NCBI GenBank assembly: GCA_905478775.1 | Contig: CAJQKB010000017.1 | Span: 1 to 64,000, forward strand | DNA: 64,000 nucleotides | DNA from: an uncultured Opitutales bacterium | GTDB taxonomy: Bacteria; Verrucomicrobiota; Verrucomicrobiia; Opitutales; Seribacteraceae | Reading direction: 5' to 3' | Shown here: piece after piece, positions 1-64,000 of the stretch | Numbering within the stretch: position 1 is the stretch's first letter | How the letters are laid out: every line of letters begins with the position of its first letter | Translations under genes and position numbers: made by a program | The notes under the pieces: model-generated | Told to the model about the DNA's origin: nothing | Databases searched by the model: none | What the model saw: the letters and a program-made list of their open reading frames with translations, nothing else

Positions 1-35
1 CTGCGTATAATGGCCATGAAAGGATAAAATAAAAA

Positions 36-122
36 TGGTACCCGGAGAGGGGGTCGAACCCTCACTTCCTTGCGGAAACTGGATTTTGAATCCAGCGCGT
101 CTACCAATTCCGCCATCCGGGC
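36..122 (-). tRNA. tRNA-Leu (anticodon CAA)
   Basis: On the minus strand the sequence starts GCCCGGA and ends TCCGGGT-A-CCA, giving a seven-pair acceptor stem with one G-U pair, an A discriminator as expected for Leu, and an encoded CCA (36-38). The anticodon stem CTGGA/TCCAG encloses the loop TTCAAAA, so the anticodon is CAA, reading UUG. There is a long variable arm, as in class II tRNAs, and a normal T loop (GGTTCGACC). Confidence 0.97.
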
Positions 123-364
123 AACTTAGTTATTAAAATGATCGCAACTTAAGTTTTTTGCAAGAACCGAGTTTTACGAATGTGTTCATCCGTCTTCCGA
201 CTGGCTTGATCTTGTAACAGGCTTGAAAGGCACCCTGTTTTTTATGACATTGCTAATGCTAATATATTGAGAAGTTAACCTGAAATATTAAAACCCCCAA
301 TGTTTCCGAAATTCCTCCATTTTTATAATGGCATGCAAACTCTTATTTCGGTTATACTTAATTT

Positions 365-1471
365 GTGTCTAAAATAAAGTTAATAGAGACCTTAAAGGAT
401 TTAAAAGAAAACAGGCGGTTGAGCTCAGAGTCAGAAGAAATTCTAGCTCCTTTTATTGGTCAATCTTTCACGCTGAGTTTTCGATTTTTGAGTTCTTCCC
501 GATCTTTTACTAATCGTCACGATCCTCGGTATTCAAATGGGCAAACCCTAATCGGAGAATTTATAAATTCTAATTTGGAGTGTTCCATTATTTTTTCGCC
601 CGATAAGAATTTATGGGTGGATGGGTTGGATGAAAAGGAAGAGTTCGACTGCGATGTTGTTGTACTCGAGTTGGATAATTTATATCAGCGGGTCCTTTTT
701 GGTCAGTTGTTCAACGAAAAACCAGCTGATTTAACCGATATTGAGGCTGGATCTTTGCCTGAACATTCTTCGATTGGAAATGAAAACCAGCTGATTGATG
801 AATCTAACCTGGATGCGGTTACCGAGGCAGAGACTCTCGTAGAAAATAAGAAAACTGATGGCACTATTGAATCGGTTGATAAGAACGAGACAGTTAGTGA
901 TGAAAATTTACCCCCCCCCATATCAGATCTAAAAACCCACGAGGTTGATATTGCTGAAGTTGAAAAAGAGGCTCAAAAAGTTGAATCAGTTGGGGAAGGA
1001 AATATTGATTCCCCCATTCCTAAAACTCCCGAAAATAAAGAAGATAGGAAGGAGGTCCAATCTGAGGAGCAGATACAGGTAGATCCTTTGCCAGTTCTTT
1101 TAAATCAACCGGTTGATGGAGAAGTACAACCGCCCCCTCTCCCCGGACTTCCGTCAGCAAAAATACAGCGGGAATATGACTATTTTGAAGTGGAACGAAT
1201 TCGAAATAAACGCTACGAGCATGGTGCTGATTCTCTTACTCCCGAGGAAGAGGAAATTCTTACTCATGACCGTGTCCAAAATGCCAGCTCGCGAAAGAAA
1301 AATCTTGTCGAAAGTCAAAATGTCCTGAACAAGGGGGCTCGCCTATTTTTTGGGATCGTTTTTATTTTTGTCAGTCTGAGTTCGTTTTCATCTGACTCGG
1401 TTTTTGTGGGCCTTATCCTGTTGGGAGTTTCAGGATATTTATTAAAACCTTTTGTTTCAGATTTACTTTAA
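365..1471 (+). CDS. Acidic membrane protein of unknown function
   Basis: I do not recognise this family. The 368-residue product has an N-terminal folded-looking part of about 120 residues, a long acidic, Pro- and Glu-rich low-complexity middle (about 125-265) and a C-terminal pair of hydrophobic segments (about 327-365) that should anchor it in the membrane. The start is GTG; no other Met lies near the N-terminus. A TATACT box sits six bases upstream and there is no Shine-Dalgarno sequence. The middle contains a run of nine C residues at 911-919 (encoding three Pro), which could slip during replication. It stands alone between a tRNA and a convergent oxidoreductase gene. Confidence 0.75.
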   Translation: MSKIKLIETLKDLKENRRLSSESEEILAPFIGQSFTLSFRFLSSSRSFTNRHDPRYSNGQTLIGEFINSNLECSIIFSPDKNLWVDGLDEKEEFDCDVVVLELDNLYQRVLFGQLFNEKPADLTDIEAGSLPEHSSIGNENQLIDESNLDAVTEAETLVENKKTDGTIESVDKNETVSDENLPPPISDLKTHEVDIAEVEKEAQKVESVGEGNIDSPIPKTPENKEDRKEVQSEEQIQVDPLPVLLNQPVDGEVQPPPLPGLPSAKIQREYDYFEVERIRNKRYEHGADSLTPEEEEILTHDRVQNASSRKKNLVESQNVLNKGARLFFGIVFIFVSLSSFSSDSVFVGLILLGVSGYLLKPFVSDLL

Positions 1472-1540
1472 AATCGATGTATTGAACGGTCGTATTTTCG
1501 AGGGTCTAGAAAACCTCATGCAAATGAATTAGTAGGAGTA

Positions 1541-2824
1541 CTAGACTCGGTACCACTTTTTACGACGTTTGCGGTCCGTTAATTTATTGGCTTCTTTGTC
1601 GCCGACGAACACTTCCTTCTTGGGATCCCAAGTTAGCTCACGGCGCAGTTCGTAGCCAATATTGCAGAGTTGGCAAAGAGTCGCGGTTCGGTGACCGGCT
1701 TCCACATGTGCCACCGGTAATTCACCAGAGTGAATACAGTCGAGCCAATCATCGTGATGGTTCTTCGGTTGGCGAAGACTAACCGTTGTCTTGAAGTCCT
1801 TGATCAAATGTTCGGGATCTGATTTCCAGGGTCCACGGTCCACCCAGATGGTGCCTTCCGTTCCGTAAAAAATGGTCCCACTTTTCCAGTCGGGGGTATT
1901 GCCATGAATCACCTCGACCCCATTGGCGTAAATCATTTTAAGGTCCCTAGTACCTTCCTTCGGTGGAATGATTTTTACAGGACCTGTATTGTCGGCATCC
2001 ATGGCCCATTGTCCAATATCGAAGTGATGAGCACCCATGTCCGCCAGTCCACCGTTGCAATATTCGCGGTATCTTCTCCATGCAGGGAAGTGGTTATGGA
2101 CATCATCTGGGCAAAGAATTTTGTTATATCCACGAGTGGGGGCGGGTCCTTGCCATGCATCCCAGTCGATTCCATCAGGGATGGGCTCAGTGGGAAGGTT
2201 ACAGGGGACAGGCGGATTACCCACACAGACACGAATTTTCTTCAGTTCCCCAATCGCTCCACTCCGGATCATTTCTACAGTGCGGCGAAATTTTCCTCCG
2301 TACTGTGTCCGTTGTTGGCTGCCAGTTTGGAAAACAATTTTATTTTCTTTAACCGCTTGTGCCATGGCACGACCTTCTTTAATCGTTAGGGAAATCGGTT
2401 TTTCACAGTACACATGCTTTTTCGCCCGGGCCGCACGTATGGTTGCTTCACCATGCCAGTGATCCGGTGTTGCAATAAGGACGGCATCGAGAGATTTGTC
2501 TTCGAGTAGCTCCAGATAATCATTGGTAATTGTTAATCCCTTCCAGTTTTTACTGGGGGTATTTTTGGAATACTGTTTTTCGATCAGATCCTTGGTGTGC
2601 TTAGTGCGAATATCAGCAATCTCAGCAAATCCGGTAATTTGAGCCCGTGGATTACGAACTAGGAAATTAGCATGGCCACGACCCATTTTCCCGGGACCTA
2701 TAATGGCTATGTTGATACGGTTATTAGGAGATGATTCTCCTTTAGCCGACCAAATGTGTGAGGGTAAAATAAAGGGAGCGGAAGCGAACGATGCCTTTTT
2801 AAGGAAAGATCTTCGAGTAGTCAT
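1541..2824 (-). CDS. Tat-exported Gfo/Idh/MocA family oxidoreductase
   Basis: The product (427 aa) begins with a twin-arginine signal (TTRRSFLKKASF, then a short hydrophobic stretch), so it is probably exported folded with its cofactor. A Rossmann motif AIIGPGKMGRGH follows, and the family motif CEKPISLTIKEG with the conserved EKP lysine is present. A C-terminal region with GGLADMGAHHFDIGQWAMDA is typical of the exported group in Verrucomicrobiota and Planctomycetota. These NAD(P)-dependent enzymes usually act on sugars or sugar derivatives; the substrate cannot be read from sequence. It is a single-gene unit, 128 bases upstream of the start of rsfS's stop end. Confidence 0.93.
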   Translation of the reverse strand: MTTRRSFLKKASFASAPFILPSHIWSAKGESSPNNRINIAIIGPGKMGRGHANFLVRNPRAQITGFAEIADIRTKHTKDLIEKQYSKNTPSKNWKGLTITNDYLELLEDKSLDAVLIATPDHWHGEATIRAARAKKHVYCEKPISLTIKEGRAMAQAVKENKIVFQTGSQQRTQYGGKFRRTVEMIRSGAIGELKKIRVCVGNPPVPCNLPTEPIPDGIDWDAWQGPAPTRGYNKILCPDDVHNHFPAWRRYREYCNGGLADMGAHHFDIGQWAMDADNTGPVKIIPPKEGTRDLKMIYANGVEVIHGNTPDWKSGTIFYGTEGTIWVDRGPWKSDPEHLIKDFKTTVSLRQPKNHHDDWLDCIHSGELPVAHVEAGHRTATLCQLCNIGYELRRELTWDPKKEVFVGDKEANKLTDRKRRKKWYRV

Positions 2825-2952
2825 AAGCGGGTTCAGTTGTGATTTAATAAATTATTGGATTCGTAATGAAGTAAATGGTGAAAACAGTACCAAGAATTTT
2901 AATGATTTCCGCCTAGGTCAACCTTAAGGAATAAATTCCTTCGCAATTTTAT

Positions 2953-3327
2953 TTACAGGTCTTCGAAAAGAATTTCATCTGCGTCTTTCCACAATTGCTC
3001 GATCGCATAATTATCTCTTTGTTCCTGGGAAAAGATATGCACCACAAAATCAATGGCATCAATAACCAGCCACCCACTTGGTTGAAATCGATCTTTGGAA
3101 AATAATTCAACCTTGTTCTCCTTGAGAGTTTTCTCCACATTATCGCGGAGTGCTTTGATGTGCGGATTCGAATTACCGGTCGCGATAATAAAGCAGTCAG
3201 TCAATGTAGACTTCGCTCCAAAGTAGAGAAGTTTTAAATCTTCCCCTTTTTTATCGAGCAGTGCATCACAGGAAATTTTTAGATTTGAAAGCAATTCAGC
3301 TTTTTCTTTGGGGATAACAGTGGTCAT
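2953..3327 (-). CDS. rsfS: Ribosomal silencing factor RsfS
   Basis: RsfS binds ribosomal protein uL14 on the large subunit and blocks subunit joining when nutrients are low. The 124-residue product has the family pattern DCFIIATGNSNPHIKAL in the centre and the conserved GWLVIDAIDFVVHIFSQEQR stretch, followed by a Tyr-x-x-Glu-x-Leu-Trp segment. Length is normal. It follows nadD by 12 bases, the usual nadD-rsfS pairing of many bacteria, and is last in the nuoA-DAC-nadD-rsfS unit. Confidence 0.95.
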   Translation of the reverse strand: MTTVIPKEKAELLSNLKISCDALLDKKGEDLKLLYFGAKSTLTDCFIIATGNSNPHIKALRDNVEKTLKENKVELFSKDRFQPSGWLVIDAIDFVVHIFSQEQRDNYAIEQLWKDADEILFEDL

Positions 3328-3339
3328 TTGTAAATTGAT

Positions 3340-3942
3340 TTATGAATGGTTGGGGTTTTGATTAATAAATGGATAGGCGGCGGGCGGAATTAAGTGATCT
3401 ACTGACCTGCCTGCTTTAAGACGTTTTCTAATTTCAGTGGAGGAGCAGTCAATCAATTCGTTCTTTACGAGTTGGTAGGACAGTTGAGGAATAGCGGGTG
3501 GGGTTACTTCTTGCCCATTTCTCGAAAATACAAGGAATTGACAATGCTCGGCCAATTCTTGGTGGAATTTCCACTCTTGTAAGCGATTAAACTGATCGGC
3601 TCCCAATAATAGTAATATAGTAGAGTCTGGATATTGGAGCTGCACCTCTTTTACTGTTTCGTAGGTGTAGCATGTTTTCTGTTTCTCAATTTCTAATTTA
3701 CAAATTTCGAACCCGGGGTTCTCTTGGGCGATTTTTTCCAAGATTTTCAAGCGCGTTTTGGTTGAGAAATATGGTTTTTCGGTACGAAGAGGGGCATGGA
3801 AAGCGGGACAAAGGAGGAGAGTGTCAAGCTGAGCCAATTCGATGGCCTGTTGCGCAAGAGAAATATGACCGATATGAATGGGATCAAAAGATCCGCCAAA
3901 AAAACCGATTCGCGGAGGGGATGATATCGTGGATACTGACAT
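3340..3942 (-). CDS. nadD: Nicotinate-nucleotide adenylyltransferase
   Basis: NadD joins ATP and nicotinate mononucleotide to make deamido-NAD in NAD synthesis. The 200-residue protein has the nucleotidyltransferase motif GFFGGSFDPIHIGHI at residues 13-27 (HxGH signature) and the C-terminal SSTEIRKRL motif that contacts the ATP phosphates. Length is normal for the family. It begins seven bases after the DAC fusion gene ends and is followed by rsfS, so the three are probably co-transcribed. Confidence 0.96.
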   Translation of the reverse strand: MSVSTISSPPRIGFFGGSFDPIHIGHISLAQQAIELAQLDTLLLCPAFHAPLRTEKPYFSTKTRLKILEKIAQENPGFEICKLEIEKQKTCYTYETVKEVQLQYPDSTILLLLGADQFNRLQEWKFHQELAEHCQFLVFSRNGQEVTPPAIPQLSYQLVKNELIDCSSTEIRKRLKAGRSVDHLIPPAAYPFINQNPNHS

Positions 3943-3949
3943 CTTTTCA

Positions 3950-5305
3950 TTATAAGGATCGACCCTCTGACTTATCGAAAAGCGTAAACATTTGTCCTTT
4001 TCTAAAGTAGGTAACTTGTCCGGAAGAGGAGACTACAAGTGCCAATGAATCAGTTACATGAGTAATTGCCGCAGCAGCTGCGTGTCGGGTACCCAATCCA
4101 CCTGGTAACACGATATCATTTGCTTTTGCCTGAATTAAGCATCCCGCTGATTCGACTACACCATTTCCCCGAACAATAAAGGCACCATCAATAAGCGCTA
4201 ATTCCTTTATGGTTTCATCCATAAAAGGATTAAGGATACTACGATCCTCTTCATCATAGCCATAAAATGGGTTTAGGATTAAGGGCTTAGAGCGTTTATT
4301 TACTTCCTTGTGGTCGCCTAGTATAAACATTGCACCAATCGCCTTTCCTTCGCGTCCGGTGGAGGCAAGATCGGTGGCAATGGCAGTAATTCTTTCCAGG
4401 GCCTCCGCGGAAACATCGGGCGGAAGCATTTCTTCACCATGTCCAATAACCGATTCAAATTCTTCATCCACATCGACTACTAAAACGGTGTCTAGTTGTC
4501 CGCTGTTTGGAATTCCTCCAATACAACAAACCCGATCTTGAAAACCGAAAATATCCCGTGTGAGTCCAAGCAGTATGGCCGCTCTGAGTTGAGATAATCG
4601 GGCCCGTGAAAGGGCTCGAACCGCCAATATTGCATCGGCGCGATGGTGAGCACGGTCGTCCTCGGATACATCCTGTCCGGCAAGGACCACATTAAATCCA
4701 GAAAAGGTCATCCGTGGAGCCAGACTGGGTGGGAAAACATCGGCAAAAATAAGAATGGTTGAACATTCTGCCGCTTTCGCAATCTTGGCTGCTTCATCGG
4801 TAAGCAGTTTGTTGAACTTGGTTCTCCTTCTTGCCGGACGGTCATCAGTCCCGGCAAAAGCCTTTCGGACTGCACTTCGGAATTCGGTCTTGCCACGGGC
4901 CATCCAAAGCTGGTCCATGACGGTACTATCTTGAAAGGATCGAGCGAGAGCGGCTAAAAATGAAAGATAGTTTTTTGCTTTTTCATTTGCGAGGAGAAGA
5001 AATACAAAGCGAACATCTTCGTAGCTGTCTTTCCCTTCAAAACTAAGACCGGTCGGGCATCTTCCGATTGCCAGTGCATAAGGTCTTTTCATGGGGACCC
5101 GGGCGTGGGGTAATGCGACACCTTCGCCCAAGTAACTCGTTAATGACTTTTCCCGGTCGACTAATTCTTTCAGTACTTTTTTTCGTTTGGCCGGAGTGGG
5201 TAACAGGGTGGTGAAAGTATCGAGTAATTCAGAATATGCTGAAGTTAAATCGTTGCTGGTTAAATCGACAATTCGATTTACCGAAATATAACGGTCAATA
5301 TGCAT
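3950..5305 (-). CDS. EIIA - PK_C-like - diadenylate cyclase fusion protein
   Basis: The 451-residue protein joins three parts. Residues 1-150 match a PTS EIIA type 2 (nitrogen-type) domain, with the phosphorylatable His67 in GVALPHARVP. Residues 165-300 form an alpha/beta segment that resembles a pyruvate-kinase C-terminal domain (EAAKIAKAAECSTILIFAD). Residues 305-445 are a diadenylate cyclase (DAC) domain with DGAFIV (Asp373) and GLGTRHAAAA (Arg407-His408), which would make c-di-AMP from two ATP. The third residue of the usual RHR motif is Ala. No membrane segment is visible, so it should be cytosolic. It sits between nuoA and nadD. Function as a cyclase is inferred; control by EIIA phosphorylation is a guess. 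Confidence 0.85.
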   Translation of the reverse strand: MHIDRYISVNRIVDLTSNDLTSAYSELLDTFTTLLPTPAKRKKVLKELVDREKSLTSYLGEGVALPHARVPMKRPYALAIGRCPTGLSFEGKDSYEDVRFVFLLLANEKAKNYLSFLAALARSFQDSTVMDQLWMARGKTEFRSAVRKAFAGTDDRPARRRTKFNKLLTDEAAKIAKAAECSTILIFADVFPPSLAPRMTFSGFNVVLAGQDVSEDDRAHHRADAILAVRALSRARLSQLRAAILLGLTRDIFGFQDRVCCIGGIPNSGQLDTVLVVDVDEEFESVIGHGEEMLPPDVSAEALERITAIATDLASTGREGKAIGAMFILGDHKEVNKRSKPLILNPFYGYDEEDRSILNPFMDETIKELALIDGAFIVRGNGVVESAGCLIQAKANDIVLPGGLGTRHAAAAAITHVTDSLALVVSSSGQVTYFRKGQMFTLFDKSEGRSL

Positions 5306-5364
5306 CTTTCAGCGAAGGAAAGAAGACGAGTACAGGACTCGTTTTGGGGAGGGCAAAGGCTTGA

Positions 5365-5739
5365 TTACTTCTCCCACTCAAGAGCACCGCTTTTTAATTC
5401 ATATACTAAACCCGCAACGAGCACAAAAGTGAAGAACAGCATGGGGCCTAATATTGGAATTCCTGCGGCAACTAGATCACGATGAGTAAGAACCCATGGA
5501 ATGAGAAAAACCACATCAATATCAAATAAGATGAACAACATCGCAGTGATGTAAAATTTAACCGAGTATTTTGTTTCGCCTTTTGACTCTGATGCCAATC
5601 CACATTCATAAGGAGAATCTTTAATTTTACCAGCGATGGCACGTTGGCCAAATAGATGGCTGGCAAAAAGAATACCAAAACCCATTCCAATCGCTAAAAG
5701 AATTTGGATGAGTACTGGTAGATAGTCTAAAAGAGTCAT
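5365..5739 (-). CDS. nuoA: NADH-quinone oxidoreductase subunit A
   Basis: NuoA is a small membrane subunit of complex I, lying at the junction of the quinone site and the membrane arm. The 124-residue product has three hydrophobic helices and the conserved SPYECG motif (Cys binding-loop, about residues 42-47) followed by KYSVKFYITAMLFILFDID. Length is normal. No other nuo gene lies nearby; it heads the minus-strand group with the DAC fusion 59 bases downstream. Confidence 0.94.
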   Translation of the reverse strand: MTLLDYLPVLIQILLAIGMGFGILFASHLFGQRAIAGKIKDSPYECGLASESKGETKYSVKFYITAMLFILFDIDVVFLIPWVLTHRDLVAAGIPILGPMLFFTFVLVAGLVYELKSGALEWEK

Positions 5740-5856
5740 GCTTATTGCATGGAATGGAATTGGTCTAAAGGCAAGAATATTTCTTACGAAATTACGGGTT
5801 TGATATATATTTCAACAGGCTTGCAAAATTAGATTAGGATGAATTAGTATAATAAC

Positions 5857-6276
5857 ATGATATCTTCTTCTCATAAACATTCTCTGCGGCGTACCAAACA
5901 ACGAGGTTTTACTCTTGTTGAAATTCTCATTGTTTTGGCTTTAATCGGCATTGTTGCCGGTCTGGCAATGTCAAACTTGGGAGAAATCTTTGGTGGTGGA
6001 AAAGTAAAGGCAGCCCAGACTTGGGTTAACAGTACTGGTGAGGCCTATGTGACTAGCTATTTTGCACTAGTCGGGGAGTATCCGAAGAGTCTCGCCGATT
6101 TAAAGACACCTCCGGCGGGCACGCCTCCATTTGTAAAACGATCTTCAGATTTACAGGACCCTTGGGGGAAAGATTACATTTATCAATACCCCGGGACTCA
6201 CAATCCGGGAAGTTTTGATATTTCTACTACTGCACCAGACGGTACTGTTTTAGGGAACTGGGATACCGGGAAGTAA
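5857..6276 (+). CDS. gspG: Type II secretion major pseudopilin GspG
   Basis: GspG is the main subunit of the T2SS pseudopilus. The product (139 aa) has a prepilin leader ending RG, cleavage before FTLVEILIVLALIGIVAGLA with the essential Glu5, and the C-terminal Ca-binding loop typical of GspG (DPWGKDYIYQYPG ... FDISTTAPDGTVLGNWD). It is first in the T2SS operon. A TATAAT hexamer at 5848-5853 lies only three bases before the ATG, so the message could start at or near the start codon. Confidence 0.94.
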   Translation: MISSSHKHSLRRTKQRGFTLVEILIVLALIGIVAGLAMSNLGEIFGGGKVKAAQTWVNSTGEAYVTSYFALVGEYPKSLADLKTPPAGTPPFVKRSSDLQDPWGKDYIYQYPGTHNPGSFDISTTAPDGTVLGNWDTGK

Positions 6277-6277
6277 T

Positions 6278-6817
6278 TTGAAACCGGTACCCAAGGCGTA
6301 CCGAAAGCGAGCCTTTAGCCTAATAGAGGTACTGCTTGTTCTTGCTTTGGTGGCAGTTTTAGTGGGCATTGTAGCGGGGAATGCCGGAGCTTTTATTCAG
6401 GGGAGTAACTTTGAACCCCCTGAGCGAGTATTAAAAAAGGCAGTGCTCGACGCGGTGTATAATGCGAGTGAGAGTAAGCGAGCGGCTTACTTGAGTTATT
6501 TTGAAGAGAATGCAACTTTCATCGTAACCGACTCATCGGGGCAAGTTTTAGCTGAGCATCGAGTATATAAGAAGTTAGATGATAAAATAAGAAAAGAGGA
6601 ATCGCTTATGCCGCAGGTCATATTTCATGCCGTTGGCCCATTAGCGGGAGAAGAGGGAGGAACTTCTCAATACGATGAACGCGACCTAGTACTCAATCGG
6701 GTCTTTTTTCATTCGGGTTCATGTGTACCATTTACTGCCGAGATTGATTTTAGGGATGAAACGAAAAAGTTAGAGTTTGATCCTTTTTCGGGGTATGTGT
6801 TGAAAAGCAAGGAATGA
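6278..6817 (+). CDS. gspH: Type II secretion minor pseudopilin, GspH-like
   Basis: This 179-residue product starts with TTG one base after the gspG stop, preceded by GGAAG. It has a basic leader, then AFSLIEVLLVLALVAVLVGIVAGN, the class III prepilin signal (cleaved before the Phe/Ala with Glu5). The globular part is not conserved enough to prove the subtype; GspH is assigned from position between gspG and gspI and from size. Its stop overlaps the next gene by four bases. Confidence 0.8.
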   Translation: MKPVPKAYRKRAFSLIEVLLVLALVAVLVGIVAGNAGAFIQGSNFEPPERVLKKAVLDAVYNASESKRAAYLSYFEENATFIVTDSSGQVLAEHRVYKKLDDKIRKEESLMPQVIFHAVGPLAGEEGGTSQYDERDLVLNRVFFHSGSCVPFTAEIDFRDETKKLEFDPFSGYVLKSKE

Positions 6818-7311
6818 AATATTCTTTCCATCCCAATACTCATGGAAATGGGTTTATGCTGATTGAAGTATTAATTGCTTTAGCACTTTTTGGTTTGTCT
6901 GCGGTTTTTTTAGTGGACGGTGCATTTATTGCATCCCGAACAATTCGGGTGATGAAAGACACTCGAGAAATGGAGCAGGATCTTCTCTGGGTGCGTGGGG
7001 AAATTTTTAAGGAGTCAGACTATGAGAAGATAAAAGACGGCGGTGATATACAGGCGTTATCCATGGGAGAGATTAGATGGGAGACGGAGGTAGAGATGAC
7101 TAATGTTTTAGACGTCTATCAGGTTACATTATCTCTTGAATATGAAGGGAATGAAGACCTGGGGGTTGAGTCAGGAGAAAGGATTTCTCAAATGTATGTT
7201 TTTCGCCCGTCATGGAGCAAAAATGGGGATTTCTCAACAGAGCGAGAACGATTATTAGAAGATAAAAGGGATAAAATTAGAGAGATCCAGGAAGAAAGGA
7301 GAAGGCAATGA
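6814..7311 (+). CDS. gspI: Type II secretion minor pseudopilin, GspI-like
   Basis: The 165-residue product carries the prepilin signal GFMLIEVLIALALFGLSAVFLVDGA close to the N-terminus with the conserved Glu5. GspI, J and K form the tip of the pseudopilus; this is placed as GspI from order and small size. It overlaps the preceding and following genes by four bases each, which suggests translational coupling. The last 30 residues are rich in Arg, Glu and Lys. Confidence 0.78.
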   Translation: MKYSFHPNTHGNGFMLIEVLIALALFGLSAVFLVDGAFIASRTIRVMKDTREMEQDLLWVRGEIFKESDYEKIKDGGDIQALSMGEIRWETEVEMTNVLDVYQVTLSLEYEGNEDLGVESGERISQMYVFRPSWSKNGDFSTERERLLEDKRDKIREIQEERRRQ

Positions 7312-8021
7312 GCAGAAAGCGAGGCTTTTCCATGATCGAAGTCTTGTTGGCCTTGACAATTGGAGGCTTGGTTTTAATGGCGGCCACCTCTCTGTTAATT
7401 ACCATTTCGAGAGCCTGGGCGGAGAGACCCGCAACTCGCGATGCGTTTGATGCCCATGTAAACGGAGTGGCCCATTTTCTTACCGCCGTATTAGAGGAAG
7501 CTACTTTAGCCACCTTAAATCGCTCTGGAGATGATGTCATTGATTTGCAACGACCCGTTGGATTTTCTGAATCCGATGACCCATTGATTCATTTTTACTT
7601 AAGGGAAGCACCCCCACTTTTAGTCTGGCCGACTGGTTCTGCGAGCCGTGTACATTGTTATTTTCAGTTTACAGAGGGAGAGGGGTTAAGTTTTTTATGG
7701 TTTTCTGAACTTCAAGAACTAGAAAAAAATAAGGAGGGAAGAATGGAGCTTGAAGATGAAGATGATCTTTTTAAAACCGTAATAAGTCCCTTTTGTGCAG
7801 AAATTTTTTATTGCTACTATGGGGATGAAGATGCGGATGCGGACGATATTAAGGAGTGGGAAATTGTGGAAGATTTGGAAGAAAATGTACAATCGGCAAA
7901 ATTTAGGATTCCTGCATTCATGAAGCTTGTGTTTAAGTGGGAACAGGAAGACCTGGAAAGAACTATTACGCTCCCGATTAAAAGAATTTCTCCCAATGGA
8001 ATTGAGGAGGAGCCTTTATAA
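7308..8021 (+). CDS. gspJ: Type II secretion minor pseudopilin, GspJ-like
   Basis: The 237-residue product begins MSRKRGFSMIEVLLALTIGGLVLMAATSLL, a class III prepilin signal with Glu5. Its larger size and place just before the GspK gene fit GspJ. The globular domain contains a very acidic stretch around residues 145-185 (ELEDEDD, DEDADADD). The stop codon shares a base with the next start. Confidence 0.8.
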   Translation: MSRKRGFSMIEVLLALTIGGLVLMAATSLLITISRAWAERPATRDAFDAHVNGVAHFLTAVLEEATLATLNRSGDDVIDLQRPVGFSESDDPLIHFYLREAPPLLVWPTGSASRVHCYFQFTEGEGLSFLWFSELQELEKNKEGRMELEDEDDLFKTVISPFCAEIFYCYYGDEDADADDIKEWEIVEDLEENVQSAKFRIPAFMKLVFKWEQEDLERTITLPIKRISPNGIEEEPL

Positions 8022-9097
8022 TGATTACGGGGCGAAAAGGCTCGATTCTGGTTTTTATTCTTGCATTAATTGTACTACTTTCGGTGTTGTGCATGCGACT
8101 AATGCAGGAAACTGTCCAGGAACTCCGTCATGTGAGCCAATTTCACCGACGAGATGATTTAAGAATGCACGCCTATTCTGCGCTGGATGTATCTGTCGGG
8201 GTACTCAACGAATTTATGCTGGTGGAGAGAACATTATATTCTCCCTCTCAAGGGTGGGGGAATCCCCTTAGTTATTCGGAGATTTCTCCTCTCGATCCTA
8301 CGGTTAAATGGTCGATCTCATTGGTGGATGAATCGGGAAAGGTTCCAATATCAACAATCGCGGAAAAAGATTTAGTCTCTCTCTTTTCGGTTATGCGTGC
8401 GGAGGGTGATTCCTTGGTGAATGAAGATGATGGGCAGCCTTTCTACGATAGTTTGATGGACTGGCAGGATGCGGATGAGGAGGAAAGAGATGAGGGGGCA
8501 GAGGATGATTACTATGAAGATCTTGAATTCCCTTACTTCACTCCCGGTAAAAAGATTCAAAATTTCGAGGAATTTCGTATGGTAAAAGGCTTTGCGTATG
8601 ATCCAGATGATCCTGATGAATCCGGTCTCTTTTATACAGACGAAGGAAGTGAAACAATTCACCTGAAAAATTTTCGCGAAAGTTTTTCATTTTTCCACAA
8701 CGGTCCGGTCAATATAAACACCGCCTCTCCTTATTTGGTTAAATTTTTGTGTGGAGATGATGATAGCCTATACGATGAGGTAATTGCGGGGCCAAGTAGT
8801 TCTTCAGGAGATCCTTATTTCAAGAGTATGAACGATCCAAAACTTGCCCAGTTGAGGAGCAATCGTTCAATTAGCACGAGCACCACAGCAAGTGTTTTTC
8901 GCGTATTGGTAACAGTTACAAAAGGGAAGGCAAATTTTCAGTTGCATGCTATTCTTGCAAGCGGGAATGCTGCTCAGCCCAAATCGCAGGGTAGGGGAGC
9001 AAAGGTTGCCCCCAAGCCAAGAAGTCCGCAAAATACTAAAATGCAATATCCATTTCGAATTCTTTCTATTCGAGAAAACGAGAATTTGATCGACTGA
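8021..9097 (+). CDS. gspK: Type II secretion minor pseudopilin GspK
   Basis: GspK caps the pseudopilus tip. The 358-residue protein has a prepilin-like N-terminus (GSILVFILALIVLLSVLCM) in which the fifth position after the Gly is not the usual Glu, as is normal for GspK. It contains the family stretch VNINTASPYLVKFLCGDDD, the helix-hairpin-helix-like core of GspK. An acidic segment (about residues 145-170, EDDYYEDLEFPY) is prominent. It directly follows the three smaller pseudopilin genes. Confidence 0.87.
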   Translation: MITGRKGSILVFILALIVLLSVLCMRLMQETVQELRHVSQFHRRDDLRMHAYSALDVSVGVLNEFMLVERTLYSPSQGWGNPLSYSEISPLDPTVKWSISLVDESGKVPISTIAEKDLVSLFSVMRAEGDSLVNEDDGQPFYDSLMDWQDADEEERDEGAEDDYYEDLEFPYFTPGKKIQNFEEFRMVKGFAYDPDDPDESGLFYTDEGSETIHLKNFRESFSFFHNGPVNINTASPYLVKFLCGDDDSLYDEVIAGPSSSSGDPYFKSMNDPKLAQLRSNRSISTSTTASVFRVLVTVTKGKANFQLHAILASGNAAQPKSQGRGAKVAPKPRSPQNTKMQYPFRILSIRENENLID

Positions 9098-9133
9098 ATA
9101 TGGATTTAGCATTATAAAAAAAGAACCATTTCT

Positions 9134-10396
9134 ATGGCGGAAACCCCTGAAAAATCATCCGAATTTCCTGTTGGAGAACTTCGAGAATTCACCCTTCGAA
9201 TCCCTGGTGAACACTTTTTTTGTGATACAATTTCTTTCCCCACTTCGCTCAAGGCCGAAAAATATCAGGATTTTGCAGAATTTGTCTTGAGCGAGGGAGG
9301 GCTGTCTCCTTATCCTGTCGATCAACTAGCGTGGGGTTATCAGGCAGATGAGGAGCAGAGGAAAATATTTATATTCGGAACCCCTCTTGCAAAACTGCGC
9401 CAAATAGGTTGGCAGAATCTCGAATTATTTCGACGCGTTTTTCCTTCTTTTATCTCTCTGCTCGGAAATGAATACCCTGAACCAACAATTGTATTTTTGC
9501 TTTTTGAGGAAACTTTAACTGCGGCATCTTTTCAGGAAGAATGTAGTGTGCCTGACTTGCTGTATTCTGTTGCTTTGGATCCGGAAGAAGGGGACGAGTC
9601 GATCGAGGATGCGCGAGGAAAGCTTTTATCTCTTTTCGATTTGGAGAGATACGAGATCAGTAAAGATATATTGGTTGCAGGTGAGGTCGAAAGAACAAAG
9701 GATGGTTTTTTTAAATTTGAGCATAATTGGTTGGTGGGGAAAGATTCAGATCTTTCCTTGGATCAGGATGTATTACTTTCGGCCGATGAACTTTGGACGA
9801 GCGACCTTCGGCAGCGTGAATTTATCGATGTCGAGCAAAAGAGAAGAAATCAGGCTAGAGCGAGATGGAAGGGGATTCTTGTTTGGAGTGTGGGCATGGC
9901 GGCAATGCTACTCGTTTTTGCTGGAATTAAGATTATGGGCGTCAAGTTGGAGGAAAGAAAATTACTCAGTCAAAAGTACGCGGAGGAAGTTCCATTGGTC
10001 ATCGAATCACAAAAGCTTCTCGAAAAACTTCGTCAAAATAAACTGGGTGGAATTGATCCGTTTGGTGCTTTAATAAGAGTTGCCGTTCACAGAGGCGGTA
10101 TTGCGGGGGATCCTAATTTGTGGTTTTCTTTGGCTCACTTCGAGAGTAGGAACGAGGTTAGGTTGGAAGGTGAGGGCAAAACGATTGAAGCCATTAACAC
10201 CTTCATAAAAAGTCTGGAGAAAAACAACATTGCCAATATCCGAGTGAGTCGCTCCGGGGAGGAAATGAGGGAAATTAAGAGTGGCGGAGGCAAGACAACT
10301 TTTGAAATAGAAATTAAAATAGTAGAGGAAGGAAAGGTTAAGTCCGCTTACTTATCCACAGATTCTTCGGGGGGGAATTTATTAAATAAGGGATGA
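9134..10396 (+). CDS. gspL: Type II secretion inner-membrane platform protein, GspL-like
   Basis: The 420-residue product has a cytoplasmic N-terminal region of about 235 residues, one transmembrane helix around 246-268 (GILVWSVGMAAMLLVFAGIKI), and a periplasmic C-terminal region with a ferredoxin-like look. That layout, and its place before a GspM-like gene, fits GspL, which recruits the GspE ATPase. Sequence similarity alone is weak. A run of seven G residues lies at 10369-10375 near the C-terminus. The stop overlaps the next ATG (ATGA). Confidence 0.75.
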   Translation: MAETPEKSSEFPVGELREFTLRIPGEHFFCDTISFPTSLKAEKYQDFAEFVLSEGGLSPYPVDQLAWGYQADEEQRKIFIFGTPLAKLRQIGWQNLELFRRVFPSFISLLGNEYPEPTIVFLLFEETLTAASFQEECSVPDLLYSVALDPEEGDESIEDARGKLLSLFDLERYEISKDILVAGEVERTKDGFFKFEHNWLVGKDSDLSLDQDVLLSADELWTSDLRQREFIDVEQKRRNQARARWKGILVWSVGMAAMLLVFAGIKIMGVKLEERKLLSQKYAEEVPLVIESQKLLEKLRQNKLGGIDPFGALIRVAVHRGGIAGDPNLWFSLAHFESRNEVRLEGEGKTIEAINTFIKSLEKNNIANIRVSRSGEEMREIKSGGGKTTFEIEIKIVEEGKVKSAYLSTDSSGGNLLNKG

Positions 10397-10941
10397 ATGT
10401 CTTGAAAAAACTTTTTTTTAAATTAAACGACCGTGAACAAATTCTTTTGTTGTTTTCTCTATGGATCGTTGTCCTGGTCTGTTTTTTTAAGTTTTTCGAG
10501 TCGGGTCTGTCACTTTATCAGGAATGGGGCTTAACCGAACAAATGATTGCGGGGCACCAGACAGTTATCAATTTGAAGCCAGTAATTGATCAAGCTTTGG
10601 AAGCACAAAAATTGGAACAGGCAAACAAGAGTTACGATAAAAATAATCTGAGTAACCGAGTATCCACGCTCGCTGATAAAGTTTTTCCACAACGAGATTA
10701 TCGCGAATTGGATACTGATGAAAGAGAACGGTATTCCCAGCACAAGGTGAGGATTAAATTTGCTCGATCGAGTTATGAAAATGTGAACGAATTTGCAGAT
10801 TTGATCAGGCAGGAGAGCCCTTATATGTTTCTCAGTGAAGTTAAGATTGAACCAAACTATCCACCTAAATCACGACCATATGATCCGACCACATACGACG
10901 CAACTTTTGTGGTAAGCTCGGTGGAGTTTGTGAGCCAATAA
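10393..10941 (+). CDS. gspM: Type II secretion inner-membrane protein, GspM-like
   Basis: The 182-residue product has a short basic N-terminus, a single membrane helix (about 17-35, ILLLFSLWIVVLVCFFKFF) and a periplasmic part with an alpha-helical linker and small C-terminal domain. This is the GspM plan; GspM pairs with GspL in the platform. The call rests on topology and position more than on motifs. It is coupled to the gspL gene by a four-base overlap. Confidence 0.72.
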   Translation: MNVLKKLFFKLNDREQILLLFSLWIVVLVCFFKFFESGLSLYQEWGLTEQMIAGHQTVINLKPVIDQALEAQKLEQANKSYDKNNLSNRVSTLADKVFPQRDYRELDTDERERYSQHKVRIKFARSSYENVNEFADLIRQESPYMFLSEVKIEPNYPPKSRPYDPTTYDATFVVSSVEFVSQ

Positions 10942-10958
10942 AATAATGCCCATTTATC

Positions 10959-13319
10959 ATGTCTAAAAACAAGAGTTTAAAATTTTTGATATCACGATCG
11001 TTCGCTTTGCTGTTGATTGGTTTCTTATTTGAAGTCCACGGCCAGGTACCGGTGAACGATCTTCCTGCTGCCCCAGCGCCATCTACTGGCCTTGTTGGGG
11101 CACCGGAGGAATTTGATGACCTTGGCTTAGGCGTCTTGGCGGACCCCGTTGAACTGCGCTTGGTGGATGGACTCGAAGAGCCTTTGGAAAGACTTCGTTT
11201 ACGAGATCAGGATACAAATATGATTTTGGATATGATTCAAGTGCTCACAGATAAGTACATTTTACGTCCTCAAAATCTTCCCCAAGTGAAAGTTAATTTT
11301 GATAGTTTTAGTATTTTGACAAAAAGAGAAACATTACTCGTTTTGGATAGTTTGTTGGCGATGAATGGTATTGGAATCAGTAGGATAAATGATCGAGTAT
11401 ACAAGGCTGTTCCCGCAGCGGGCATGAATGTTCATGTGCCTATTTGGCTGGAAGGCCCTGCCTCTTCAATCAAGCCGAGTCAAAGAATATACATGAAGAT
11501 GTTTCATCTCGAATATGCTCCAGCGGTGGAGGTGCGTGAGCAATTAATTCCATTCTCTACCCCAAATGTGGGAGCGTTACTTCTTTTTGAAAAGGCAAAC
11601 AGTATATTGGCGACTGATTCTTTACTGAACCTCCAGCGCATGGAAAAGTTGTTGGTTTCTATTGATCGTCCCATTAGTAGAGAAGAGTTGGGGACTGAAT
11701 TTTTTATTCATGATACACTCCACGCAGGAGCCCGTGAATTGGAGACCAAATTAAAAACTATGATAGAGGGTAGTTTTAAATCATTTATTGGCGGAACGAC
11801 GCAGGTGGATTCGGACGAAAGGACAGGAAAGCTTATTGTTGTGACCCGGACGGAAAATCTGGAAACGATTAAATTCATATTAGCAACTTTGGACGCTCCG
11901 GTTAAGATGAAAACCACAAGCAAGCTTTTTAAACTGCAGCATGCTGAGGCAAAAGATATTCAATCTATTCTTGATGAAGTAATCAAAAAGCAACAAAGCA
12001 TAAAGCAGAAGGTTCAGGGGGGGAAAAACATAAGGCCTACTGCCAACAATTCAAAGTCCGGTGCAAAGCCTCCAACCCCAGGTGGGCAAAATTCTGCAGC
12101 CCCGGGCGCAAATCAAACAAATTCTTCCTCTGGTGAAGCCGAGGGTTCTCATGAATTTAGTGATTTTATTACCATTTCTGCAGATGAAAGAAGTAATGCA
12201 ATTCTGGTTTATGGAACCAAGGCGGACATAACTGAAATTGGGATGATGATTGAATCGCTTGACCAACCACTCCCCCTTGCCCGCATTGATACTATTTTTG
12301 TAATGGTCGATCTAACTGAGCAAAACCAGCGAGGAATTGATGCTCTCTTTAGCAATCTTGAGTGGTCTAAATATTCCAGAGGAGCAAGAGGGGAAGGTTT
12401 ATTCGGAGAAACTGCCACAGCCAATGAGTCGCTTACTTTACCGTCCGGCGAAACCGCAACAAGGCAAGTTCCAATTGAATCAAATAATTTGCAGGGAATA
12501 ATGGGAATACCAGGTCTAAATTCTGCGATTCCTTTCGAAATGTCGGACTGGGAATTAACTGGTGTTAGGTGGGATCAAATTTTTGCTCTTTCTTCCGAAC
12601 GTAATGATGTAAGGATCTTTTCTACGCCCTCGCTTATGGTTTCTCATAATGCACCAGAGGTCCATATTTTGATCGAGGATGAACGAAATATTGTGATACC
12701 AACCTATTATGGGAATACTTCAACGGATGGTACGAGCAGTACCGGAAATGCGGAGAAAATTACCGCGAAGACATCACTTGAAATTAAGAAGCCAAAAATA
12801 GGACTTCCATTAATTGATGAAAATGGAACTATTATATCGAAGGGCTCTATTTTTATGGAGGTAGAGGTGAAGGCAGAAAAGTTTGATGAAACTCAGAGTA
12901 ATACTTATCAAGGTCAGTCTTTACCGGCTAAAAAAATACGAGAAGCGAAGTCTTTTGTGACGATTAGAGACGAAGAAATCATTGTTTTGGGTGGACTGCA
13001 AGAGGTACAGGTTGATTCAACAGAATCTAAATATAACCTGTTAAGTGATATTCCATATTTTGGTGATAAGTTTTTCCGACCACAAACGATTAAATATACA
13101 CCCACCGAATTGCTCATTTTTCTAAAGCCCACAATAATGAAGCCCGGACGAGATAACACACTTAAAAACATCAGATCCATTGACGAGAGAATTGATAGTG
13201 AATACGCACCCAAATTCCGCTCCCCATCGGGTCGAATTTTGGGTATGCCCAATATTGATGGAATCCAACAAAATAATACATCTTCTCCAGATGTGCAGTC
13301 CAGCAAGCCTTCATTTTAA
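10959..13319 (+). CDS. gspD: Type II secretion outer-membrane secretin GspD
   Basis: GspD forms the outer-membrane channel. The 786-residue protein has an N-terminal signal peptide (SFALLLIGFLFEVHG), N0/N1-N3 type repeat domains (about 70-440) separated by a Gly/Asn/Pro-rich linker (about 345-395), and the C-terminal secretin core with the typical VRIFSTPSLMVSHNAPEVHI, EAKSFVTIRDEEIIVLGGL and IPYFGDKFF stretches. Length is normal to large. Seven G residues in a row occur at 12017-12023 within the linker. It precedes the GspC-like gene by only one base. Confidence 0.95.
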   Translation: MSKNKSLKFLISRSFALLLIGFLFEVHGQVPVNDLPAAPAPSTGLVGAPEEFDDLGLGVLADPVELRLVDGLEEPLERLRLRDQDTNMILDMIQVLTDKYILRPQNLPQVKVNFDSFSILTKRETLLVLDSLLAMNGIGISRINDRVYKAVPAAGMNVHVPIWLEGPASSIKPSQRIYMKMFHLEYAPAVEVREQLIPFSTPNVGALLLFEKANSILATDSLLNLQRMEKLLVSIDRPISREELGTEFFIHDTLHAGARELETKLKTMIEGSFKSFIGGTTQVDSDERTGKLIVVTRTENLETIKFILATLDAPVKMKTTSKLFKLQHAEAKDIQSILDEVIKKQQSIKQKVQGGKNIRPTANNSKSGAKPPTPGGQNSAAPGANQTNSSSGEAEGSHEFSDFITISADERSNAILVYGTKADITEIGMMIESLDQPLPLARIDTIFVMVDLTEQNQRGIDALFSNLEWSKYSRGARGEGLFGETATANESLTLPSGETATRQVPIESNNLQGIMGIPGLNSAIPFEMSDWELTGVRWDQIFALSSERNDVRIFSTPSLMVSHNAPEVHILIEDERNIVIPTYYGNTSTDGTSSTGNAEKITAKTSLEIKKPKIGLPLIDENGTIISKGSIFMEVEVKAEKFDETQSNTYQGQSLPAKKIREAKSFVTIRDEEIIVLGGLQEVQVDSTESKYNLLSDIPYFGDKFFRPQTIKYTPTELLIFLKPTIMKPGRDNTLKNIRSIDERIDSEYAPKFRSPSGRILGMPNIDGIQQNNTSSPDVQSSKPSF

Positions 13320-13838
13320 ATGATGATCATTCAATTTAAAACTTTATTTTGCTTAGGGATTTGTTTTTTCTGTTCCAATTCGCATGGACAGAAAATTAAT
13401 CCATTTGAGCGACCCGGTTCCAGGCAGCCCAAACCTCCTCCTATTATTCGGCCCGCCCCCCCTCCACCAGCTCCTAAATCAATTAATCCAAATATTGAAC
13501 TACGGGGAATTTTTAAATTTCGGGACGAATGGCACTTCAGCCTTTTTAATCGAGGCACTAACAAGGGGGCGTGGCTTAAAATTGGGGAAAGCTTTGATGA
13601 GGGGAAGGTCGAGATTGAAGGGTTTAATCCTGAGACAGATGAATTGAAATTAAGAGGCGGAATTTCTCTAACATTAAAGAATTCAAATAAGAGCGTCCTT
13701 CCAGTACCGAGTGGACAACCGGTCAAGAAACCTTCTAAGTCCCAACGGGTAGTAACTGCACCTCGGCTTCCTTCGCCTGGTGCGAGGCCTCGTACGATTA
13801 CTATACCAGCACGTGTGAATTCACCGCCCAAAAAGTAG
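13320..13838 (+). CDS. Small secreted GspC/PilP-like protein of the T2SS operon
   Basis: The 172-residue product has a signal peptide (LFCLGICFFCSNSHG), a Pro-rich linker (residues about 30-52) and one small beta-rich domain (about 55-120: IELRGIFKFRDEWHFSLFNRG ... KVEIEGFNPETDELKLRGG split here by a gap) that resembles the homology region of GspC or PilP. A basic, Pro-rich tail follows. In T2SS the GspC homology region docks on the N0 domain of GspD, and this gene directly follows gspD. It lacks the membrane helix of classical GspC unless the signal is not cleaved. The role is inferred. Confidence 0.68.
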   Translation: MMIIQFKTLFCLGICFFCSNSHGQKINPFERPGSRQPKPPPIIRPAPPPPAPKSINPNIELRGIFKFRDEWHFSLFNRGTNKGAWLKIGESFDEGKVEIEGFNPETDELKLRGGISLTLKNSNKSVLPVPSGQPVKKPSKSQRVVTAPRLPSPGARPRTITIPARVNSPPKK

Positions 13839-13842
13839 TTAG

Positions 13843-15642
13843 ATGGTCAATCAGAATGGAAAAGATGAAGGTATCCGCGAGGGGGGAGCTGGAACTGCTG
13901 AAGAGGAAGAACAGCAGGACATGGCTTTTGATTTTAACCATACTTTTGAGGACATGGATTGGTGGCCAGAATTGGCTGATCTCGATCGTTTAAATATTCT
14001 AAGTTCTCCCAAGGAGGATCGTGCCCGCTTACTTGCATCGAAGTATTCGAGACCAGTGGCTGAAATAATGATCGAGATTGGTAAGAAAACTGATCTTGAT
14101 TATCATGAGGATTTTGAAATGCCGGAAAATCCGACGAAACTCCTCCCCATGAGGTTGATCCATAATTATTGTTGCTTACCCACGGAGATAAACAACAAGG
14201 ATAAACTTTGCCTTGTAACTCCTTGGCCACCGACTGAGGTTATGAGCAGATGGGTATTTGCTGTTTCTGGAAGAAAGCCATTGTGGAGTCTTGGTTCCCC
14301 CGAAAAAATTTCTCGGGCGATTACAGAAAATTTTGGAATCGGGGCAGACAGCCTCGATGAAAGTGATTTAGAGGATGAGAGCGATGAAGATTCCCAAGAT
14401 GATTTGGAGGATCAAAATGCCGCAATTATTCGCTTTGTAAATGAGGTTATCCAACGAGCTATTGTTGATCGAGCAACTGATATTCATTTTGAACCACATA
14501 AGGATACTCTTCAAATACGCTACAGGATAGACGGACAATTGGTGCCAGTTCGTGTTCCGGATAACTTGAGAAGTTTTCAGGACGCTATTATTTCCCGAAT
14601 CAAGATTATGAGCGGGATTAATATTTCCGAAAAAAGAAGACCTCAGGGTGGTCGTATAACTTTTTCACAAGGCCAGAGTGATTTGGATATTCGGGTATCC
14701 ACTTTACCTACTTTATATGGAGAAAGTATCAGTCTACGACTGTTAAATGAAAAGTCGCAGCCACTATCAATGCGAGAGTTAGGACTTTTGGATGACGATG
14801 AGCGAAATATTGTGGGAGTATTGGAAAAACCACATGGGATTGTCTTAGTTACTGGACCAACAGGTTCTGGTAAATCAACTTCTTTAACTGCTTTTATTCG
14901 ACGTATTCATAAACCAGAACGCCGAATTATGACGGTGGAAGACCCAGTTGAATATGAAGTGGCAGGAATTAATCAGACACAAGTAAACTCTGAAATTGGT
15001 TTTACATTCGCGAGTGCATTACGAGAGATTTTGAGGCAAGATCCGGATGTTATTATGGTCGGAGAGATTCGGGATCGCGAGACTGCTGATATTGCAATCC
15101 GTGCTTCTTTGACTGGTCATTTGGTCCTGAGTACGCTTCATACGAACGATGCACCCGGTGCAATTACTCGATTAATTGATATGGAGATAGAACCTTTCCT
15201 TATTGCTTCTTCTGTTGAGATGGTAATTGCTCAAAGATTAGTTCGGAGGCTTTGTCAAGAATGTGCCAAGCCAACAACTAAGTCGGAAAGAGAAGTGATT
15301 GCATCCCTTGCCTTGCTTGAGGCGGAAGAGTCTGAAATCAAAAATAAAGACAAAATCATGCAGGCTGTGGGTTGTCCACATTGCCAAAATTTGGGTTATC
15401 GTGGGCGTGTGGGGATATTTGAATTGATGAGAATGAGCGATCCAATTCACAGTTTGGTAATTAAAAGTGCCTCTGCGCCCGACATAAGAGAGGTCGCATT
15501 GGCAGAAGGAATGAGTACATTACAGGGAAGCGGTTGGAACCAAATTAAGCGCGGATTAACCAGTATTGAGGAGGTAATTCGGTACGCAGATGGTTTTGTG
15601 GAAGAAACTCCCACGGAATCATTTTCGTCTGCTGATGCTTAG
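13843..15642 (+). CDS. gspE: Type II secretion ATPase GspE
   Basis: GspE powers pseudopilus assembly from the cytoplasmic face. The 599-residue protein has an acidic N-terminus, an N-terminal GspE domain, and an ATPase domain with Walker [10 protein letters not shown] (about residues 337-345), Asp box [11 protein letters not shown], Walker B region [14 protein letters not shown] and His box. The zinc-binding Cys pairs are at about 471/474 (CQEC) and 511/514 (CPHC). It follows the GspC-like gene by four bases and precedes gspF. Confidence 0.95.
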
Positions 15643-15679
15643 TGTTTAAACTACTCCAATCTCGGGAACTTATCTCTTA

Positions 15680-16945
15680 ATGGCCAAATTCAAATATGTT
15701 GCAATCGATTCAAAGGGGAAGACCCTGCCTGGTGAGATTGTAGCGAATGATGCAAAGCAAGCACGCCAGAAAATTAGGCATAAAGGATTAACCCCTCTTC
15801 AAATTAAGTCAGTTTCTGGGGGAGGGTTAGAAAAAGATAAAAAGAAGTCGAAAAAAATATCTAGTTCTAAAAAGAAGGCTTTCAATGAAAAGAAAAGAGG
15901 AGTTCGTGGAAAAGGGGAGAAGATTGGTTTAGAATTTCTCAAAAGATTATTAGAATTACATAGCAGCGGAATGCCGGTTGCTGATGCAGTTAAACTGCTC
16001 AATCAGCGACTATCAGACCCTGGGCAAAAGGAGATTGCAGGTGTTTTATGGAAGGAATTAGCGGAAGGGAAAACATTGTCTCGAGCAATGAGAAACTTAC
16101 CTGAATATTTTAGCGAATCCTCCAGTTTCGTAATTGAGGCAGGAGAGGCGACTGGAAATGTTTCTCCCATATTAAAAAAAATTATTTCTCACTTGGAGGA
16201 GAAAAGAGAAATAAAATCGAAGGTTCTTGGCAGCATGGCGTACCCAGTATTTGTGGGTTTGGTTGCATTTGGGGTCGTTTTATTCTTTCTCTTTTTCTTA
16301 CTGCCTCAAATCGAAGAAATGCTTGCATCCCTTGGCGGTGAGTTAAACCTTATGGCACGAGTTTTGATCAATGGTTCAAACTGGGTACTCGCAGTGGGGC
16401 CATTCGTTCTGATTGGTTTATTAATTGCCTCGGGAACTATAATTCAATGGAGTAAGACAGAAAAAGGGGGGATGACTTTTGACCAAACCATGCTCAAACT
16501 CCCACTCTTTGGGAATATTATATATCTGTCTGAAATGTTCCAGTTGGCAAGTTTGCTTTCCACTTTGATTTGGAGTGGGATTGGCTTAACTGAAAACTTG
16601 CGTTTGTGTGAGAAAACAATTCGCAATCGATATATAAGAGCCCGTTTTCGCTCGGCTCGGGCCTTGGTAAATGAAGGGAAATCTCTTCCCGAAGCTCTGC
16701 GTAAATTTAAACTTATGCCATTAATGCAGCTCGATATTCTTGAAGTGGGTGAGCGAACTGGAAATCTGGGTAACAGCATGGAAGATAGTAGCCATTCATT
16801 TCGTGAACAATTAACGAAGAAAATAAAGACAATGACGACATTAGTTTCCGGAGGTGCTCTCGGCTTCGCTTTTTCTTTAGTCGCCTTAGTTGCAATATCA
16901 ATTGTAAGTAGTATTTTTCAGGTCAGTAAAAGTATTAGTTATTAA
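15680..16945 (+). CDS. gspF: Type II secretion platform protein GspF
   Basis: GspF is the polytopic platform protein. The 421-residue product has an N-terminal module (residues 1-45, AKFKYVAIDSKGK...), then an unusual lysine-rich linker (46-82) and two T2SSF domains with hydrophobic helices near 191-215, 229-250 and 392-415. The conserved Gly-rich EAGEATGN and EVGERTGN motifs, one per repeat, are both present. It is the last recognisable T2SS gene here. Confidence 0.93.
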   Translation: MAKFKYVAIDSKGKTLPGEIVANDAKQARQKIRHKGLTPLQIKSVSGGGLEKDKKKSKKISSSKKKAFNEKKRGVRGKGEKIGLEFLKRLLELHSSGMPVADAVKLLNQRLSDPGQKEIAGVLWKELAEGKTLSRAMRNLPEYFSESSSFVIEAGEATGNVSPILKKIISHLEEKREIKSKVLGSMAYPVFVGLVAFGVVLFFLFFLLPQIEEMLASLGGELNLMARVLINGSNWVLAVGPFVLIGLLIASGTIIQWSKTEKGGMTFDQTMLKLPLFGNIIYLSEMFQLASLLSTLIWSGIGLTENLRLCEKTIRNRYIRARFRSARALVNEGKSLPEALRKFKLMPLMQLDILEVGERTGNLGNSMEDSSHSFREQLTKKIKTMTTLVSGGALGFAFSLVALVAISIVSSIFQVSKSISY

Positions 16946-16947
16946 AA

Positions 16948-17928
16948 ATGTATTGTACTCAGTTAAAACTCTCCCTGTTCAGTCTCAGTTTTCTCCTTAA
17001 TTGGCTTTTTTTCGGTTGTAGCCAACAAGAAGATGAAATTGAAGTTTCATCTTCACGGGAATCAATTACTCTTAATAAAGAAGCAATGCGTGGAAGACAT
17101 GTATTTAAAGATGGTTCAATTTATGAGGGAGAATTAGTGAAGGGTAAGCCAAATGGTTTTGGTACCCATAATCTGGTAAACGGAGATATCTTTGAAGGGC
17201 AACATACAGATGGTTTTGCACATGGACATGGTACAATGAGGTATAAGTCTGAATCTAAATTAGATCGATATGTCGGGAATTGGAGAAGTGGGAAAAGGTA
17301 TGGTTTTGGTACATTAATATTGGAAGATTCTTCTCGATTGGTCGGGGACTGGAAGAATGATAATCTTAATTATGGTGAATACCAAAGTTCAAATGGAGTA
17401 ATAATGTCGGGGAAATGGAATAAAGATTATTTAGAAGAGGGCACGATGAGGTTAGAGGATGGTGCTGAATACTCCGGAAGTTTTGCAGGGGAGGGAGTTT
17501 TTTCTTATGGTAGTTTACTCTCGATTAATGGAGATCATTATACGGGAAGGTTTCAAAAAAACATATATTGGGGAAAGGGCATGTTGAGAACTGCAGATGG
17601 AAGTATTTATACCGGGGCATTTAAAGAGGGGGAATTTTCTGGATACGGTATTTTAACTGAAAATGACGGTTCGGTTTACTCGGGTGGATTTTTATCCGGA
17701 GTGCCCAGTGGTCAAGGAGTTCAGACCGATCAATCCGGAGTTGTATACAGTGGATCTTGGTCAAATGGAGAGAAACAGGGTGTTGGTACCCTCGATTTTG
17801 GGGATGGTACAAGTTATACTGGAAAGTTTCTCCAGGGATTGGCAATAGAAGGATTTTACGACTGGGGAGAAGGAGTTTTAACAAATTCATTCCAAGATGA
17901 AAATGGGAATTGGATTGATCGAGAATAG
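16948..17928 (+). CDS. MORN-repeat lipoprotein
   Basis: The 326-residue product has a lipoprotein signal ending LFFGC (Cys24) and then about ten MORN-type repeats (pattern Tyr-x-Gly-x-(F/W)-x-x-Gly-x-x-x-Gly-x-Gly), for example YEGELVKGKPNGFGTH and YSGSWSNGEKQGVGTL. MORN repeats make elongated beta sheets used in binding. It starts two bases after gspF, so it is probably co-expressed with the T2SS; a substrate, pilotin-like or surface role is possible but not shown. Confidence 0.88.
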   Translation: MYCTQLKLSLFSLSFLLNWLFFGCSQQEDEIEVSSSRESITLNKEAMRGRHVFKDGSIYEGELVKGKPNGFGTHNLVNGDIFEGQHTDGFAHGHGTMRYKSESKLDRYVGNWRSGKRYGFGTLILEDSSRLVGDWKNDNLNYGEYQSSNGVIMSGKWNKDYLEEGTMRLEDGAEYSGSFAGEGVFSYGSLLSINGDHYTGRFQKNIYWGKGMLRTADGSIYTGAFKEGEFSGYGILTENDGSVYSGGFLSGVPSGQGVQTDQSGVVYSGSWSNGEKQGVGTLDFGDGTSYTGKFLQGLAIEGFYDWGEGVLTNSFQDENGNWIDRE

Positions 17929-18005
17929 AGTTTACTAGTAGGGTAGGAAAGATTCGTTGTTGCCAAGTGTAGTTTTTTTCATCTAAATTATTATAAATTT
18001 CTTTT

Positions 18006-18851
18006 ATGAACAGCCCAACATCATTAAGCATAAAATTTTGGGGGACGCGCGGAAGTATTCCATGTCCTGGTCCTGATACGATCAAATACGGAGGTAATAC
18101 TACTTGCTTTGAAATTTTCTGTGGTGATAAACGAGTGATTATTGATGCTGGCACTGGTATTCGTTTATTGGGTAAGAAAATTATGATCGAAGAACAAAAT
18201 CTGCTCGATGCTGATTTATTTTTTACTCATACCCACATGGATCACATCCAGGGATTACCATTTTTTGCTCCTCTGTATAATCCCAACAGCAATGTTCGCC
18301 TCCACGCGGGTCACCTTGCAGGAGATAAATATGATTTACACGGCATTATAGGGACAATGCTTATGAAGGACCCAGTCTTTCCAGTCCCCAGCGCTCTCAT
18401 TGAAAAAGCATGTTCATTTAACGACTACGATTGCGGGCACGAATTTTCTTTAGAGGGCGGTATTACAATTAAAACCGGTCAATTAAATCACCCCAACGGA
18501 GCCTGTGGCTATCGAATTGAATTTGCCGACAAGGTCATCGCAATTTGTACCGATACTGAACACTTTGAAGATCGGATTGATGAAAATGTGGTTACCCTTG
18601 CTAAAAATGCCGATATTATGGTGTACGACTCTGCTTACACCAATGAGGAGTATCAAAATTTTAAAGGTTGGGGGCATTCAACTTGGCAGGAAGCACTAAA
18701 GGTATCCGAAGCTGCTAATGTAAAACAGACATTACTCTTTCACCACGATCCTTCCCACAATGATGAAAAAATGGATCAAATCGCGAAGGAAGTTTCTTCT
18801 CTTAGGGATGGAGTTCGTCCTGCCATTGAAGGCGAAGTAATTACAATTTAA
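18006..18851 (+). CDS. Metallo-beta-lactamase-fold hydrolase
   Basis: The 281-residue protein begins with the pattern FWGTRGSIPCPGPDTIKYGG of a known subgroup of MBL-fold phosphodiesterase-like hydrolases. The metal-binding HxHxDH motif is THTHMDHIQGLPFF (about residues 75-80), with later ligand His in LNHPNGACGY and Asp in YDSAYT, and a C-terminal FHHDPSHND. The substrate is unknown; relatives act on cyclic nucleotides or phosphonate-ester intermediates. A TATAAA box lies eight bases before the ATG. It converges with the following minus-strand gene. Confidence 0.9.
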   Translation: MNSPTSLSIKFWGTRGSIPCPGPDTIKYGGNTTCFEIFCGDKRVIIDAGTGIRLLGKKIMIEEQNLLDADLFFTHTHMDHIQGLPFFAPLYNPNSNVRLHAGHLAGDKYDLHGIIGTMLMKDPVFPVPSALIEKACSFNDYDCGHEFSLEGGITIKTGQLNHPNGACGYRIEFADKVIAICTDTEHFEDRIDENVVTLAKNADIMVYDSAYTNEEYQNFKGWGHSTWQEALKVSEAANVKQTLLFHHDPSHNDEKMDQIAKEVSSLRDGVRPAIEGEVITI

Positions 18852-18859
18852 TCTCTTTC

Positions 18860-19639
18860 CTACTTGGAGTTGTTGAGATCGTAGAGGGGGGCTGAATCGG
18901 GTAAGATGTCCTTAATCGTACCGAGCCCTTGTTTATTAATAATCAATCTCTCAGGTTTGGAGTGTAAAAAAATATTTCCATTCCCCAAAATTCTTGCATC
19001 CATCCATTTATTAGGTTTCAGGTGAACGATTCCATTTCCTTGGTGTATCAGGGTTGCTCGTTCTACTTCCAATTCATCGGCAATGAACGATCCATTTTCA
19101 GAGACTTTTACTTCCATCTCTTCACTTATATTTCCTTTGAGTAAAATGTTACCAGATCCCTCGTGGATTACATTTAATACTTCGGCAGCTAGGTTATCAA
19201 TATGAAGTTTTCCGGAACTTGCCATAAATAAGGAGATTTTTTTGGCTCTCAGATTTTCTGCTGTCAGATTACTTTGTCCGAGGAGACGAATTTCACGAAT
19301 CTCTTCAACCGAAACTACGATTTCAACTGGATAAGTTCTTTCTGCATTGAGTCTTATAAATGGTAACCGACGAGCGATATTATAGGTGTTATTTGCATCG
19401 ATAAATAGTGTCTTCCTGGAAACCTCAGTTTTAATCGATTGAATAATCTCTGTATCTGCATAAACAGACGCTTCCCTCAAACGTTTGCCCTTTACCAAAA
19501 AAACATCAACATTTCCATTTACTTCAATTTTATCAAAGAAAAATAATAATTTCTTTTTTGATTCAAGTTCCCCCCGAAGGAGGCTAGCAGCTAAAAAAAA
19601 GAATATAAACGCGAACAGTTTAGAATTTCTTTTTTCCAT
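18860..19639 (-). CDS. Secreted DUF2807-like (head GIN-type) adhesin-like protein
   Basis: From the ATG at 19639 the product is about 259 residues, starting MEKRNSKLFAFIFFFLAASLLRG, a good signal peptide. An upstream in-frame ATG would extend 140 bases into uvrB and put about 40 odd residues ahead of the signal, so I prefer the inner start. The mature part is a repetitive beta-helix-like protein (repeated patterns such as LRLLGQSNLTAENL, SGKLHIDNL, NGSFIADEL), as in putative auto-transporter adhesin head GIN domains. It overlaps the end of uvrB by 20 bases. Function is unknown. Confidence 0.78.
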   Translation of the reverse strand: MEKRNSKLFAFIFFFLAASLLRGELESKKKLLFFFDKIEVNGNVDVFLVKGKRLREASVYADTEIIQSIKTEVSRKTLFIDANNTYNIARRLPFIRLNAERTYPVEIVVSVEEIREIRLLGQSNLTAENLRAKKISLFMASSGKLHIDNLAAEVLNVIHEGSGNILLKGNISEEMEVKVSENGSFIADELEVERATLIHQGNGIVHLKPNKWMDARILGNGNIFLHSKPERLIINKQGLGTIKDILPDSAPLYDLNNSK

Positions 19640-21662
19640 ACTTTTTCTTTCTTCCGTACTTCTTTCCCCCTGAGTAACCCCCGGTCTGGGCAGTTTTAAG
19701 GTTTTTCCCACCTTCCTTGAGAAAAGAGATTTGATCGCGCAGCAGAGCGGCTTTTTCAAACTCCAATTTCTTTACTGCTGCGAGCATGTCTTTCTCTAGT
19801 TCCTTAAGGAGTTTGCGAATATCTTCCTTTGAAACATTTTCGGAAACCGCTAATAAATCTTCACTCTCTTCTTTCTTGGAACGTAAACTTTCTTGTAGAG
19901 GTCGAATCACGCTCTGGGGAGTAATACCATGTTCTTCATTATATGCCATTTGCTTGTCTCTTCGATATTGGCAAACTTGAAGTGTCCTGGTGATCGACTT
20001 GGTCATTACATCTGCGTAAAAGATCACTCTTCCTTTTTCATGCCTTGCAGCCCTTCCGGCAGTTTGGATCAAGCTGGTCTCGCTACGAAGAAAGCCCTCT
20101 TTATCTGCATCCAGCACAATGACCAATGCCACTTCCGGTAAATCTAAACCTTCCCGTAATAGATTGACTCCTACCAGCACGTCGAAAGTTCCAGCTCGAA
20201 GACTTCTGAGAATTTCTACCCGTTCAATCGCATCAATATCAGAGTGTAGGTATTCGACTTTTATTTCGTGATCTCTTAGGAATTCGGCTAAGTCCTCAGT
20301 CATTCTTTTGGTTAAGGTGGTCACCAAAATTCGATAGCCCTGTTTGACCACTTTTTTGATTTCCCCGATACAGTCTTCCACTTGTCCTTTTATCGGACGT
20401 ATTTCCATTTCGGGATCAAGTAGACCAGTGGGGCGAATAAGCTGTTCCATAACCACTGACGACTTTTCGAGTTCAACTGCAGCAGGAGTGGCCGAGACAT
20501 AGATAGATTGGCCGGTTACACTTTCAAACTCTTCGGGTTTAAGTGGACGATTGTCCAAGGCAGACGGGAGGCGAAATCCAAAGTCCACAAGTTTCTGCTT
20601 TCTTGAAAGGTCCCCTTTAAACATTCCCCCAATTTGAGGAATTGATGCATGACTTTCATCAATAAAGAGAAGAAAGTCTTCGGGGAAAAAGTCGATCAGA
20701 CACCATGGGCGCTCTCCTGGCTTTCTTCCCGATAAGTGCCTTGAATAATTTTCAATTCCATTGCAAAAGCCAATTTCTCGAAGCATCTCTAAATCATATT
20801 CAGTACGCATACGGATACGTTGGGCCTCCAGTAAAAGATTGCTTCCTTCAAAATGTTTAACTTGTTCTTCGAGTTCTTTTTCAATTGCCTTACACCCAAC
20901 CTCCAACTTGTCCTTAGTCGTAACATATTGTGTCGCCGGGTACACTCGATATGAATCATATTTACGAATTGTTTCTCCTGAAATTGGATCAATTTCACGA
21001 ATGTCCTCTACTTCATCCCCCCAAAATTCCACGCGAATTGGATTGTTTGCATAGGCAGGAAATAAATCGACTACATCTCCACGAACTCGAAACCGACCGG
21101 CTTTTAATTCCATGTCATTGCGATTGTACAATGCTTCGACCAATCCTTCGAGTAAGTTATCTCTACCCAGGTCTTGCCCTTTGGTTATTTCAATAGATAA
21201 TGCCTCAAAATCATCGGGTGAACCTAATCCATAAATACACGAAACACTGGCAATAACGATGACATCGCGACGGCTAATTAATGAACTGGTCGCTGCCAGT
21301 CGTAAGCGTTCAATTTCTTCATTAATAGAGGAGTCCTTTTCGATAAATGTATCGGTCGAGGGGACATAGGCTTCGGGTTGATAGTAATCATAGTAACTTA
21401 CGAAGTATTCTACGGCATTATTGGGAAAGAAAGCTTTGAATTCTGAATATAATTGAGCAGCTAAAGTTTTATTAGGAGAAATAATTAATGCCGGCCGTTG
21501 TAAATCCTGGATCACATTGGCCATGGAGAAAGTTTTTCCTGATCCAGTAACACCCAAGAGGGTTTGGTCCATGTTGCCCTTTGATATTGATTCCACGAGT
21601 CCTTTTATGGCCTGCGGTTGATCACCCATTGGTTGATAATCCGATTGTAATCGAAAATCCAT
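19620..21662 (-). CDS. uvrB: Excinuclease ABC subunit B
   Basis: UvrB is the damage-verifying helicase-like subunit of nucleotide excision repair. The 680-residue protein has Walker A GVTGSGKT at residues 37-44, the beta-hairpin region YYDYYQPEAYVP, the DEAD-like LLFIDESHAS, helicase motif VGVNLLREGLDLPEV and QTAGRAARHEKGRV, and the C-terminal UVR motif (LEKDMLAAVKKLEFEKAALL). A basic Lys/Gly/Tyr tail of about 20 residues follows. A GGGGG run just before the ATG can serve as ribosome binding site. Confidence 0.98.
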   Translation of the reverse strand: MDFRLQSDYQPMGDQPQAIKGLVESISKGNMDQTLLGVTGSGKTFSMANVIQDLQRPALIISPNKTLAAQLYSEFKAFFPNNAVEYFVSYYDYYQPEAYVPSTDTFIEKDSSINEEIERLRLAATSSLISRRDVIVIASVSCIYGLGSPDDFEALSIEITKGQDLGRDNLLEGLVEALYNRNDMELKAGRFRVRGDVVDLFPAYANNPIRVEFWGDEVEDIREIDPISGETIRKYDSYRVYPATQYVTTKDKLEVGCKAIEKELEEQVKHFEGSNLLLEAQRIRMRTEYDLEMLREIGFCNGIENYSRHLSGRKPGERPWCLIDFFPEDFLLFIDESHASIPQIGGMFKGDLSRKQKLVDFGFRLPSALDNRPLKPEEFESVTGQSIYVSATPAAVELEKSSVVMEQLIRPTGLLDPEMEIRPIKGQVEDCIGEIKKVVKQGYRILVTTLTKRMTEDLAEFLRDHEIKVEYLHSDIDAIERVEILRSLRAGTFDVLVGVNLLREGLDLPEVALVIVLDADKEGFLRSETSLIQTAGRAARHEKGRVIFYADVMTKSITRTLQVCQYRRDKQMAYNEEHGITPQSVIRPLQESLRSKKEESEDLLAVSENVSKEDIRKLLKELEKDMLAAVKKLEFEKAALLRDQISFLKEGGKNLKTAQTGGYSGGKKYGRKKKYGKKKF

Positions 21663-21688
21663 ATTACCCCCTTATTCAGTACAGGAAT

Positions 21689-23008
21689 TCAGCCCGGATT
21701 ACTCGGGTAGTATCCAGTCTCGCCTTCGGATTTGCCAATAATGGCAGCGGCACAACTATCACCCAGTACATTGACTGCAGTACGAGTCATATCGAGAAGC
21801 CGGTCGACGACAAAAACGATACCCACTCCGATCGAAATGGTAGCATCCGGAAAACCCACCGCGTGTAAAATTACTATGATTGCAACGAGACTGGCTGAGG
21901 GAATCCCGGCAACTCCTATTGAGGTGAGTAATGCCATGATTACAACTGTGGATTGAGTAACCCATGTCATTTCCACACCAAATAACTGGGCGAGGAAGAC
22001 CACCACCACGCACTCAAAGAGTGCAGTTCCATCCATATTCATAGTTGCCCCGAGAGGAAGTGTGAAGCTAGCAATTTTTTTGGAAACCCCTGCTCGTTTG
22101 GTTATACAATCGAGGGTAACGGGAAGAGTTGCTGATGAGGAGGCGGTTGAAAAGGCAGTTAGTAAGGCAGGAGATAGTGCTTGAAAGTGTTGGAAGAAAT
22201 TAATCTTTCCAAGAATTCGAAGTAAAATAGGCAGAACCAGGAAGCTATGAATTGCCAGTCCAAGAAGAACCGTTAAAGCAAATGTCCCCATCACGGAAAT
22301 GGTTTCAATCCCAACCATCATCAAGGTAGGGGTTACTAAGCCAAACACACCGTAGGGTGCAAAAGAGATTACAAAATTCGTAATTCCAAGAATGGTTGAA
22401 TTGAGACCTTCCCAAAATATGGTCTGGCTTTGTTTGTATTTTCCGGGAAGCCGGGCAATAAAAAAGCCAAAGAGTAAACTAAAGAATATCAGACCGAGAA
22501 GTTGACCCTCCACTGCTGCTTTAAAAAGATTTTGGGGAATCATTCTTTGAAAAATTTCAAGAATGCCTTTCATGCCTCCATCGGCATGCTCAAATGCCCG
22601 TTCCACCTTTTGAGCTTCAAGGGCACTTTGTCCGGAAAGCATTTTTTCACGAATTTCTGGATCCACCTGTCCGGGTTCGATTAAATTGACGCAAAGTAAT
22701 CCCACGACCACAGCGAGGAGTCCGGTCAGGGAGTAAAAGAAAAGTGTTTTGAGCCCTAACCGTCCAAAGTCTTTATCTTCTCCAATCTTGGCAACTCCAC
22801 AGATTATCGAAGTCATGACAAGCGGAATAACAACCATTTTAAGAGCGTTTAGAAATAGACTTCCCACAAAATTGGTAAAGTAGTGAAGATTCTCAAACCA
22901 CGCCGGTTTTTCTATTGTAGATTCAGTGGTGAAATTTGCCCATAAGCCAATTGAAAATGCAAGGAGTAGGGCGATCAGAATTTTCCAGTGAAGTGCGAGC
23001 TTTTTCAT
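21689..23008 (-). CDS. Dicarboxylate/amino acid:cation symporter (DAACS family)
   Basis: The 439-residue membrane protein takes up dicarboxylates or acidic amino acids with Na+ or H+. It shows the family pattern: [20 protein letters not shown], the serine-rich hairpin [16 protein letters not shown], the NMDGT motif in [13 protein letters not shown], and the second hairpin region with SAS, followed by the last helix with [16 protein letters not shown]. Length is normal. It follows the HAD gene by eight bases. The exact substrate cannot be told from the sequence. Confidence 0.95.
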
Positions 23009-23016
23009 AGGTTCAT

Positions 23017-23682
23017 TTAATTTATAAATAAGCTATTGAGCAAGGAGATGTTTACCATGGTGGGGTCGGTAACCACCTTGTGAGCACCGCTTGCGAACAG
23101 TTCCGTTTCCGTTCTCGTCGTGGAGAGCCCAAGTGCTTTCATTCCGCCAGAAATTGCTGCTTCTATGCCGTGTGTACTGTCTTCCAATACCACGCAGTTT
23201 TCTGGAGCTTGATTGATAATTTGAGCCGCTTTCAGAAATACCTCAGGATCCGGTTTTCCACGAGTTACATCTTCCGAACAGACTGAACCGGAAAAAAAAT
23301 GACCAATCTTTAACTGTTCGAAGGCAAGAGAAAGATTGTTCTTCTCAGTCGAAGTTCCAATTACACAGGGAATTTCCTCTCTTGCCAATGATTGAAGAAG
23401 TGTACGAACTCCCTCCAAGATTGGAATTCCCTCAGCTTTTCCCAAATCTCGGTATAATTCTTCTTTCCTTTTTCCCCATAACGAAATTTCATCTTTATTT
23501 TGTGTCCATTTTAGGATCTGGGGGATTATAATTTCATTTCTCTTTCCAAATCCAAGAACAAAGTGGTCTTTCGGTAGGCTGAGACCGAGTTCATTGGCGA
23601 GCATCTCCCAGCTTTTCTCATGCAAAGATGCTGAATTAATTACTACTCCATCCCAATCAAAAATTACCCCCCCTAATGCCAT
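23017..23682 (-). CDS. HAD family hydrolase (beta-phosphoglucomutase-like)
   Basis: The 221-residue protein has the HAD nucleophile motif FDWDGVVINS (the first Asp attacks, the second is acid/base), motif II Ser/Thr in VIGTSTEKN, Lys in GKPDPEVF and motif IV VVLEDSTHGIEAA. A helical cap sits between motifs I and II, as in phosphoglycolate phosphatase and beta-phosphoglucomutase subfamilies. It lies five bases after the TIR-TPR gene and just before the symporter gene. Substrate unknown. Confidence 0.93.
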   Translation of the reverse strand: MALGGVIFDWDGVVINSASLHEKSWEMLANELGLSLPKDHFVLGFGKRNEIIIPQILKWTQNKDEISLWGKRKEELYRDLGKAEGIPILEGVRTLLQSLAREEIPCVIGTSTEKNNLSLAFEQLKIGHFFSGSVCSEDVTRGKPDPEVFLKAAQIINQAPENCVVLEDSTHGIEAAISGGMKALGLSTTRTETELFASGAHKVVTDPTMVNISLLNSLFIN

Positions 23683-23687
23683 GCTAT

Positions 23688-26012
23688 TTACTCAGCAGTC
23701 TCGTCTCTTGTATCGGGTCCGATTTGTAAGGTCCTTTTTAGGCTTTTGAAAAACCCTCCTTCTTTCTCAACGGTCTTTGGTTTATCTTCAATTGTGTCTT
23801 CCACTAGAGTTGAATTTTTTTCTAGAATAGGGGGCAGGAGAGGAGCAATGTTTTGATCTTTCGGACGAAGGAAATCAGGTAAGGGGGACTGGACTTCTGG
23901 ATCCTCAGTGGTGGGGTAAACATCTTCTGTAACCTTGATCGCAGTTGCTCTTTCCCCCAGAATTTGGTTCAGGAGGTCACGGGTTAAAGTAACTTCTGCA
24001 TTATCAAAGCCTAGAAGCTTCTCTTGTTTTGAAAGAGTTTCGCCTAAGATAACCATTGCCTCATCAGTACGCTGGGCGAGGTAGTGTAATTTACCAATTC
24101 TAAATAATGTATTGAGAGTCATTGGATCCTTCTCACCCATAATTGCCCTCTCAATGGCAAGGGCTCTTTCGCTGATTGAAAAGGCACTGTCTTCTTCTCC
24201 TAACTCTAGATGTAAGTCAGCTAATTCATTCATGGATCTTAGAGTCTCGGGGTGTTCGTGGCCGTATTTTTCCTGCAAGCGTTGATAGACGGTGTATTGT
24301 GCCTTCTTTGCCTCTTCGAGCATATCAAGCTTTCGATAAATTTCGGCTGTTGCATTGAGGGTGTTGAGAGTTTCCGGATGCATCGAACCGAGTTCCTCTT
24401 CTTTAAGCTTTAGTATTTGAAGGTACTGTTCGAGTGCTAGATTGAAATCATTTCGAGCCGCTGCAATATTGGCCAGAGAATCCATTGCTCCCAACGTATC
24501 AGGGTGGCTTTGCCCTAGTGCCAACTGTAATTTTGATACAATTTGAGTCGAGAGGTCCTGAGCATCATCTAATCTGCCTAGTTTTCCTAAGCATTCCACT
24601 AAAACTTGTCCTCTTCGTAAACTCTTGGGGTTGTTGGCTCCAAAGCGTAGTCTCGAGCGTTCGTAGGTATTTCGAGCGAGGCTTTCCGCCTGTTGAATCT
24701 TGTCACTCGCCAGGTAAATCCTGGAAAGTTCGGTCATACAACGAAGCAACATTGGATCGTCTTGCGTACGATTCTGATCATTTAAGAGGGATAATGATTG
24801 GGTACAGCGATTTTCTGCCTGTTCTAATTTACCAATTCTACGATAGACAATGGCCAGGTCGATTTGGGCATCAATGACATCATTATGGTTCGCTCCCAAT
24901 GATTGAGTTCTCCTTTGAAGGAGTTCTTCAAGCATTGGCTCTGCCTCGACATAATTTCCAAGGGCTTCATGCACCATGGCAATTTCGTTCATTGCATGTA
25001 GCCGAATAGTCAGATTTAACTGATCCGGACGATGATAAAGAGTTAATACCCGTTCAAGTTCAATTTCGGCTTTTTCATACGATCGAATAGATCGGTATGT
25101 CTGCCCCAGGCATAGTCTGATTTTAGCTTCTATTTCCGGTTTTTCTGCGAGTTCGTTGGCCCTTCTTGATCCTTGGTCCAGCATTGTTTTTAGTAATTGT
25201 GTATCCATTCCCGCGGTGTTTTGGGGGTCAAGGGATATGAAAAGATTTTGAACAAAAGCAGTGATAGTCTGCGTTTTTGCCAACTCTACCATTGCTAATT
25301 GTTTTTCAATTTCAGCATTTGCCCGGGCTATTTTAGCCTGTTGTTGTTGAAACATCGCATATACAGCAAGTGAAATTGCAGAGATTGCTAGAATGGCGGA
25401 AACAAAGGCAATTCGTGCGAGCCTTTTTTGCCTAGCCAGTAAATCCCTCTGTTTGAGATCATCAAGTCCCACCCCAATCAAACCAGCGACTAATTTAAGC
25501 AAAGAATTTTTCTCGCCGTCTGCTGTTTCTCGTAAATCGGCGGCGGCTGGTTCATGTTTTTGATCGGTAATTTCACCCTCTGCATTTACTAGTCTTCTCG
25601 CAGCGAGGGGAATACACTCATTTTTACTTTCACCCTTTGCATCTTCGGACATAGGCTCTCCTGAAAGGATTAGGCAGAGAACGCGATTTTCTTTCCCCAT
25701 CGCTTTGAACATTCGAATCTCTTCATTTACCCATCGTGATTGAACTGCGTGGGGAGAACACAAAATGATAAGATGGGATGAGTCCTTAAGAGCCTGTTCA
25801 ATCAGAGGACCCAGCTGTGCTGCACCTGCCAATTCATCTCTGTCTCTGAATATAGGATAAAGTCTACCAGGGACAGTGCCAAAAGGGCTGTTTTGCCCAA
25901 TCAAATGTTTTGGTACTCTAAAGTCTTCTAATTTCTTACGCAGCCAACGTGCTTTTTCCTCATCTTTGTGAGCATAAGTTAGAAATGCCCTATACTTAAA
26001 AGTAGAACTCAT
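23688..26012 (-). CDS. TIR domain, membrane helix and TPR-repeat protein
   Basis: The 774-residue protein has an N-terminal TIR domain (residues 1-120; YRAFLTYAHKDEEKA, RLYPIFRDRDELAG, DSSHLIILCSPHAVQSRW, with Glu97/98 after Trp94 at the place of the catalytic Glu in NAD-cleaving TIRs). A linker, one membrane helix (about 199-221) and a short coiled coil follow, then many tetratricopeptide repeats (about 260-690) of the kinesin-light-chain type, and a Pro/Glu-rich tail. The layout suggests a membrane-anchored sensor with cytosolic TIR and TPR on the other side. Whether it hydrolyses NAD or takes part in defence is unknown. Confidence 0.9.
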   Translation of the reverse strand: MSSTFKYRAFLTYAHKDEEKARWLRKKLEDFRVPKHLIGQNSPFGTVPGRLYPIFRDRDELAGAAQLGPLIEQALKDSSHLIILCSPHAVQSRWVNEEIRMFKAMGKENRVLCLILSGEPMSEDAKGESKNECIPLAARRLVNAEGEITDQKHEPAAADLRETADGEKNSLLKLVAGLIGVGLDDLKQRDLLARQKRLARIAFVSAILAISAISLAVYAMFQQQQAKIARANAEIEKQLAMVELAKTQTITAFVQNLFISLDPQNTAGMDTQLLKTMLDQGSRRANELAEKPEIEAKIRLCLGQTYRSIRSYEKAEIELERVLTLYHRPDQLNLTIRLHAMNEIAMVHEALGNYVEAEPMLEELLQRRTQSLGANHNDVIDAQIDLAIVYRRIGKLEQAENRCTQSLSLLNDQNRTQDDPMLLRCMTELSRIYLASDKIQQAESLARNTYERSRLRFGANNPKSLRRGQVLVECLGKLGRLDDAQDLSTQIVSKLQLALGQSHPDTLGAMDSLANIAAARNDFNLALEQYLQILKLKEEELGSMHPETLNTLNATAEIYRKLDMLEEAKKAQYTVYQRLQEKYGHEHPETLRSMNELADLHLELGEEDSAFSISERALAIERAIMGEKDPMTLNTLFRIGKLHYLAQRTDEAMVILGETLSKQEKLLGFDNAEVTLTRDLLNQILGERATAIKVTEDVYPTTEDPEVQSPLPDFLRPKDQNIAPLLPPILEKNSTLVEDTIEDKPKTVEKEGGFFKSLKRTLQIGPDTRDETAE

Positions 26013-26070
26013 ATGACAACGAACTACTAAAGCGGAGAAGGAACTAAGATTCCCTCTTTACCAAGTGGGG

Positions 26071-26691
26071 CTATGATTGAAATCTTGATGAAACTTGATT
26101 CCAATCAAGCACATTCCAAAATGCAGCAACATAATCAGGTCGTCGATTCTGATAATTCAAGTAATAGGCGTGCTCCCATACATCGAGTCCAATTAGCGGA
26201 GTACCTATATCGTCAGCGATTCCTTCCATTAGTGGGGAATCTTGATTGGGAGTAGATGTAATTGTTAAAGTTCCGTCTGATTGCTGGATAAGCCAAGCCC
26301 AACCAGATCCAAATCGAGTCAGCGAAGCTTTTAAAAAGGTATCTTTCAATGCATCAAGATTACCAAAAGTTGCTGAGATAGCTTCATTCAATGCACCATC
26401 TGGTAAGCCTCCGCCTTCCGGAGATAGACTTTCCCAGAAAAAAGAATGATTAGCATGTCCACCGCCATTGTTTCTAACTGCACCACGAATCGACTCGGGT
26501 AGGGAAGAAATATCTGAAATTAGATTATTAATTTCCATTTTTGAGAGATCATCATGGCCTTCGAGGGCAGCATTTAAGTTATTAATGTAGGTCTGGTGAT
26601 GCTTCCCGTGATGAATTTCCATTGTCCTTGCATCGATGTGGGGTTCGAGTGCATCAGTCGCAAAATGGAGGTTTGGTAATGTAAAAGTCAT
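26071..26691 (-). CDS. sodA: Superoxide dismutase (Fe/Mn family)
   Basis: The enzyme turns superoxide into oxygen and hydrogen peroxide. The 206-residue protein has the four metal ligands: His27 in [12 protein letters not shown], His in [10 protein letters not shown], and [18 protein letters not shown] with Asp and His. The whole length and the GSGWAWL segment are typical. The Mn versus Fe choice is not certain from the sequence, though the residues near GGHANHSFF lean to Mn. It stands upstream of the TIR gene on the same strand. Confidence 0.95.
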
Positions 26692-26782
26692 AATCGTTTT
26701 AATTTATGGATTAAAGTTATTTGAAATTAATAAATTTATGAAAAGCCAACATTAATAAATAATTTTGCGGAAGCAATGATTT

Positions 26783-27295
26783 TTAAGTGTTAACTTGTCG
26801 TTTTAATTGGAAAAATTTCTGAATAAGGCTTTTACATTCTAACTCTAAAGTTCCCTTGAAAACCTTTGGTTTATGATTTGAATGTGGAAGTTCATGCAAA
26901 GATGTGGATCCGCCCAAGCCACCCATTTTGGGATCTGTAAATGCGTAATGGACTTCCCCCATGCGAGATATTATTGTTGCACCTGCACACATGGGACACG
27001 GTTCTTTAGTGACAAATAACTGACATTCATTTAACCGCCAATCGCCTACGAACTTTGCTGCCTGGGTAATGGCAATCATTTCAGCATGGGCACTCGGATC
27101 TTTTTGTTGCCGAGTTTGATTGTAAGCAGAAGCAATAATTTCATCCTTGAAGACTATAACAGCACCGATAGGAACCTCATCTGCATTCCACCCATTAATC
27201 GATTGGTTGTAGGCATGCTGCATATAAAACGATGCGTTTCTCTCTAACTGACTCGGGAAAAGCTTGGTGAATGGACAATTTTGTTTGGTTGGCAT
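26783..27295 (-). CDS. tadA: tRNA-specific adenosine deaminase-type nucleoside deaminase
   Basis: TadA makes inosine at position 34 of tRNA-Arg. The 170-residue protein has the zinc-binding and catalytic HAEMIAIT (HAE) and EPCPMCAGATIISRM (PCxxC) motifs of the cytidine/deoxycytidylate deaminase fold, with the VPIGAVIV segment upstream. The last 25 residues (LELECKSLIQKFFQLKR) match the helix of TadA. A guanine deaminase-type relative cannot be fully excluded. It is divergent from infA with about 105 bases between. Confidence 0.88.
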   Translation of the reverse strand: MPTKQNCPFTKLFPSQLERNASFYMQHAYNQSINGWNADEVPIGAVIVFKDEIIASAYNQTRQQKDPSAHAEMIAITQAAKFVGDWRLNECQLFVTKEPCPMCAGATIISRMGEVHYAFTDPKMGGLGGSTSLHELPHSNHKPKVFKGTLELECKSLIQKFFQLKRQVNT

Positions 27296-27400
27296 TAGGG
27301 GGATTTACAATTTACTACGGCAATTAATCTAAATTATAATAGAAGGTCGAACTTGACGAAATCCTAAAAGATGGTGTTATGAAGCTTTTATATTAAATTT

Positions 27401-27679
27401 ATGTCTGGAGAAGAAGTTGTTGAAGTCGAGGGTAAAATCACCGCAGTTTTACCAAGTACAATGTTTAGAGCAGAACTTGAAAATGGTCATCAAGTACTCG
27501 CTCATATTTCCGGAAAGCTGAGGAAACATTTTATCAAAATTACAGTGGGCGATATTGTTAAGATGGAAATGAGCACGCAGGATTTGCAAAAGGCAAGAAT
27601 TGTGTATCGCTTAAAGAATGCGGAGGTAAATCGTAATGCGCCGATCCGAAGCTTTGGTCCACGAGGTAAGAGAAGATAA
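27401..27679 (+). CDS. infA: Translation initiation factor IF-1
   Basis: IF-1 occupies the ribosomal A site during initiation. The product (92 aa) has the whole S1-like OB fold: [38 protein letters not shown] and [23 protein letters not shown]. It is about 20 residues longer than the typical 72, with a basic C-terminal tail ([20 protein letters not shown]). No ribosome binding site is visible; a TATATT sequence lies six bases before the ATG. Confidence 0.96.
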
Positions 27680-27713
27680 TTCTTTTTCATTTTTTCACTC
27701 AAAATAAGTTATT

Positions 27714-28682
27714 ATGAATATTATTGAATCGATCGGTCGTACACCTTTGGTGGAACTTACTAAATTAACGAAGGATTGTGGCGCTCGCATATTTCTTAAG
27801 TCTGAGTTTTTTAATCCGCTCGCAAGCGTAAAAGATCGAATCGGTGCTGCGATGATTGAGGCTGCTGAAAAAGACGGCTCATTAAAACCAGATAGCGTAG
27901 TAATTGAACCCACTTCTGGAAATACAGGCATCGCGCTTGCCTTCGTTTGCGCGGCGAAGGGATATAAATGTATTCTTACAATGCCCGAGACTATGTCCAA
28001 AGAAAGAAGATTGCTTCTTCGATTGTTGGGAGCTGATATTGTTCTTACACCAGGGCCAAAAGGAATGGGGGGAGCGATTTCAAAGGCGAGTCAATTAATG
28101 GAGGAGCATGGAGAAAACGGTTTTATGCCTCAACAATTTAACAATCCTGCGAACCCCGAAGTTCACCGCAAAACAACTGCAGAAGAAATTTGGTCAGGGA
28201 TGGAAGGCAAGATTGATTGTTTTATTTCTGGAGTGGGAACTGGAGGAACAATTACTGGGGTGTCCGAGGTGATCAAGAAGCGCAACCCCGATATGATTTC
28301 GGTTGCAGTTGAACCGATTGAAAGTCCTGTAATAACCCAGACAAGAAATGGGGAGGAAGTTAAGCCGGGTCCACACAAAATCCAAGGCATTGGTGCAGGA
28401 TTTGTTCCCAATAATCTCAATTTGGACATTATCGACGAGGTTGAACTGGTAAGTAGCGATGACGCATTTGAGATGGCCCGTGAGTTAAGTTTAACTGAGG
28501 GTGTACTAGGTGGAATTTCAACTGGTGCCACGGTAACAGCAGCACTCAGAATTGCAAAACGACCTGAGATGGCAGGGAAAAATATTGTCGTGGTTGGTGC
28601 AAGTTGTGGGGAGCGTTATCTTTCGACTCCACTTGCTGCACAAGCTGCATCTGAGGTTATGGATGCAGTGGCGGAAGAGTAG
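27714..28682 (+). CDS. cysK: Cysteine synthase A
   Basis: CysK makes cysteine from O-acetylserine and sulfide using PLP. The 322-residue protein has the PLP lysine Lys40 in [12 protein letters not shown], the phosphate-binding [12 protein letters not shown], the [14 protein letters not shown] glycine-rich loop and a [12 protein letters not shown] stretch near the C-terminus. Length is normal. It follows infA by 34 bases and may be transcribed with it. Confidence 0.96.
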
Positions 28683-28751
28683 GATCCAATAGTGCTACAG
28701 TAGAACCGATTTTCAGGGTTTTTGCTCACCTGAAGACCTTCTTCTTTTGTA

Positions 28752-29207
28752 ATGAGAGCTTTAGTTCGAAGAGTTCTTTCGGCCACTGTATCGGTGAATA
28801 GTCAAACCGTTGGTGAGATTAATCGAGGACTCTTAGTTTATTTGGCCGTTCACAGGGACGATGAAGATTCTGATTTGGGATGGATCAGCCAAAAAATTTT
28901 GGGAATGAGAGTTTTTGAGGATGATGCGAAAAAAATGAATAATTCATTAGTAGAGAAAGGGTACGAACTAATGGTGATTAGCCAATTTACACTTTTTGGA
29001 TCCCTTCGAAAAGGGTTTCGACCTTCTTTTAATCATGCGGCAACTCCAGAGTTTGCGGTTGGTCAATATCGTAAGTTTTTACAAATAATAAAAGAAAAAT
29101 TGAATGGTAGGGTAGCATCCGGAGAATTCGGAGCAGACATGAAAATTCTTTCAATTGACGACGGTCCAGTAAGTTTATGGCTTGATTCAAAAGAGAAGAA
29201 TTATTGA
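28752..29207 (+). CDS. dtd: D-aminoacyl-tRNA deacylase
   Basis: Dtd removes D-amino acids wrongly attached to tRNAs. The 151-residue protein has the SQFTLFGSLRKGFRPSF motif with the catalytic Thr pair and, near the C-terminus, the Gly-cisPro motif as DDGPVSLWLD. In most relatives that last motif is NDGPVT, so here Asn is Asp and Thr is Ser; Gly-Pro itself is kept. Length is normal. It follows cysK by 69 bases. Confidence 0.94.
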   Translation: MRALVRRVLSATVSVNSQTVGEINRGLLVYLAVHRDDEDSDLGWISQKILGMRVFEDDAKKMNNSLVEKGYELMVISQFTLFGSLRKGFRPSFNHAATPEFAVGQYRKFLQIIKEKLNGRVASGEFGADMKILSIDDGPVSLWLDSKEKNY

Positions 29208-29242
29208 TTGATTCAATATCCGTACTTAATAAGTTGGGGGAA

Positions 29243-29281
29243 TTGACATTTGTTGTGGGCTAACGTTATTTGATAATGTTA
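29243..29281. promoter_or_regulatory. Possible promoter with overlapping palindrome
   Basis: A TTGACA sequence (29243-29248) is followed 17 bases later by TTATTT (29266-29271), a poor -10 match. Overlapping it is the imperfect palindrome TAACGTTAT-TTG-ATAATGTTA (29261-29281), with one mismatch in nine pairs, as expected of an operator. It lies in the 224-base gap before the first lipoprotein gene of the unexplained region. Chance occurrence in AT-rich DNA cannot be ruled out. Confidence 0.3.
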
Positions 29282-29431
29282 GGAGAAATTGAACTGCTGT
29301 TTTTTCTTTTGAACAGAACAAAGCGAGTCTTTTTTCAATTGTAAAATGACATTGAATTTCGTGTATAAGATTTTAATAATAAGATCGAAGGGTTCTTGCA
29401 TTAGAATAACGAATTAACTTACTATAAAATC

Positions 29432-30034
29432 TTGAGACCATTTATTTCACATATTATTTTCTTAGCTTTCCTATTTTTTAATTTAGGGTGTGGGGGTTTG
29501 AAGGATAATCAAGTTCCAAAGGTCCATCAGGCTTGGGATGCCCGTTATCATTACGACTTGGAGAACAGAAGGATGATTTCAAAATATGACAACAAGAAAA
29601 TTGGTCGGTCCATCGGTAGAGATGAGTGGGGTAGGATTGATCATGATCGTTACTGGGTTATGAAACCATTTAAGGGAGAAAATCTATTGGAGATAAATAA
29701 ATCTAAACTTAATGCAGAACGAGATCTTCGATGGGAGGAGGCAAACAGTAATTTAATCGAAGCAAGAAAGATCGAATTGGCGCAGATCTCAACAATTGAT
29801 GGGAAGGGAGGTACGGAATCATTAAATGAGGACTCTGAAATAGAAACTACTGAAAGCGATGAATTTCTTCCTGCTCCATTTTTGCCTCAGGGCATTGATA
29901 TGGAGCCAAGTGAGCCCATGAATACAGATTTTAATGAAGGTATACCTCAATTGCCAGAAGCTGGTTTAGGTGACCCCAATGATCTGGATACACAAGAACC
30001 ACCCTCTCCCTTTGCTCCTTTGCCGCCTCTTTAA
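29432..30034 (+). CDS. Lipoprotein of unknown function (paralogue of the one at 34876)
   Basis: The 200-residue product starts with TTG and has a lipoprotein-like signal ending FFNLGC (Cys20). A conserved-looking block follows (about residues 33-80: HQAWDARYHYDLENRRM ... DRYWVMKPFKGE), then an acidic, Pro-rich tail ending PSPFAPLPPL. The same pattern of AW-x-AR-x-x-YD-x-E-x-R and FAPLP recurs in the gene at 34876, so the two are relatives. A TATAAA box is three bases before the start. It is the first gene of the group with the coiled-coil pair. No known family was recognised. Confidence 0.8.
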   Translation: MRPFISHIIFLAFLFFNLGCGGLKDNQVPKVHQAWDARYHYDLENRRMISKYDNKKIGRSIGRDEWGRIDHDRYWVMKPFKGENLLEINKSKLNAERDLRWEEANSNLIEARKIELAQISTIDGKGGTESLNEDSEIETTESDEFLPAPFLPQGIDMEPSEPMNTDFNEGIPQLPEAGLGDPNDLDTQEPPSPFAPLPPL

Positions 30035-30039
30035 TATAA

Positions 30040-30885
30040 ATGTATAAATTAGGATACATTTTAAATATTCTCACCCTTGCTATGGGGACGGTTGCATTAT
30101 GGCAGATTTTTTCTGTGCAGGCAGAGAATGAATTTTTGGAAAAAGAAATTTCTGATTTTAATTCTAAAGTCCAAGATATTACGCTTGCTGTAGATGAGGC
30201 AAAAAAAGGGCAGTCCGACAAATTTGCACGAGAAAAAAGAAAAAATGCAGAATTAGAAGCGAATGAACAATCGTCGGTCGGAGAGATTACTGATCTGAGT
30301 CGTAAGAAGAAAGAGATGAGTATCATTTTAGAGGAAAAAACCAAGAAGGTCGAAGAATTGTCTTCCTCGATACAAAAAGCCAAAATAAGTCTAGCAGGGA
30401 TTGATAAGGAAATCGACCGATCGAGGAGTACTTTACGCTCGATGACTCTCCTCGTTCCCAATTTACAATCCTCCCTTGTATCTTTAGAAGATGATATTTC
30501 TCAGAAGAAAGATCGAATAATGGAATTAGAAAAAAAGATTTTGTCTTATGATAGAGAGACGGATCTATTAAAAGAGCACTTTGAATTTACGGTATCTGCA
30601 TTACAGAAAGATTTCTACGAACATCCTTGGTTGGAAAAAGGTGAACGAGTAAGCGTCTCGTTTTCTAGCTTAGATTTAGAAACGGGAATGATTATGCTAC
30701 CGATCGGGAAAAATCATGGACTGGAGCAGAGCATGAGGTTTGCCGTTCGAGGAAATGGAAAGTCGATTTGTCAGATTAAGATAAATAAAGTCGCATTTGA
30801 TCATTGTATTGCAATGATTATTCCATTGTTAGGAAACCCAAAAGAGTTACTGGAAGTTACAAACCTTGACCTTATATATCTTTAG
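30040..30885 (+). CDS. Membrane-anchored coiled-coil protein 1
   Basis: The 281-residue product has an N-terminal membrane helix (about 6-26, YILNILTLAMGTVALWQIF), a long charged coiled coil (about 28-190) and a C-terminal beta-rich domain of about 75 residues (MIMLPIGKNHGLEQSMRF is its clearest part). This domain resembles that of the next gene and the FlgT C-terminal/MreC-like small beta domains that follow coiled coils in Verrucomicrobiota proteins. It follows the lipoprotein gene by five bases. The role is unknown; a scaffold in the envelope is inferred from the layout. Confidence 0.82.
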   Translation: MYKLGYILNILTLAMGTVALWQIFSVQAENEFLEKEISDFNSKVQDITLAVDEAKKGQSDKFAREKRKNAELEANEQSSVGEITDLSRKKKEMSIILEEKTKKVEELSSSIQKAKISLAGIDKEIDRSRSTLRSMTLLVPNLQSSLVSLEDDISQKKDRIMELEKKILSYDRETDLLKEHFEFTVSALQKDFYEHPWLEKGERVSVSFSSLDLETGMIMLPIGKNHGLEQSMRFAVRGNGKSICQIKINKVAFDHCIAMIIPLLGNPKELLEVTNLDLIYL

Positions 30886-31771
30886 AGTTTTCACCTTTTT
30901 GGGGGTGCTTGGTCTGTTTGCTTACATGCTTTTTGGTCCAAATGCTTCGAATTCATTATCTCAGGATCTCGAACTCGTTCAAAAAAAACACGCGGAACTC
31001 ACCCTTCAACTTGATTTGGATAAAAACGAATCGAATCTTGCTTTATCTGCCTTGTACAGGAGTCGTGTCGACTATCGAGATAAAGAAGAAGAAACCTTAT
31101 CCAAGATCAAAGATTTGCAAGGGGAAGTGGATGGATTTACTCCTCGACTCGCAACTATAGAAAAAGAGATTAAGGAAAAATCTGATGAGCTTTCTAAATT
31201 AGACCAAGAAATTTCTTCTGCTCGCGAACCAATTGACAAGATTGTGATGCAAATCCAACCGATTGAGGAGAAGAAGAAAATAATAGAAAAAGAGAAATTA
31301 AAACTTCAAGAAACTCTGTCTTTGGTCGCTCAGGAGGCAGAGCAGATAGAAAATAAGTTCAACTCTCTGGAGGTTAAGCGGAATTTAGCTTCAGATAGTT
31401 TTGAGGAAGAACGGAGTAGACTGATGAAAGGAATCAAGAAACCTCACCATCTGTATTATGCGGTTGATAAAGAGATCGTAGTAGCAAATCGTGCTCCGTC
31501 TGGTAAGGGAATCTTTATTAATAACGGATATATCGATGGGTTTCGCGATAATATGGAGTTCATTACCCGAAATGAAAATGCAACATCTAATTTATCTTTT
31601 CGCTTAAAGGCGACATTAGTACAAAAAAACTTTTCTTTTTTGAAGTTTATGGATCAATTACAAGTGAAGGATTCATCTTTTGCTTCGGAAGGGCAGACTT
31701 TAATAGTAACAAGAAGTGGTCAAATTACAGAAGAAAGGAATCAAGTTGATCAAAACATTACTCTTGAATAG
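30866..31771 (+). CDS. Membrane-anchored coiled-coil protein 2
   Basis: The 301-residue product starts with TTG, inside the last 20 bases of the previous gene, which points to translational coupling. It has an N-terminal membrane helix (about 5-22, IFRVFTFLGVLGLFAYMLF), a coiled coil (about 30-185) and a C-terminal beta-rich domain with GIFINNGYIDGFRDNMEF, which lines up with the matching part of the previous protein (IMLPIGKNHGLEQSMRF). The pair look like an old tandem duplication. Function unknown. Confidence 0.8.
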   Translation: MTLYIFRVFTFLGVLGLFAYMLFGPNASNSLSQDLELVQKKHAELTLQLDLDKNESNLALSALYRSRVDYRDKEEETLSKIKDLQGEVDGFTPRLATIEKEIKEKSDELSKLDQEISSAREPIDKIVMQIQPIEEKKKIIEKEKLKLQETLSLVAQEAEQIENKFNSLEVKRNLASDSFEEERSRLMKGIKKPHHLYYAVDKEIVVANRAPSGKGIFINNGYIDGFRDNMEFITRNENATSNLSFRLKATLVQKNFSFLKFMDQLQVKDSSFASEGQTLIVTRSGQITEERNQVDQNITLE

Positions 31772-31861
31772 TGTGAAAAAAGTTTCCATCTCCAGTTTAT
31801 ATTATTTCTTGCTAAATTTTTTTAATTACCCCATCCTTCGCTTTTCTTATTAACTTTACTT

Positions 31862-32485
31862 GTGGATACCCCCCCCGAAGATACTACTGACGAACAGCTT
31901 GCTGATCTTATAGCAGATCCGGATACTACCGATCAATCTGATGCAAATGAAGATGTTTCAGCAGGTTCTGTAGAGGTTGGTATTCCTCCGCAATTAAATC
32001 AAGATGGCGATGGGGTTGATAGTAGCGAAGAATCTTTCAGCATCAATGATTTTGATGAAGACTTCCATGCAGATAAGCCTCCAAGTCAAGATGTCGAAAA
32101 AGAAGCCAGTGTAGATTTGCCAGATGAGGAAGTAGAAAATGCAGATAGTACTGAAGACCATCAAAGTCCAATCATTGAAAATAATAATAAACCCAACTCG
32201 AGCCAAAATGGAGATGGGGATGTTGCACAATTTCGGCAGACTTTGGCTAGCTTATCTAGGCAGCTTGAATTAGACCGTCTTGCATTTTTACATAAATCTC
32301 TTCAAGACTCAGGAGAGCAATTACCCAGTCTCAATGAGATCGCATCCGATATTACTGGTAAAAGACTTATTAAACCAAGTGGCGATCTAGATCAATATGG
32401 GAAACGCCCTGCGGCAAGGTTGGAAGGTTGGCTCTCTGGTTTGTCATTTGGGGTAAGTAAGCGGGCAAAGAAATTTTCTAAGTAG
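31862..32485 (+). CDS. Highly acidic protein of unknown function
   Basis: The 207-residue product begins with GTG and is dominated by Asp, Glu, Ser and Pro for its first 130 residues, with no signal peptide or membrane helix. The last 75 residues are more ordered and basic (about 130-207: FRQTLASLSRQLELDRLAFL, then GKRLIKPSGDLDQYGKRPAA). A run of eight C residues at 31869-31876 sits just after the start codon, so a slip would shift the whole reading frame. It follows the coiled-coil pair by 90 bases. No family recognised. Confidence 0.65.
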   Translation: MDTPPEDTTDEQLADLIADPDTTDQSDANEDVSAGSVEVGIPPQLNQDGDGVDSSEESFSINDFDEDFHADKPPSQDVEKEASVDLPDEEVENADSTEDHQSPIIENNNKPNSSQNGDGDVAQFRQTLASLSRQLELDRLAFLHKSLQDSGEQLPSLNEIASDITGKRLIKPSGDLDQYGKRPAARLEGWLSGLSFGVSKRAKKFSK

Positions 32486-32519
32486 TATTAAATTGATATA
32501 GATTTCATTGAGTGAAGCA

Positions 32520-33272
32520 ATGAAGCCTAAAACGAATGATACAGTAGATTTCTCAGTTATTATTCCCGCCTATAATGAACAAAATTATATCGGTGCAGTT
32601 CTAGATAGACTCTTCAATGCGATTGCTGAAATAAAAAATCTTACGGGAGAAGTTATTGTGGTAGATAATAACTGTTCCGATCAAACTGCAATTTTAGCAA
32701 AAGAAAAAGGGGCAAGAGTCGTTTTTGAACCGATTAATCAAATCTCCAGAGCACGAAATGCAGGGGCATGTGTTGCAAGGGGAAAATACTTATTTTTTGT
32801 CGATGCGGATACCCAGATCTCAAACGAATTACTTTTGCTCTCTTTGCAAAGGCTAGAAGGGGGGGAATGTGGAGGAGGAGGTTCCACGGTTGTATTTGAT
32901 TCGAACCAAAATCAATTCTTTTTTGGTTCTTTTATGCCTTATTTCTGGTCTTGGATATCGAAGACTTTTAAATTGGCCGCCGGTAGTTTTATTTTTTGTG
33001 ATAAAAAAACTTTTTTTGAAGCAGAGTGTTTTTCTGAAAAGTTGTTTGCAGGCGAAGAAATATTATTTTCGATCAATTACAAAAAGCGTTGTAAGAAAAA
33101 AAGTCTAACCTTTGAAATTGTAGAAGATTTTCCAGTCGTTACATCCTCTAGAAAATTGGTCTGGTTTAACCCTTTGCAAATTTTATTTACGATCTTAATC
33201 CCTCTTTTCTTTCCTTGGGCCCTACGATCGAAAAGGTTTTGTAGTTTTTGGTATCGAAGGCCGGTTAATTAG
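32520..33272 (+). CDS. Family 2 glycosyltransferase
   Basis: The product (about 250 aa from ATG 32520; TTG at 32508 would add four residues) has the GT-A fold of family 2: FSVIIPAYNEQNYIGAVLDRL, EVIVVDNNCSDQTA and the metal-binding DADTQ after YLFFV. A hydrophobic segment near the C-terminus (about 225-243, ILFTILIPLFFPWAL) could tie it to the membrane. It would transfer a sugar from a nucleotide sugar to a glycan or lipid; the acceptor is unknown. It converges with the oxidoreductase gene at 33283. Confidence 0.9.
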   Translation: MKPKTNDTVDFSVIIPAYNEQNYIGAVLDRLFNAIAEIKNLTGEVIVVDNNCSDQTAILAKEKGARVVFEPINQISRARNAGACVARGKYLFFVDADTQISNELLLLSLQRLEGGECGGGGSTVVFDSNQNQFFFGSFMPYFWSWISKTFKLAAGSFIFCDKKTFFEAECFSEKLFAGEEILFSINYKKRCKKKSLTFEIVEDFPVVTSSRKLVWFNPLQILFTILIPLFFPWALRSKRFCSFWYRRPVN

Positions 33273-33282
33273 TTCGAAAGTT

Positions 33283-34272
33283 CTAATCGCATGGATAGCG
33301 CAAATCCCATCTTTGTCGAATTTTGTCTAAGGTCGAGATAATGGAAAGGCTTTCCTGTAAGGGCATAATTGGACTTTCTTTTTTTCCATCTAATAGTAAT
33401 TGGCTAAAGTGTTCTATTTCATAATTGAACCCATTTCCTATAAATGGAGATTCAATTTTTCGAACCTTACCCGTTTTCCATTCTGTAATAGTCATAACCT
33501 GCGGTTTCCAACATTGTTTGTGAATTCGAATACTCCCCTCGGTACCTGAAATAAAAGCTTCCTGTCTAGTGTCTGCTTGAATTGATGAATGTAGCAGTGC
33601 CATACTACCGTTTGGATATTTGAAAATCATTGAGGCTTGTTCATCAACCCCAGTCCTTCCCTTGGTCCATTCGGTTACGAACGACTCGGGAGTCCCGTTA
33701 ATCATGAATGACAGGGAGATTGGATAGATTCCAACATCCAGGAGAGATCCACCCGCAAGGTCGGGGTTAAATAACCGACCTACTGGATCGATATTCTCTG
33801 GCCTAAAGCCAAAATCAGCCTGGATTGTTCTCACTTCTCCAATTTCTTTATTTTTCAGGATATCTCGAACTTTTTCCATTAGGGGAGGGAACCTTGACCA
33901 CATTCCCTCCATTAATAGAACATTTTTTTCTTTTGATTTTTGAATCATAAGCTCAACTTGATGAGCATTTACCGCAATTGGCTTTTCACATAGTACTCCT
34001 TTGCCATTTTCCAGGCAAAGCAGGGTATTACTGACATGCTCTGTATGGGGAGTGGCAATATAAATGGCATCAATAGATTTATTTTCTGCTAATTCTTGGT
34101 AGGAGGAGCAGGGCAGCGGTATATTCCATTCGTGAGCAAACATTTCAGCAGATTCCTTCGTCCTCGAACCTATTGCGTGGAGTTTGGCATTTTTCGCATT
34201 GCTTACTCCCTCTGCAAATGCTCTTGCTATTCTACCTGTTCCTAGAATACCCCATCGAATCTTTTTGCTCAT
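33283..34272 (-). CDS. Gfo/Idh/MocA family oxidoreductase (cytosolic)
   Basis: From the ATG at 34272 the protein is about 329 residues and starts MSKKIRWGILGTGRIARAFA, with the Rossmann motif right at the N-terminus; an upstream ATG would add 15 unrelated residues. The family EKP motif is CEKPIAVNAHQ, and LLDVGIYPISLSFMINGTPE is typical of the dihydrodiol dehydrogenase/D-xylose dehydrogenase-like group. NAD(P)-dependent sugar oxidation is likely; the substrate is unknown. It is the only minus-strand gene of any size inside the 29432-35532 group and interrupts it. Confidence 0.9.
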   Translation of the reverse strand: MSKKIRWGILGTGRIARAFAEGVSNAKNAKLHAIGSRTKESAEMFAHEWNIPLPCSSYQELAENKSIDAIYIATPHTEHVSNTLLCLENGKGVLCEKPIAVNAHQVELMIQKSKEKNVLLMEGMWSRFPPLMEKVRDILKNKEIGEVRTIQADFGFRPENIDPVGRLFNPDLAGGSLLDVGIYPISLSFMINGTPESFVTEWTKGRTGVDEQASMIFKYPNGSMALLHSSIQADTRQEAFISGTEGSIRIHKQCWKPQVMTITEWKTGKVRKIESPFIGNGFNYEIEHFSQLLLDGKKESPIMPLQESLSIISTLDKIRQRWDLRYPCD

Positions 34273-34350
34273 GGATCTGTTAGAATCAATTTTTTCATTA
34301 CAAGCAATCTTTAACAAATTCTATCCTGACGGTCTTGGTTGACGAAAATG

Positions 34351-34356
34351 TATAAT
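34351..34356 (+). promoter_or_regulatory. Possible -10 box for the lipoprotein gene at 34375
   Basis: A perfect TATAAT hexamer starts 24 bases before the ATG at 34375. The upstream -35 region is unclear (TTGACG at 34339-34344 is far too close), so this is a weak promoter call based on one element. Confidence 0.25.
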
Positions 34357-34374
34357 TATTCAAATAACTAATGT

Positions 34375-34851
34375 ATGTCATTTAAGTCCTATTATTCTAT
34401 TTTTGAGTGTACGCCTATTATTTTATTTTTTGCTTCTATTTTTTTATTGAGTTGCTCTGTGGAAGACCTCGCTCCTCAGCAATCAGATTCCAATCAGACC
34501 ACCCTAACGGACAGCGTTGCCATAGAATCTGTTAAAAGTTTGTCGAATAATAAAATACTGAGTAGTGAAGTTGTTGAGTTTTTAGATTCGTTATTGCAAA
34601 AACGATTGAATGAAATTGTTCCTAAGATCGTTCAATCACTTCCCGAACCGGGAAAGTTCGATTATGACAGGTTAGAAAATTCTTTTTTGAAAATGCTTAT
34701 TAATAATAAAAGCACTGATCATTCAAAGAAATACCAATTCTTGTGCGACGAGAACGAGCGTTGGATTTATCGTTGTAATCAAGAAACAGGCGAAATTGAG
34801 TGCTTTAGTATGAGTTCTAATAAGTTACGCTTGCTCTCGAGCACTAAGTAA
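34375..34851 (+). CDS. Small lipoprotein of unknown function
   Basis: The 158-residue product has a good lipoprotein signal: hydrophobic stretch ending FLLSC (Cys27). The mature part is polar with a Ser/Thr/Gln-rich start, a helical middle (EVVEFLDSLLQKRLNEIVPK) and a short C-terminal part with two Cys (CDENERWIYRCNQ). No family was recognised. It lies just before the second lipoprotein of the region. Confidence 0.75.
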   Translation: MSFKSYYSIFECTPIILFFASIFLLSCSVEDLAPQQSDSNQTTLTDSVAIESVKSLSNNKILSSEVVEFLDSLLQKRLNEIVPKIVQSLPEPGKFDYDRLENSFLKMLINNKSTDHSKKYQFLCDENERWIYRCNQETGEIECFSMSSNKLRLLSSTK

Positions 34852-34875
34852 GCAAATTTTAGATTGTTTATTCTG

Positions 34876-35532
34876 ATGAAATTAAAAATAGAAACTTTTT
34901 TTTTACTCTTCTTTTCTTCAATCTTGTTCTATGGCTGTGGGAACAAAGAAGGATATAGCTATCGGTCAAAAGAATTGAACCGTTCCAAAAAACCAATTGC
35001 GACTGTAGAGAAAGCCTGGTTAGCCCGTCATCAGTATGACCATGAGAGAAGAATGCTGATTCCTATGATTGGAGGTACGAGGTGGGGAGCGGTGCAGGAG
35101 TATAAAGAAGATGGTACGCTCGAATATAAGGATTGGTGGATAAGGGATGTGAAAATAGAGGATTTAGAAGCTCGGCCGAGCACTATGCTAAAACGACCCG
35201 AAAAGACGAATAACAACAAACCAATTACACTTGAAAATATTGATTTAGATAGTTTCCAAGGTACTTTACAGACAGAGCCAACCTCGACTAGTGAACCTGA
35301 TGCGATTCCGACCGAATTACCCTCGAATCAAGAAGATCTTAACATTGAAAATACAGAACTGCCTGTGGGGGAGTCTCCGTTTCCCGCGTTGCCATTTGAT
35401 AGTGCTCCACCGTTCCAGGAAATCAACCCTGCTTCGGACAACCCCTTTGCTCCACTTCCTGATGGCTTGCCCCCTTTGGATCCAATTAACGATGGGGGAA
35501 ATGTTCCTCCGCCTGACCCGTTTGGGTTGTAA
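34876..35532 (+). CDS. Lipoprotein of unknown function (paralogue of the one at 29432)
   Basis: From the ATG at 34876 the product is about 218 residues; a TTG at 34864 would add four. The signal (KLKIETFFLLFFSSILFYGC) ends in a lipobox-like LFYGC. The conserved block AWLARHQYDHERRMLIPMIGG matches AWDARYHYDLENRRM of the first lipoprotein, and both tails are acidic and Pro-rich with FAPLP near the end. The tail here ends DPFGL. They probably have related but not identical roles. Function unknown. Confidence 0.8.
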   Translation: MKLKIETFFLLFFSSILFYGCGNKEGYSYRSKELNRSKKPIATVEKAWLARHQYDHERRMLIPMIGGTRWGAVQEYKEDGTLEYKDWWIRDVKIEDLEARPSTMLKRPEKTNNNKPITLENIDLDSFQGTLQTEPTSTSEPDAIPTELPSNQEDLNIENTELPVGESPFPALPFDSAPPFQEINPASDNPFAPLPDGLPPLDPINDGGNVPPPDPFGL

Positions 35533-35538
35533 TAGTAA

Positions 35539-35910
35539 TCAGTATTGATTTAATTTGATTTCTCCGGTTCCAAAAAGAGGAGGGGGATCGTAGTTTTCAT
35601 CGTTACTAATTTCTGAGGGCGAGTCTGTAAAAACTTTCTTTTCATTAGTTCGTGTAATTTTTGGGGTGGGTAATGGTTTGCTTTTCTTGAGTGATTTTTC
35701 AGTACTCTCGGTTGGCGGTGTACTTTTCAGTGTTTTCTTTTCTGCGACACCAATATTTTTGAGCCAAACTCGACTGACCTGGATGCGAGTATTTTCGCCA
35801 ATGACCTTCTTTAGCTCTGCCCATGTGATATCTGCATAGCAACCAGCACCCTTCGTTTTCCCACTCCCTACTTTCCTGGGTGTTCCATTTTTATTTAAAG
35901 TTTTAGGCAT
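35539..35910 (-). CDS. Small basic protein of unknown function
   Basis: The 123-residue product is basic and rich in Lys, Thr and Pro, with an ordered-looking first half (GCYADITWAELKKVIGENTR then IQVSRVWLKNIGV) and a disordered second half. The N-terminal part is compatible with a small nucleic-acid-binding protein, but no family was recognised. It sits on the minus strand, divergent from the ExbB-like gene, with 96 AT-rich bases between. Confidence 0.6.
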   Translation of the reverse strand: MPKTLNKNGTPRKVGSGKTKGAGCYADITWAELKKVIGENTRIQVSRVWLKNIGVAEKKTLKSTPPTESTEKSLKKSKPLPTPKITRTNEKKVFTDSPSEISNDENYDPPPLFGTGEIKLNQY

Positions 35911-36006
35911 TACTATTCGTATTAAAAAAAAAGTTCATAATCAAAGATAATTTAATTTAGTATATTATTATTGAATTTAAATAAAAGGACTCATTAGTAT
36001 GTATTT

Positions 36007-37065
36007 ATGAGGAAAAAACTTGTAAATAACATAAAAGTACCCGCGAAGGCAAAAAAGCGTGCTGCTCAAGTTAATATGATGCAAAGAAGCAGTGATGAGA
36101 TGGGGAAATTTGACAACACCTCTGCCACTTCGATTTCAATGGGTATAACCGCAGTAATGGGTTTGGGGATAGAGATAGGTTTTTATTTGTTTGTGTTATT
36201 ATTTAGAATTTCAACGAGTACCCAAATAATCTCCGATTATTTTTATGAACGCGGTTGGGTACCCTATGTCCTTACCTATTTGGCATGCTGGTCATTCGCT
36301 ATTTTATTCCTCAAAAGAAAGAAGCTTAAAGGTCAGCTTAATATTATGCAATTTAAGCTATTACCTGAAGACATTAGCCAAGATATAAAAGTAGAAAATC
36401 TGCCTCAATTTGCTGCCCACATTAGCCGACTAGGTTTTGATCCGAGGCAGAGCTTTCTTCTCACCCGAATATTTCGGGGACTTGAGCATTTTAGTGTGAG
36501 AAAGAACCATACTGAAACTGCGGATATGTTAAAGTCGCAGTCGGAGATCGATGCGACTATGGTCGATTCCAGTTATGTTTTAATTAAGGTTTTTATCTGG
36601 GCAATTCCTATTCTTGGTTTTATCGGCACGGTGCTAGGGATCAGCGATGCGGTTTCTAGTTTTGGTGGCGAAATGGGAGCCGCCGCGGATATTGAGGTGA
36701 TAAAGGAACAACTTGGCCAAGTAACAGGAGGTCTAAGCGAGGCATTTGATACTACCTTGGTGTCATTAATTTTTAGTCTTTGGGTTATGTTTCCGACTAG
36801 CGTTATGCAAAAAAACGAGGAGGACTTGCTCAATAAAGTGGATGAGTATTGCAATGAGTATTTCTTGAAACGCTTACGTGAACCTCACGGAGAAGTTGGT
36901 TCTGCTGGATCAGGAGAGACCATTGAGCGAATTGAAAATCTCCAAGCCTATCTTCTACAACTTCAAGAATCTCAGAGTGTTGTTGCCCAGCAAATGACAC
37001 AAGTTGCGAATCAATTTAATCAAATTATGGAGAATGCTTCTATTGAGGAAGGAAACGGATCATAG
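36007..37065 (+). CDS. MotA/TolQ/ExbB-type proton channel protein
   Basis: The 352-residue protein has four membrane helices (about 43-67, 86-104, 190-215 and 240-266) with a cytosolic loop between the second and third. The third helix has AIPILGFIGTVLGISDAV, the family pattern, and the fourth GGLSEAFDTTLVSLIFSL with the polar Thr residues that line the ion path. A C-terminal tail of Gln-rich coiled coil follows. It is the first of three tightly linked genes, the next two being ExbD-like, so it probably forms the pentameric stator ring around them. Confidence 0.9.
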   Translation: MRKKLVNNIKVPAKAKKRAAQVNMMQRSSDEMGKFDNTSATSISMGITAVMGLGIEIGFYLFVLLFRISTSTQIISDYFYERGWVPYVLTYLACWSFAILFLKRKKLKGQLNIMQFKLLPEDISQDIKVENLPQFAAHISRLGFDPRQSFLLTRIFRGLEHFSVRKNHTETADMLKSQSEIDATMVDSSYVLIKVFIWAIPILGFIGTVLGISDAVSSFGGEMGAAADIEVIKEQLGQVTGGLSEAFDTTLVSLIFSLWVMFPTSVMQKNEEDLLNKVDEYCNEYFLKRLREPHGEVGSAGSGETIERIENLQAYLLQLQESQSVVAQQMTQVANQFNQIMENASIEEGNGS

Positions 37066-37096
37066 CAAGTTCTAATAGTTTAAATTTATTTATCCA

Positions 37097-38083
37097 TTGA
37101 AAAAGAAAAAGGCAGATTTACAAATCTCACTTTTCCCATTTCTTAGCATTTTAGCCTGTGTAATTGGGATTTTAACTTTGATGATTACTGCAATTGTAAT
37201 CGCTCAAATCGACCCTGAGGCGGTAAATGAGAAGATAGAAACTGCATTGGAAGAGGATGATGAATTTCAAAAAGAAATTGCAGAAAAAAAGAAGGAAATT
37301 CAAAATCTAAAAGAAGAAATAAAAGATATTAAGGAAAATCCGAGGCAAAAAATTGATCCTAAACTGAAAGACCGGCTTAAAAAAGAAATTTTGACATTAG
37401 CAAAGCAGGCGGAAAAGAGACAAATTGAAGATAAGCAGAGTAAGATAATTCTAGGCGAGGTCGTAAAAATAAAAAGTGAATTGGCTAAGTTGATGAAAAA
37501 CTTGGAGGTTGCAGAAGACGAATGGGAGTTGATGAAGGAACCGGAGAAATTGGCGACGATGGTCATAAAACAGGCTGGATCTGGTAATGGAGGTGATTTG
37601 GAACCAACTTTTATCGAATGTCACGAAAGGGGAATCAAGGTATATGATAAGAACGGTAAGTCTTTTGAAGTATTAACAGATCAAATCTCCAAAAATACCA
37701 AATTAAAAAGTGTTATTCAAAAAGTGGCGAAGGAAGGCCCATATCGAATATGGAGGAGTTCTCAGGGAACAGAAATGGATGCTCGTTTCGTACAACGTGA
37801 TGGTAGTAAAATTACCTTAAAAGATAAGCAGGGCAGAGAGATTAAGCTTACAGCTCTTCAGTTGGCACCGAGTTCGAGAAGGGCGATTTATAAATACGAT
37901 GAGGCAAGAAAATTAAAATTACCTGATCCAGAAGCGCGTTACATAATTTTTCTGTTACGATCAAAAGGTTTTTCTTCTTGGTATAGAACTACTTTAATTT
38001 GTGAGGCTATCAGGTGTAAGTTCGGTCAAATCCCTCTAGACGGAGATGGTGAAATTGACCTTTCCCTTTTTCTTGGATCGTGA
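37097..38083 (+). CDS. ExbD-like membrane protein with SHD1-like domain (Ser variant)
   Basis: The 328-residue product starts with TTG. It has a short basic tail, one membrane helix (about 11-36, LFPFLSILACVIGILTLMIT), a coiled coil (about 45-150) and a C-terminal part that includes a segment resembling the SLA1 homology domain 1 (about 216-264: YRIWRSSQGTEMDARF ... GREIKLTALQLA). At position 17 it has Ser where ExbD/TolR/MotB has the proton-carrying Asp. The stop overlaps the next start (GTGA). It likely pairs with the next protein in the ExbB-like ring. Confidence 0.82.
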   Translation: MKKKKADLQISLFPFLSILACVIGILTLMITAIVIAQIDPEAVNEKIETALEEDDEFQKEIAEKKKEIQNLKEEIKDIKENPRQKIDPKLKDRLKKEILTLAKQAEKRQIEDKQSKIILGEVVKIKSELAKLMKNLEVAEDEWELMKEPEKLATMVIKQAGSGNGGDLEPTFIECHERGIKVYDKNGKSFEVLTDQISKNTKLKSVIQKVAKEGPYRIWRSSQGTEMDARFVQRDGSKITLKDKQGREIKLTALQLAPSSRRAIYKYDEARKLKLPDPEARYIIFLLRSKGFSSWYRTTLICEAIRCKFGQIPLDGDGEIDLSLFLGS

Positions 38084-39159
38084 GAAAGAAAAAGAAAGAT
38101 GATATCGGCAGCCTTGATTCTTTATTGGATACAATAACTACTGTCGTTGGAATCCTCATTATTCTGCTTATTGTGGTTCAACTTGGAGCCGGCTCGGCAG
38201 TGAAGAGGATTGTAGATGAGAAGAAGGAAGAAAACTCGATCGAACTGATGGAGTTGGCAATGAAGCAATTTGAGGATCAGAAAAAAAATCTCAATGAAGA
38301 AAAGAAAAGGTTACAACTTCAACAGGCTTCTCAGAATAAAGATCAACAAAAACTGATTGAGGAAATTAGTGAGTTGGAAAAAGAGTTATCTGATAAAAAA
38401 AAAGGCATGCCCCCTGTCCCTCCACCACTCCAAAACCTTCGCCAAGAGAAAAGTAAGCTCTTTAATCAAAAAAATTCAATCGAAGTAAAATTTCGAAAAG
38501 TGAAGGGTCTTCTTTCTTCGGGTACAGACCAAAATTCAAAATCTATGAGCAAAGATATCAGCCTGCCAGATCCAAAGCCGGCAGTTCCTGGTTCAAAACC
38601 TTTTCGATTTTTGTGTCGAGAGGGAATGATCTATCCAATTAATGAATCAATGTTGTACGCTCGTATAAAATCTGCACTTACCAAGTCCGGACCCAAGCCA
38701 AATAAAGATGGAGAATATGATAGTTCAGCTTTCATAAATTTCATTCATTCACAGAAGATTAGTACTTCCTTTTTTACAGTTAAGGTTAGTGTAGATGGAG
38801 GGAAGGTGATGAGGTTTACAGTGGAAAGAAAAAGGGCGGCAGGGGAGGGTGAAATGGAGCTGGTAAAACCGAGCTCAGAATACTTGAAGGCTTTAGCCGG
38901 AATTAGTCCCAAGACCCATTACCTTTTATTTGAAGTTTTCCCGGACAGTTTTGGTACCTATCTCAGTGCCCGGGAATTATCAAATGGGAGAAAGTTCCCC
39001 GCGGGTTGGAAACCCGCGAATCGATCCAATGATTGGTGGGGCTTTGACTGGGGGTATCGCGCCATAGGTAGAAAAGCAATGATCGCAGCTCGTACAAAGC
39101 CAAAATCTGCTACCGGCAAGCCTGTTCCTGCTAAGAAACCGGCTAATGTGTTGGACTAG
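38080..39159 (+). CDS. ExbD-like membrane protein (Asp variant)
   Basis: The 359-residue product starts with GTG. It begins RKKKKDDIGSLDSLLDTITT, which lines up without gaps with the first 28 residues of the previous protein, but has Asp17 where that one has Ser17. A membrane helix (about 14-38) leads into a coiled coil (about 45-105) and a soluble C-terminal domain (about 175-320), then a Lys/Pro-rich tail. This one carries the expected protonatable residue. Its stop codon shares a CTAG palindrome with the stop of pgi on the other strand. Confidence 0.85.
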   Translation: MRKKKKDDIGSLDSLLDTITTVVGILIILLIVVQLGAGSAVKRIVDEKKEENSIELMELAMKQFEDQKKNLNEEKKRLQLQQASQNKDQQKLIEEISELEKELSDKKKGMPPVPPPLQNLRQEKSKLFNQKNSIEVKFRKVKGLLSSGTDQNSKSMSKDISLPDPKPAVPGSKPFRFLCREGMIYPINESMLYARIKSALTKSGPKPNKDGEYDSSAFINFIHSQKISTSFFTVKVSVDGGKVMRFTVERKRAAGEGEMELVKPSSEYLKALAGISPKTHYLLFEVFPDSFGTYLSARELSNGRKFPAGWKPANRSNDWWGFDWGYRAIGRKAMIAARTKPKSATGKPVPAKKPANVLD

Positions 39160-40724
39160 CTTGCGAAGAAAAGATCTTCCAAAGTACTCTCTCCGCTTTT
39201 ACGTTCGAAAATATTGGGTTGGTTTATCACTAAACTTTCCAAAATCTTATAGACCCATCCTATTTTTTCTTGCTGTCCTATTTCATCCGCAATCTGTGTG
39301 GCTGTTTGTCCTGTACCTTGATTTGCATTTAGGTGTCGAATAATCAACTTCCTTACCTCTAAAACTGCAGATGCCGCTTTTTTCCCTGCTTCAACGCCAG
39401 GCTGATGGTAAGCATTAATACCGGTTAGTGTGGCATAAAGACCAACAGCTCGTTCAAATAATGCAATCAATCGACCAATCGCAGCTGGGGTTATCTCAGT
39501 AATAGTGAGAGTCACTGATTTCCGCTCTTTTTCATACAGTGCATCGCGGGTACCGAGGAAAAAACCATGCAGATAATCTCCGGAGCTCATTCCATCCTCA
39601 TCCACATCAATAGAGGGAGAATCACGATGTTTCAGTACTTCTATAAAGGTGGCAAAAAAATTGGGAACTCCTTCACGCAATTGTTGGACATAGGCATGCT
39701 GATCAGTTGATCCTTTATTTCCGTATACTGAAATTCCCTGGTGTACAATATTCCCTGCCAAATCTTTCTCCTTACCAAGGGATTCCATGATGAGTTGCTG
39801 CAAGTATTTGGCAAATAGCTCAAGCCTGTCTTTGTAGGGTAGAATCACCATATCCTTTTTCCCTTTTCCTCCGGTAAGAAAGTGCCAGGAAAGAGCGAGC
39901 ATGGCCGCGGGGTTTTTGCGAAATTCAGAATTCCTGGTCAATTCATCCATTTCTGCTGCTCCGTCAAGAAACGAGTCGATATTGATTCCCTGAAGGGCTG
40001 CTGGCAATAATCCTACCGCCGCAGTCTCACTAGTTCTTCCGCCCACCCAATCCCACATTGGAATGAAATCAAGCCACCCCTTTTTTTGTGAATAATCATA
40101 AAGTTTGCTTCCCAGTCCAGTGACTGCAATGGCATGTTTTGAAAAGTCCAGCCCCGATTCTGAAAAGGCATGTTCAGCTTCAAGCATTCCATTCCGCGTT
40201 TCTGCGGTACCGCCAGACTTTGAAATAACAAGCACAAGAGTGGTCTGGAGCGCGGTTCCAATTTCCGATAAAGTAAGGTCAATCCCGTCCGGGTCAGTAT
40301 TATCAAAAAAGTGAACTTTTAGTTTATCTTCTTCTGGGTGCCCTAATGCTCTGCCCACAAATTGGGGTCCTAATGCGGATCCTCCAATTCCTATTACCAA
40401 CAGGTCGGTAAAAGAGCCATTGGGTGATTGAAGAACTCCGGAATGCACCTGTTCAGAAACTTGTTTAACTTTTTCCAGTGTTTCGCGGATCACCGTTGTC
40501 AGTTCATCAGTGGGAGCGAGATCGGGATTTCGTAACCAATAGTGACCGACCATTCTGTTTTCATCGGGATTGGAGATGGCACCTCCTTCCAATTCATTCA
40601 TTTGCTCCAGTGCACTTGCAATTGGTTGAGCCATAGAAGAAAGATAGTCTTCCGAAAAGTCGACAAAAGAGAAATCGGCCCAGAACTGAGCTTTTTGATG
40701 TGAAAGATAAAAAGATTGTTTCAT
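39156..40724 (-). CDS. pgi: Glucose-6-phosphate isomerase
   Basis: Pgi interconverts glucose-6-phosphate and fructose-6-phosphate. The 522-residue protein has the sugar isomerase (SIS) stretches GIGGSALGPQFVGRAL, DNTDPDGIDLTL and VLVISKSGGTAETRNG, plus DQHAYVQQLREG with the catalytic Lys/His region later. It resembles the shorter bacterial Pgi group. It follows ilvD by only six bases, so the two are probably co-transcribed. Confidence 0.95.
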   Translation of the reverse strand: MKQSFYLSHQKAQFWADFSFVDFSEDYLSSMAQPIASALEQMNELEGGAISNPDENRMVGHYWLRNPDLAPTDELTTVIRETLEKVKQVSEQVHSGVLQSPNGSFTDLLVIGIGGSALGPQFVGRALGHPEEDKLKVHFFDNTDPDGIDLTLSEIGTALQTTLVLVISKSGGTAETRNGMLEAEHAFSESGLDFSKHAIAVTGLGSKLYDYSQKKGWLDFIPMWDWVGGRTSETAAVGLLPAALQGINIDSFLDGAAEMDELTRNSEFRKNPAAMLALSWHFLTGGKGKKDMVILPYKDRLELFAKYLQQLIMESLGKEKDLAGNIVHQGISVYGNKGSTDQHAYVQQLREGVPNFFATFIEVLKHRDSPSIDVDEDGMSSGDYLHGFFLGTRDALYEKERKSVTLTITEITPAAIGRLIALFERAVGLYATLTGINAYHQPGVEAGKKAASAVLEVRKLIIRHLNANQGTGQTATQIADEIGQQEKIGWVYKILESLVINQPNIFERKSGESTLEDLFFAS

Positions 40725-40730
40725 AGTTTT

Positions 40731-42422
40731 TTAAAATTGATCGGTGATTGCTCCTTGTGATGCAGAGCTTACCAGCTTTGCATATTTTGCTAAAACCCCC
40801 CTGTTTTCCTTAGGCTCCGGTATTTTCCAATTGCTTTTGCGTACTCTCATTTCTTCTTCAGATAAATCGAGGGAAAGTTCGTTATTTTCTGCATCTATTG
40901 TAATAATATCATCATTTTGAAGCAGACCGAGCGGTCCTCCTATCGCTGCTTCCGGAGTAACATGTCCCACGACAAAACCGTGACTGCCTCCAGAAAAACG
41001 ACCATCTGTAATAAGGGCAACTTCCTTCCCCAGCCCTTTTCCCATAATTGCTGAAGTGGGCGAAAGCATTTCCCGCATTCCTGGACCGCCGACTGGTCCC
41101 TCATTTCGGATCACAATTACATGACCTGCTTTTACTTCACCTTCCAAAATACCACGTAATGACGCCTCTTCTGATTCAAATATAATTGCTTTACCGGTAA
41201 ACTTGAGCCCTTCTTTTCCAGTAATTTTAGCAACCGCACCATCTGGTGCTAGGTTACCGTATAAAATTCGAAGATGGCTGTCTTTTTTGATTGGATCATT
41301 AAACGGCCGGACCAAGTCCTGACCACTCGGGTAGGGGGCATAGGGAGTTGCATCTTTCACATTTTCGGCAAGTGTTTTGCCCGTAACAGTGATACAGTCT
41401 CCGTGTAAAAGCCCTTCTTCAAGTAGTGTTTTGAGTAAAGGGCGCAAGCCCCCAATACGAACAAAATGGGACATGTTATATTTACCGCTTGGTTTTAGGT
41501 CACAAAGAACAGGGACCCTTTTTCCAATTTCAGTAAAATCATCTAAGTCTAACTTTACATCAGCAGAATGTGCCATCGCCAATAAATGAAGCACTGCATT
41601 TGTTGACCCGCCCAGCGTGATCACAACAGTTATAGCGTTTTCAAATGCTTCCCTCGTCATTATATCCCGAGGTTTAATATCGAGTTCAATTAAGTTGACT
41701 ACCGCAGCTCCGGCATCTTTGGCATCCAATTTTTTTTCATCTGAAATCGCTAATTGAGCAGAACTATCTGGAAGGCTCATACCCAATGCTTCAATTGCAG
41801 ACGACATTGTGTTGGCAGTGTACATTCCTCCGCATGAACCCGGTCCAGGGATCGCTTTTTTTTCAATGGCAGTGAGTTCTTCTTTATCAATTACTCCCCC
41901 CGCATGTGAGCCTACGGCTTCGAATACGGATACGATATCAAGATTTTTTTCCTTGTGTAGACCGGGTAATATAGTGCCTCCGTAGACAAAAATACCGGGT
42001 CTGTTGAGTCGCGCGAGTGCCATTACGCAGGCGGGCATATTTTTATCACATCCTCCTATCGCAACTAATCCATCCATTCCCTCCGCACCAACCACTGTCT
42101 CAATTGAATCTGCGATTACCTCGCGGGAAACAAGAGAATAGCGCATACCAGGTGTTCCCATGCTAATGCCATCTGATACTGTAATTGTGCCAAAGGGGAC
42201 TGCTTTCCCTCCCGCTTGGTCTACCCCTTCAACGGATGCTTTTCCTAATTCGTCCAAATGAGAATTACACGGTGTTACCATACTCCAGGCTGAGCATACT
42301 GCTACTTGTGGTTTTTCGAAATCTTCATCTTCGAAGCCAACGGCTCGTAACATGGAGCGATTAGGGGCACGATCATTTCCATCAACTACGATGGAGGAAA
42401 AGTTGCGGTTGCATGAATTCAT
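40731..42422 (-). CDS. ilvD: Dihydroxy-acid dehydratase
   Basis: IlvD makes the 2-oxo acid precursors of valine and isoleucine using an iron-sulfur cluster. The 563-residue protein has the cluster ligands in [10 protein letters not shown] and [15 protein letters not shown], plus KRGPVGGPG-type and [10 protein letters not shown] stretches near the C-terminus. Length is normal. It diverges from pheA with 93 bases between. No branched-chain leader peptide or attenuator was evident upstream. Confidence 0.97.
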
Positions 42423-42515
42423 TTAATAGGATTATGATTTGATTTGGCTTTGAATCAAGTTAGATAAAGACTAGCGAAAACAATCAATATCTTCTTCATT
42501 CGCAACAACCTTTTT

Positions 42516-43595
42516 TTGAAAAATACAAATCTAGAGTCCTTAAGGGACGAAATTGATGGGGTCGACTCGCAAATAGTCGGGTTGCTCAATCAGCGTGTAC
42601 AAGCAGCTGCCAAGATTGGTCGCATTAAAGAAGAGTTGGGTGTGGATCCCTATGATCCTGCTCGCGAGGAACAGGTCTTTGAAAAGTTAGAAAATTTAAA
42701 TGCGGGTCCGTTAACCAAAGATTCTCTCCAGGTGATTTACCGCGAAGTTATTTCTGCCTCCATTGCGTTAGAGAAAAAATTAATAATCGGTTACTTAGGA
42801 CCTGAAGCAACTTACACGCACCAAGCGGCGGTAAATAATTTTGGGTCTACCTTAGAATATCATCCATTACCCGACATTCCCGATGTGTTTCAAGCAGTGG
42901 AAGCAGGTGAATGTGACTATGGAGTTGTGCCCATAGAAAATTCTACAGAGGGTGCAGTGAATCGTTCGTTAGACCTACTGGTGGAAAGTGAATTAACAAT
43001 TGTGGCACAAGTTTACCTGAAGGTTGAACATTCCCTTTTTAGCTTTTCTTCCTTGGAAGAGATTCTGGAGGTCCGATCCAAAGACCAGGCACTCGCCCAA
43101 TGTAGTGATTGGTTACGACGTAATTTACCCAACGCACGCTTAGTTCCCTATTCGAGTACTGCAGAAGCGGTAAAGAGCTTGTCGCCTGATTCTTCCATAG
43201 CTGCAATTGCAGGTAGCTTGGCGGGCCGAATTTATACGGTGCCCAGTCAAGCCGAGGGAATTCAGGATCGAAAGAACAATGTAACCCGCTTTCTTGTGGT
43301 GGCGCGCAAACCCTTACCACAGCGGGATGGGGTAAAGTATCGAACGAGTTTGGTTCTCTCTCTGCCTGATCAAATTGGTGCATTGCAAAACGCATTGAAG
43401 CCATTCTCTGATCGTGAGCTTAATTTGTGTAAGATTGAATCACGTCCCAGTCGGTTGAAGAGATGGGATTATTATTTCTTCGTAGATTTCATTGGACATC
43501 GTGAAGATAAGAAAGTGAAAGAAGTAATGGACGAGCTTGAAAAAGCCTGCCCATTGATGAAGTTTCTTGGAAGTTACCCCGAAGGGAGTTCCTGA
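42516..43595 (+). CDS. pheA: Chorismate mutase / prephenate dehydratase
   Basis: The bifunctional enzyme turns chorismate to prephenate to phenylpyruvate. The 359-residue protein has an AroQ-type chorismate mutase domain (residues 1-85: LESLRDEIDGVDSQIVGLLN), a prephenate dehydratase domain (about 88-270; YLGPEATYTHQAA, PIENSTEGAVNRSLDLL, NNVTRFLVVA) and a C-terminal ACT domain with the Phe-binding ESRPSR motif, so feedback control by Phe is likely. The start is TTG; no other Met is near. Confidence 0.96.
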   Translation: MKNTNLESLRDEIDGVDSQIVGLLNQRVQAAAKIGRIKEELGVDPYDPAREEQVFEKLENLNAGPLTKDSLQVIYREVISASIALEKKLIIGYLGPEATYTHQAAVNNFGSTLEYHPLPDIPDVFQAVEAGECDYGVVPIENSTEGAVNRSLDLLVESELTIVAQVYLKVEHSLFSFSSLEEILEVRSKDQALAQCSDWLRRNLPNARLVPYSSTAEAVKSLSPDSSIAAIAGSLAGRIYTVPSQAEGIQDRKNNVTRFLVVARKPLPQRDGVKYRTSLVLSLPDQIGALQNALKPFSDRELNLCKIESRPSRLKRWDYYFFVDFIGHREDKKVKEVMDELEKACPLMKFLGSYPEGSS

Positions 43596-43607
43596 GACTT
43601 CCTTTAT

Positions 43608-44108
43608 TTAAAAAAACAAGACTGATAAGTCTTGGTTTGGATTTGCATTGTGCAAAACTAGTTCCTCGATAAAGGAGCGTAGGTTTTGATAATCTTTTTC
43701 TTTTTTGGCAGTCCACCTTTTATTTCGATTCATCAAAGATTCTTTAAGACCAGATACGAGGAGTAATCCCCTAAAAGTATTCTGAAAACAATGAATTGAT
43801 TCGAGTACAGATGCCCGAACCCACAAGGGTTCAATTGCGGAGACACGGGCATTCCAGTGAGTGTAGTTTAAATTTCTCTTATTGGGGAAATGAAAACGAA
43901 CTACTTGTTCAATACAATGCTCAAAAGACTGCACAGGCATTTGCCGCATCTCATCGTTTTCTCGTAAAAATGAGAGCGTCCTTTGCAACTGCAAGGTTTC
44001 TTCACGCGTAGAAGCACTTCCGATAACGGAAAATAGAGCGTTTAGATTTTGTAGTCTTGTATAATCGTCTTTTTTAACCGCCGTTTTTGTCACCCTTTTT
44101 GTTACCAC
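43608..44108 (-). CDS. Protein of unknown function overlapping nrdR
   Basis: The 166-residue basic product (GTG start) has no signal or membrane helix and is mostly helical. It begins 35 bases inside the end of nrdR and ends next to the convergent pheA. I could not place it in a family. Its position at the end of the arginine-nrdR group suggests transcription with it. The codon use looks like that of the neighbouring genes, so I think it is real. Confidence 0.65.
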   Translation of the reverse strand: MVTKRVTKTAVKKDDYTRLQNLNALFSVIGSASTREETLQLQRTLSFLRENDEMRQMPVQSFEHCIEQVVRFHFPNKRNLNYTHWNARVSAIEPLWVRASVLESIHCFQNTFRGLLLVSGLKESLMNRNKRWTAKKEKDYQNLRSFIEELVLHNANPNQDLSVLFF

Positions 44109-44547
44109 CCAAGTTAACTAATTCCTCCACGAATTGAGATATTCCCATAAAATCCTCATAAAAGCTTGCGTACCTAAGCCATGCGACACCATCCACATTT
44201 TTGAGTCGCAACATAATCGCATCTGCAATTGCTCGGCTTGGCACTTCGCTATCAAATTCACTTTCAATTTGTCGAAGCGTTTGAGAGAGAAGTCCATTAA
44301 TCTGCTCGGCATCAATCGGACGCTTTGCAATCGCACGCCTTAAACCGGTGGCAAGTTTTGTACGATCAAAACTTTCCCTTCGCCCGTCCCTTTTCACTAC
44401 TACGAGATCTTCACGCAGAATTTCTTCAATAGTAGAAAACCGGTAACCACAACCTTGACATTCGCGACGACGACGAGTCGACGCAATTTTTCCAGCTCTT
44501 GTATCAAGAACTTTCAGGTCATCGGATGAGCATTTAGGACAATGCAT
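44074..44547 (-). CDS. nrdR: Transcriptional repressor NrdR
   Basis: NrdR is the zinc-ribbon, ATP-cone repressor of ribonucleotide reductase genes. The 157-residue protein has the N-terminal zinc ribbon (MHCPKCSSD ... ECQGCGYRF, with four Cys) and an ATP-cone (VVKRDGRRESFDRTKLATGL). Length is normal. No nrd genes are in the window, so its targets lie elsewhere. Confidence 0.97.
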   Translation of the reverse strand: MHCPKCSSDDLKVLDTRAGKIASTRRRRECQGCGYRFSTIEEILREDLVVVKRDGRRESFDRTKLATGLRRAIAKRPIDAEQINGLLSQTLRQIESEFDSEVPSRAIADAIMLRLKNVDGVAWLRYASFYEDFMGISQFVEELVNLGGNKKGDKNGG

Positions 44548-44588
44548 TAACGATTAAGGATTCCACTTTCCACACACACATGAATCTT

Positions 44589-45158
44589 CTAACAGACTTC
44601 TAGGAAGTTCTTCAAGATCATAATTCCCTTTTCTGTTGCGAGCGATTCGGGATGGAACTGAACACCCCAAATGGGAAGGCTGGTATGTTCGATTCCCATA
44701 ATTTCTCCCTCTTTCGTTTCTGCGGTAACTTTTAAGCATTTAGGCAGGCTGGATCGTTCAGCAATCAGAGAATGGTATCGGGTTGCGGTGAGAGGGTTGG
44801 GTAAATCTTTAAACAGGTTCTTTGCATCGTGCTGGATTGGCGAAGTTTTGCCATGCATCAAACGATCAGCCCTTACGATTTTCCCCCCAAATGCCTGTGC
44901 AACACATTGATGCCCTAGGCAAACACCGAATATCGGCTTGATGCCTTGCAGTTTTTGAATGATTTCAAGACTGATACCGGCACGGTCCGGATTACAGGGA
45001 CCGGGCGAAATTACAATTCCATCAAATTGGTCGACTTGAAGTTCTTCTATAGAAATTGCATCATTACGAAATACCTCAACCGTGGCATTCAATTGTCCAA
45101 AGTATTGAACCAAGTTGTAGGTAAATGAATCGTAGTTATCAATAACGAGAAGATTCAT
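44589..45158 (-). CDS. trpG: Anthranilate/aminodeoxychorismate synthase glutamine amidotransferase
   Basis: This class I glutaminase gives ammonia to the chorismate-using partner (TrpE or PabB) for tryptophan or folate synthesis. The 189-residue protein has the catalytic Cys in [15 protein letters not shown] and the His-Glu pair in [11 protein letters not shown]. The same protein often serves both partners; none is encoded nearby, so the pathway is not fixed. It follows argG by seven bases. Confidence 0.92.
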
Positions 45159-45165
45159 AATCGAG

Positions 45166-46389
45166 CTATCCTTTATAGCCTTGCTTGCGATTTCTTTCTT
45201 TTAAGCGCAATGCATTCAAGCGTATAAAACCTCCCGCATCTTCCGGTTGGTAATCGCTTTCGTCATCATCCATGGATGCGATTCCTTCGTCGTATAATGA
45301 AAAATCTGACTTTCGACCCACCGTGATTACATTTCCCTTGTACAGTTTTAATCGAATAATTCCGGATATAGTTTCTTGGCTTTTATCAATCAAAGCTTGT
45401 AGTGCTTCTCTTTCCGGAGCGAACCAAAATCCATAATATATTAACTCGGCATAACGAGGAACAAGTGAATCTCGTAAGTGCATTAAATCCCGGTCCATGG
45501 TAAGGGTTTCCATTTGACGATGGGCGTGGAGAAGTATTGTTCCGCCGGGGGTTTCATATACTCCCCGACTCTTCATGCCTACAAAGCGGTTTTCAACCAA
45601 GTCTACCCGGCCAATTCCATGCTTACCAGCAATCTTATTGAGTTGAACTATCACCTGAGAAGGGGTGAGTGCGTTTCCGTCAATCGCAACACAATTTCCT
45701 TTTTCGAAACTTAATTCAATATATTGTGCCTCATCCGGAGCCAGTTCAGGATCAACTGATAGTTTGTACATCTCGCGATTGTCAGGCGTTGTGGGATCAA
45801 ACCAAGGATCTTCAAGAATCCCGGCTTCGTAGGAAATATGCCACAGGTTTCGATCCATGGAATAGGGCTTGGACGCACTCGCTTCGACATCAATTTTATG
45901 GTCTTTACAATATTGAATCATCTCCTTGCGTCCGGGAAAGCGTTCTCTAAATGAGGCATCTCTCCAAGGGGCAAGTATAGTCAAGTCAGGAGCAAGGGCA
46001 GAAAAGGTAAGTTCGAAGCGGCATTGGTCATTTCCTTTCCCCGTTGCTCCGTGAGCCACTGCATTGGCATCGAATTCCCTCGCGATATCAATATGTGCCT
46101 TCGCGATTAAGGGTCGTGCGATAGAAGTCCCCAATAGGTATTGGGATTCATAGACCGCATTGCCCCGTACCATAGGATAAATGTAATCCTGTGCAAATTC
46201 ATCAACAAGATCCAGAGTACGATGTGCACTTGCACCAGTGGACATAGCTTTTTCTTCCAGTCCATCGAGCTCTTCTTCCTGACCTACATCCGCACAGTAG
46301 GTAATCACTTCTGCATTTTGTTCATTTGCGTACCAATGAACCAGCACTGAGGTGTCAAGACCTCCTGAATAAGCGAGAATAATTTTCAT
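45166..46389 (-). CDS. argG: Argininosuccinate synthase
   Basis: ArgG joins citrulline and aspartate using ATP. The 407-residue protein begins [18 protein letters not shown], the ATP pyrophosphatase P-loop, and has the family stretches [15 protein letters not shown] and [25 protein letters not shown]. Length is normal. It is sixth in the arginine gene row and starts five bases after argF ends. ArgH is not in the window. Confidence 0.97.
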
Positions 46390-46393
46390 AGAA

Positions 46394-47338
46394 TTAAGAT
46401 ATGTTATTTTGAGAAAGTTGTTTCATGATCGCTTTTTGCATGTGCAGTCGATTTTCTGCCTGGTCATATAGAATGGAACGAGGAGAAGACAGCACTTCTT
46501 GGGTAACCTCTTCTCCGGAATGGGTGGGCATACAATGCATAAAGAATGAATTCTCCTTGGCTTGGTTCAGTAAATCCTGAGTCACTTGATAACGGGCCAT
46601 TTTTTCCTTCCGGTCATTTTCTTCTTTTTCATAGCCCATACTGACCCATACATCGGTATACAAAATATCGGCATTTTGTGCCGCTTCCTTGCAATCTTGG
46701 GTATATTTCCATCGGATCGGCAGGTTTGCATTTTTGCAGAAAGTTTCTATTTCCGGGGAAGGTTTAAATTCTTCCGGTCCACTTAACCATATATCCATAT
46801 CCCACAACGCACCGGCTAAAATCCAAGAATTCGCCATATTACAACTGGTATCCCCGAAGAAGGCCAGTTTTTTACCTTTTAATCCATTGTAAGGATTAAG
46901 AGACGAACCGGTTTTTTCTAGAATAGTCATACAGTCAGCGTAAATTTGGCAGGGATGAAGAAAATCAGTCAATGCATTAATAACCGGTATTTCAGCATAC
47001 TGTGCAAATTCCTTAATAATTTCATGTCCGTGCGCTCTTATAATTAAGCCATCTAGGAAACGGGATAGTACTTTTGCAGTATCCTCAATACTTTCTCCCC
47101 GGCCAATTTGAGTGCTCGAAAGATCCAGTAACACTGGATCGCCACCTAATTCTCGAATTCCTACTTCAAAGGAGACCTTGGTTCGAGTACTGTTTTTGTA
47201 AAATAACATTCCCCAACTTTGTCCCATTAAATCTTGAGTCGGTCGTAGTGCTCTATTTTTCTTATATTCAAAGGCATTTTTGAACACAGATAAAATTTCT
47301 TCTTTCCCCAAATTATTTTCTTCTAAAAAATGTTTCAT
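46394..47338 (-). CDS. argF: Ornithine carbamoyltransferase
   Basis: ArgF makes citrulline from ornithine and carbamoyl phosphate. The 314-residue protein has the carbamoyl-phosphate motif [11 protein letters not shown], the HPCQ motif in [11 protein letters not shown] and the ornithine-side motif [17 protein letters not shown], in which the usual Arg after HCLPAH is Ser. Length is normal. Its ATG overlaps the argD stop by four bases. Confidence 0.95.
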
Positions 47339-48534
47339 TTTTGTAATGCATGGTGAAATTCCTTCAGGGAACTCTTCGTGATTTCAAGTGCTTCCTTTAA
47401 TTCAGAATTGCAAATCGTAAGTGGAGGGAGAAAGCGAATTGCATTTCCGGCGGCTCCTACTACGAGCAATCCCTTTTGTCGAAGTTTTGTAATTAAGTCA
47501 TTTGGTAAATTCTGCATAACGAGGGCAAGCATTAACCCACGGCCTCTTACTTCCTTAATTAAATTTGGGTATTTATTTTTGAGGTTTTCCAATTCTGATT
47601 GAAGGAATTCTCCATACTTTTGAGTTTTTTTTATCAAATCTTCTTTTTCAATTACATCCAGAACAGCATGTGCAGCAGAACAGGCGAGGGGGGAACCTCC
47701 AAAGGTAGTTCCGTGAGAACCCGGTTGAAAAATCTCAGTCCATTTTTCCTTCAACCAAATTCCTCCAATCGGGAATCCACCACCTAATCCCTTTGCCATC
47801 GCAACGGCATCTGGTTTTACGCCTGATTTCTGAAATCCAAGAAATTCCCCAGTCCGACCAATTCCCGCCTGTACTTCGTCGAGCATAAAAAGGAGGTTCT
47901 TTTCTAAGCAAATTTCTTGGAGACCCTGTAAAAAAGAGTCAGACGCAACCTGGATTCCTCCCTCCCCTTGAATCGACTCCACCATTATACCAATGGTTTG
48001 CTCGTCAATCTTGGACTTAAATGCAGCAAGATCATTGAGGGGGGCAAATGAAAAACCATCGAGGAGGGGCTCGAAGCCATTTCTGTATTTCGAGGAAGAA
48101 GTAGCAGATAAAGCCCCCATTGTTCTGCCATGAAATGCATTTTCGGCAACAATGAGCTTATGCTTTTTTGGACCGGGAACTTGATTTCCTGTTAATCTTG
48201 CAAATTTGATCAATGCTTCATTTGCTTCTGCACCACTGTTGCAAAAAAGCATTTTACCTGGGCCAATGTGAGCGATTAATCTTTTCGCCAAGTTGACTTG
48301 TTGGGGAATTGAATAAAGATTGGAGCAATGCACCAGTTGTTTGGCCTGTTTACTGACTGAATCAATCCAATGTTGATGGCTATGTCCAATATTGGTTACT
48401 GCAATTCCGGATGTGAAATCGAGGAATTTTTTACCGCTTGAGTCCCATAAGTATGAACCCTCTCCTTTTACAATTTCCAACGGGGGAGGACCGTAGTTGC
48501 TTATTAAATATTTACTTTGCTCTGAAACGCTCAC
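47335..48534 (-). CDS. argD: Acetylornithine aminotransferase
   Basis: ArgD is the class III PLP transaminase that makes N-acetylornithine. The 399-residue protein starts with GTG and has the PLP lysine in AMAKGLGGGFPIGG, FMLDEVQAGIGRTG and the phosphate-binding GTTFGGSPLACSAA. Length is normal. It follows argB by five bases and overlaps argF by four. Related enzymes may also work on succinyl-diaminopimelate. Confidence 0.96.
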   Translation of the reverse strand: MSVSEQSKYLISNYGPPPLEIVKGEGSYLWDSSGKKFLDFTSGIAVTNIGHSHQHWIDSVSKQAKQLVHCSNLYSIPQQVNLAKRLIAHIGPGKMLFCNSGAEANEALIKFARLTGNQVPGPKKHKLIVAENAFHGRTMGALSATSSSKYRNGFEPLLDGFSFAPLNDLAAFKSKIDEQTIGIMVESIQGEGGIQVASDSFLQGLQEICLEKNLLFMLDEVQAGIGRTGEFLGFQKSGVKPDAVAMAKGLGGGFPIGGIWLKEKWTEIFQPGSHGTTFGGSPLACSAAHAVLDVIEKEDLIKKTQKYGEFLQSELENLKNKYPNLIKEVRGRGLMLALVMQNLPNDLITKLRQKGLLVVGAAGNAIRFLPPLTICNSELKEALEITKSSLKEFHHALQK

Positions 48535-48539
48535 GGGAA

Positions 48540-49415
48540 TTAATGGGAATGTACAATCTCAGTACCAATTCCTTCATCGGTAAAAATTTCAAGAAGAATA
48601 CTATGAGCAAGCCGACCATCAATAAAATGCACACGGTTAACACCCGCATTTAATGCCTGAACCGCACTATTGACCTTTGGCAGCATTCCTTGGGCAATTA
48701 CTCCCTCCTGCTTGAGTGGTTCGACCTCATCAATTGCAAGACTGGAGAGCAGGCTGTTTGGATCTTTTGGGTTTTGCAGAAGACCTGGCACATCGGAGAG
48801 GTAGACTAACCTTCTTGCTTTCAGGGCAATTGCAACTTGAGCGGCTGCAGTATCCGCATTTATGTTGTAGCACTGACCCTGCTGATCCGATGCAGTGGAA
48901 GAAATTATGGGCATAGAACCGGCATCAAGTGCCTGTAGTATCGGGCCAGTATTAACGGATTGAATTTCACCCACATAGCCAAGTTCGGAACTGTGCGGAA
49001 GCTTAGTGCATGCTAAAATTTCTTTTCCGGCTATTCTTTGTACATCACAATCATAGCGAGCCACAAAAGAAGCAACTTCTTGGTTCACCGATCCATTTAA
49101 AACCTCATCCACAACTTCGATTGATTGTTTATCAGTGACTCGCAATCCATCAATAAATTTTGCTTCAATTCCTTTTTCTGTGAGAACCCGGGTAACTGCT
49201 TTACCTCCGCCATGAACCACTACCACTTGAATCCCTAAAAAACTGAGTAGAACGAGATCCTGGGCAACACGCGAACGAACTTCAGGATCGGGGGAATCCA
49301 TAAAACTCCCCCCATATTTAATTACAAAAATTGATCCTCGAAACCTCCTTACATAAGGCAATGCTTCGACTAGGATACTTGCTTTTCTTTTACTTTCTTC
49401 TACCTCAAGCATCAT
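48540..49415 (-). CDS. argB: Acetylglutamate kinase
   Basis: ArgB phosphorylates N-acetylglutamate, usually the step inhibited by arginine. The 291-residue protein has the amino-acid-kinase motifs FVIKYGGSFMD, VVVHGGGKAVTRVL and NINADTAAAQVAIAL. Its N-terminal helix before the kinase fold (about 1-25) is the part that in arginine-sensitive forms binds arginine, so feedback control is plausible. It overlaps argJ by four bases. Confidence 0.96.
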   Translation of the reverse strand: MMLEVEESKRKASILVEALPYVRRFRGSIFVIKYGGSFMDSPDPEVRSRVAQDLVLLSFLGIQVVVVHGGGKAVTRVLTEKGIEAKFIDGLRVTDKQSIEVVDEVLNGSVNQEVASFVARYDCDVQRIAGKEILACTKLPHSSELGYVGEIQSVNTGPILQALDAGSMPIISSTASDQQGQCYNINADTAAAQVAIALKARRLVYLSDVPGLLQNPKDPNSLLSSLAIDEVEPLKQEGVIAQGMLPKVNSAVQALNAGVNRVHFIDGRLAHSILLEIFTDEGIGTEIVHSH

Positions 49416-50632
49416 TCGCTCTTATTGAAGTTTACATATTCCTCGCTTAAATCATTGCTCCAAATTTCTCCCTCTGATTGTCCCATATTTAAATCTAAAG
49501 TAATAGTGAATTCATCGGAAGAAACGATTTTTTTCCAATTTGCCTTATTTTCGATTAAAGGTGTCCCTTTGGAGAGCACAGGAGTTTCGTTGTAAAACAT
49601 CGTAATCTTCTCAAAGGATAAGCCTACTTTTGCATAGCCAGCCGCGTCCACTACTCGACCCCAATTTGGGTCAGAGCCATACCAGGAAGTTTTTACTAAG
49701 AGTGAATTGGCAATGCAGCGAGCCACTTTTAAAGCAGATTTAGAATCTTTTGCACCTTTGATTTTCACTTTTACAAATTTAGAAACCTTTTCCCCATCTG
49801 TTACACATTTTCTAGCTAAGCAGGAGCAAACTGCATTCACCGCATCCGCGAATTCGCGTTGAACGGAGTCAGTTTCTTCCTCCAATTTAATGCCCGAATT
49901 TCCATTGGCGAGGAGGAGGACCGTGTCATTGGTACTCATGTCTCCATCAATTGTAATTCGATTGAAAGAATTCTCCACCGCATCCTTTAGAATTTCTTGT
50001 AATGTAGAGCTCGGAGCAAGAATGTCCGTAGTCAGGAATGCCAGCATGGTAGCCATGTTAGGCTCGATCATACCCGCTCCCTTGACGACGCCTCCAATAG
50101 TTATTTCACCCCGTGAACATTCGATTTTCGCGGAGCATGACTTGGTGCAGGTATCAGAAGTTAGAATCGCTTCCTGGAAAGCTCGTGCACCATCACACTC
50201 GTCCTTGATGTCCTCGCTTGCATCTCTAATTCCTGTGGTAAGACGACTCATGGGCAGTGGAACTCCAATTCTTCCTGTTGAGCAGACCAGGACCTCCTTA
50301 GAATGGATGTTTAAATGTCTTGCTACCTCAGAGGCCATTTTTTTGGTATCTAGTTCTCCCTGTTTTCCGGTACAGGCATTTGCATTGCCACTATTTGCTA
50401 CAATGGCATGAAAAGTGGAACCTGATTCGGTTATTAATTTTTTGGAATACCGAACGGGAGCAGCTTGGATGTCATTTGTTGTAAATACTCCTGCTCCGTT
50501 GCATGGCTTTTGGGAGTAGATTATTCCGAGGTCTAATTTAGCATTTCTTGCCCCTTTGACATCGCAGTGAACGCCCGAACAAAAGAAGCCCATTGGTTCT
50601 GTAAGAGCATCCCCATTTTCATAAAATTTCAT
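49412..50632 (-). CDS. argJ: Bifunctional glutamate N-acetyltransferase / amino-acid acetyltransferase
   Basis: ArgJ moves the acetyl group from N-acetylornithine to glutamate, recycling it, and often can use acetyl-CoA. The 406-residue precursor has the self-cleavage site in GAGMIEPNMATMLAFLTTD, where the Thr after Ala becomes the nucleophile, giving alpha and beta chains. Its ATGA overlaps argC. No ArgA is seen here, in line with a cyclic pathway. Confidence 0.96.
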   Translation of the reverse strand: MKFYENGDALTEPMGFFCSGVHCDVKGARNAKLDLGIIYSQKPCNGAGVFTTNDIQAAPVRYSKKLITESGSTFHAIVANSGNANACTGKQGELDTKKMASEVARHLNIHSKEVLVCSTGRIGVPLPMSRLTTGIRDASEDIKDECDGARAFQEAILTSDTCTKSCSAKIECSRGEITIGGVVKGAGMIEPNMATMLAFLTTDILAPSSTLQEILKDAVENSFNRITIDGDMSTNDTVLLLANGNSGIKLEEETDSVQREFADAVNAVCSCLARKCVTDGEKVSKFVKVKIKGAKDSKSALKVARCIANSLLVKTSWYGSDPNWGRVVDAAGYAKVGLSFEKITMFYNETPVLSKGTPLIENKANWKKIVSSDEFTITLDLNMGQSEGEIWSNDLSEEYVNFNKSE

Positions 50633-51657
50633 GGCAGTCCCTCTCCTTCGTCATACCCTTGGCATATATTCATTGCCTGTATAGCTTGTCCCCCAGCTCC
50701 TTTGAGCAAGTTGTCTTCTGCTGAACAAATGATGAAACGACCAGTCCTTGAATCATGATTGACAGAAAGATCAATCCGGTTTGTGCCGACCACATGAGAC
50801 ACATCTGGAAATTCCCCCTCCTCCAATAAATGAACAAATTTTCGTCCCCTGTAAAAATCGTTCCAACAATCCCATACCTGTTTTCTGGTTGAACCTACCT
50901 TTGCCCGGGCTGAAATAGTGGAACAAATTCCCCGGTTCATTGGAGCTAAGTGGGGATAGAAGGAAATGATAATTTTGTTTGTTACCGCAAGAGATAATTG
51001 TTCTTCAATTTCTGATAAATGTCGATGTTTGGGCAGTCCATAGGCACTAGCACTTTCATTTCTTTCGCAATAAAGCAGTTTTTCGGAGGCAGTCCTTCCC
51101 GCTCCACTCACACCGCTCATGCTATTGGCTACGATATCATTCTCTTCAATCAATTGATCCTTAAGTAGTGGAAAAAGAGGAATCAAAATACTGGTTGGAT
51201 AGCAACCAGGAGAGGCAATTAAAGGAGAGTCTTCCCATGTGAAGGAATGGATTTCGGGCAGTCCATAGGTGGCTTTTTTAAGCCATGCTGGGGAAGGGTG
51301 GGGCGTTCCGTAAAATTCTTCGTAACATTCCGGAGTGAGTAGTCGGAAATCTGCGGATAAATCAATTACTTTTTTCCCCGCCTCAAGCAGTGGTATCGCA
51401 TAAGATGCTGCCGTACCGTGAGGGAGTGCAAGAAAGAAGAGTTCGCATTCCGGACTTTTAGAAAGTTCTTCAATACTGGGATTGGTAAAAGCCAACCCCT
51501 TTGTTTTTCCTCTTAAATTCGGAATGCAGGACTCAACGGTTTTTCCCGAATATGCTCTGGATGTTACCTCTACCAGATTGATTTTCGGGTGCTGAATAAG
51601 TAAGGATACAAGTTGCCTACCGGAATATCCCGATGCACCTACAACAGTTGCGTTCAT
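50629..51657 (-). CDS. argC: N-acetyl-gamma-glutamyl-phosphate reductase
   Basis: ArgC reduces N-acetylglutamyl phosphate with NADPH. The 342-residue protein has the Rossmann start VVGASGYSGRQLVSLL and the catalytic Cys in ASPGCYPTSILIPLFPL; HLAPMNRGICSTI is typical. Length is normal. It is the first gene of the arginine row, right after the terminator downstream of rpsI. No ARG-box operator was recognised in the short upstream gap. Confidence 0.97.
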   Translation of the reverse strand: MNATVVGASGYSGRQLVSLLIQHPKINLVEVTSRAYSGKTVESCIPNLRGKTKGLAFTNPSIEELSKSPECELFFLALPHGTAASYAIPLLEAGKKVIDLSADFRLLTPECYEEFYGTPHPSPAWLKKATYGLPEIHSFTWEDSPLIASPGCYPTSILIPLFPLLKDQLIEENDIVANSMSGVSGAGRTASEKLLYCERNESASAYGLPKHRHLSEIEEQLSLAVTNKIIISFYPHLAPMNRGICSTISARAKVGSTRKQVWDCWNDFYRGRKFVHLLEEGEFPDVSHVVGTNRIDLSVNHDSRTGRFIICSAEDNLLKGAGGQAIQAMNICQGYDEGEGLP

Positions 51658-51685
51658 TATAGTGAAATAAAATAGTTTGTGCTAA

Positions 51686-51725
51686 TTAAAAAAACAAACC
51701 CCTCGGTTGGAGTTCCGAGGGGTTT
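51686..51725 (-). terminator. Intrinsic terminator after rpsI
   Basis: An 11-pair inverted repeat AAACCCCTCGG (51696-51706) and CCGAGGGGTTT (51715-51725) with an eight-base loop is followed on the minus strand by a T-rich tract (complement of the A run at 51688-51698). It would end transcription of rplM-rpsI before argC. Because the other side is also T-rich it might act weakly in the other direction too. Confidence 0.9.
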
Positions 51726-51748
51726 TGTTAAAGAGAATAAAGGAGTTT

Positions 51749-52153
51749 CTATCGTTTTGAGAATTGGAATCTTTTTCTGGCCCCTGGTTGTCCAGGTTTT
51801 TTCCGCTCGAGTTTTCGTGGATCTCGTCGCATGTGTCCGTCTTTCTTGAGAGGAACTCGAAGCTCGGGATCCATTTTTTCTAAAGCACGAGATAAACCAT
51901 GTCTGATTGCTCCTGCTTGTCCTGCGCTACCACCACCAGAAACATTAACTGTTATATCCACTCCGCCCACCATATCTACGGAAGCAAGAGGTGATAACAC
52001 AATTTTTCGAGATTCCTCAGTGGAGCAATAATCGGAGTATTCTTTTCCGTTGATCAGGAAATTCCCTGTGCCTTCTTTAATTCGAACACGGGCGGAACTT
52101 GTTTTTCTTCTGCCTGTGGCAATAAATTCAGTGGTGGAAGTTTTGGCACTCAT
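51749..52153 (-). CDS. rpsI: Small ribosomal subunit protein uS9
   Basis: The 134-residue product has the S9 core, with ATGRRKTSSARVRI at the N-terminus, GGGSAGQAGAIRHGLSRAL in the middle and a basic C-terminus (KKPGQPGARKRFQFSKR), which reaches the ribosomal P site. Length is normal. It follows rplM by 12 bases in the usual pair. No Shine-Dalgarno sequence is visible. Confidence 0.98.
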   Translation of the reverse strand: MSAKTSTTEFIATGRRKTSSARVRIKEGTGNFLINGKEYSDYCSTEESRKIVLSPLASVDMVGGVDITVNVSGGGSAGQAGAIRHGLSRALEKMDPELRVPLKKDGHMRRDPRKLERKKPGQPGARKRFQFSKR

Positions 52154-52165
52154 AAAATAAATAGA

Positions 52166-52594
52166 TTAACTTGCTAATGGAGTCGGTTGTTGAGCGGAAT
52201 GCGGATGTTCTTCTCCGCGGTACACTTTGAGTTTTGTCAGCATGCGATCGGCAAGTTTGTTTTTGGGTAACATACCCTTTACCGCATTCATGATAATAAA
52301 TTCTGGTCTCTTCTTACGAAAGTCTGCTACATTACGGTATTTTTCGCCTCCCATGTAGCCACTGTAAAACATGTATTTCTTCTGTTCTTCCTTAGCTCCA
52401 GTGAGCTTGACCTTGTCTGCGTTAATAACGATTACATAGTCACCTGTGTCCACATGTGGAGTGTAGGTGGGTTTGTCGCGACCGCGGAGTGAATTAGCGA
52501 TAGACACTGCGAGTCTACCAAGAATTTGATCTTTTGCATCCACAATTCTCCACCCGTGGGTAGTTGTTTCAGCTTTGGCAAGAGTTGTTTTCAT
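52166..52594 (-). CDS. rplM: Large ribosomal subunit protein uL13
   Basis: The 142-residue product has the L13 pattern: WRIVDAKDQILGRLAVSIAN, HVDTGDYVIVINADKVKLTG and GMLPKNKLADRMLTKLKVY. Length is normal. It is the first of the rplM-rpsI pair, with the end of the lipoprotein gene 88 bases upstream. Confidence 0.98.
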   Translation of the reverse strand: MKTTLAKAETTTHGWRIVDAKDQILGRLAVSIANSLRGRDKPTYTPHVDTGDYVIVINADKVKLTGAKEEQKKYMFYSGYMGGEKYRNVADFRKKRPEFIIMNAVKGMLPKNKLADRMLTKLKVYRGEEHPHSAQQPTPLAS

Positions 52595-52682
52595 GTTAGA
52601 TTTGGAGAAAAGCTTTTAAATAAAACAAATTATATATCGTTCGTCAACTGAACAATCATTTAAGAGGGGTAATTAGTAGGGG

Positions 52683-53081
52683 TTAAAATTGACCAGAGCC
52701 AAGATCACTTAAAGTTTGATCATAAAACTTCCGTCCATAACCCATTACCCTGTCCGTATTATCAAACACAACTGGCATATACCTTTGCTCAATATCTTTA
52801 TTAGCTAGAGTGCCCTCGTTTCCACCTTTGCGGATTTTGTAAAACCAAGCACTCCCCCAATCATAGCCTTCAACATAGTTTGCGATACCGGCGAGTTCAA
52901 AAACTTGTCCCTTGGTCATGCCAACTGCAAGCCCCATCAGGCTTTCAATGTTTTCCTTAATTTCCCCATCATCCTTTGAGAAAGGATTGGAACCTCCTCG
53001 AGTACAGGAAGAGAATGAAAAGAATAAAGAAGTGGAAATTATTCCTAAAAGAATACGAAAGTGTAATGGTAAACGATTCAT
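52683..53081 (-). CDS. Small lipoprotein, SmpA/BamE-like
   Basis: The 132-residue product has a lipoprotein signal ending FSFSSC (Cys26) and one small domain with GLAVGMTKGQVFELAGIA, the helix-turn pattern of the SmpA/OmlA (BamE) fold, then a beta hairpin region (AWFYKI, YMPVVFDNTDRVMGYG). BamE helps insert outer-membrane proteins; other lipoproteins share this fold, so the role is not certain. Confidence 0.75.
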   Translation of the reverse strand: MNRLPLHFRILLGIISTSLFFSFSSCTRGGSNPFSKDDGEIKENIESLMGLAVGMTKGQVFELAGIANYVEGYDWGSAWFYKIRKGGNEGTLANKDIEQRYMPVVFDNTDRVMGYGRKFYDQTLSDLGSGQF

Positions 53082-53193
53082 GTTGGGAATTTATTCATGC
53101 TTTTAAAAATTTCGCAATATCAATTTTTTAAATTGGATCGATCTATAATTCACAATTCTTCTCTTTGCCGAGCCGAATTATGTGAAATATCGC

Positions 53194-55050
53194 CTATTGA
53201 TTGGCCAGCTTTTCGATTGCCTTATAGCTACGTGCGATCATTTCCCTCGGGTCGTCGAGTAAATTAGCTGTGGCCAATGCATTATCGAGTAGTTGATTTG
53301 CAATCAGCTCAGCAGTTTCTTTGTCTGACTCTAACAACTTTGATAACCCTTTAATAATGGGGTGTCTTTGATTTACCTGAAGTTTAACCGGCGAAGTTGG
53401 CATTCCATCATCAGCCCCCTGCATCATTTTCATAACTCGACGAGCAGATGCTCCTCCTAGACCATCTCCGCCCACTATACAAACCGGACTGTCGATCAGG
53501 CGATCGCCGGTTTCAACTTCTGATACCTTATCCTTAAGGCTTTCCTTAAGCCATTTACACAATGATTTGGTATCCTTCTTGTTGAGTGCTTTTCCTTCCG
53601 GTTCCTGGTCGAGTTTTTCCAGTTTTAATTCATCCGAGTCGGCAGAGATAATCTTTTTCTCTTTATACTCACGAACGGATTGCATTACATATTCATCTAC
53701 AGGTTCAGTAAGAAGAAGAACTTCAAGACTACGTGCTTTTAGAGCTTCTAAGTAAGGACCTGCCTCGATGGACTGCCTACTTTTTCCGAAAAGAAATAAA
53801 ATTTCTTTTTGATCCTTTGCCATTCGGTCGATGTACTCATCGAGTCCGGTAAGCTTACCCGGTTCCATTGCAGTTGATTCAAATCGAAGGAGTTTGGCCA
53901 AATCATCTTTGTAGGTGAAATCAGTAGCTGCACCTTCTTTGATCAGAATGCCAAATTCTTTCCAAAATTCCAAATAAGTTTCGGGTTCCTTTTTTGATTG
54001 TTCATTAAGGAATCGAAGAAATCTTTTTGTCAGGACCTGATTAAGTTTTCTGAGTAATTCACTATCCTGCATTACCTCGCGGGATACATTAAGAGGTAAG
54101 TCTGAACTATCGACCACTCCTTTTAAAAATCGTAACCACTCCGGAAATAAAGCCTTGGGCTCTGCATCAATTAGTACTTTCCTGCAATGCAATGCTACCT
54201 TGTTTTCATTTCTGAACATCCCCATTTTTTCCATGTTTCTTTTCGGTACAAAAAGAAGGGAATTAATCTCGAGTGGAGCGTCTGCACTAAAATGCATGCG
54301 CATGAGGGGAGCTTCATAGTCGTTGGACTGAAATTTATAAAATTCCTCGTACTCTTCGTCTTTGATTTCATTTTTGGAACGAAGCCAAATCGCATCAACC
54401 GTATTTACTTTCTCTCCATTTAAGGAAACTGGAAACTGAACAAAAGCAGAATATTTCTTAATGATATCCTTGACTCGGTCTTCTTTTGCAAATTCAGAAA
54501 AACCTTCTTTTAAATTAATTACTACTTTTGTTCCTCTTTGTTGATCACTTGATTCTTCAATCGAGTAGGAACCACTTCCATCACTTTCCCAACACTGTCC
54601 ACTTCCATCTTTCTTCCATGTTCTGGTGAATGCCTGTACTTTATCGGAAACCATGAATACACTGTAAAAACCGACTCCAAATTTCCCGATCAACGAGTCA
54701 CTTTTTTCTCCATCGGCTTGCAGTGCTTCAATAAAAGCTTTTGATCCGGAGTGTGCGATTGTCCCCAGGTTCTCGATTAATTCCTCTTTATTCATGCCCA
54801 GGCCAAAATCCTGAATGGTCAAAGTATTGGCGGTGTCATCGGTCGTAACCTTAATTTCATGCTCTAAGTCGTCCTCAAAGATTTCTTTCTCAGTTAATTG
54901 GAGGCGGCGCAGTTTTTCCAAGGCATCTGAGGCATTGGAGATTAATTCCCGAATAAATATTTCTTTGTCCTTGTAGAGGGAATTAACCACAATATCTAGA
55001 ACCTGTTTGGTTTCCGCTTGAAATTCGTGTTGAGTAGGTTTGTCAGTCAT
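53194..55050 (-). CDS. htpG: Molecular chaperone HtpG (Hsp90)
   Basis: HtpG is the bacterial Hsp90, an ATP-driven folding chaperone. The 618-residue protein has the GHKL ATPase domain: ELISNASDALEKLR, IQDFGLGMNKEELIENLGTI and GKFGVGFYSVFMV, then middle and C-terminal dimerisation domains. Length is normal. It stands as a single gene. Confidence 0.98.
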   Translation of the reverse strand: MTDKPTQHEFQAETKQVLDIVVNSLYKDKEIFIRELISNASDALEKLRRLQLTEKEIFEDDLEHEIKVTTDDTANTLTIQDFGLGMNKEELIENLGTIAHSGSKAFIEALQADGEKSDSLIGKFGVGFYSVFMVSDKVQAFTRTWKKDGSGQCWESDGSGSYSIEESSDQQRGTKVVINLKEGFSEFAKEDRVKDIIKKYSAFVQFPVSLNGEKVNTVDAIWLRSKNEIKDEEYEEFYKFQSNDYEAPLMRMHFSADAPLEINSLLFVPKRNMEKMGMFRNENKVALHCRKVLIDAEPKALFPEWLRFLKGVVDSSDLPLNVSREVMQDSELLRKLNQVLTKRFLRFLNEQSKKEPETYLEFWKEFGILIKEGAATDFTYKDDLAKLLRFESTAMEPGKLTGLDEYIDRMAKDQKEILFLFGKSRQSIEAGPYLEALKARSLEVLLLTEPVDEYVMQSVREYKEKKIISADSDELKLEKLDQEPEGKALNKKDTKSLCKWLKESLKDKVSEVETGDRLIDSPVCIVGGDGLGGASARRVMKMMQGADDGMPTSPVKLQVNQRHPIIKGLSKLLESDKETAELIANQLLDNALATANLLDDPREMIARSYKAIEKLANQ

Positions 55051-55139
55051 AATTTTTAAAAGCGTCCTATCGTATGAATTTTGTGCGCATCTTCAAGCGA
55101 TAAGTAAGATCGGGGGGAAATAGAACTGATTATGCTCGT

Positions 55140-55790
55140 TTAGCTTAAATCAAACTTTTTCCTTAAATGTTCGTATGCCTCATTGATTTCCTTGGCTTTT
55201 TTCTCGGCAACTTCTTTGATCTCCGGCCCCATTGCCACCACTCGATCGGGGTGATATTGGGCAATGATTTTACGGTAGGTTGATTTTACAACCTTCAAAT
55301 CTATTGGTTCTTTAAGCCCCAAAACTCGCGCATATTCATAATCCTCGGGCAAGAAAATAATCTCATGGGGTTCCGTATGGGAGTCGGTTGAAGAATCTGG
55401 GACATCCTCTTCGGTTTCAATCAGAACTTTATCTTCTTCATTATACCTTCTTTTTCTGCGGTCTGTTTTGGCGATGTTATCGTCCTGTCCTGGTTCGGTT
55501 TCCTCCTGCTCTTTACTTGATTCATAACCTGCATGAAGGGGTTGCCGGAAAAAAGAATCTAGTTTCCATAACATAAACCAAGTGGCAAAAAAGAAGCCTG
55601 CCCAAGTTAATTTTTGTAAAATTAGAGTCAATGAATTTGGATCCGACCCGATCATCGATCGCCAACCGGACCATGTTTGGTAATGAGCATACAGGAATTG
55701 ACTGGTATATTCGGAAAAAACGATCGAAAGAGATAATGCCAATATACCCACATGTAAAAAATTACTTCCCCATTTTGAAACTTTATTCAT
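55140..55790 (-). CDS. Membrane protein with C-terminal J domain
   Basis: From the ATG at 55790 the product is about 216 residues (a TTG at 55811 would add seven). It has two membrane helices (about 10-30 and 57-76 in the longer form), an acidic and basic linker and a C-terminal J domain with EYARVLGLKEPIDLKVVKST and the HPD motif in AQYHPDRVVAMGPE. J domains trigger DnaK ATPase, so it may bring DnaK to the membrane. The ATGA at 55787-55790 overlaps the stop of a short upstream ORF, which supports this start. Confidence 0.85.
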   Translation of the reverse strand: MNKVSKWGSNFLHVGILALSLSIVFSEYTSQFLYAHYQTWSGWRSMIGSDPNSLTLILQKLTWAGFFFATWFMLWKLDSFFRQPLHAGYESSKEQEETEPGQDDNIAKTDRRKRRYNEEDKVLIETEEDVPDSSTDSHTEPHEIIFLPEDYEYARVLGLKEPIDLKVVKSTYRKIIAQYHPDRVVAMGPEIKEVAEKKAKEINEAYEHLRKKFDLS

Positions 55791-55876
55791 CCCGGGAAGC
55801 GTCCACTCCAAACATTATAAAGGTAAAGTAAAACCCCTCCAATTATTATTAAAACCCACTTTAAACCCTTTCTCAT
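55787..55876 (-). CDS. Tiny membrane peptide upstream of the J-domain gene
   Basis: A 29-residue ORF, starting at ATG 55876, encodes MRKGLKWVLIIIGGVLLYLY followed by a short polar tail: two basic residues, a hydrophobic helix and a short tail. Its stop overlaps the preferred start of the J-domain gene (ATGA), and GGTGA lies about five bases before its ATG. Small size makes chance possible, but the coupling and the membrane-peptide composition argue for a real gene. Confidence 0.5.
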   Translation of the reverse strand: MRKGLKWVLIIIGGVLLYLYNVWSGRFPG

Positions 55877-56003
55877 CAAATCACCATTGCCGAGCAAATT
55901 ATATCCTGTCAAATATTGAATATTGTGATCGTCATCTCTCAGTAATGCAGGTCGGTAGAAGATAGGATTTCCCTTTTTTTCTTAGAGCTTTCAAAGGGGG
56001 GCA

Positions 56004-56174
56004 ATGAGTGGAGGGTGTGCAGTGAAGTATTATTTGTTGATATCTCAAACTGATAATAGTCAAAATGAAGGAGGAAGTGCCTTGGGATCATTCGATTTGT
56101 TGATCAATAAATTAAACCGATTAATAAAGCGTTGGTTGTTTCTCCATCCAACTCCATTGGCATGTGAAATTTGA
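56004..56174 (+). CDS. Candidate 56-residue ORF in the gap before tRNA-Tyr
   Basis: The stretch 55877-56213 has no recognised gene. Within it an ATG at 56004, preceded by AAGGGGGG, opens a 56-codon frame (starts MSGGCAVKYYLLISQTDNSQ, with a basic helix-like LINKLNRLIKRWLF later). It has no match I know, and I give it as a low-confidence candidate. The rest of the gap shows nothing else. Confidence 0.25.
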   Translation: MSGGCAVKYYLLISQTDNSQNEGGSALGSFDLLINKLNRLIKRWLFLHPTPLACEI

Positions 56175-56213
56175 TTAAGCAGTACTTTGTCTCTCAATCT
56201 TTTTTTAACAAAA

Positions 56214-56300
56214 TGGTGGTAGGGGTCGGATTCGAACCGACGAACGCGCGAAGCGGGCGGATTTACAGTCCGCATCCTTTAGCCACTTGGATACCCTACC
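56214..56300 (-). tRNA. tRNA-Tyr (anticodon GTA)
   Basis: On the minus strand the sequence begins GGTAGGG and ends CCCTACC-A-CCA, a perfect seven-pair acceptor stem with A discriminator and encoded CCA. The anticodon loop CTGTAAA gives anticodon GTA. A long variable arm (CCCGCTTCGCGCG region) and the T loop GGTTCGAATCC are present, as in class II tRNA-Tyr. Confidence 0.97.
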
Positions 56301-56413
56301 TTTTAGGAAAGAGGTCATAATAAAGAGTCAAAAATTAGAAGCAAGCCGATTATCTCAAAATTAATTTAATTTCGAGGCTTGCCTGTCATTCCCAATTACA
56401 GAATATAAATCAC

Positions 56414-57007
56414 ATGTTTCCATTCCTCAATAAAGTGGTGGTAGGAATCACTGGGGGAATTGCTTGTGGCAAGTCGACAGTTTGTAAGAAATTTGCAGAT
56501 CTTGGCTGGCAAGTGGTTTCAACAGATTCCCTGGTTCACCAATTATTAGAAGATGATCAAGAAGTTATTGGTCAAATTGTAAACCGTTGGGGTGCACCAA
56601 TGAAGGATGTACATGGAAACATTGACAAAGTACAACTTGCTCATGTAATATTTAATTCTTCCACGGAGCGCACTTGGTTGGAAGGGTTGTTACACCCTCT
56701 TGTGCGGGAAAGATGGATGTCTCTCGTTCAGCTTTCTTCTTATCGCAAATTTGTCGTGGAAGTCCCGCTTCTTTTTGAAAATGATCTTGATGCCCTTTTT
56801 ACAAAAACGATTTCGGTCCATACTTCTTCGTGCAAGCAGATTACTCGGTTGCAAGAGAGGGGTTTGGACCACGATGAAATTACCGCCCGAATCAATGCCC
56901 AAATGCCGGTTGAAGAAAAATCGGATCGTGCCCATTTTGTTATCTTAGGAGGCGGTGATCTCAATTTTTTAGAATTACAAATCAAAAACTTTTTAACTCA
57001 TTTATAA
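56414..57007 (+). CDS. coaE: Dephospho-CoA kinase
   Basis: CoaE carries out the last step of CoA synthesis. The 197-residue protein has Walker A GITGGIACGKSTV near the N-terminus, STDSLVHQLL, and the LLFENDLD segment with later RITRLQERGL-type lid residues (TRLQERGLDHDEITARI). Length is normal. It ends 23 bases before rho. A TATAAA box lies four bases before the ATG. Confidence 0.96.
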   Translation: MFPFLNKVVVGITGGIACGKSTVCKKFADLGWQVVSTDSLVHQLLEDDQEVIGQIVNRWGAPMKDVHGNIDKVQLAHVIFNSSTERTWLEGLLHPLVRERWMSLVQLSSYRKFVVEVPLLFENDLDALFTKTISVHTSSCKQITRLQERGLDHDEITARINAQMPVEEKSDRAHFVILGGGDLNFLELQIKNFLTHL

Positions 57008-57030
57008 ATTCCATTCTTAAATAATTTGCT

Positions 57031-58926
57031 ATGCCCACGAAAAAAACTACCAAGACCAGTCCCAAAAAAGTAAAAGAAATCGAAAAGGAGATTCTTCCCG
57101 TAGAAAATGCAACGCCGGAAGAGGTGAAGAAGGATACTCCGGTCGAGAAGCCGAAACCAAAGAGGGCAACTCCTAAAAAGACCAAGCCGGTGGTTACAGA
57201 ACCGGTTAATGATGCACAGCTTTTCTTTAGTACTGACGGGAGTGAACCAGAGAAACCTGCATCGAATCCTTATGAGAAAGAAGAGAATGCTCCTCAGCCT
57301 CCAGTCGAAAAACCAAAAGCAAATAGCACTCCCGAAACTAAGCCAGTTTCTGCACCCAGTAAGCCACACCATCAGCAACCCAGGCACAATCACCCCAATC
57401 AACAGGGGCAAGGACATCAACAGGGACATCAACAGGGACAGGGAAATAAGAATTTCAAAAAACAAAATTGGCAGGATAAAAAAAGGCAAAAGAACAACAA
57501 GCCCCGCCCCAAATTTAAAAAGCCTCGCAAGTTACCGTTTGAGGATACTGAATCTAAATCTCTCGAACTAGGAAACTTACTTGAGTTTGAAGGATTAAAG
57601 ACAGAGGAGGGAATTTCTACTTTAGCAGAACTTTTTGCCGGGTCGGATGAAGCGGCGATCAATTTTAATGAACTCTATGTTTTGCCCCTTCAAGAACTGA
57701 AGGAAAAAATTTCCTCTTTAGCGGTGGAAATTGAATTACCACCCGCTCCAATCCGCGAAGAAATTTTTGATCTTTTGTTTAATGCCTGTTTAGAAAAAAA
57801 GCAACCCGTCGAAATCTCTGCTATTCTTGAGGTCACTGAGGACGGGCATGGTTTTCTACTTCAGGAAAAAGATAACTATCGACTCAGAGCACAAAGCCCC
57901 CTCGTTCCTGCGGTATTGATTAAACGATTTGGACTGAAAACAGGACATCTTGTTCAAGGGTTTATTCATCCTAAGATGGAACTTTCCACCTGCCCGATTG
58001 TAATTCAGATCGACAAGGTGATGAACGTTGACCCCGAGGAGGCATCCCGGATAATGCCCTTTACGGAATTAGTTCCCTATTATCCATTGGATCGTATTTA
58101 TCTTGAGACAAATGCGGATGTGGAGTGGGATAATGTATCCATGCGTGTGGTCGATCTTGTTTCTCCGATTGGTTTTGGCCAACGAGGTTTAATTGTCGCT
58201 CCACCCAGAACCGGGAAAACTGTACTGCAACAGGCAATTGCGCGTGCACTTCGTGTCAATAATCCCAATGCTCATTTAATTGTCCTACTGGTGGACGAGC
58301 GCCCGGAAGAGGTGACCGATTTTCGTCGTCAGGTTCCCGATTCTGAAGTGATTGCCTCCACGTTTGATGAAAGTGCGGAAAGTCATGTTCATGCAGCAGA
58401 AATTGTAATTGAAAAAGCTCGTCGTATGGTCGAGTGCAATCAAGATGTCGTTATTTTACTCGACTCGATTACCAGGCTTGCCCGAGCCTACAATGCCACA
58501 ATGCCCAACAGTGGGAAAATACTGAGTGGCGGAGTGGAGGCAACCGCTTTGCAACGGCCCAAACGATTCTTTGGTTCCGCCCGAAATATTGAAGGAGGGG
58601 GGAGTTTAACCATTCTTGGAACCGCGTTGGTTGAAACTGGAAGTAAAATGGATGAAGTGATTTTTGAAGAGTTTAAGGGCACTGGCAATATGGAACTTCA
58701 CTTAGATCGTGAACTTTCCAATAAAAGGATTTTCCCTGCCTTGGATTTTGAGAAAAGTGGAACTCGTAAAGAGGAACTTTTATATCACCCTGATGAGTTA
58801 AATAAAATTTATTCTCTTAGGCGTTCCCTTAAAGGTGTTCCTCCGGTTGAGGCGATGGAGATGTTCATTCAACGAGTCCGTAAAACCAAAAATAATCCTG
58901 AATTTTTAGTGGGCTTGGGCAGATGA
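57031..58926 (+). CDS. rho: Transcription termination factor Rho with long disordered extension
   Basis: Rho is the hexameric RNA helicase that ends transcription. The 631-residue protein has an extra N-terminal region of about 215 residues, with Lys/Pro/Glu-rich and Gln/Gly/His-rich parts (residues 1-170) and short repeats near 124-140. The rest is a normal Rho: cold-shock-like RNA-binding domain, Walker A in VAPPRTGKT (about 389-397), [30 protein letters not shown] and [15 protein letters not shown]. Length is about 200 more than E. coli Rho. Confidence 0.97.
57413..57436 (+). repeat. Short tandem repeat in rho
   Basis: Two perfect copies of the 12-base unit GACATCAACAGG lie in a row, with partial copies on both sides. 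They encode the Gln/Gly/His repeats of the Rho extension, so changes in copy number would keep the frame. Confidence 0.75.
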
Positions 58927-58999
58927 GCTTGTAAATAATAAGAAAATTTTACTATATTTTTACTTTCTTTTATTTTACTTTTCTTTTCAGCAATATCAC

Positions 59000-60718
59000 A
59001 TGAACCCAACGGACGAATTTATCCTAGACGCATTTAAGCAACAGGGGATGCTTTCCGATGAGGTTTTGGCAGAAATTACCGCAGAGGTGGAGGCAGAGGG
59101 TGACAGCTTAATTGGCGGGAAAGAACTCGCAATTATGAACGGCGTCCTGGCAAAAACGGGTATGCCCGAGTCAGAAGTGGTCAGTTTTTTAGCCACCGAG
59201 CTGAACATGGATGCAGTGGATGTTTCCCAAGTCAATCCAACAGAAGATATTATTGCTCTGCTTACTCCAGAGTGGGCAAGGCAGTACGAAGCATTTCCGA
59301 TTGGGGCAACAGGTGCTGAGATTGAAATTGTTTTTGGAAACCCTCTCGATCAGGATGGCTTTGATAACCTGACCCATCTTTTAGGAAAATCAATTAATCC
59401 CAAAGTTGCATATCGGGGCTCGGTATTAGCTGCGATTGATGAGGCTTATGGTGCGGCCGAAGATCGTAAGATGAAGGATTTCTTTGGTGGGGTGGGGGAT
59501 GATGATATTGAAATTGGCGATGGAGTGAACTCGGAAGATGTAAGCGAGGAAGATGCTCCCATTATTAAATATGTTCATTCGATCATTAAAGATGCTCTGG
59601 AAATGAGGGCATCCGATATTCATATGGAGCCCTTAGAAAAGAAGTTTCGTATCCGCTTTCGAGTGGATGGGAAATTACGTGAGCAACAAGATCCACCGAA
59701 GAGGTTACAACCCTCCATCATATCTAGAACTAAACTGATGGCCAATGTGAGTTTAGCTGAAAAACGGGTGCCGCTCGATGGAAGAATCAATGTGAAGGTA
59801 GGCGAAAAAGTGATTGATCTTCGAGTCTCCACTTTACCCACGGTGCATGGTGAAAGCATTGTGATGCGTATTTTGGATAAGGAAAGTTTAAGCTTGGGTC
59901 TTCCCCAACTTGGATTCTTCTCTGATGATCAAACTACTTTTGAAAAGGTCATTACATTACCGGACGGAATTTTTCTAGTGACGGGACCAACGGGTTCTGG
60001 AAAGTCAACCACTCTCTATTCTGCATTAAATGTAATTAACAAACCGGATCGTAAAATTATTACAGTGGAAGACCCGGTCGAGTATGAGGTGGCCGGTATT
60101 AACCAGGTACAAGTTCGAACGGAGGTAGGGATGACTTTTTCGGCAGCATTACGCTCTATGCTCCGACAGGCACCCAATATTGTCATGGTCGGAGAGATTC
60201 GTGACCTGGAAACTGCAGAGATTGCGATTAATGCTTCTCTTACAGGACATATGGTATTCAGTACGCTTCACACCAATGATGCACCGAGTTCCGTTTCTCG
60301 TTTAATTGATATGGGAGTAAAGCCATTTCTCGTGTCCGCCTCCTTGCGGGCGGCTCTTGCCCAACGATTAGTTCGTTCGATTTGTCAAAACTGTAAAGAA
60401 CCTTACACCCCGAAAGGTAGTGAACTCAATATTTTGGGAGTATCAGAAGACCAGGCCTCCAGTGCGACTTTTATGCATGGAGCAGGCTGTGCCAAATGTG
60501 GAGACAGTGGATTCCGTGGCCGAAAAGGTGTGTTTGAAATTTTTGTGGTCAATCAGGAAATTGAAGAAATGATTTACCATAATGTAAGCATCGTTGAATT
60601 ACGTAAGAAGGCTCGTGAAATGGGGATGCGGTCAATGCGTGAGGATGGATTTAGAAAAGTGTTAGCGGGAGTCACCACATTGGACGAGGTCCTCATGGTA
60701 ACCACAGCAGAGGAATAA
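59000..60718 (+). CDS. pilB: GspE/PilB-family assembly ATPase 1
   Basis: The 572-residue protein has an N-terminal MshEN-like domain (about 1-140) and a secretion ATPase domain with Walker [10 protein letters not shown] (about 329-337), [11 protein letters not shown], and Walker B region [14 protein letters not shown] (residues 389-402) where the usual QDPD is QAPN. Four zinc-binding Cys are present (CQNC and CAKC). It is the first of three linked genes for a pilus or secretion assembly; the symbol is chosen from family and position. Confidence 0.85.
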
Positions 60719-60726
60719 TAAAAATC

Positions 60727-62421
60727 ATGCTTTTTGTAGATTACAATTCCAGTATTCGAGATATCTTTAAGCAAGTGGACGGGGTTTCCCAACACGGATT
60801 AGAGGAGTTGTTTGACGAGGAAGTAATCGCCGGGAGGCGATCTTATGCGGATTCAATTATTGCTGCGGGGCTGGCTTCTAAGGAAGACATCCTAAGCTTG
60901 GTTTCGGAGTTTTTGGGATATGAATTACAGGTCGGAGAGGTAACTGAAATTGAAAGCGAGGCGATTTCTACAATCGGAGCTGATCTGGCTCGTCAATACG
61001 CAATTGTCCCACTTTACCTTTCGGAGGGAGGCGTTCACCTTCTTGCTGCCGATCCATTTAATTCTGCGATTATTGATGACCTTACTTTTGCATTGAATCT
61101 CGAGATTCAATTAGTGGTTTGCGACCCAGATTATGTGGCTCAACTTTTGGATGTACACTACCCTCAGGAAGAAAGTTCACTCGATGATTTATTGGGAGAT
61201 GTTGGCTTGGAAAACTTTGAGGGTTTAGATGAATCGAAGGAAAATGAACTAAGTGATGCTGCAAATGAGACTCCCATTATTCGTTTTGTAAACCTGGTCA
61301 TGCAGCAGGCAATTCGGGCACAGGCTTCAGATATTCATTTCGAACCATTCGAGAATGAATTTCGAATTCGTTACCGAGTGGACGGAGCGCTTTATGAAAT
61401 GTCTCCCCCTCCTAAAAGCTTGGCCCTGCCAGTTATTTCACGGATCAAGGTAATCGCTGATTTAAATATTGCCGAGCATCGTATTCCACAGGATGGGCGT
61501 ATTAAAATGACCATTGAAGGCAGAGCAGTTGACCTTCGGGTTTCTACTTTACCGACTCAATTTGGAGAGAGTGTGGTTTTGCGTGTGCTCGATAAGTCAG
61601 CGGTCAACTTAGACCTCGATAACTTGGGACTCCCAGAAAATGTGAAGACCAATATTCGAGACGCAGTCCGTCGACCTAATGGAATCTTTATTGTGACTGG
61701 TCCAACTGGTTCAGGAAAAACCACTACTCTTTACAGTGCACTACGGGAAGTAAACACCATTGAAACTAAATTAATAACTGCAGAAGATCCAGTAGAGTAT
61801 GAAATCGAAGGAATTATGCAGGTGCCCATCAACCACCAGGTTGGACTGGATTTCTCTCGTGCGTTACGGGCTTTTTTACGACAGGATCCCGATAAGATCA
61901 TGGTGGGCGAAATACGCGATATTGAAACGGCGAGAATTGCGGTGCAGGCATCTCTTACTGGGCATGTGGTTTTGAGTACATTGCATACCAATGATGCTCC
62001 AGGTGCTGTGACTCGGTTAATTGATATGGGTTTGGAGCCTTTTCTTCTTTCTGCATCACTGGAGTTTGTTCTCGCTCAACGATTGGTTCGAAAAATCTGC
62101 TCGAGCTGTAAGCAAGCATATGAACCTAAAAAAGAAGTCTTCCACAATCTCGGATTGAATCCAGATGAGGTAGGAGAACGCCAATTTTATTTTGGTGCAG
62201 GTTGTGCAGAATGTAATCAGTCGGGTTACCGGGGACGTACCGGTTTGTTTGAAATGATTAAAGCAACCGATGCCTTTCGGGAAATGATTAATTCTGGGGC
62301 TGCGACTCTTGTGCTCCGACAAAAGGCGATTGAACAGGGTATGCGTACCTTAAGGGAGGATGGGATTCGTTCCATCTTCGATGGAGAGAGTACGGTTGAA
62401 GAAGTCTTGAAATATACTTAA
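60727..62421 (+). CDS. GspE/PilB-family assembly ATPase 2
   Basis: The 564-residue protein is a second ATPase of the same family, nine bases after the first. It has an N-terminal MshEN-like region, an acidic stretch (about 150-180), Walker [10 protein letters not shown] (about 325-333), [11 protein letters not shown], an intact [14 protein letters not shown] and zinc Cys (CSSC, CAEC). It differs enough from its neighbour to be an old duplicate. It could be the main extension ATPase, with the first in another role. Confidence 0.87.
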
Positions 62422-62442
62422 AACGATTAACATTTAACTATT

Positions 62443-63795
62443 ATGCCTGTCTATCAATTTACCGCAACCGATCAGAATGGCGACCCTCAACAGGGAACCT
62501 TTGAGGCCCCTAATGAAGAACAAGCCTACGCCCAATTAGCCCAATACGGACTTACCGTCTCTAAGGTTTTACCGATACAGGAGCCCCCGCTTACTGCCAG
62601 CCCTGCCCCCGCTTCGCCTGTGGAACCCGAAGCGGAGGAATCCGTTAAAAAATCGAAAAAGAAGGTGAAAGCGGAAAAAGCCCCCAAGCCAGCCAAATCG
62701 AAAAAGAAGAAGAAAAAAGGGGGGATTTTGGCGATTGAATTGGGTGGAGGACCCAATTCCGAGGATATTTCTATTTTTACCCGCCAAATGTCTACCTTGG
62801 TTCATGCTGGATTGCCCTTGTTGCGCAGCTTGGAGGTTATGATTAAGCAGCAGGATAAGAAGCCAAAATTTAAAGCCATGCTCGAAGATATCTCAGAAAA
62901 GGTTTCCTCGGGCGGCAACTTATCGGACGGATTAGCAGGGTACCCCAAAGTTTTTGATAATTTATATGTCAATATGGTGAAAGCAGGAGAAGCAGGTGGG
63001 GTGCTGGAATTGGTGCTCGACCGATTAGCACAATTTCAGGAAAAAAATATTCGAACTATTAAAAAAGTTAAATCTGCCATGATTTATCCCAGTGTGATCA
63101 TGTTTGTGGCCGTGGGAATTGTTACCCTGTTAATGATGGTTGTAGTTCCCCAATTTCAGACAATATTTGAGCAAATGCTTCGTGGAGCACCGCTTCCTGG
63201 GCCCACTCAAATCGTGATTGGAATAAGTGAACTTTTTTCCACTCACCCAATCCTCGTTCTTGGCGGAATGGGGGGAACTGTGGGTGGTTTGTTTCTTTTT
63301 AAGAAAACGAAACCGGGAGCAAAAGTTTTTGATTGGCTTGGACTTAATGTACCGGCGGTTAAAGATGTGGTGGGTAAATCAAACATATCTCGTATCACCC
63401 GAACCTTTGGTACACTGCTCAGTAGTGGAGTTCCAATCCTGCAAGCTATTCAGATTACACGGGATACTCTGTCAAACGGCTTATTTATTAACGCAATGAG
63501 TAAGGTGCATGACTCGGTACGGGATGGTGAGGCAATGGCGGTTCAAATGGAAAGAGAGACCGTATTTCCCAGCATGGTTACCAGCATGGTTGAAATTGGG
63601 GAGGAGACTGGAGAGCTTCCCGCGATGCTTAACCGTATTGCAGATAATTACGATGAAGATGTCGATAATGCCGTGGCGGGAATGACTTCCTTAATTGAGC
63701 CCGTTATGATCGTGTTTTTGGCAGTAGCAGTCGGATTTATCGTAATCGCTTTATTTTTACCAATCGTAGCGATCATCGAAACAATCGGTAAATAA
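62443..63795 (+). CDS. pilC: PilC/GspF-family platform protein
   Basis: The 450-residue polytopic protein has an N-terminal module (1-45), a Pro/Lys-rich linker (about 48-93) and two T2SSF domains with FTRQMSTLVHAGLPLLRSLE, MVKAGEAGGVLELVLDRLA and EIGEETGELPAMLNRIAD. It follows the two ATPases by 21 bases, so the three genes form one set. No pilin gene is next to it in the window. Confidence 0.92.
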   Translation: MPVYQFTATDQNGDPQQGTFEAPNEEQAYAQLAQYGLTVSKVLPIQEPPLTASPAPASPVEPEAEESVKKSKKKVKAEKAPKPAKSKKKKKKGGILAIELGGGPNSEDISIFTRQMSTLVHAGLPLLRSLEVMIKQQDKKPKFKAMLEDISEKVSSGGNLSDGLAGYPKVFDNLYVNMVKAGEAGGVLELVLDRLAQFQEKNIRTIKKVKSAMIYPSVIMFVAVGIVTLLMMVVVPQFQTIFEQMLRGAPLPGPTQIVIGISELFSTHPILVLGGMGGTVGGLFLFKKTKPGAKVFDWLGLNVPAVKDVVGKSNISRITRTFGTLLSSGVPILQAIQITRDTLSNGLFINAMSKVHDSVRDGEAMAVQMERETVFPSMVTSMVEIGEETGELPAMLNRIADNYDEDVDNAVAGMTSLIEPVMIVFLAVAVGFIVIALFLPIVAIIETIGK

Positions 63796-63800
63796 CCGAA

Positions 63801-64000
63801 CTATTTGATTCTTGGTAAGTTGTTTTGTTGCCAAGTCTTTGCTTTTTCCGGATCCATTCGATTCCACGCTGCGATCGCTTTATTGACCGCTTGTTCTTTA
63901 GTCTTTGGATCCACAATCGATAATGCCCATCCTGCTGCCCCCTCGGGGTCACGGGTTGAGATTCGGTTTACGAATTCATTGACCACGGGGTCCATTTCTA
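63801..64000 (-). CDS. C-terminal part of a protein cut by the window edge
   Basis: The reading frame is open to the right edge and ends at 63801, so only the last 66 or so residues are seen. They show loose helical repeats with Asp-Pro and Trp (RDPEGAAGWALSIVDPKTKE, WNRMDPEKAKTWQQN), a style common in repeat-rich secreted proteins of Verrucomicrobiota and Planctomycetota. The family cannot be named from this part. Confidence 0.65.
   Translation of the reverse strand, partial: EMDPVVNEFVNRISTRDPEGAAGWALSIVDPKTKEQAVNKAIAAWNRMDPEKAKTWQQNNLPRIK

Follow-up and report, generated by a model that had tools for sequence, protein, structure and literature searches.

A fusion of EIIA, pyruvate kinase-like and diadenylate cyclase domains as a candidate link between a regulatory phosphotransferase system and c-di-AMP in Opitutales

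In a draft genome of the Opitutales (Verrucomicrobiota; 2.78 Mb, 185 contigs, 95% complete), a single gene joins an EIIA domain of the phosphotransferase system (PTS), a PK_C-like domain and a diadenylate cyclase (DAC) domain. The question raised by this locus is whether the phosphorylation state of the PTS controls the synthesis of c-di-AMP. The wiring can here be read from the genome: one phosphorelay and one visible EIIA end point. We lean toward the reading that the fusion serves as the principal c-di-AMP synthase of the Opitutales, apparently belonging to the class DacD, and that a regulatory PTS without a visible transporter governs its activity.

Under this reading, phosphate would pass from PEP through EI and HPr to His67 of the fused EIIA domain, and the PEP/pyruvate ratio, together with HPr kinase acting on HPr-Ser, would set the phosphorylation state. 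This state would change the action of the EIIA domain on the PK_C-like and DAC domains, turning c-di-AMP synthesis up or down. A second input, from a small molecule, probably enters through the PK_C-like domain, and c-di-AMP would then adjust potassium transport and the osmotic state. The steps that we infer are the phosphotransfer to His67, the response of the cyclase and its sign, the ligand of the PK_C-like domain and a potassium output in the species itself.

The fusion gene and its neighbours

The features of the locus are listed below by their positions in the window, i.e., the whole stretch of 64,000 nucleotides that was analysed.

3950..5305, (-): fusion gene for EIIA, PK_C-like (DacZ_P) and DAC domains, 451 aa; ORF with ATG start, Pfam
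4868..5185, (-): PTS_EIIA_2 domain, residues 41-146; Pfam 67.2 bits, cut-off 27
4454..4807, (-): DacZ_P domain (PF21755), residues 167-284; Pfam 45.5 bits, cut-off 27.4
3992..4366, (-): DAC domain (PF02457), residues 314-438; Pfam 72.1 bits, cut-off 27
5105..5107, (-): codon of His67, putative phospho-acceptor; PtsN alignment
4181..4189, (-): DGA motif, residues 373-375; sequence
4079..4087, (-): RHA motif, residues 407-409; sequence
5365..5739, (-): nuoA (NADH dehydrogenase chain 3), upstream neighbour; Pfam Oxidored_q4, 97.3 bits
3340..3942, (-): nadD-like nucleotidyltransferase gene, 7 bases downstream of the fusion; Pfam CTP_transf_like, 83.2 bits
2953..3327, (-): rsfS (ribosomal silencing factor); Pfam RsfS, 91.4 bits

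The order EIIA, PK_C-like and DAC proposed in the initial annotation is borne out, with PTS_EIIA_2 (70.1 bits in the search of the whole genome), DacZ_P and DAC all above their Pfam cut-offs. Thus both the N-terminal and the middle parts match families, the latter DacZ_P by Pfam and PK_C at the level of the fold. All of the 30 homologues aligned contain the same three domains. The protein shares 43-51% identity with distant relatives within the order, and each domain has a nonsynonymous distance of 0.02-0.18 versus a near-saturated synonymous distance. The fusion is therefore not a product of chance, and purifying selection, as judged from these distances, acts on all three domains.

The evidence for the nature of the middle domain comes from structural modelling. 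With an AlphaFold2 model of residues 161-300 (pLDDT 86, pTM 0.80), all 50 PDB matches listed by Foldseek are pyruvate kinases (best E 1e-4), whereas the sequence profile of this domain gave no match among solved structures. The label 'PK_C-like' is therefore right at the fold level, where the modelled domain is a pyruvate kinase C-terminal fold, and not at the level of the sequence profile. Since a Pfam family DacZ_P exists, curators were already aware of this domain. A second model, of the full-length protein (pLDDT 80, pTM 0.60), matches PtsN structures and CdaA-type cyclases, and its domain arrangement is not trustworthy. Fructose-1,6-bisphosphate was considered as an input to the PK_C-like domain and is unsupported; the phosphate loop of pyruvate kinase is rich in Thr and Ser, and the conserved FxDTF loop after the first strand, judged by eye, looks unlike it.

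Of the neighbours, nuoA is found just upstream of the fusion, in the same orientation, in 72 of the 79 related loci, and nadD and rsfS are conserved downstream in closer relatives. The nuoA gene is isolated, with no other nuo gene among the nearby ORFs. Divergent from nuoA and the cyclase gene, a series of genes for pseudopilin-like proteins and a secretin-like protein (5857-13319, + strand; by eye) resembles a system for type II secretion or a type IV pilus, and most close relatives also have the pseudopilin, GspJ-like and GspK-like genes. A scan of promoters and terminators yielded about as many sites as shuffled sequence.

Phosphotransferase components and residue 67

The closest solved structures to the N-terminal part are those of PtsN, both by sequence and by fold. 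His67 lies in GVALPHAR, which aligns with GVAIPHGR of PtsN, and the domain thus contains the phospho-histidine motif GVAxPHxR, with His67 as the putative phospho-acceptor. His67 is retained in 79 of 80 close and mid-range relatives, and the surroundings of PHxR are among the best-conserved stretches of the domain. Where PtsN has its second active-site His, the fusion has Tyr113 in the alignment, and this Tyr is invariant among the aligned homologues.

The genome encodes one EI (586 aa, all three EI domains, GGRTSH motif), one HPr (HARPA and KSIMG motifs), whose gene is convergent with that of EI, and one HPr kinase. The EI and HPr genes are on another contig, in agreement with the earlier remark that neither is in the window. 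The search of this genome covered PTS_EIIA_2, PTS_EIIC and EIIA-man; the latter two were not found, and the fusion is the only PTS_EIIA_2 protein, as well as the only DAC, found. Within this scope, the PEP-EI-HPr chain therefore has the cyclase as its sole visible EIIA end point, and further targets of HPr, among other EIIA, EIIB or EIIC families, are possible. In proteobacteria, rpoN, hpf and ptsN are often found near hprK and lptB. As hprK directly follows lptB here (by eye), the expected site holds no stand-alone ptsN. With the fusion being the sole c-di-AMP enzyme and the sole such phosphate acceptor found, the energy state may directly control c-di-AMP.

The arrangement was surveyed in 87 genomes of the order, with residue 67 read from the retrieved DAC genes. 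DAC is present in 78 genomes, EIIA_2 in 71 and EI in 69. Most of the DACs in the 78 genomes are the fusion, and the predicted arrangement recurs at full length in 70 of the 87, being both the sole EIIA_2 and the sole DAC in 43. DacZ_P is found in 67 of 388 genomes of the phylum, most of them within the order; beyond the order, G035, G384 and G319 have fusions with His67 as well.

If His67 is phosphorylated through EI, it is expected to decay where EI has been lost, and this was tested across the order. In the EI-positive genomes (n = 60 scorable), residue 67 is His in 52, Tyr in five and Ser or Cys in three. The EI-negative genomes (n = 15) comprise seven with His67, two with Tyr, one with Cys and five without the EIIA domain, the last being family f96 and G416, with genomes of 0.8-0.9 Mb. 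The association of His67 with EI has the expected direction (Fisher p = 0.002), which should be taken as an indication and not as a true probability, since the genomes share ancestry and include incomplete drafts. The small genomes without EIIA retain the PK_C-like and DAC domains, so that the cyclase part is the better protected one.

Two families depart from the trend. In family f10 (G367, G408, G418, G429 and G439), every one of the five genomes combines EI with Tyr at residue 67, and the remainder of EIIA is recognisable. In family f4, EI is present and residue 67 is Ser or Cys, and two of the three such genomes have a separate EIIA frame of 161 aa. The EIIA domain can thus persist without a phospho-acceptor, and phosphorylation is not universal. 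The suggestion that phosphotransfer could control the cyclase is strengthened by EI, HPr, HPr kinase and a sole PTS_EIIA_2 in the genome studied, and fails as a universal rule in view of the EI-bearing clade with Tyr67.

These exceptions bear on a first alternative, in which EIIA is a structural or docking module for oligomerisation or for the binding of HPr or a partner, free of phospho-regulation, and control of the cyclase falls to the PK_C-like domain or to the binding of a partner. Families f10 and f4, the several EI-negative genomes that retain His67, and the replacement of the second active-site His by Tyr113 all fit such a module, but it leaves unexplained the prevalence of His67 in EI-positive genomes and in the closer relatives, the conservation around PHxR, and the retention of EI and HPr in a genome where no other EIIA_2 partner is seen. 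We consider this alternative unlikely, though it is the most serious of those weighed here, and retain control through His67 as the preferred reading.

Several related genes were observed in the survey. In G408 and G429 of family f10, no other PTS_EIIA_2 was found. Five genes of about 280-320 aa (L201, L158, L159, L202 and L205, in G173, G431, G420, G348 and G246, respectively) encode PK_C-like domains related to DacZ_P and DAC domains without EIIA, and in G173 and G431 such a gene coexists with the EIIA fusion. Family f85 has CdaA-type DACs composed of CdaA_N and DAC (L119, L120 and L121, in G431, G441 and G410, respectively), with an extra membrane helix and about 150 aa beyond DAC. This tail resembles a YbbR/CdaR-type domain by eye and received no Pfam call; if it is of that type, these proteins would be CdaA-CdaR fusions. 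The seeming absence of EIIA from G395 appears to reflect a break in the assembly, since the end of one contig and the start of another share a peptide stretch and jointly carry all parts of the fusion.

The cyclase domain and potassium

c-di-AMP usually curbs potassium uptake. No c-di-AMP riboswitch was found in the genome studied, and riboswitches of the ydaO/yuaA type were found in two of the 87 genomes of the order:

L118:1501-1648, (-): c-di-AMP riboswitch in genome G433, 65.3 bits
L117:1501-1670, (-): c-di-AMP riboswitch in genome G399

The riboswitch in G433, a genome with the fusion as its only DAC, is about 63-64 bases upstream of a gene for a TrkH potassium transporter on the same strand. 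What is read directly from the sequences thus comprises the domains, the motifs, their conservation, the single copies, and a riboswitch before a potassium gene in a relative. In the genome studied, 1.38 of the 2.78 Mb was read for potassium proteins; this part encodes a potassium channel-like protein carrying a pair each of TrkA_N and TrkA_C domains, and no TrkH was found in it. In KtrA, the TrkA_C domain is known as a receptor of c-di-AMP (PMC7288161), and in other bacteria the unphosphorylated EIIA-Ntr (PtsN) activates potassium uptake via KdpD (PMC9239096). On the strength of the riboswitch before TrkH, the TrkA_C channel and the EIIA-Ntr action on KdpD elsewhere, potassium would, by analogy, be the likeliest output of the fusion signal. 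Since unphosphorylated PtsN activates potassium uptake and c-di-AMP usually curbs it, one may guess, weakly and by analogy, that the unphosphorylated EIIA domain restrains the cyclase.

In a second alternative, EIIA would serve as a phosphate sink, or as a switch that responds to c-di-AMP and informs other proteins, and the fusion would merely co-locate two potassium regulators. Unphosphorylated EIIA-Ntr proteins do act by partner binding, KdpD included (PMC9239096), but no candidate partner was identified here, and the general view of N-terminal domains in DAC proteins is that they recognise signals for the cyclase (PMC5508000). This alternative is accordingly judged improbable, and an EIIA domain acting on its own cyclase is still preferred.

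The DAC part has a fold match to CdaA/DacA, and D373, G374, R407 and H408 are invariant in all 79 relatives. The initial annotation read RHA in place of RHR in the DAC motif. The reading is correct, and its significance is lost: the R-H pair is invariant, residue 409 varies among the relatives (A, S, T, M and others), and the CdaA-type DACs of family f85, in the same order, also read GTRHAAA, so that RHA is uninformative. That the domain is inactive or produces another nucleotide on account of RHA is thus very improbable, considering the invariant DG and RH residues, the RHA of CdaA-type proteins and the c-di-AMP riboswitch in a relative whose sole DAC is the fusion, and nothing in the sequence suggests inactivity.

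For much of the order, it may tentatively be proposed that the PTS has no visible transport role and acts to set c-di-AMP, that EI-HPr has no EIIA partner other than the fusion, and that the PEP/pyruvate state is conveyed directly by a second messenger to the control of potassium; this extension is possible, with considerable doubt. If the wiring is confirmed, the PTS of those Opitutales without a visible transporter would have a purpose, and one protein would join EIIA-Ntr and c-di-AMP, each a potassium regulator in other bacteria.

Comparison with known systems

The arrangement had been placed outside the well-studied classes. This is supported in so far as the fusion is below the NCBIfam cut-offs of CdaA, DisA and CdaS, and is qualified in that it is probably not uncharted, in view of DacD (PMC6741144). 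The DAC fold and the DG/RH motifs are common to the fusion and to CdaA, CdaS, CdaM and DisA. These proteins differ in their N-terminal parts, and the fusion is far below every one of their NCBIfam cut-offs, e.g., CdaA (29.4 vs 188.8 bits, with no Pfam match to CdaA_N) and DisA (14.8 vs 201 bits).

The EIIA domain resembles PtsN (EIIA-Ntr) in its phospho-histidine motif and in its genomic setting of EI, HPr and HPr kinase with EIIC not found. It differs in being joined to a cyclase, whereas PtsN is a stand-alone protein, and in having Tyr113 for the second active-site His; the score against the NCBIfam PtsN model is below the cut-off (42.8 vs 138.7 bits).

The proposed resemblance to archaeal DacZ, also CdaZ (DacY), is confirmed as a resemblance. 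In DacZ, a pyruvate kinase C-terminal fold is followed by DAC (PMC6741144), and the fusion likewise has this fold directly before DAC. The NCBIfam DacZ model matches residues 239-441 (E 2.4e-28) below its cut-off (99.3 vs 430 bits), and the fusion has an extra EIIA domain at its N-terminus.

The closest known counterpart is DacD, which Corrigan and Gruendling in 2013 reportedly drew as EIIA plus DAC. The DacD name in PMC6741144 follows the class scheme of Corrigan and Gruendling 2013, and five members are cited there: Lacunisphaera, Puniceicoccaceae, Coraliomargarita, a verrucomicrobium and an Opitutae bacterium. The fusion is present at a Lacunisphaera locus (L076), and it has the DAC domain, the N-terminal PTS EIIA by which the class is reportedly defined, and the occurrence in Opitutia. 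The literature searched contained no experimental study of a DacD-type fusion, no paper combining diadenylate cyclase, DacZ and EIIA, and no report of testing control of c-di-AMP by the energy state or the PTS through this fusion, and the class is apparently uncharacterised. No difference between DacD and the fusion was found, though the scheme may omit the middle domain, and the fusion therefore probably belongs to this catalogued class. For DacD, this analysis contributes the wiring at the level of the genome, a fold assignment for the middle domain, a partial co-loss with EI and a link to a potassium riboswitch.
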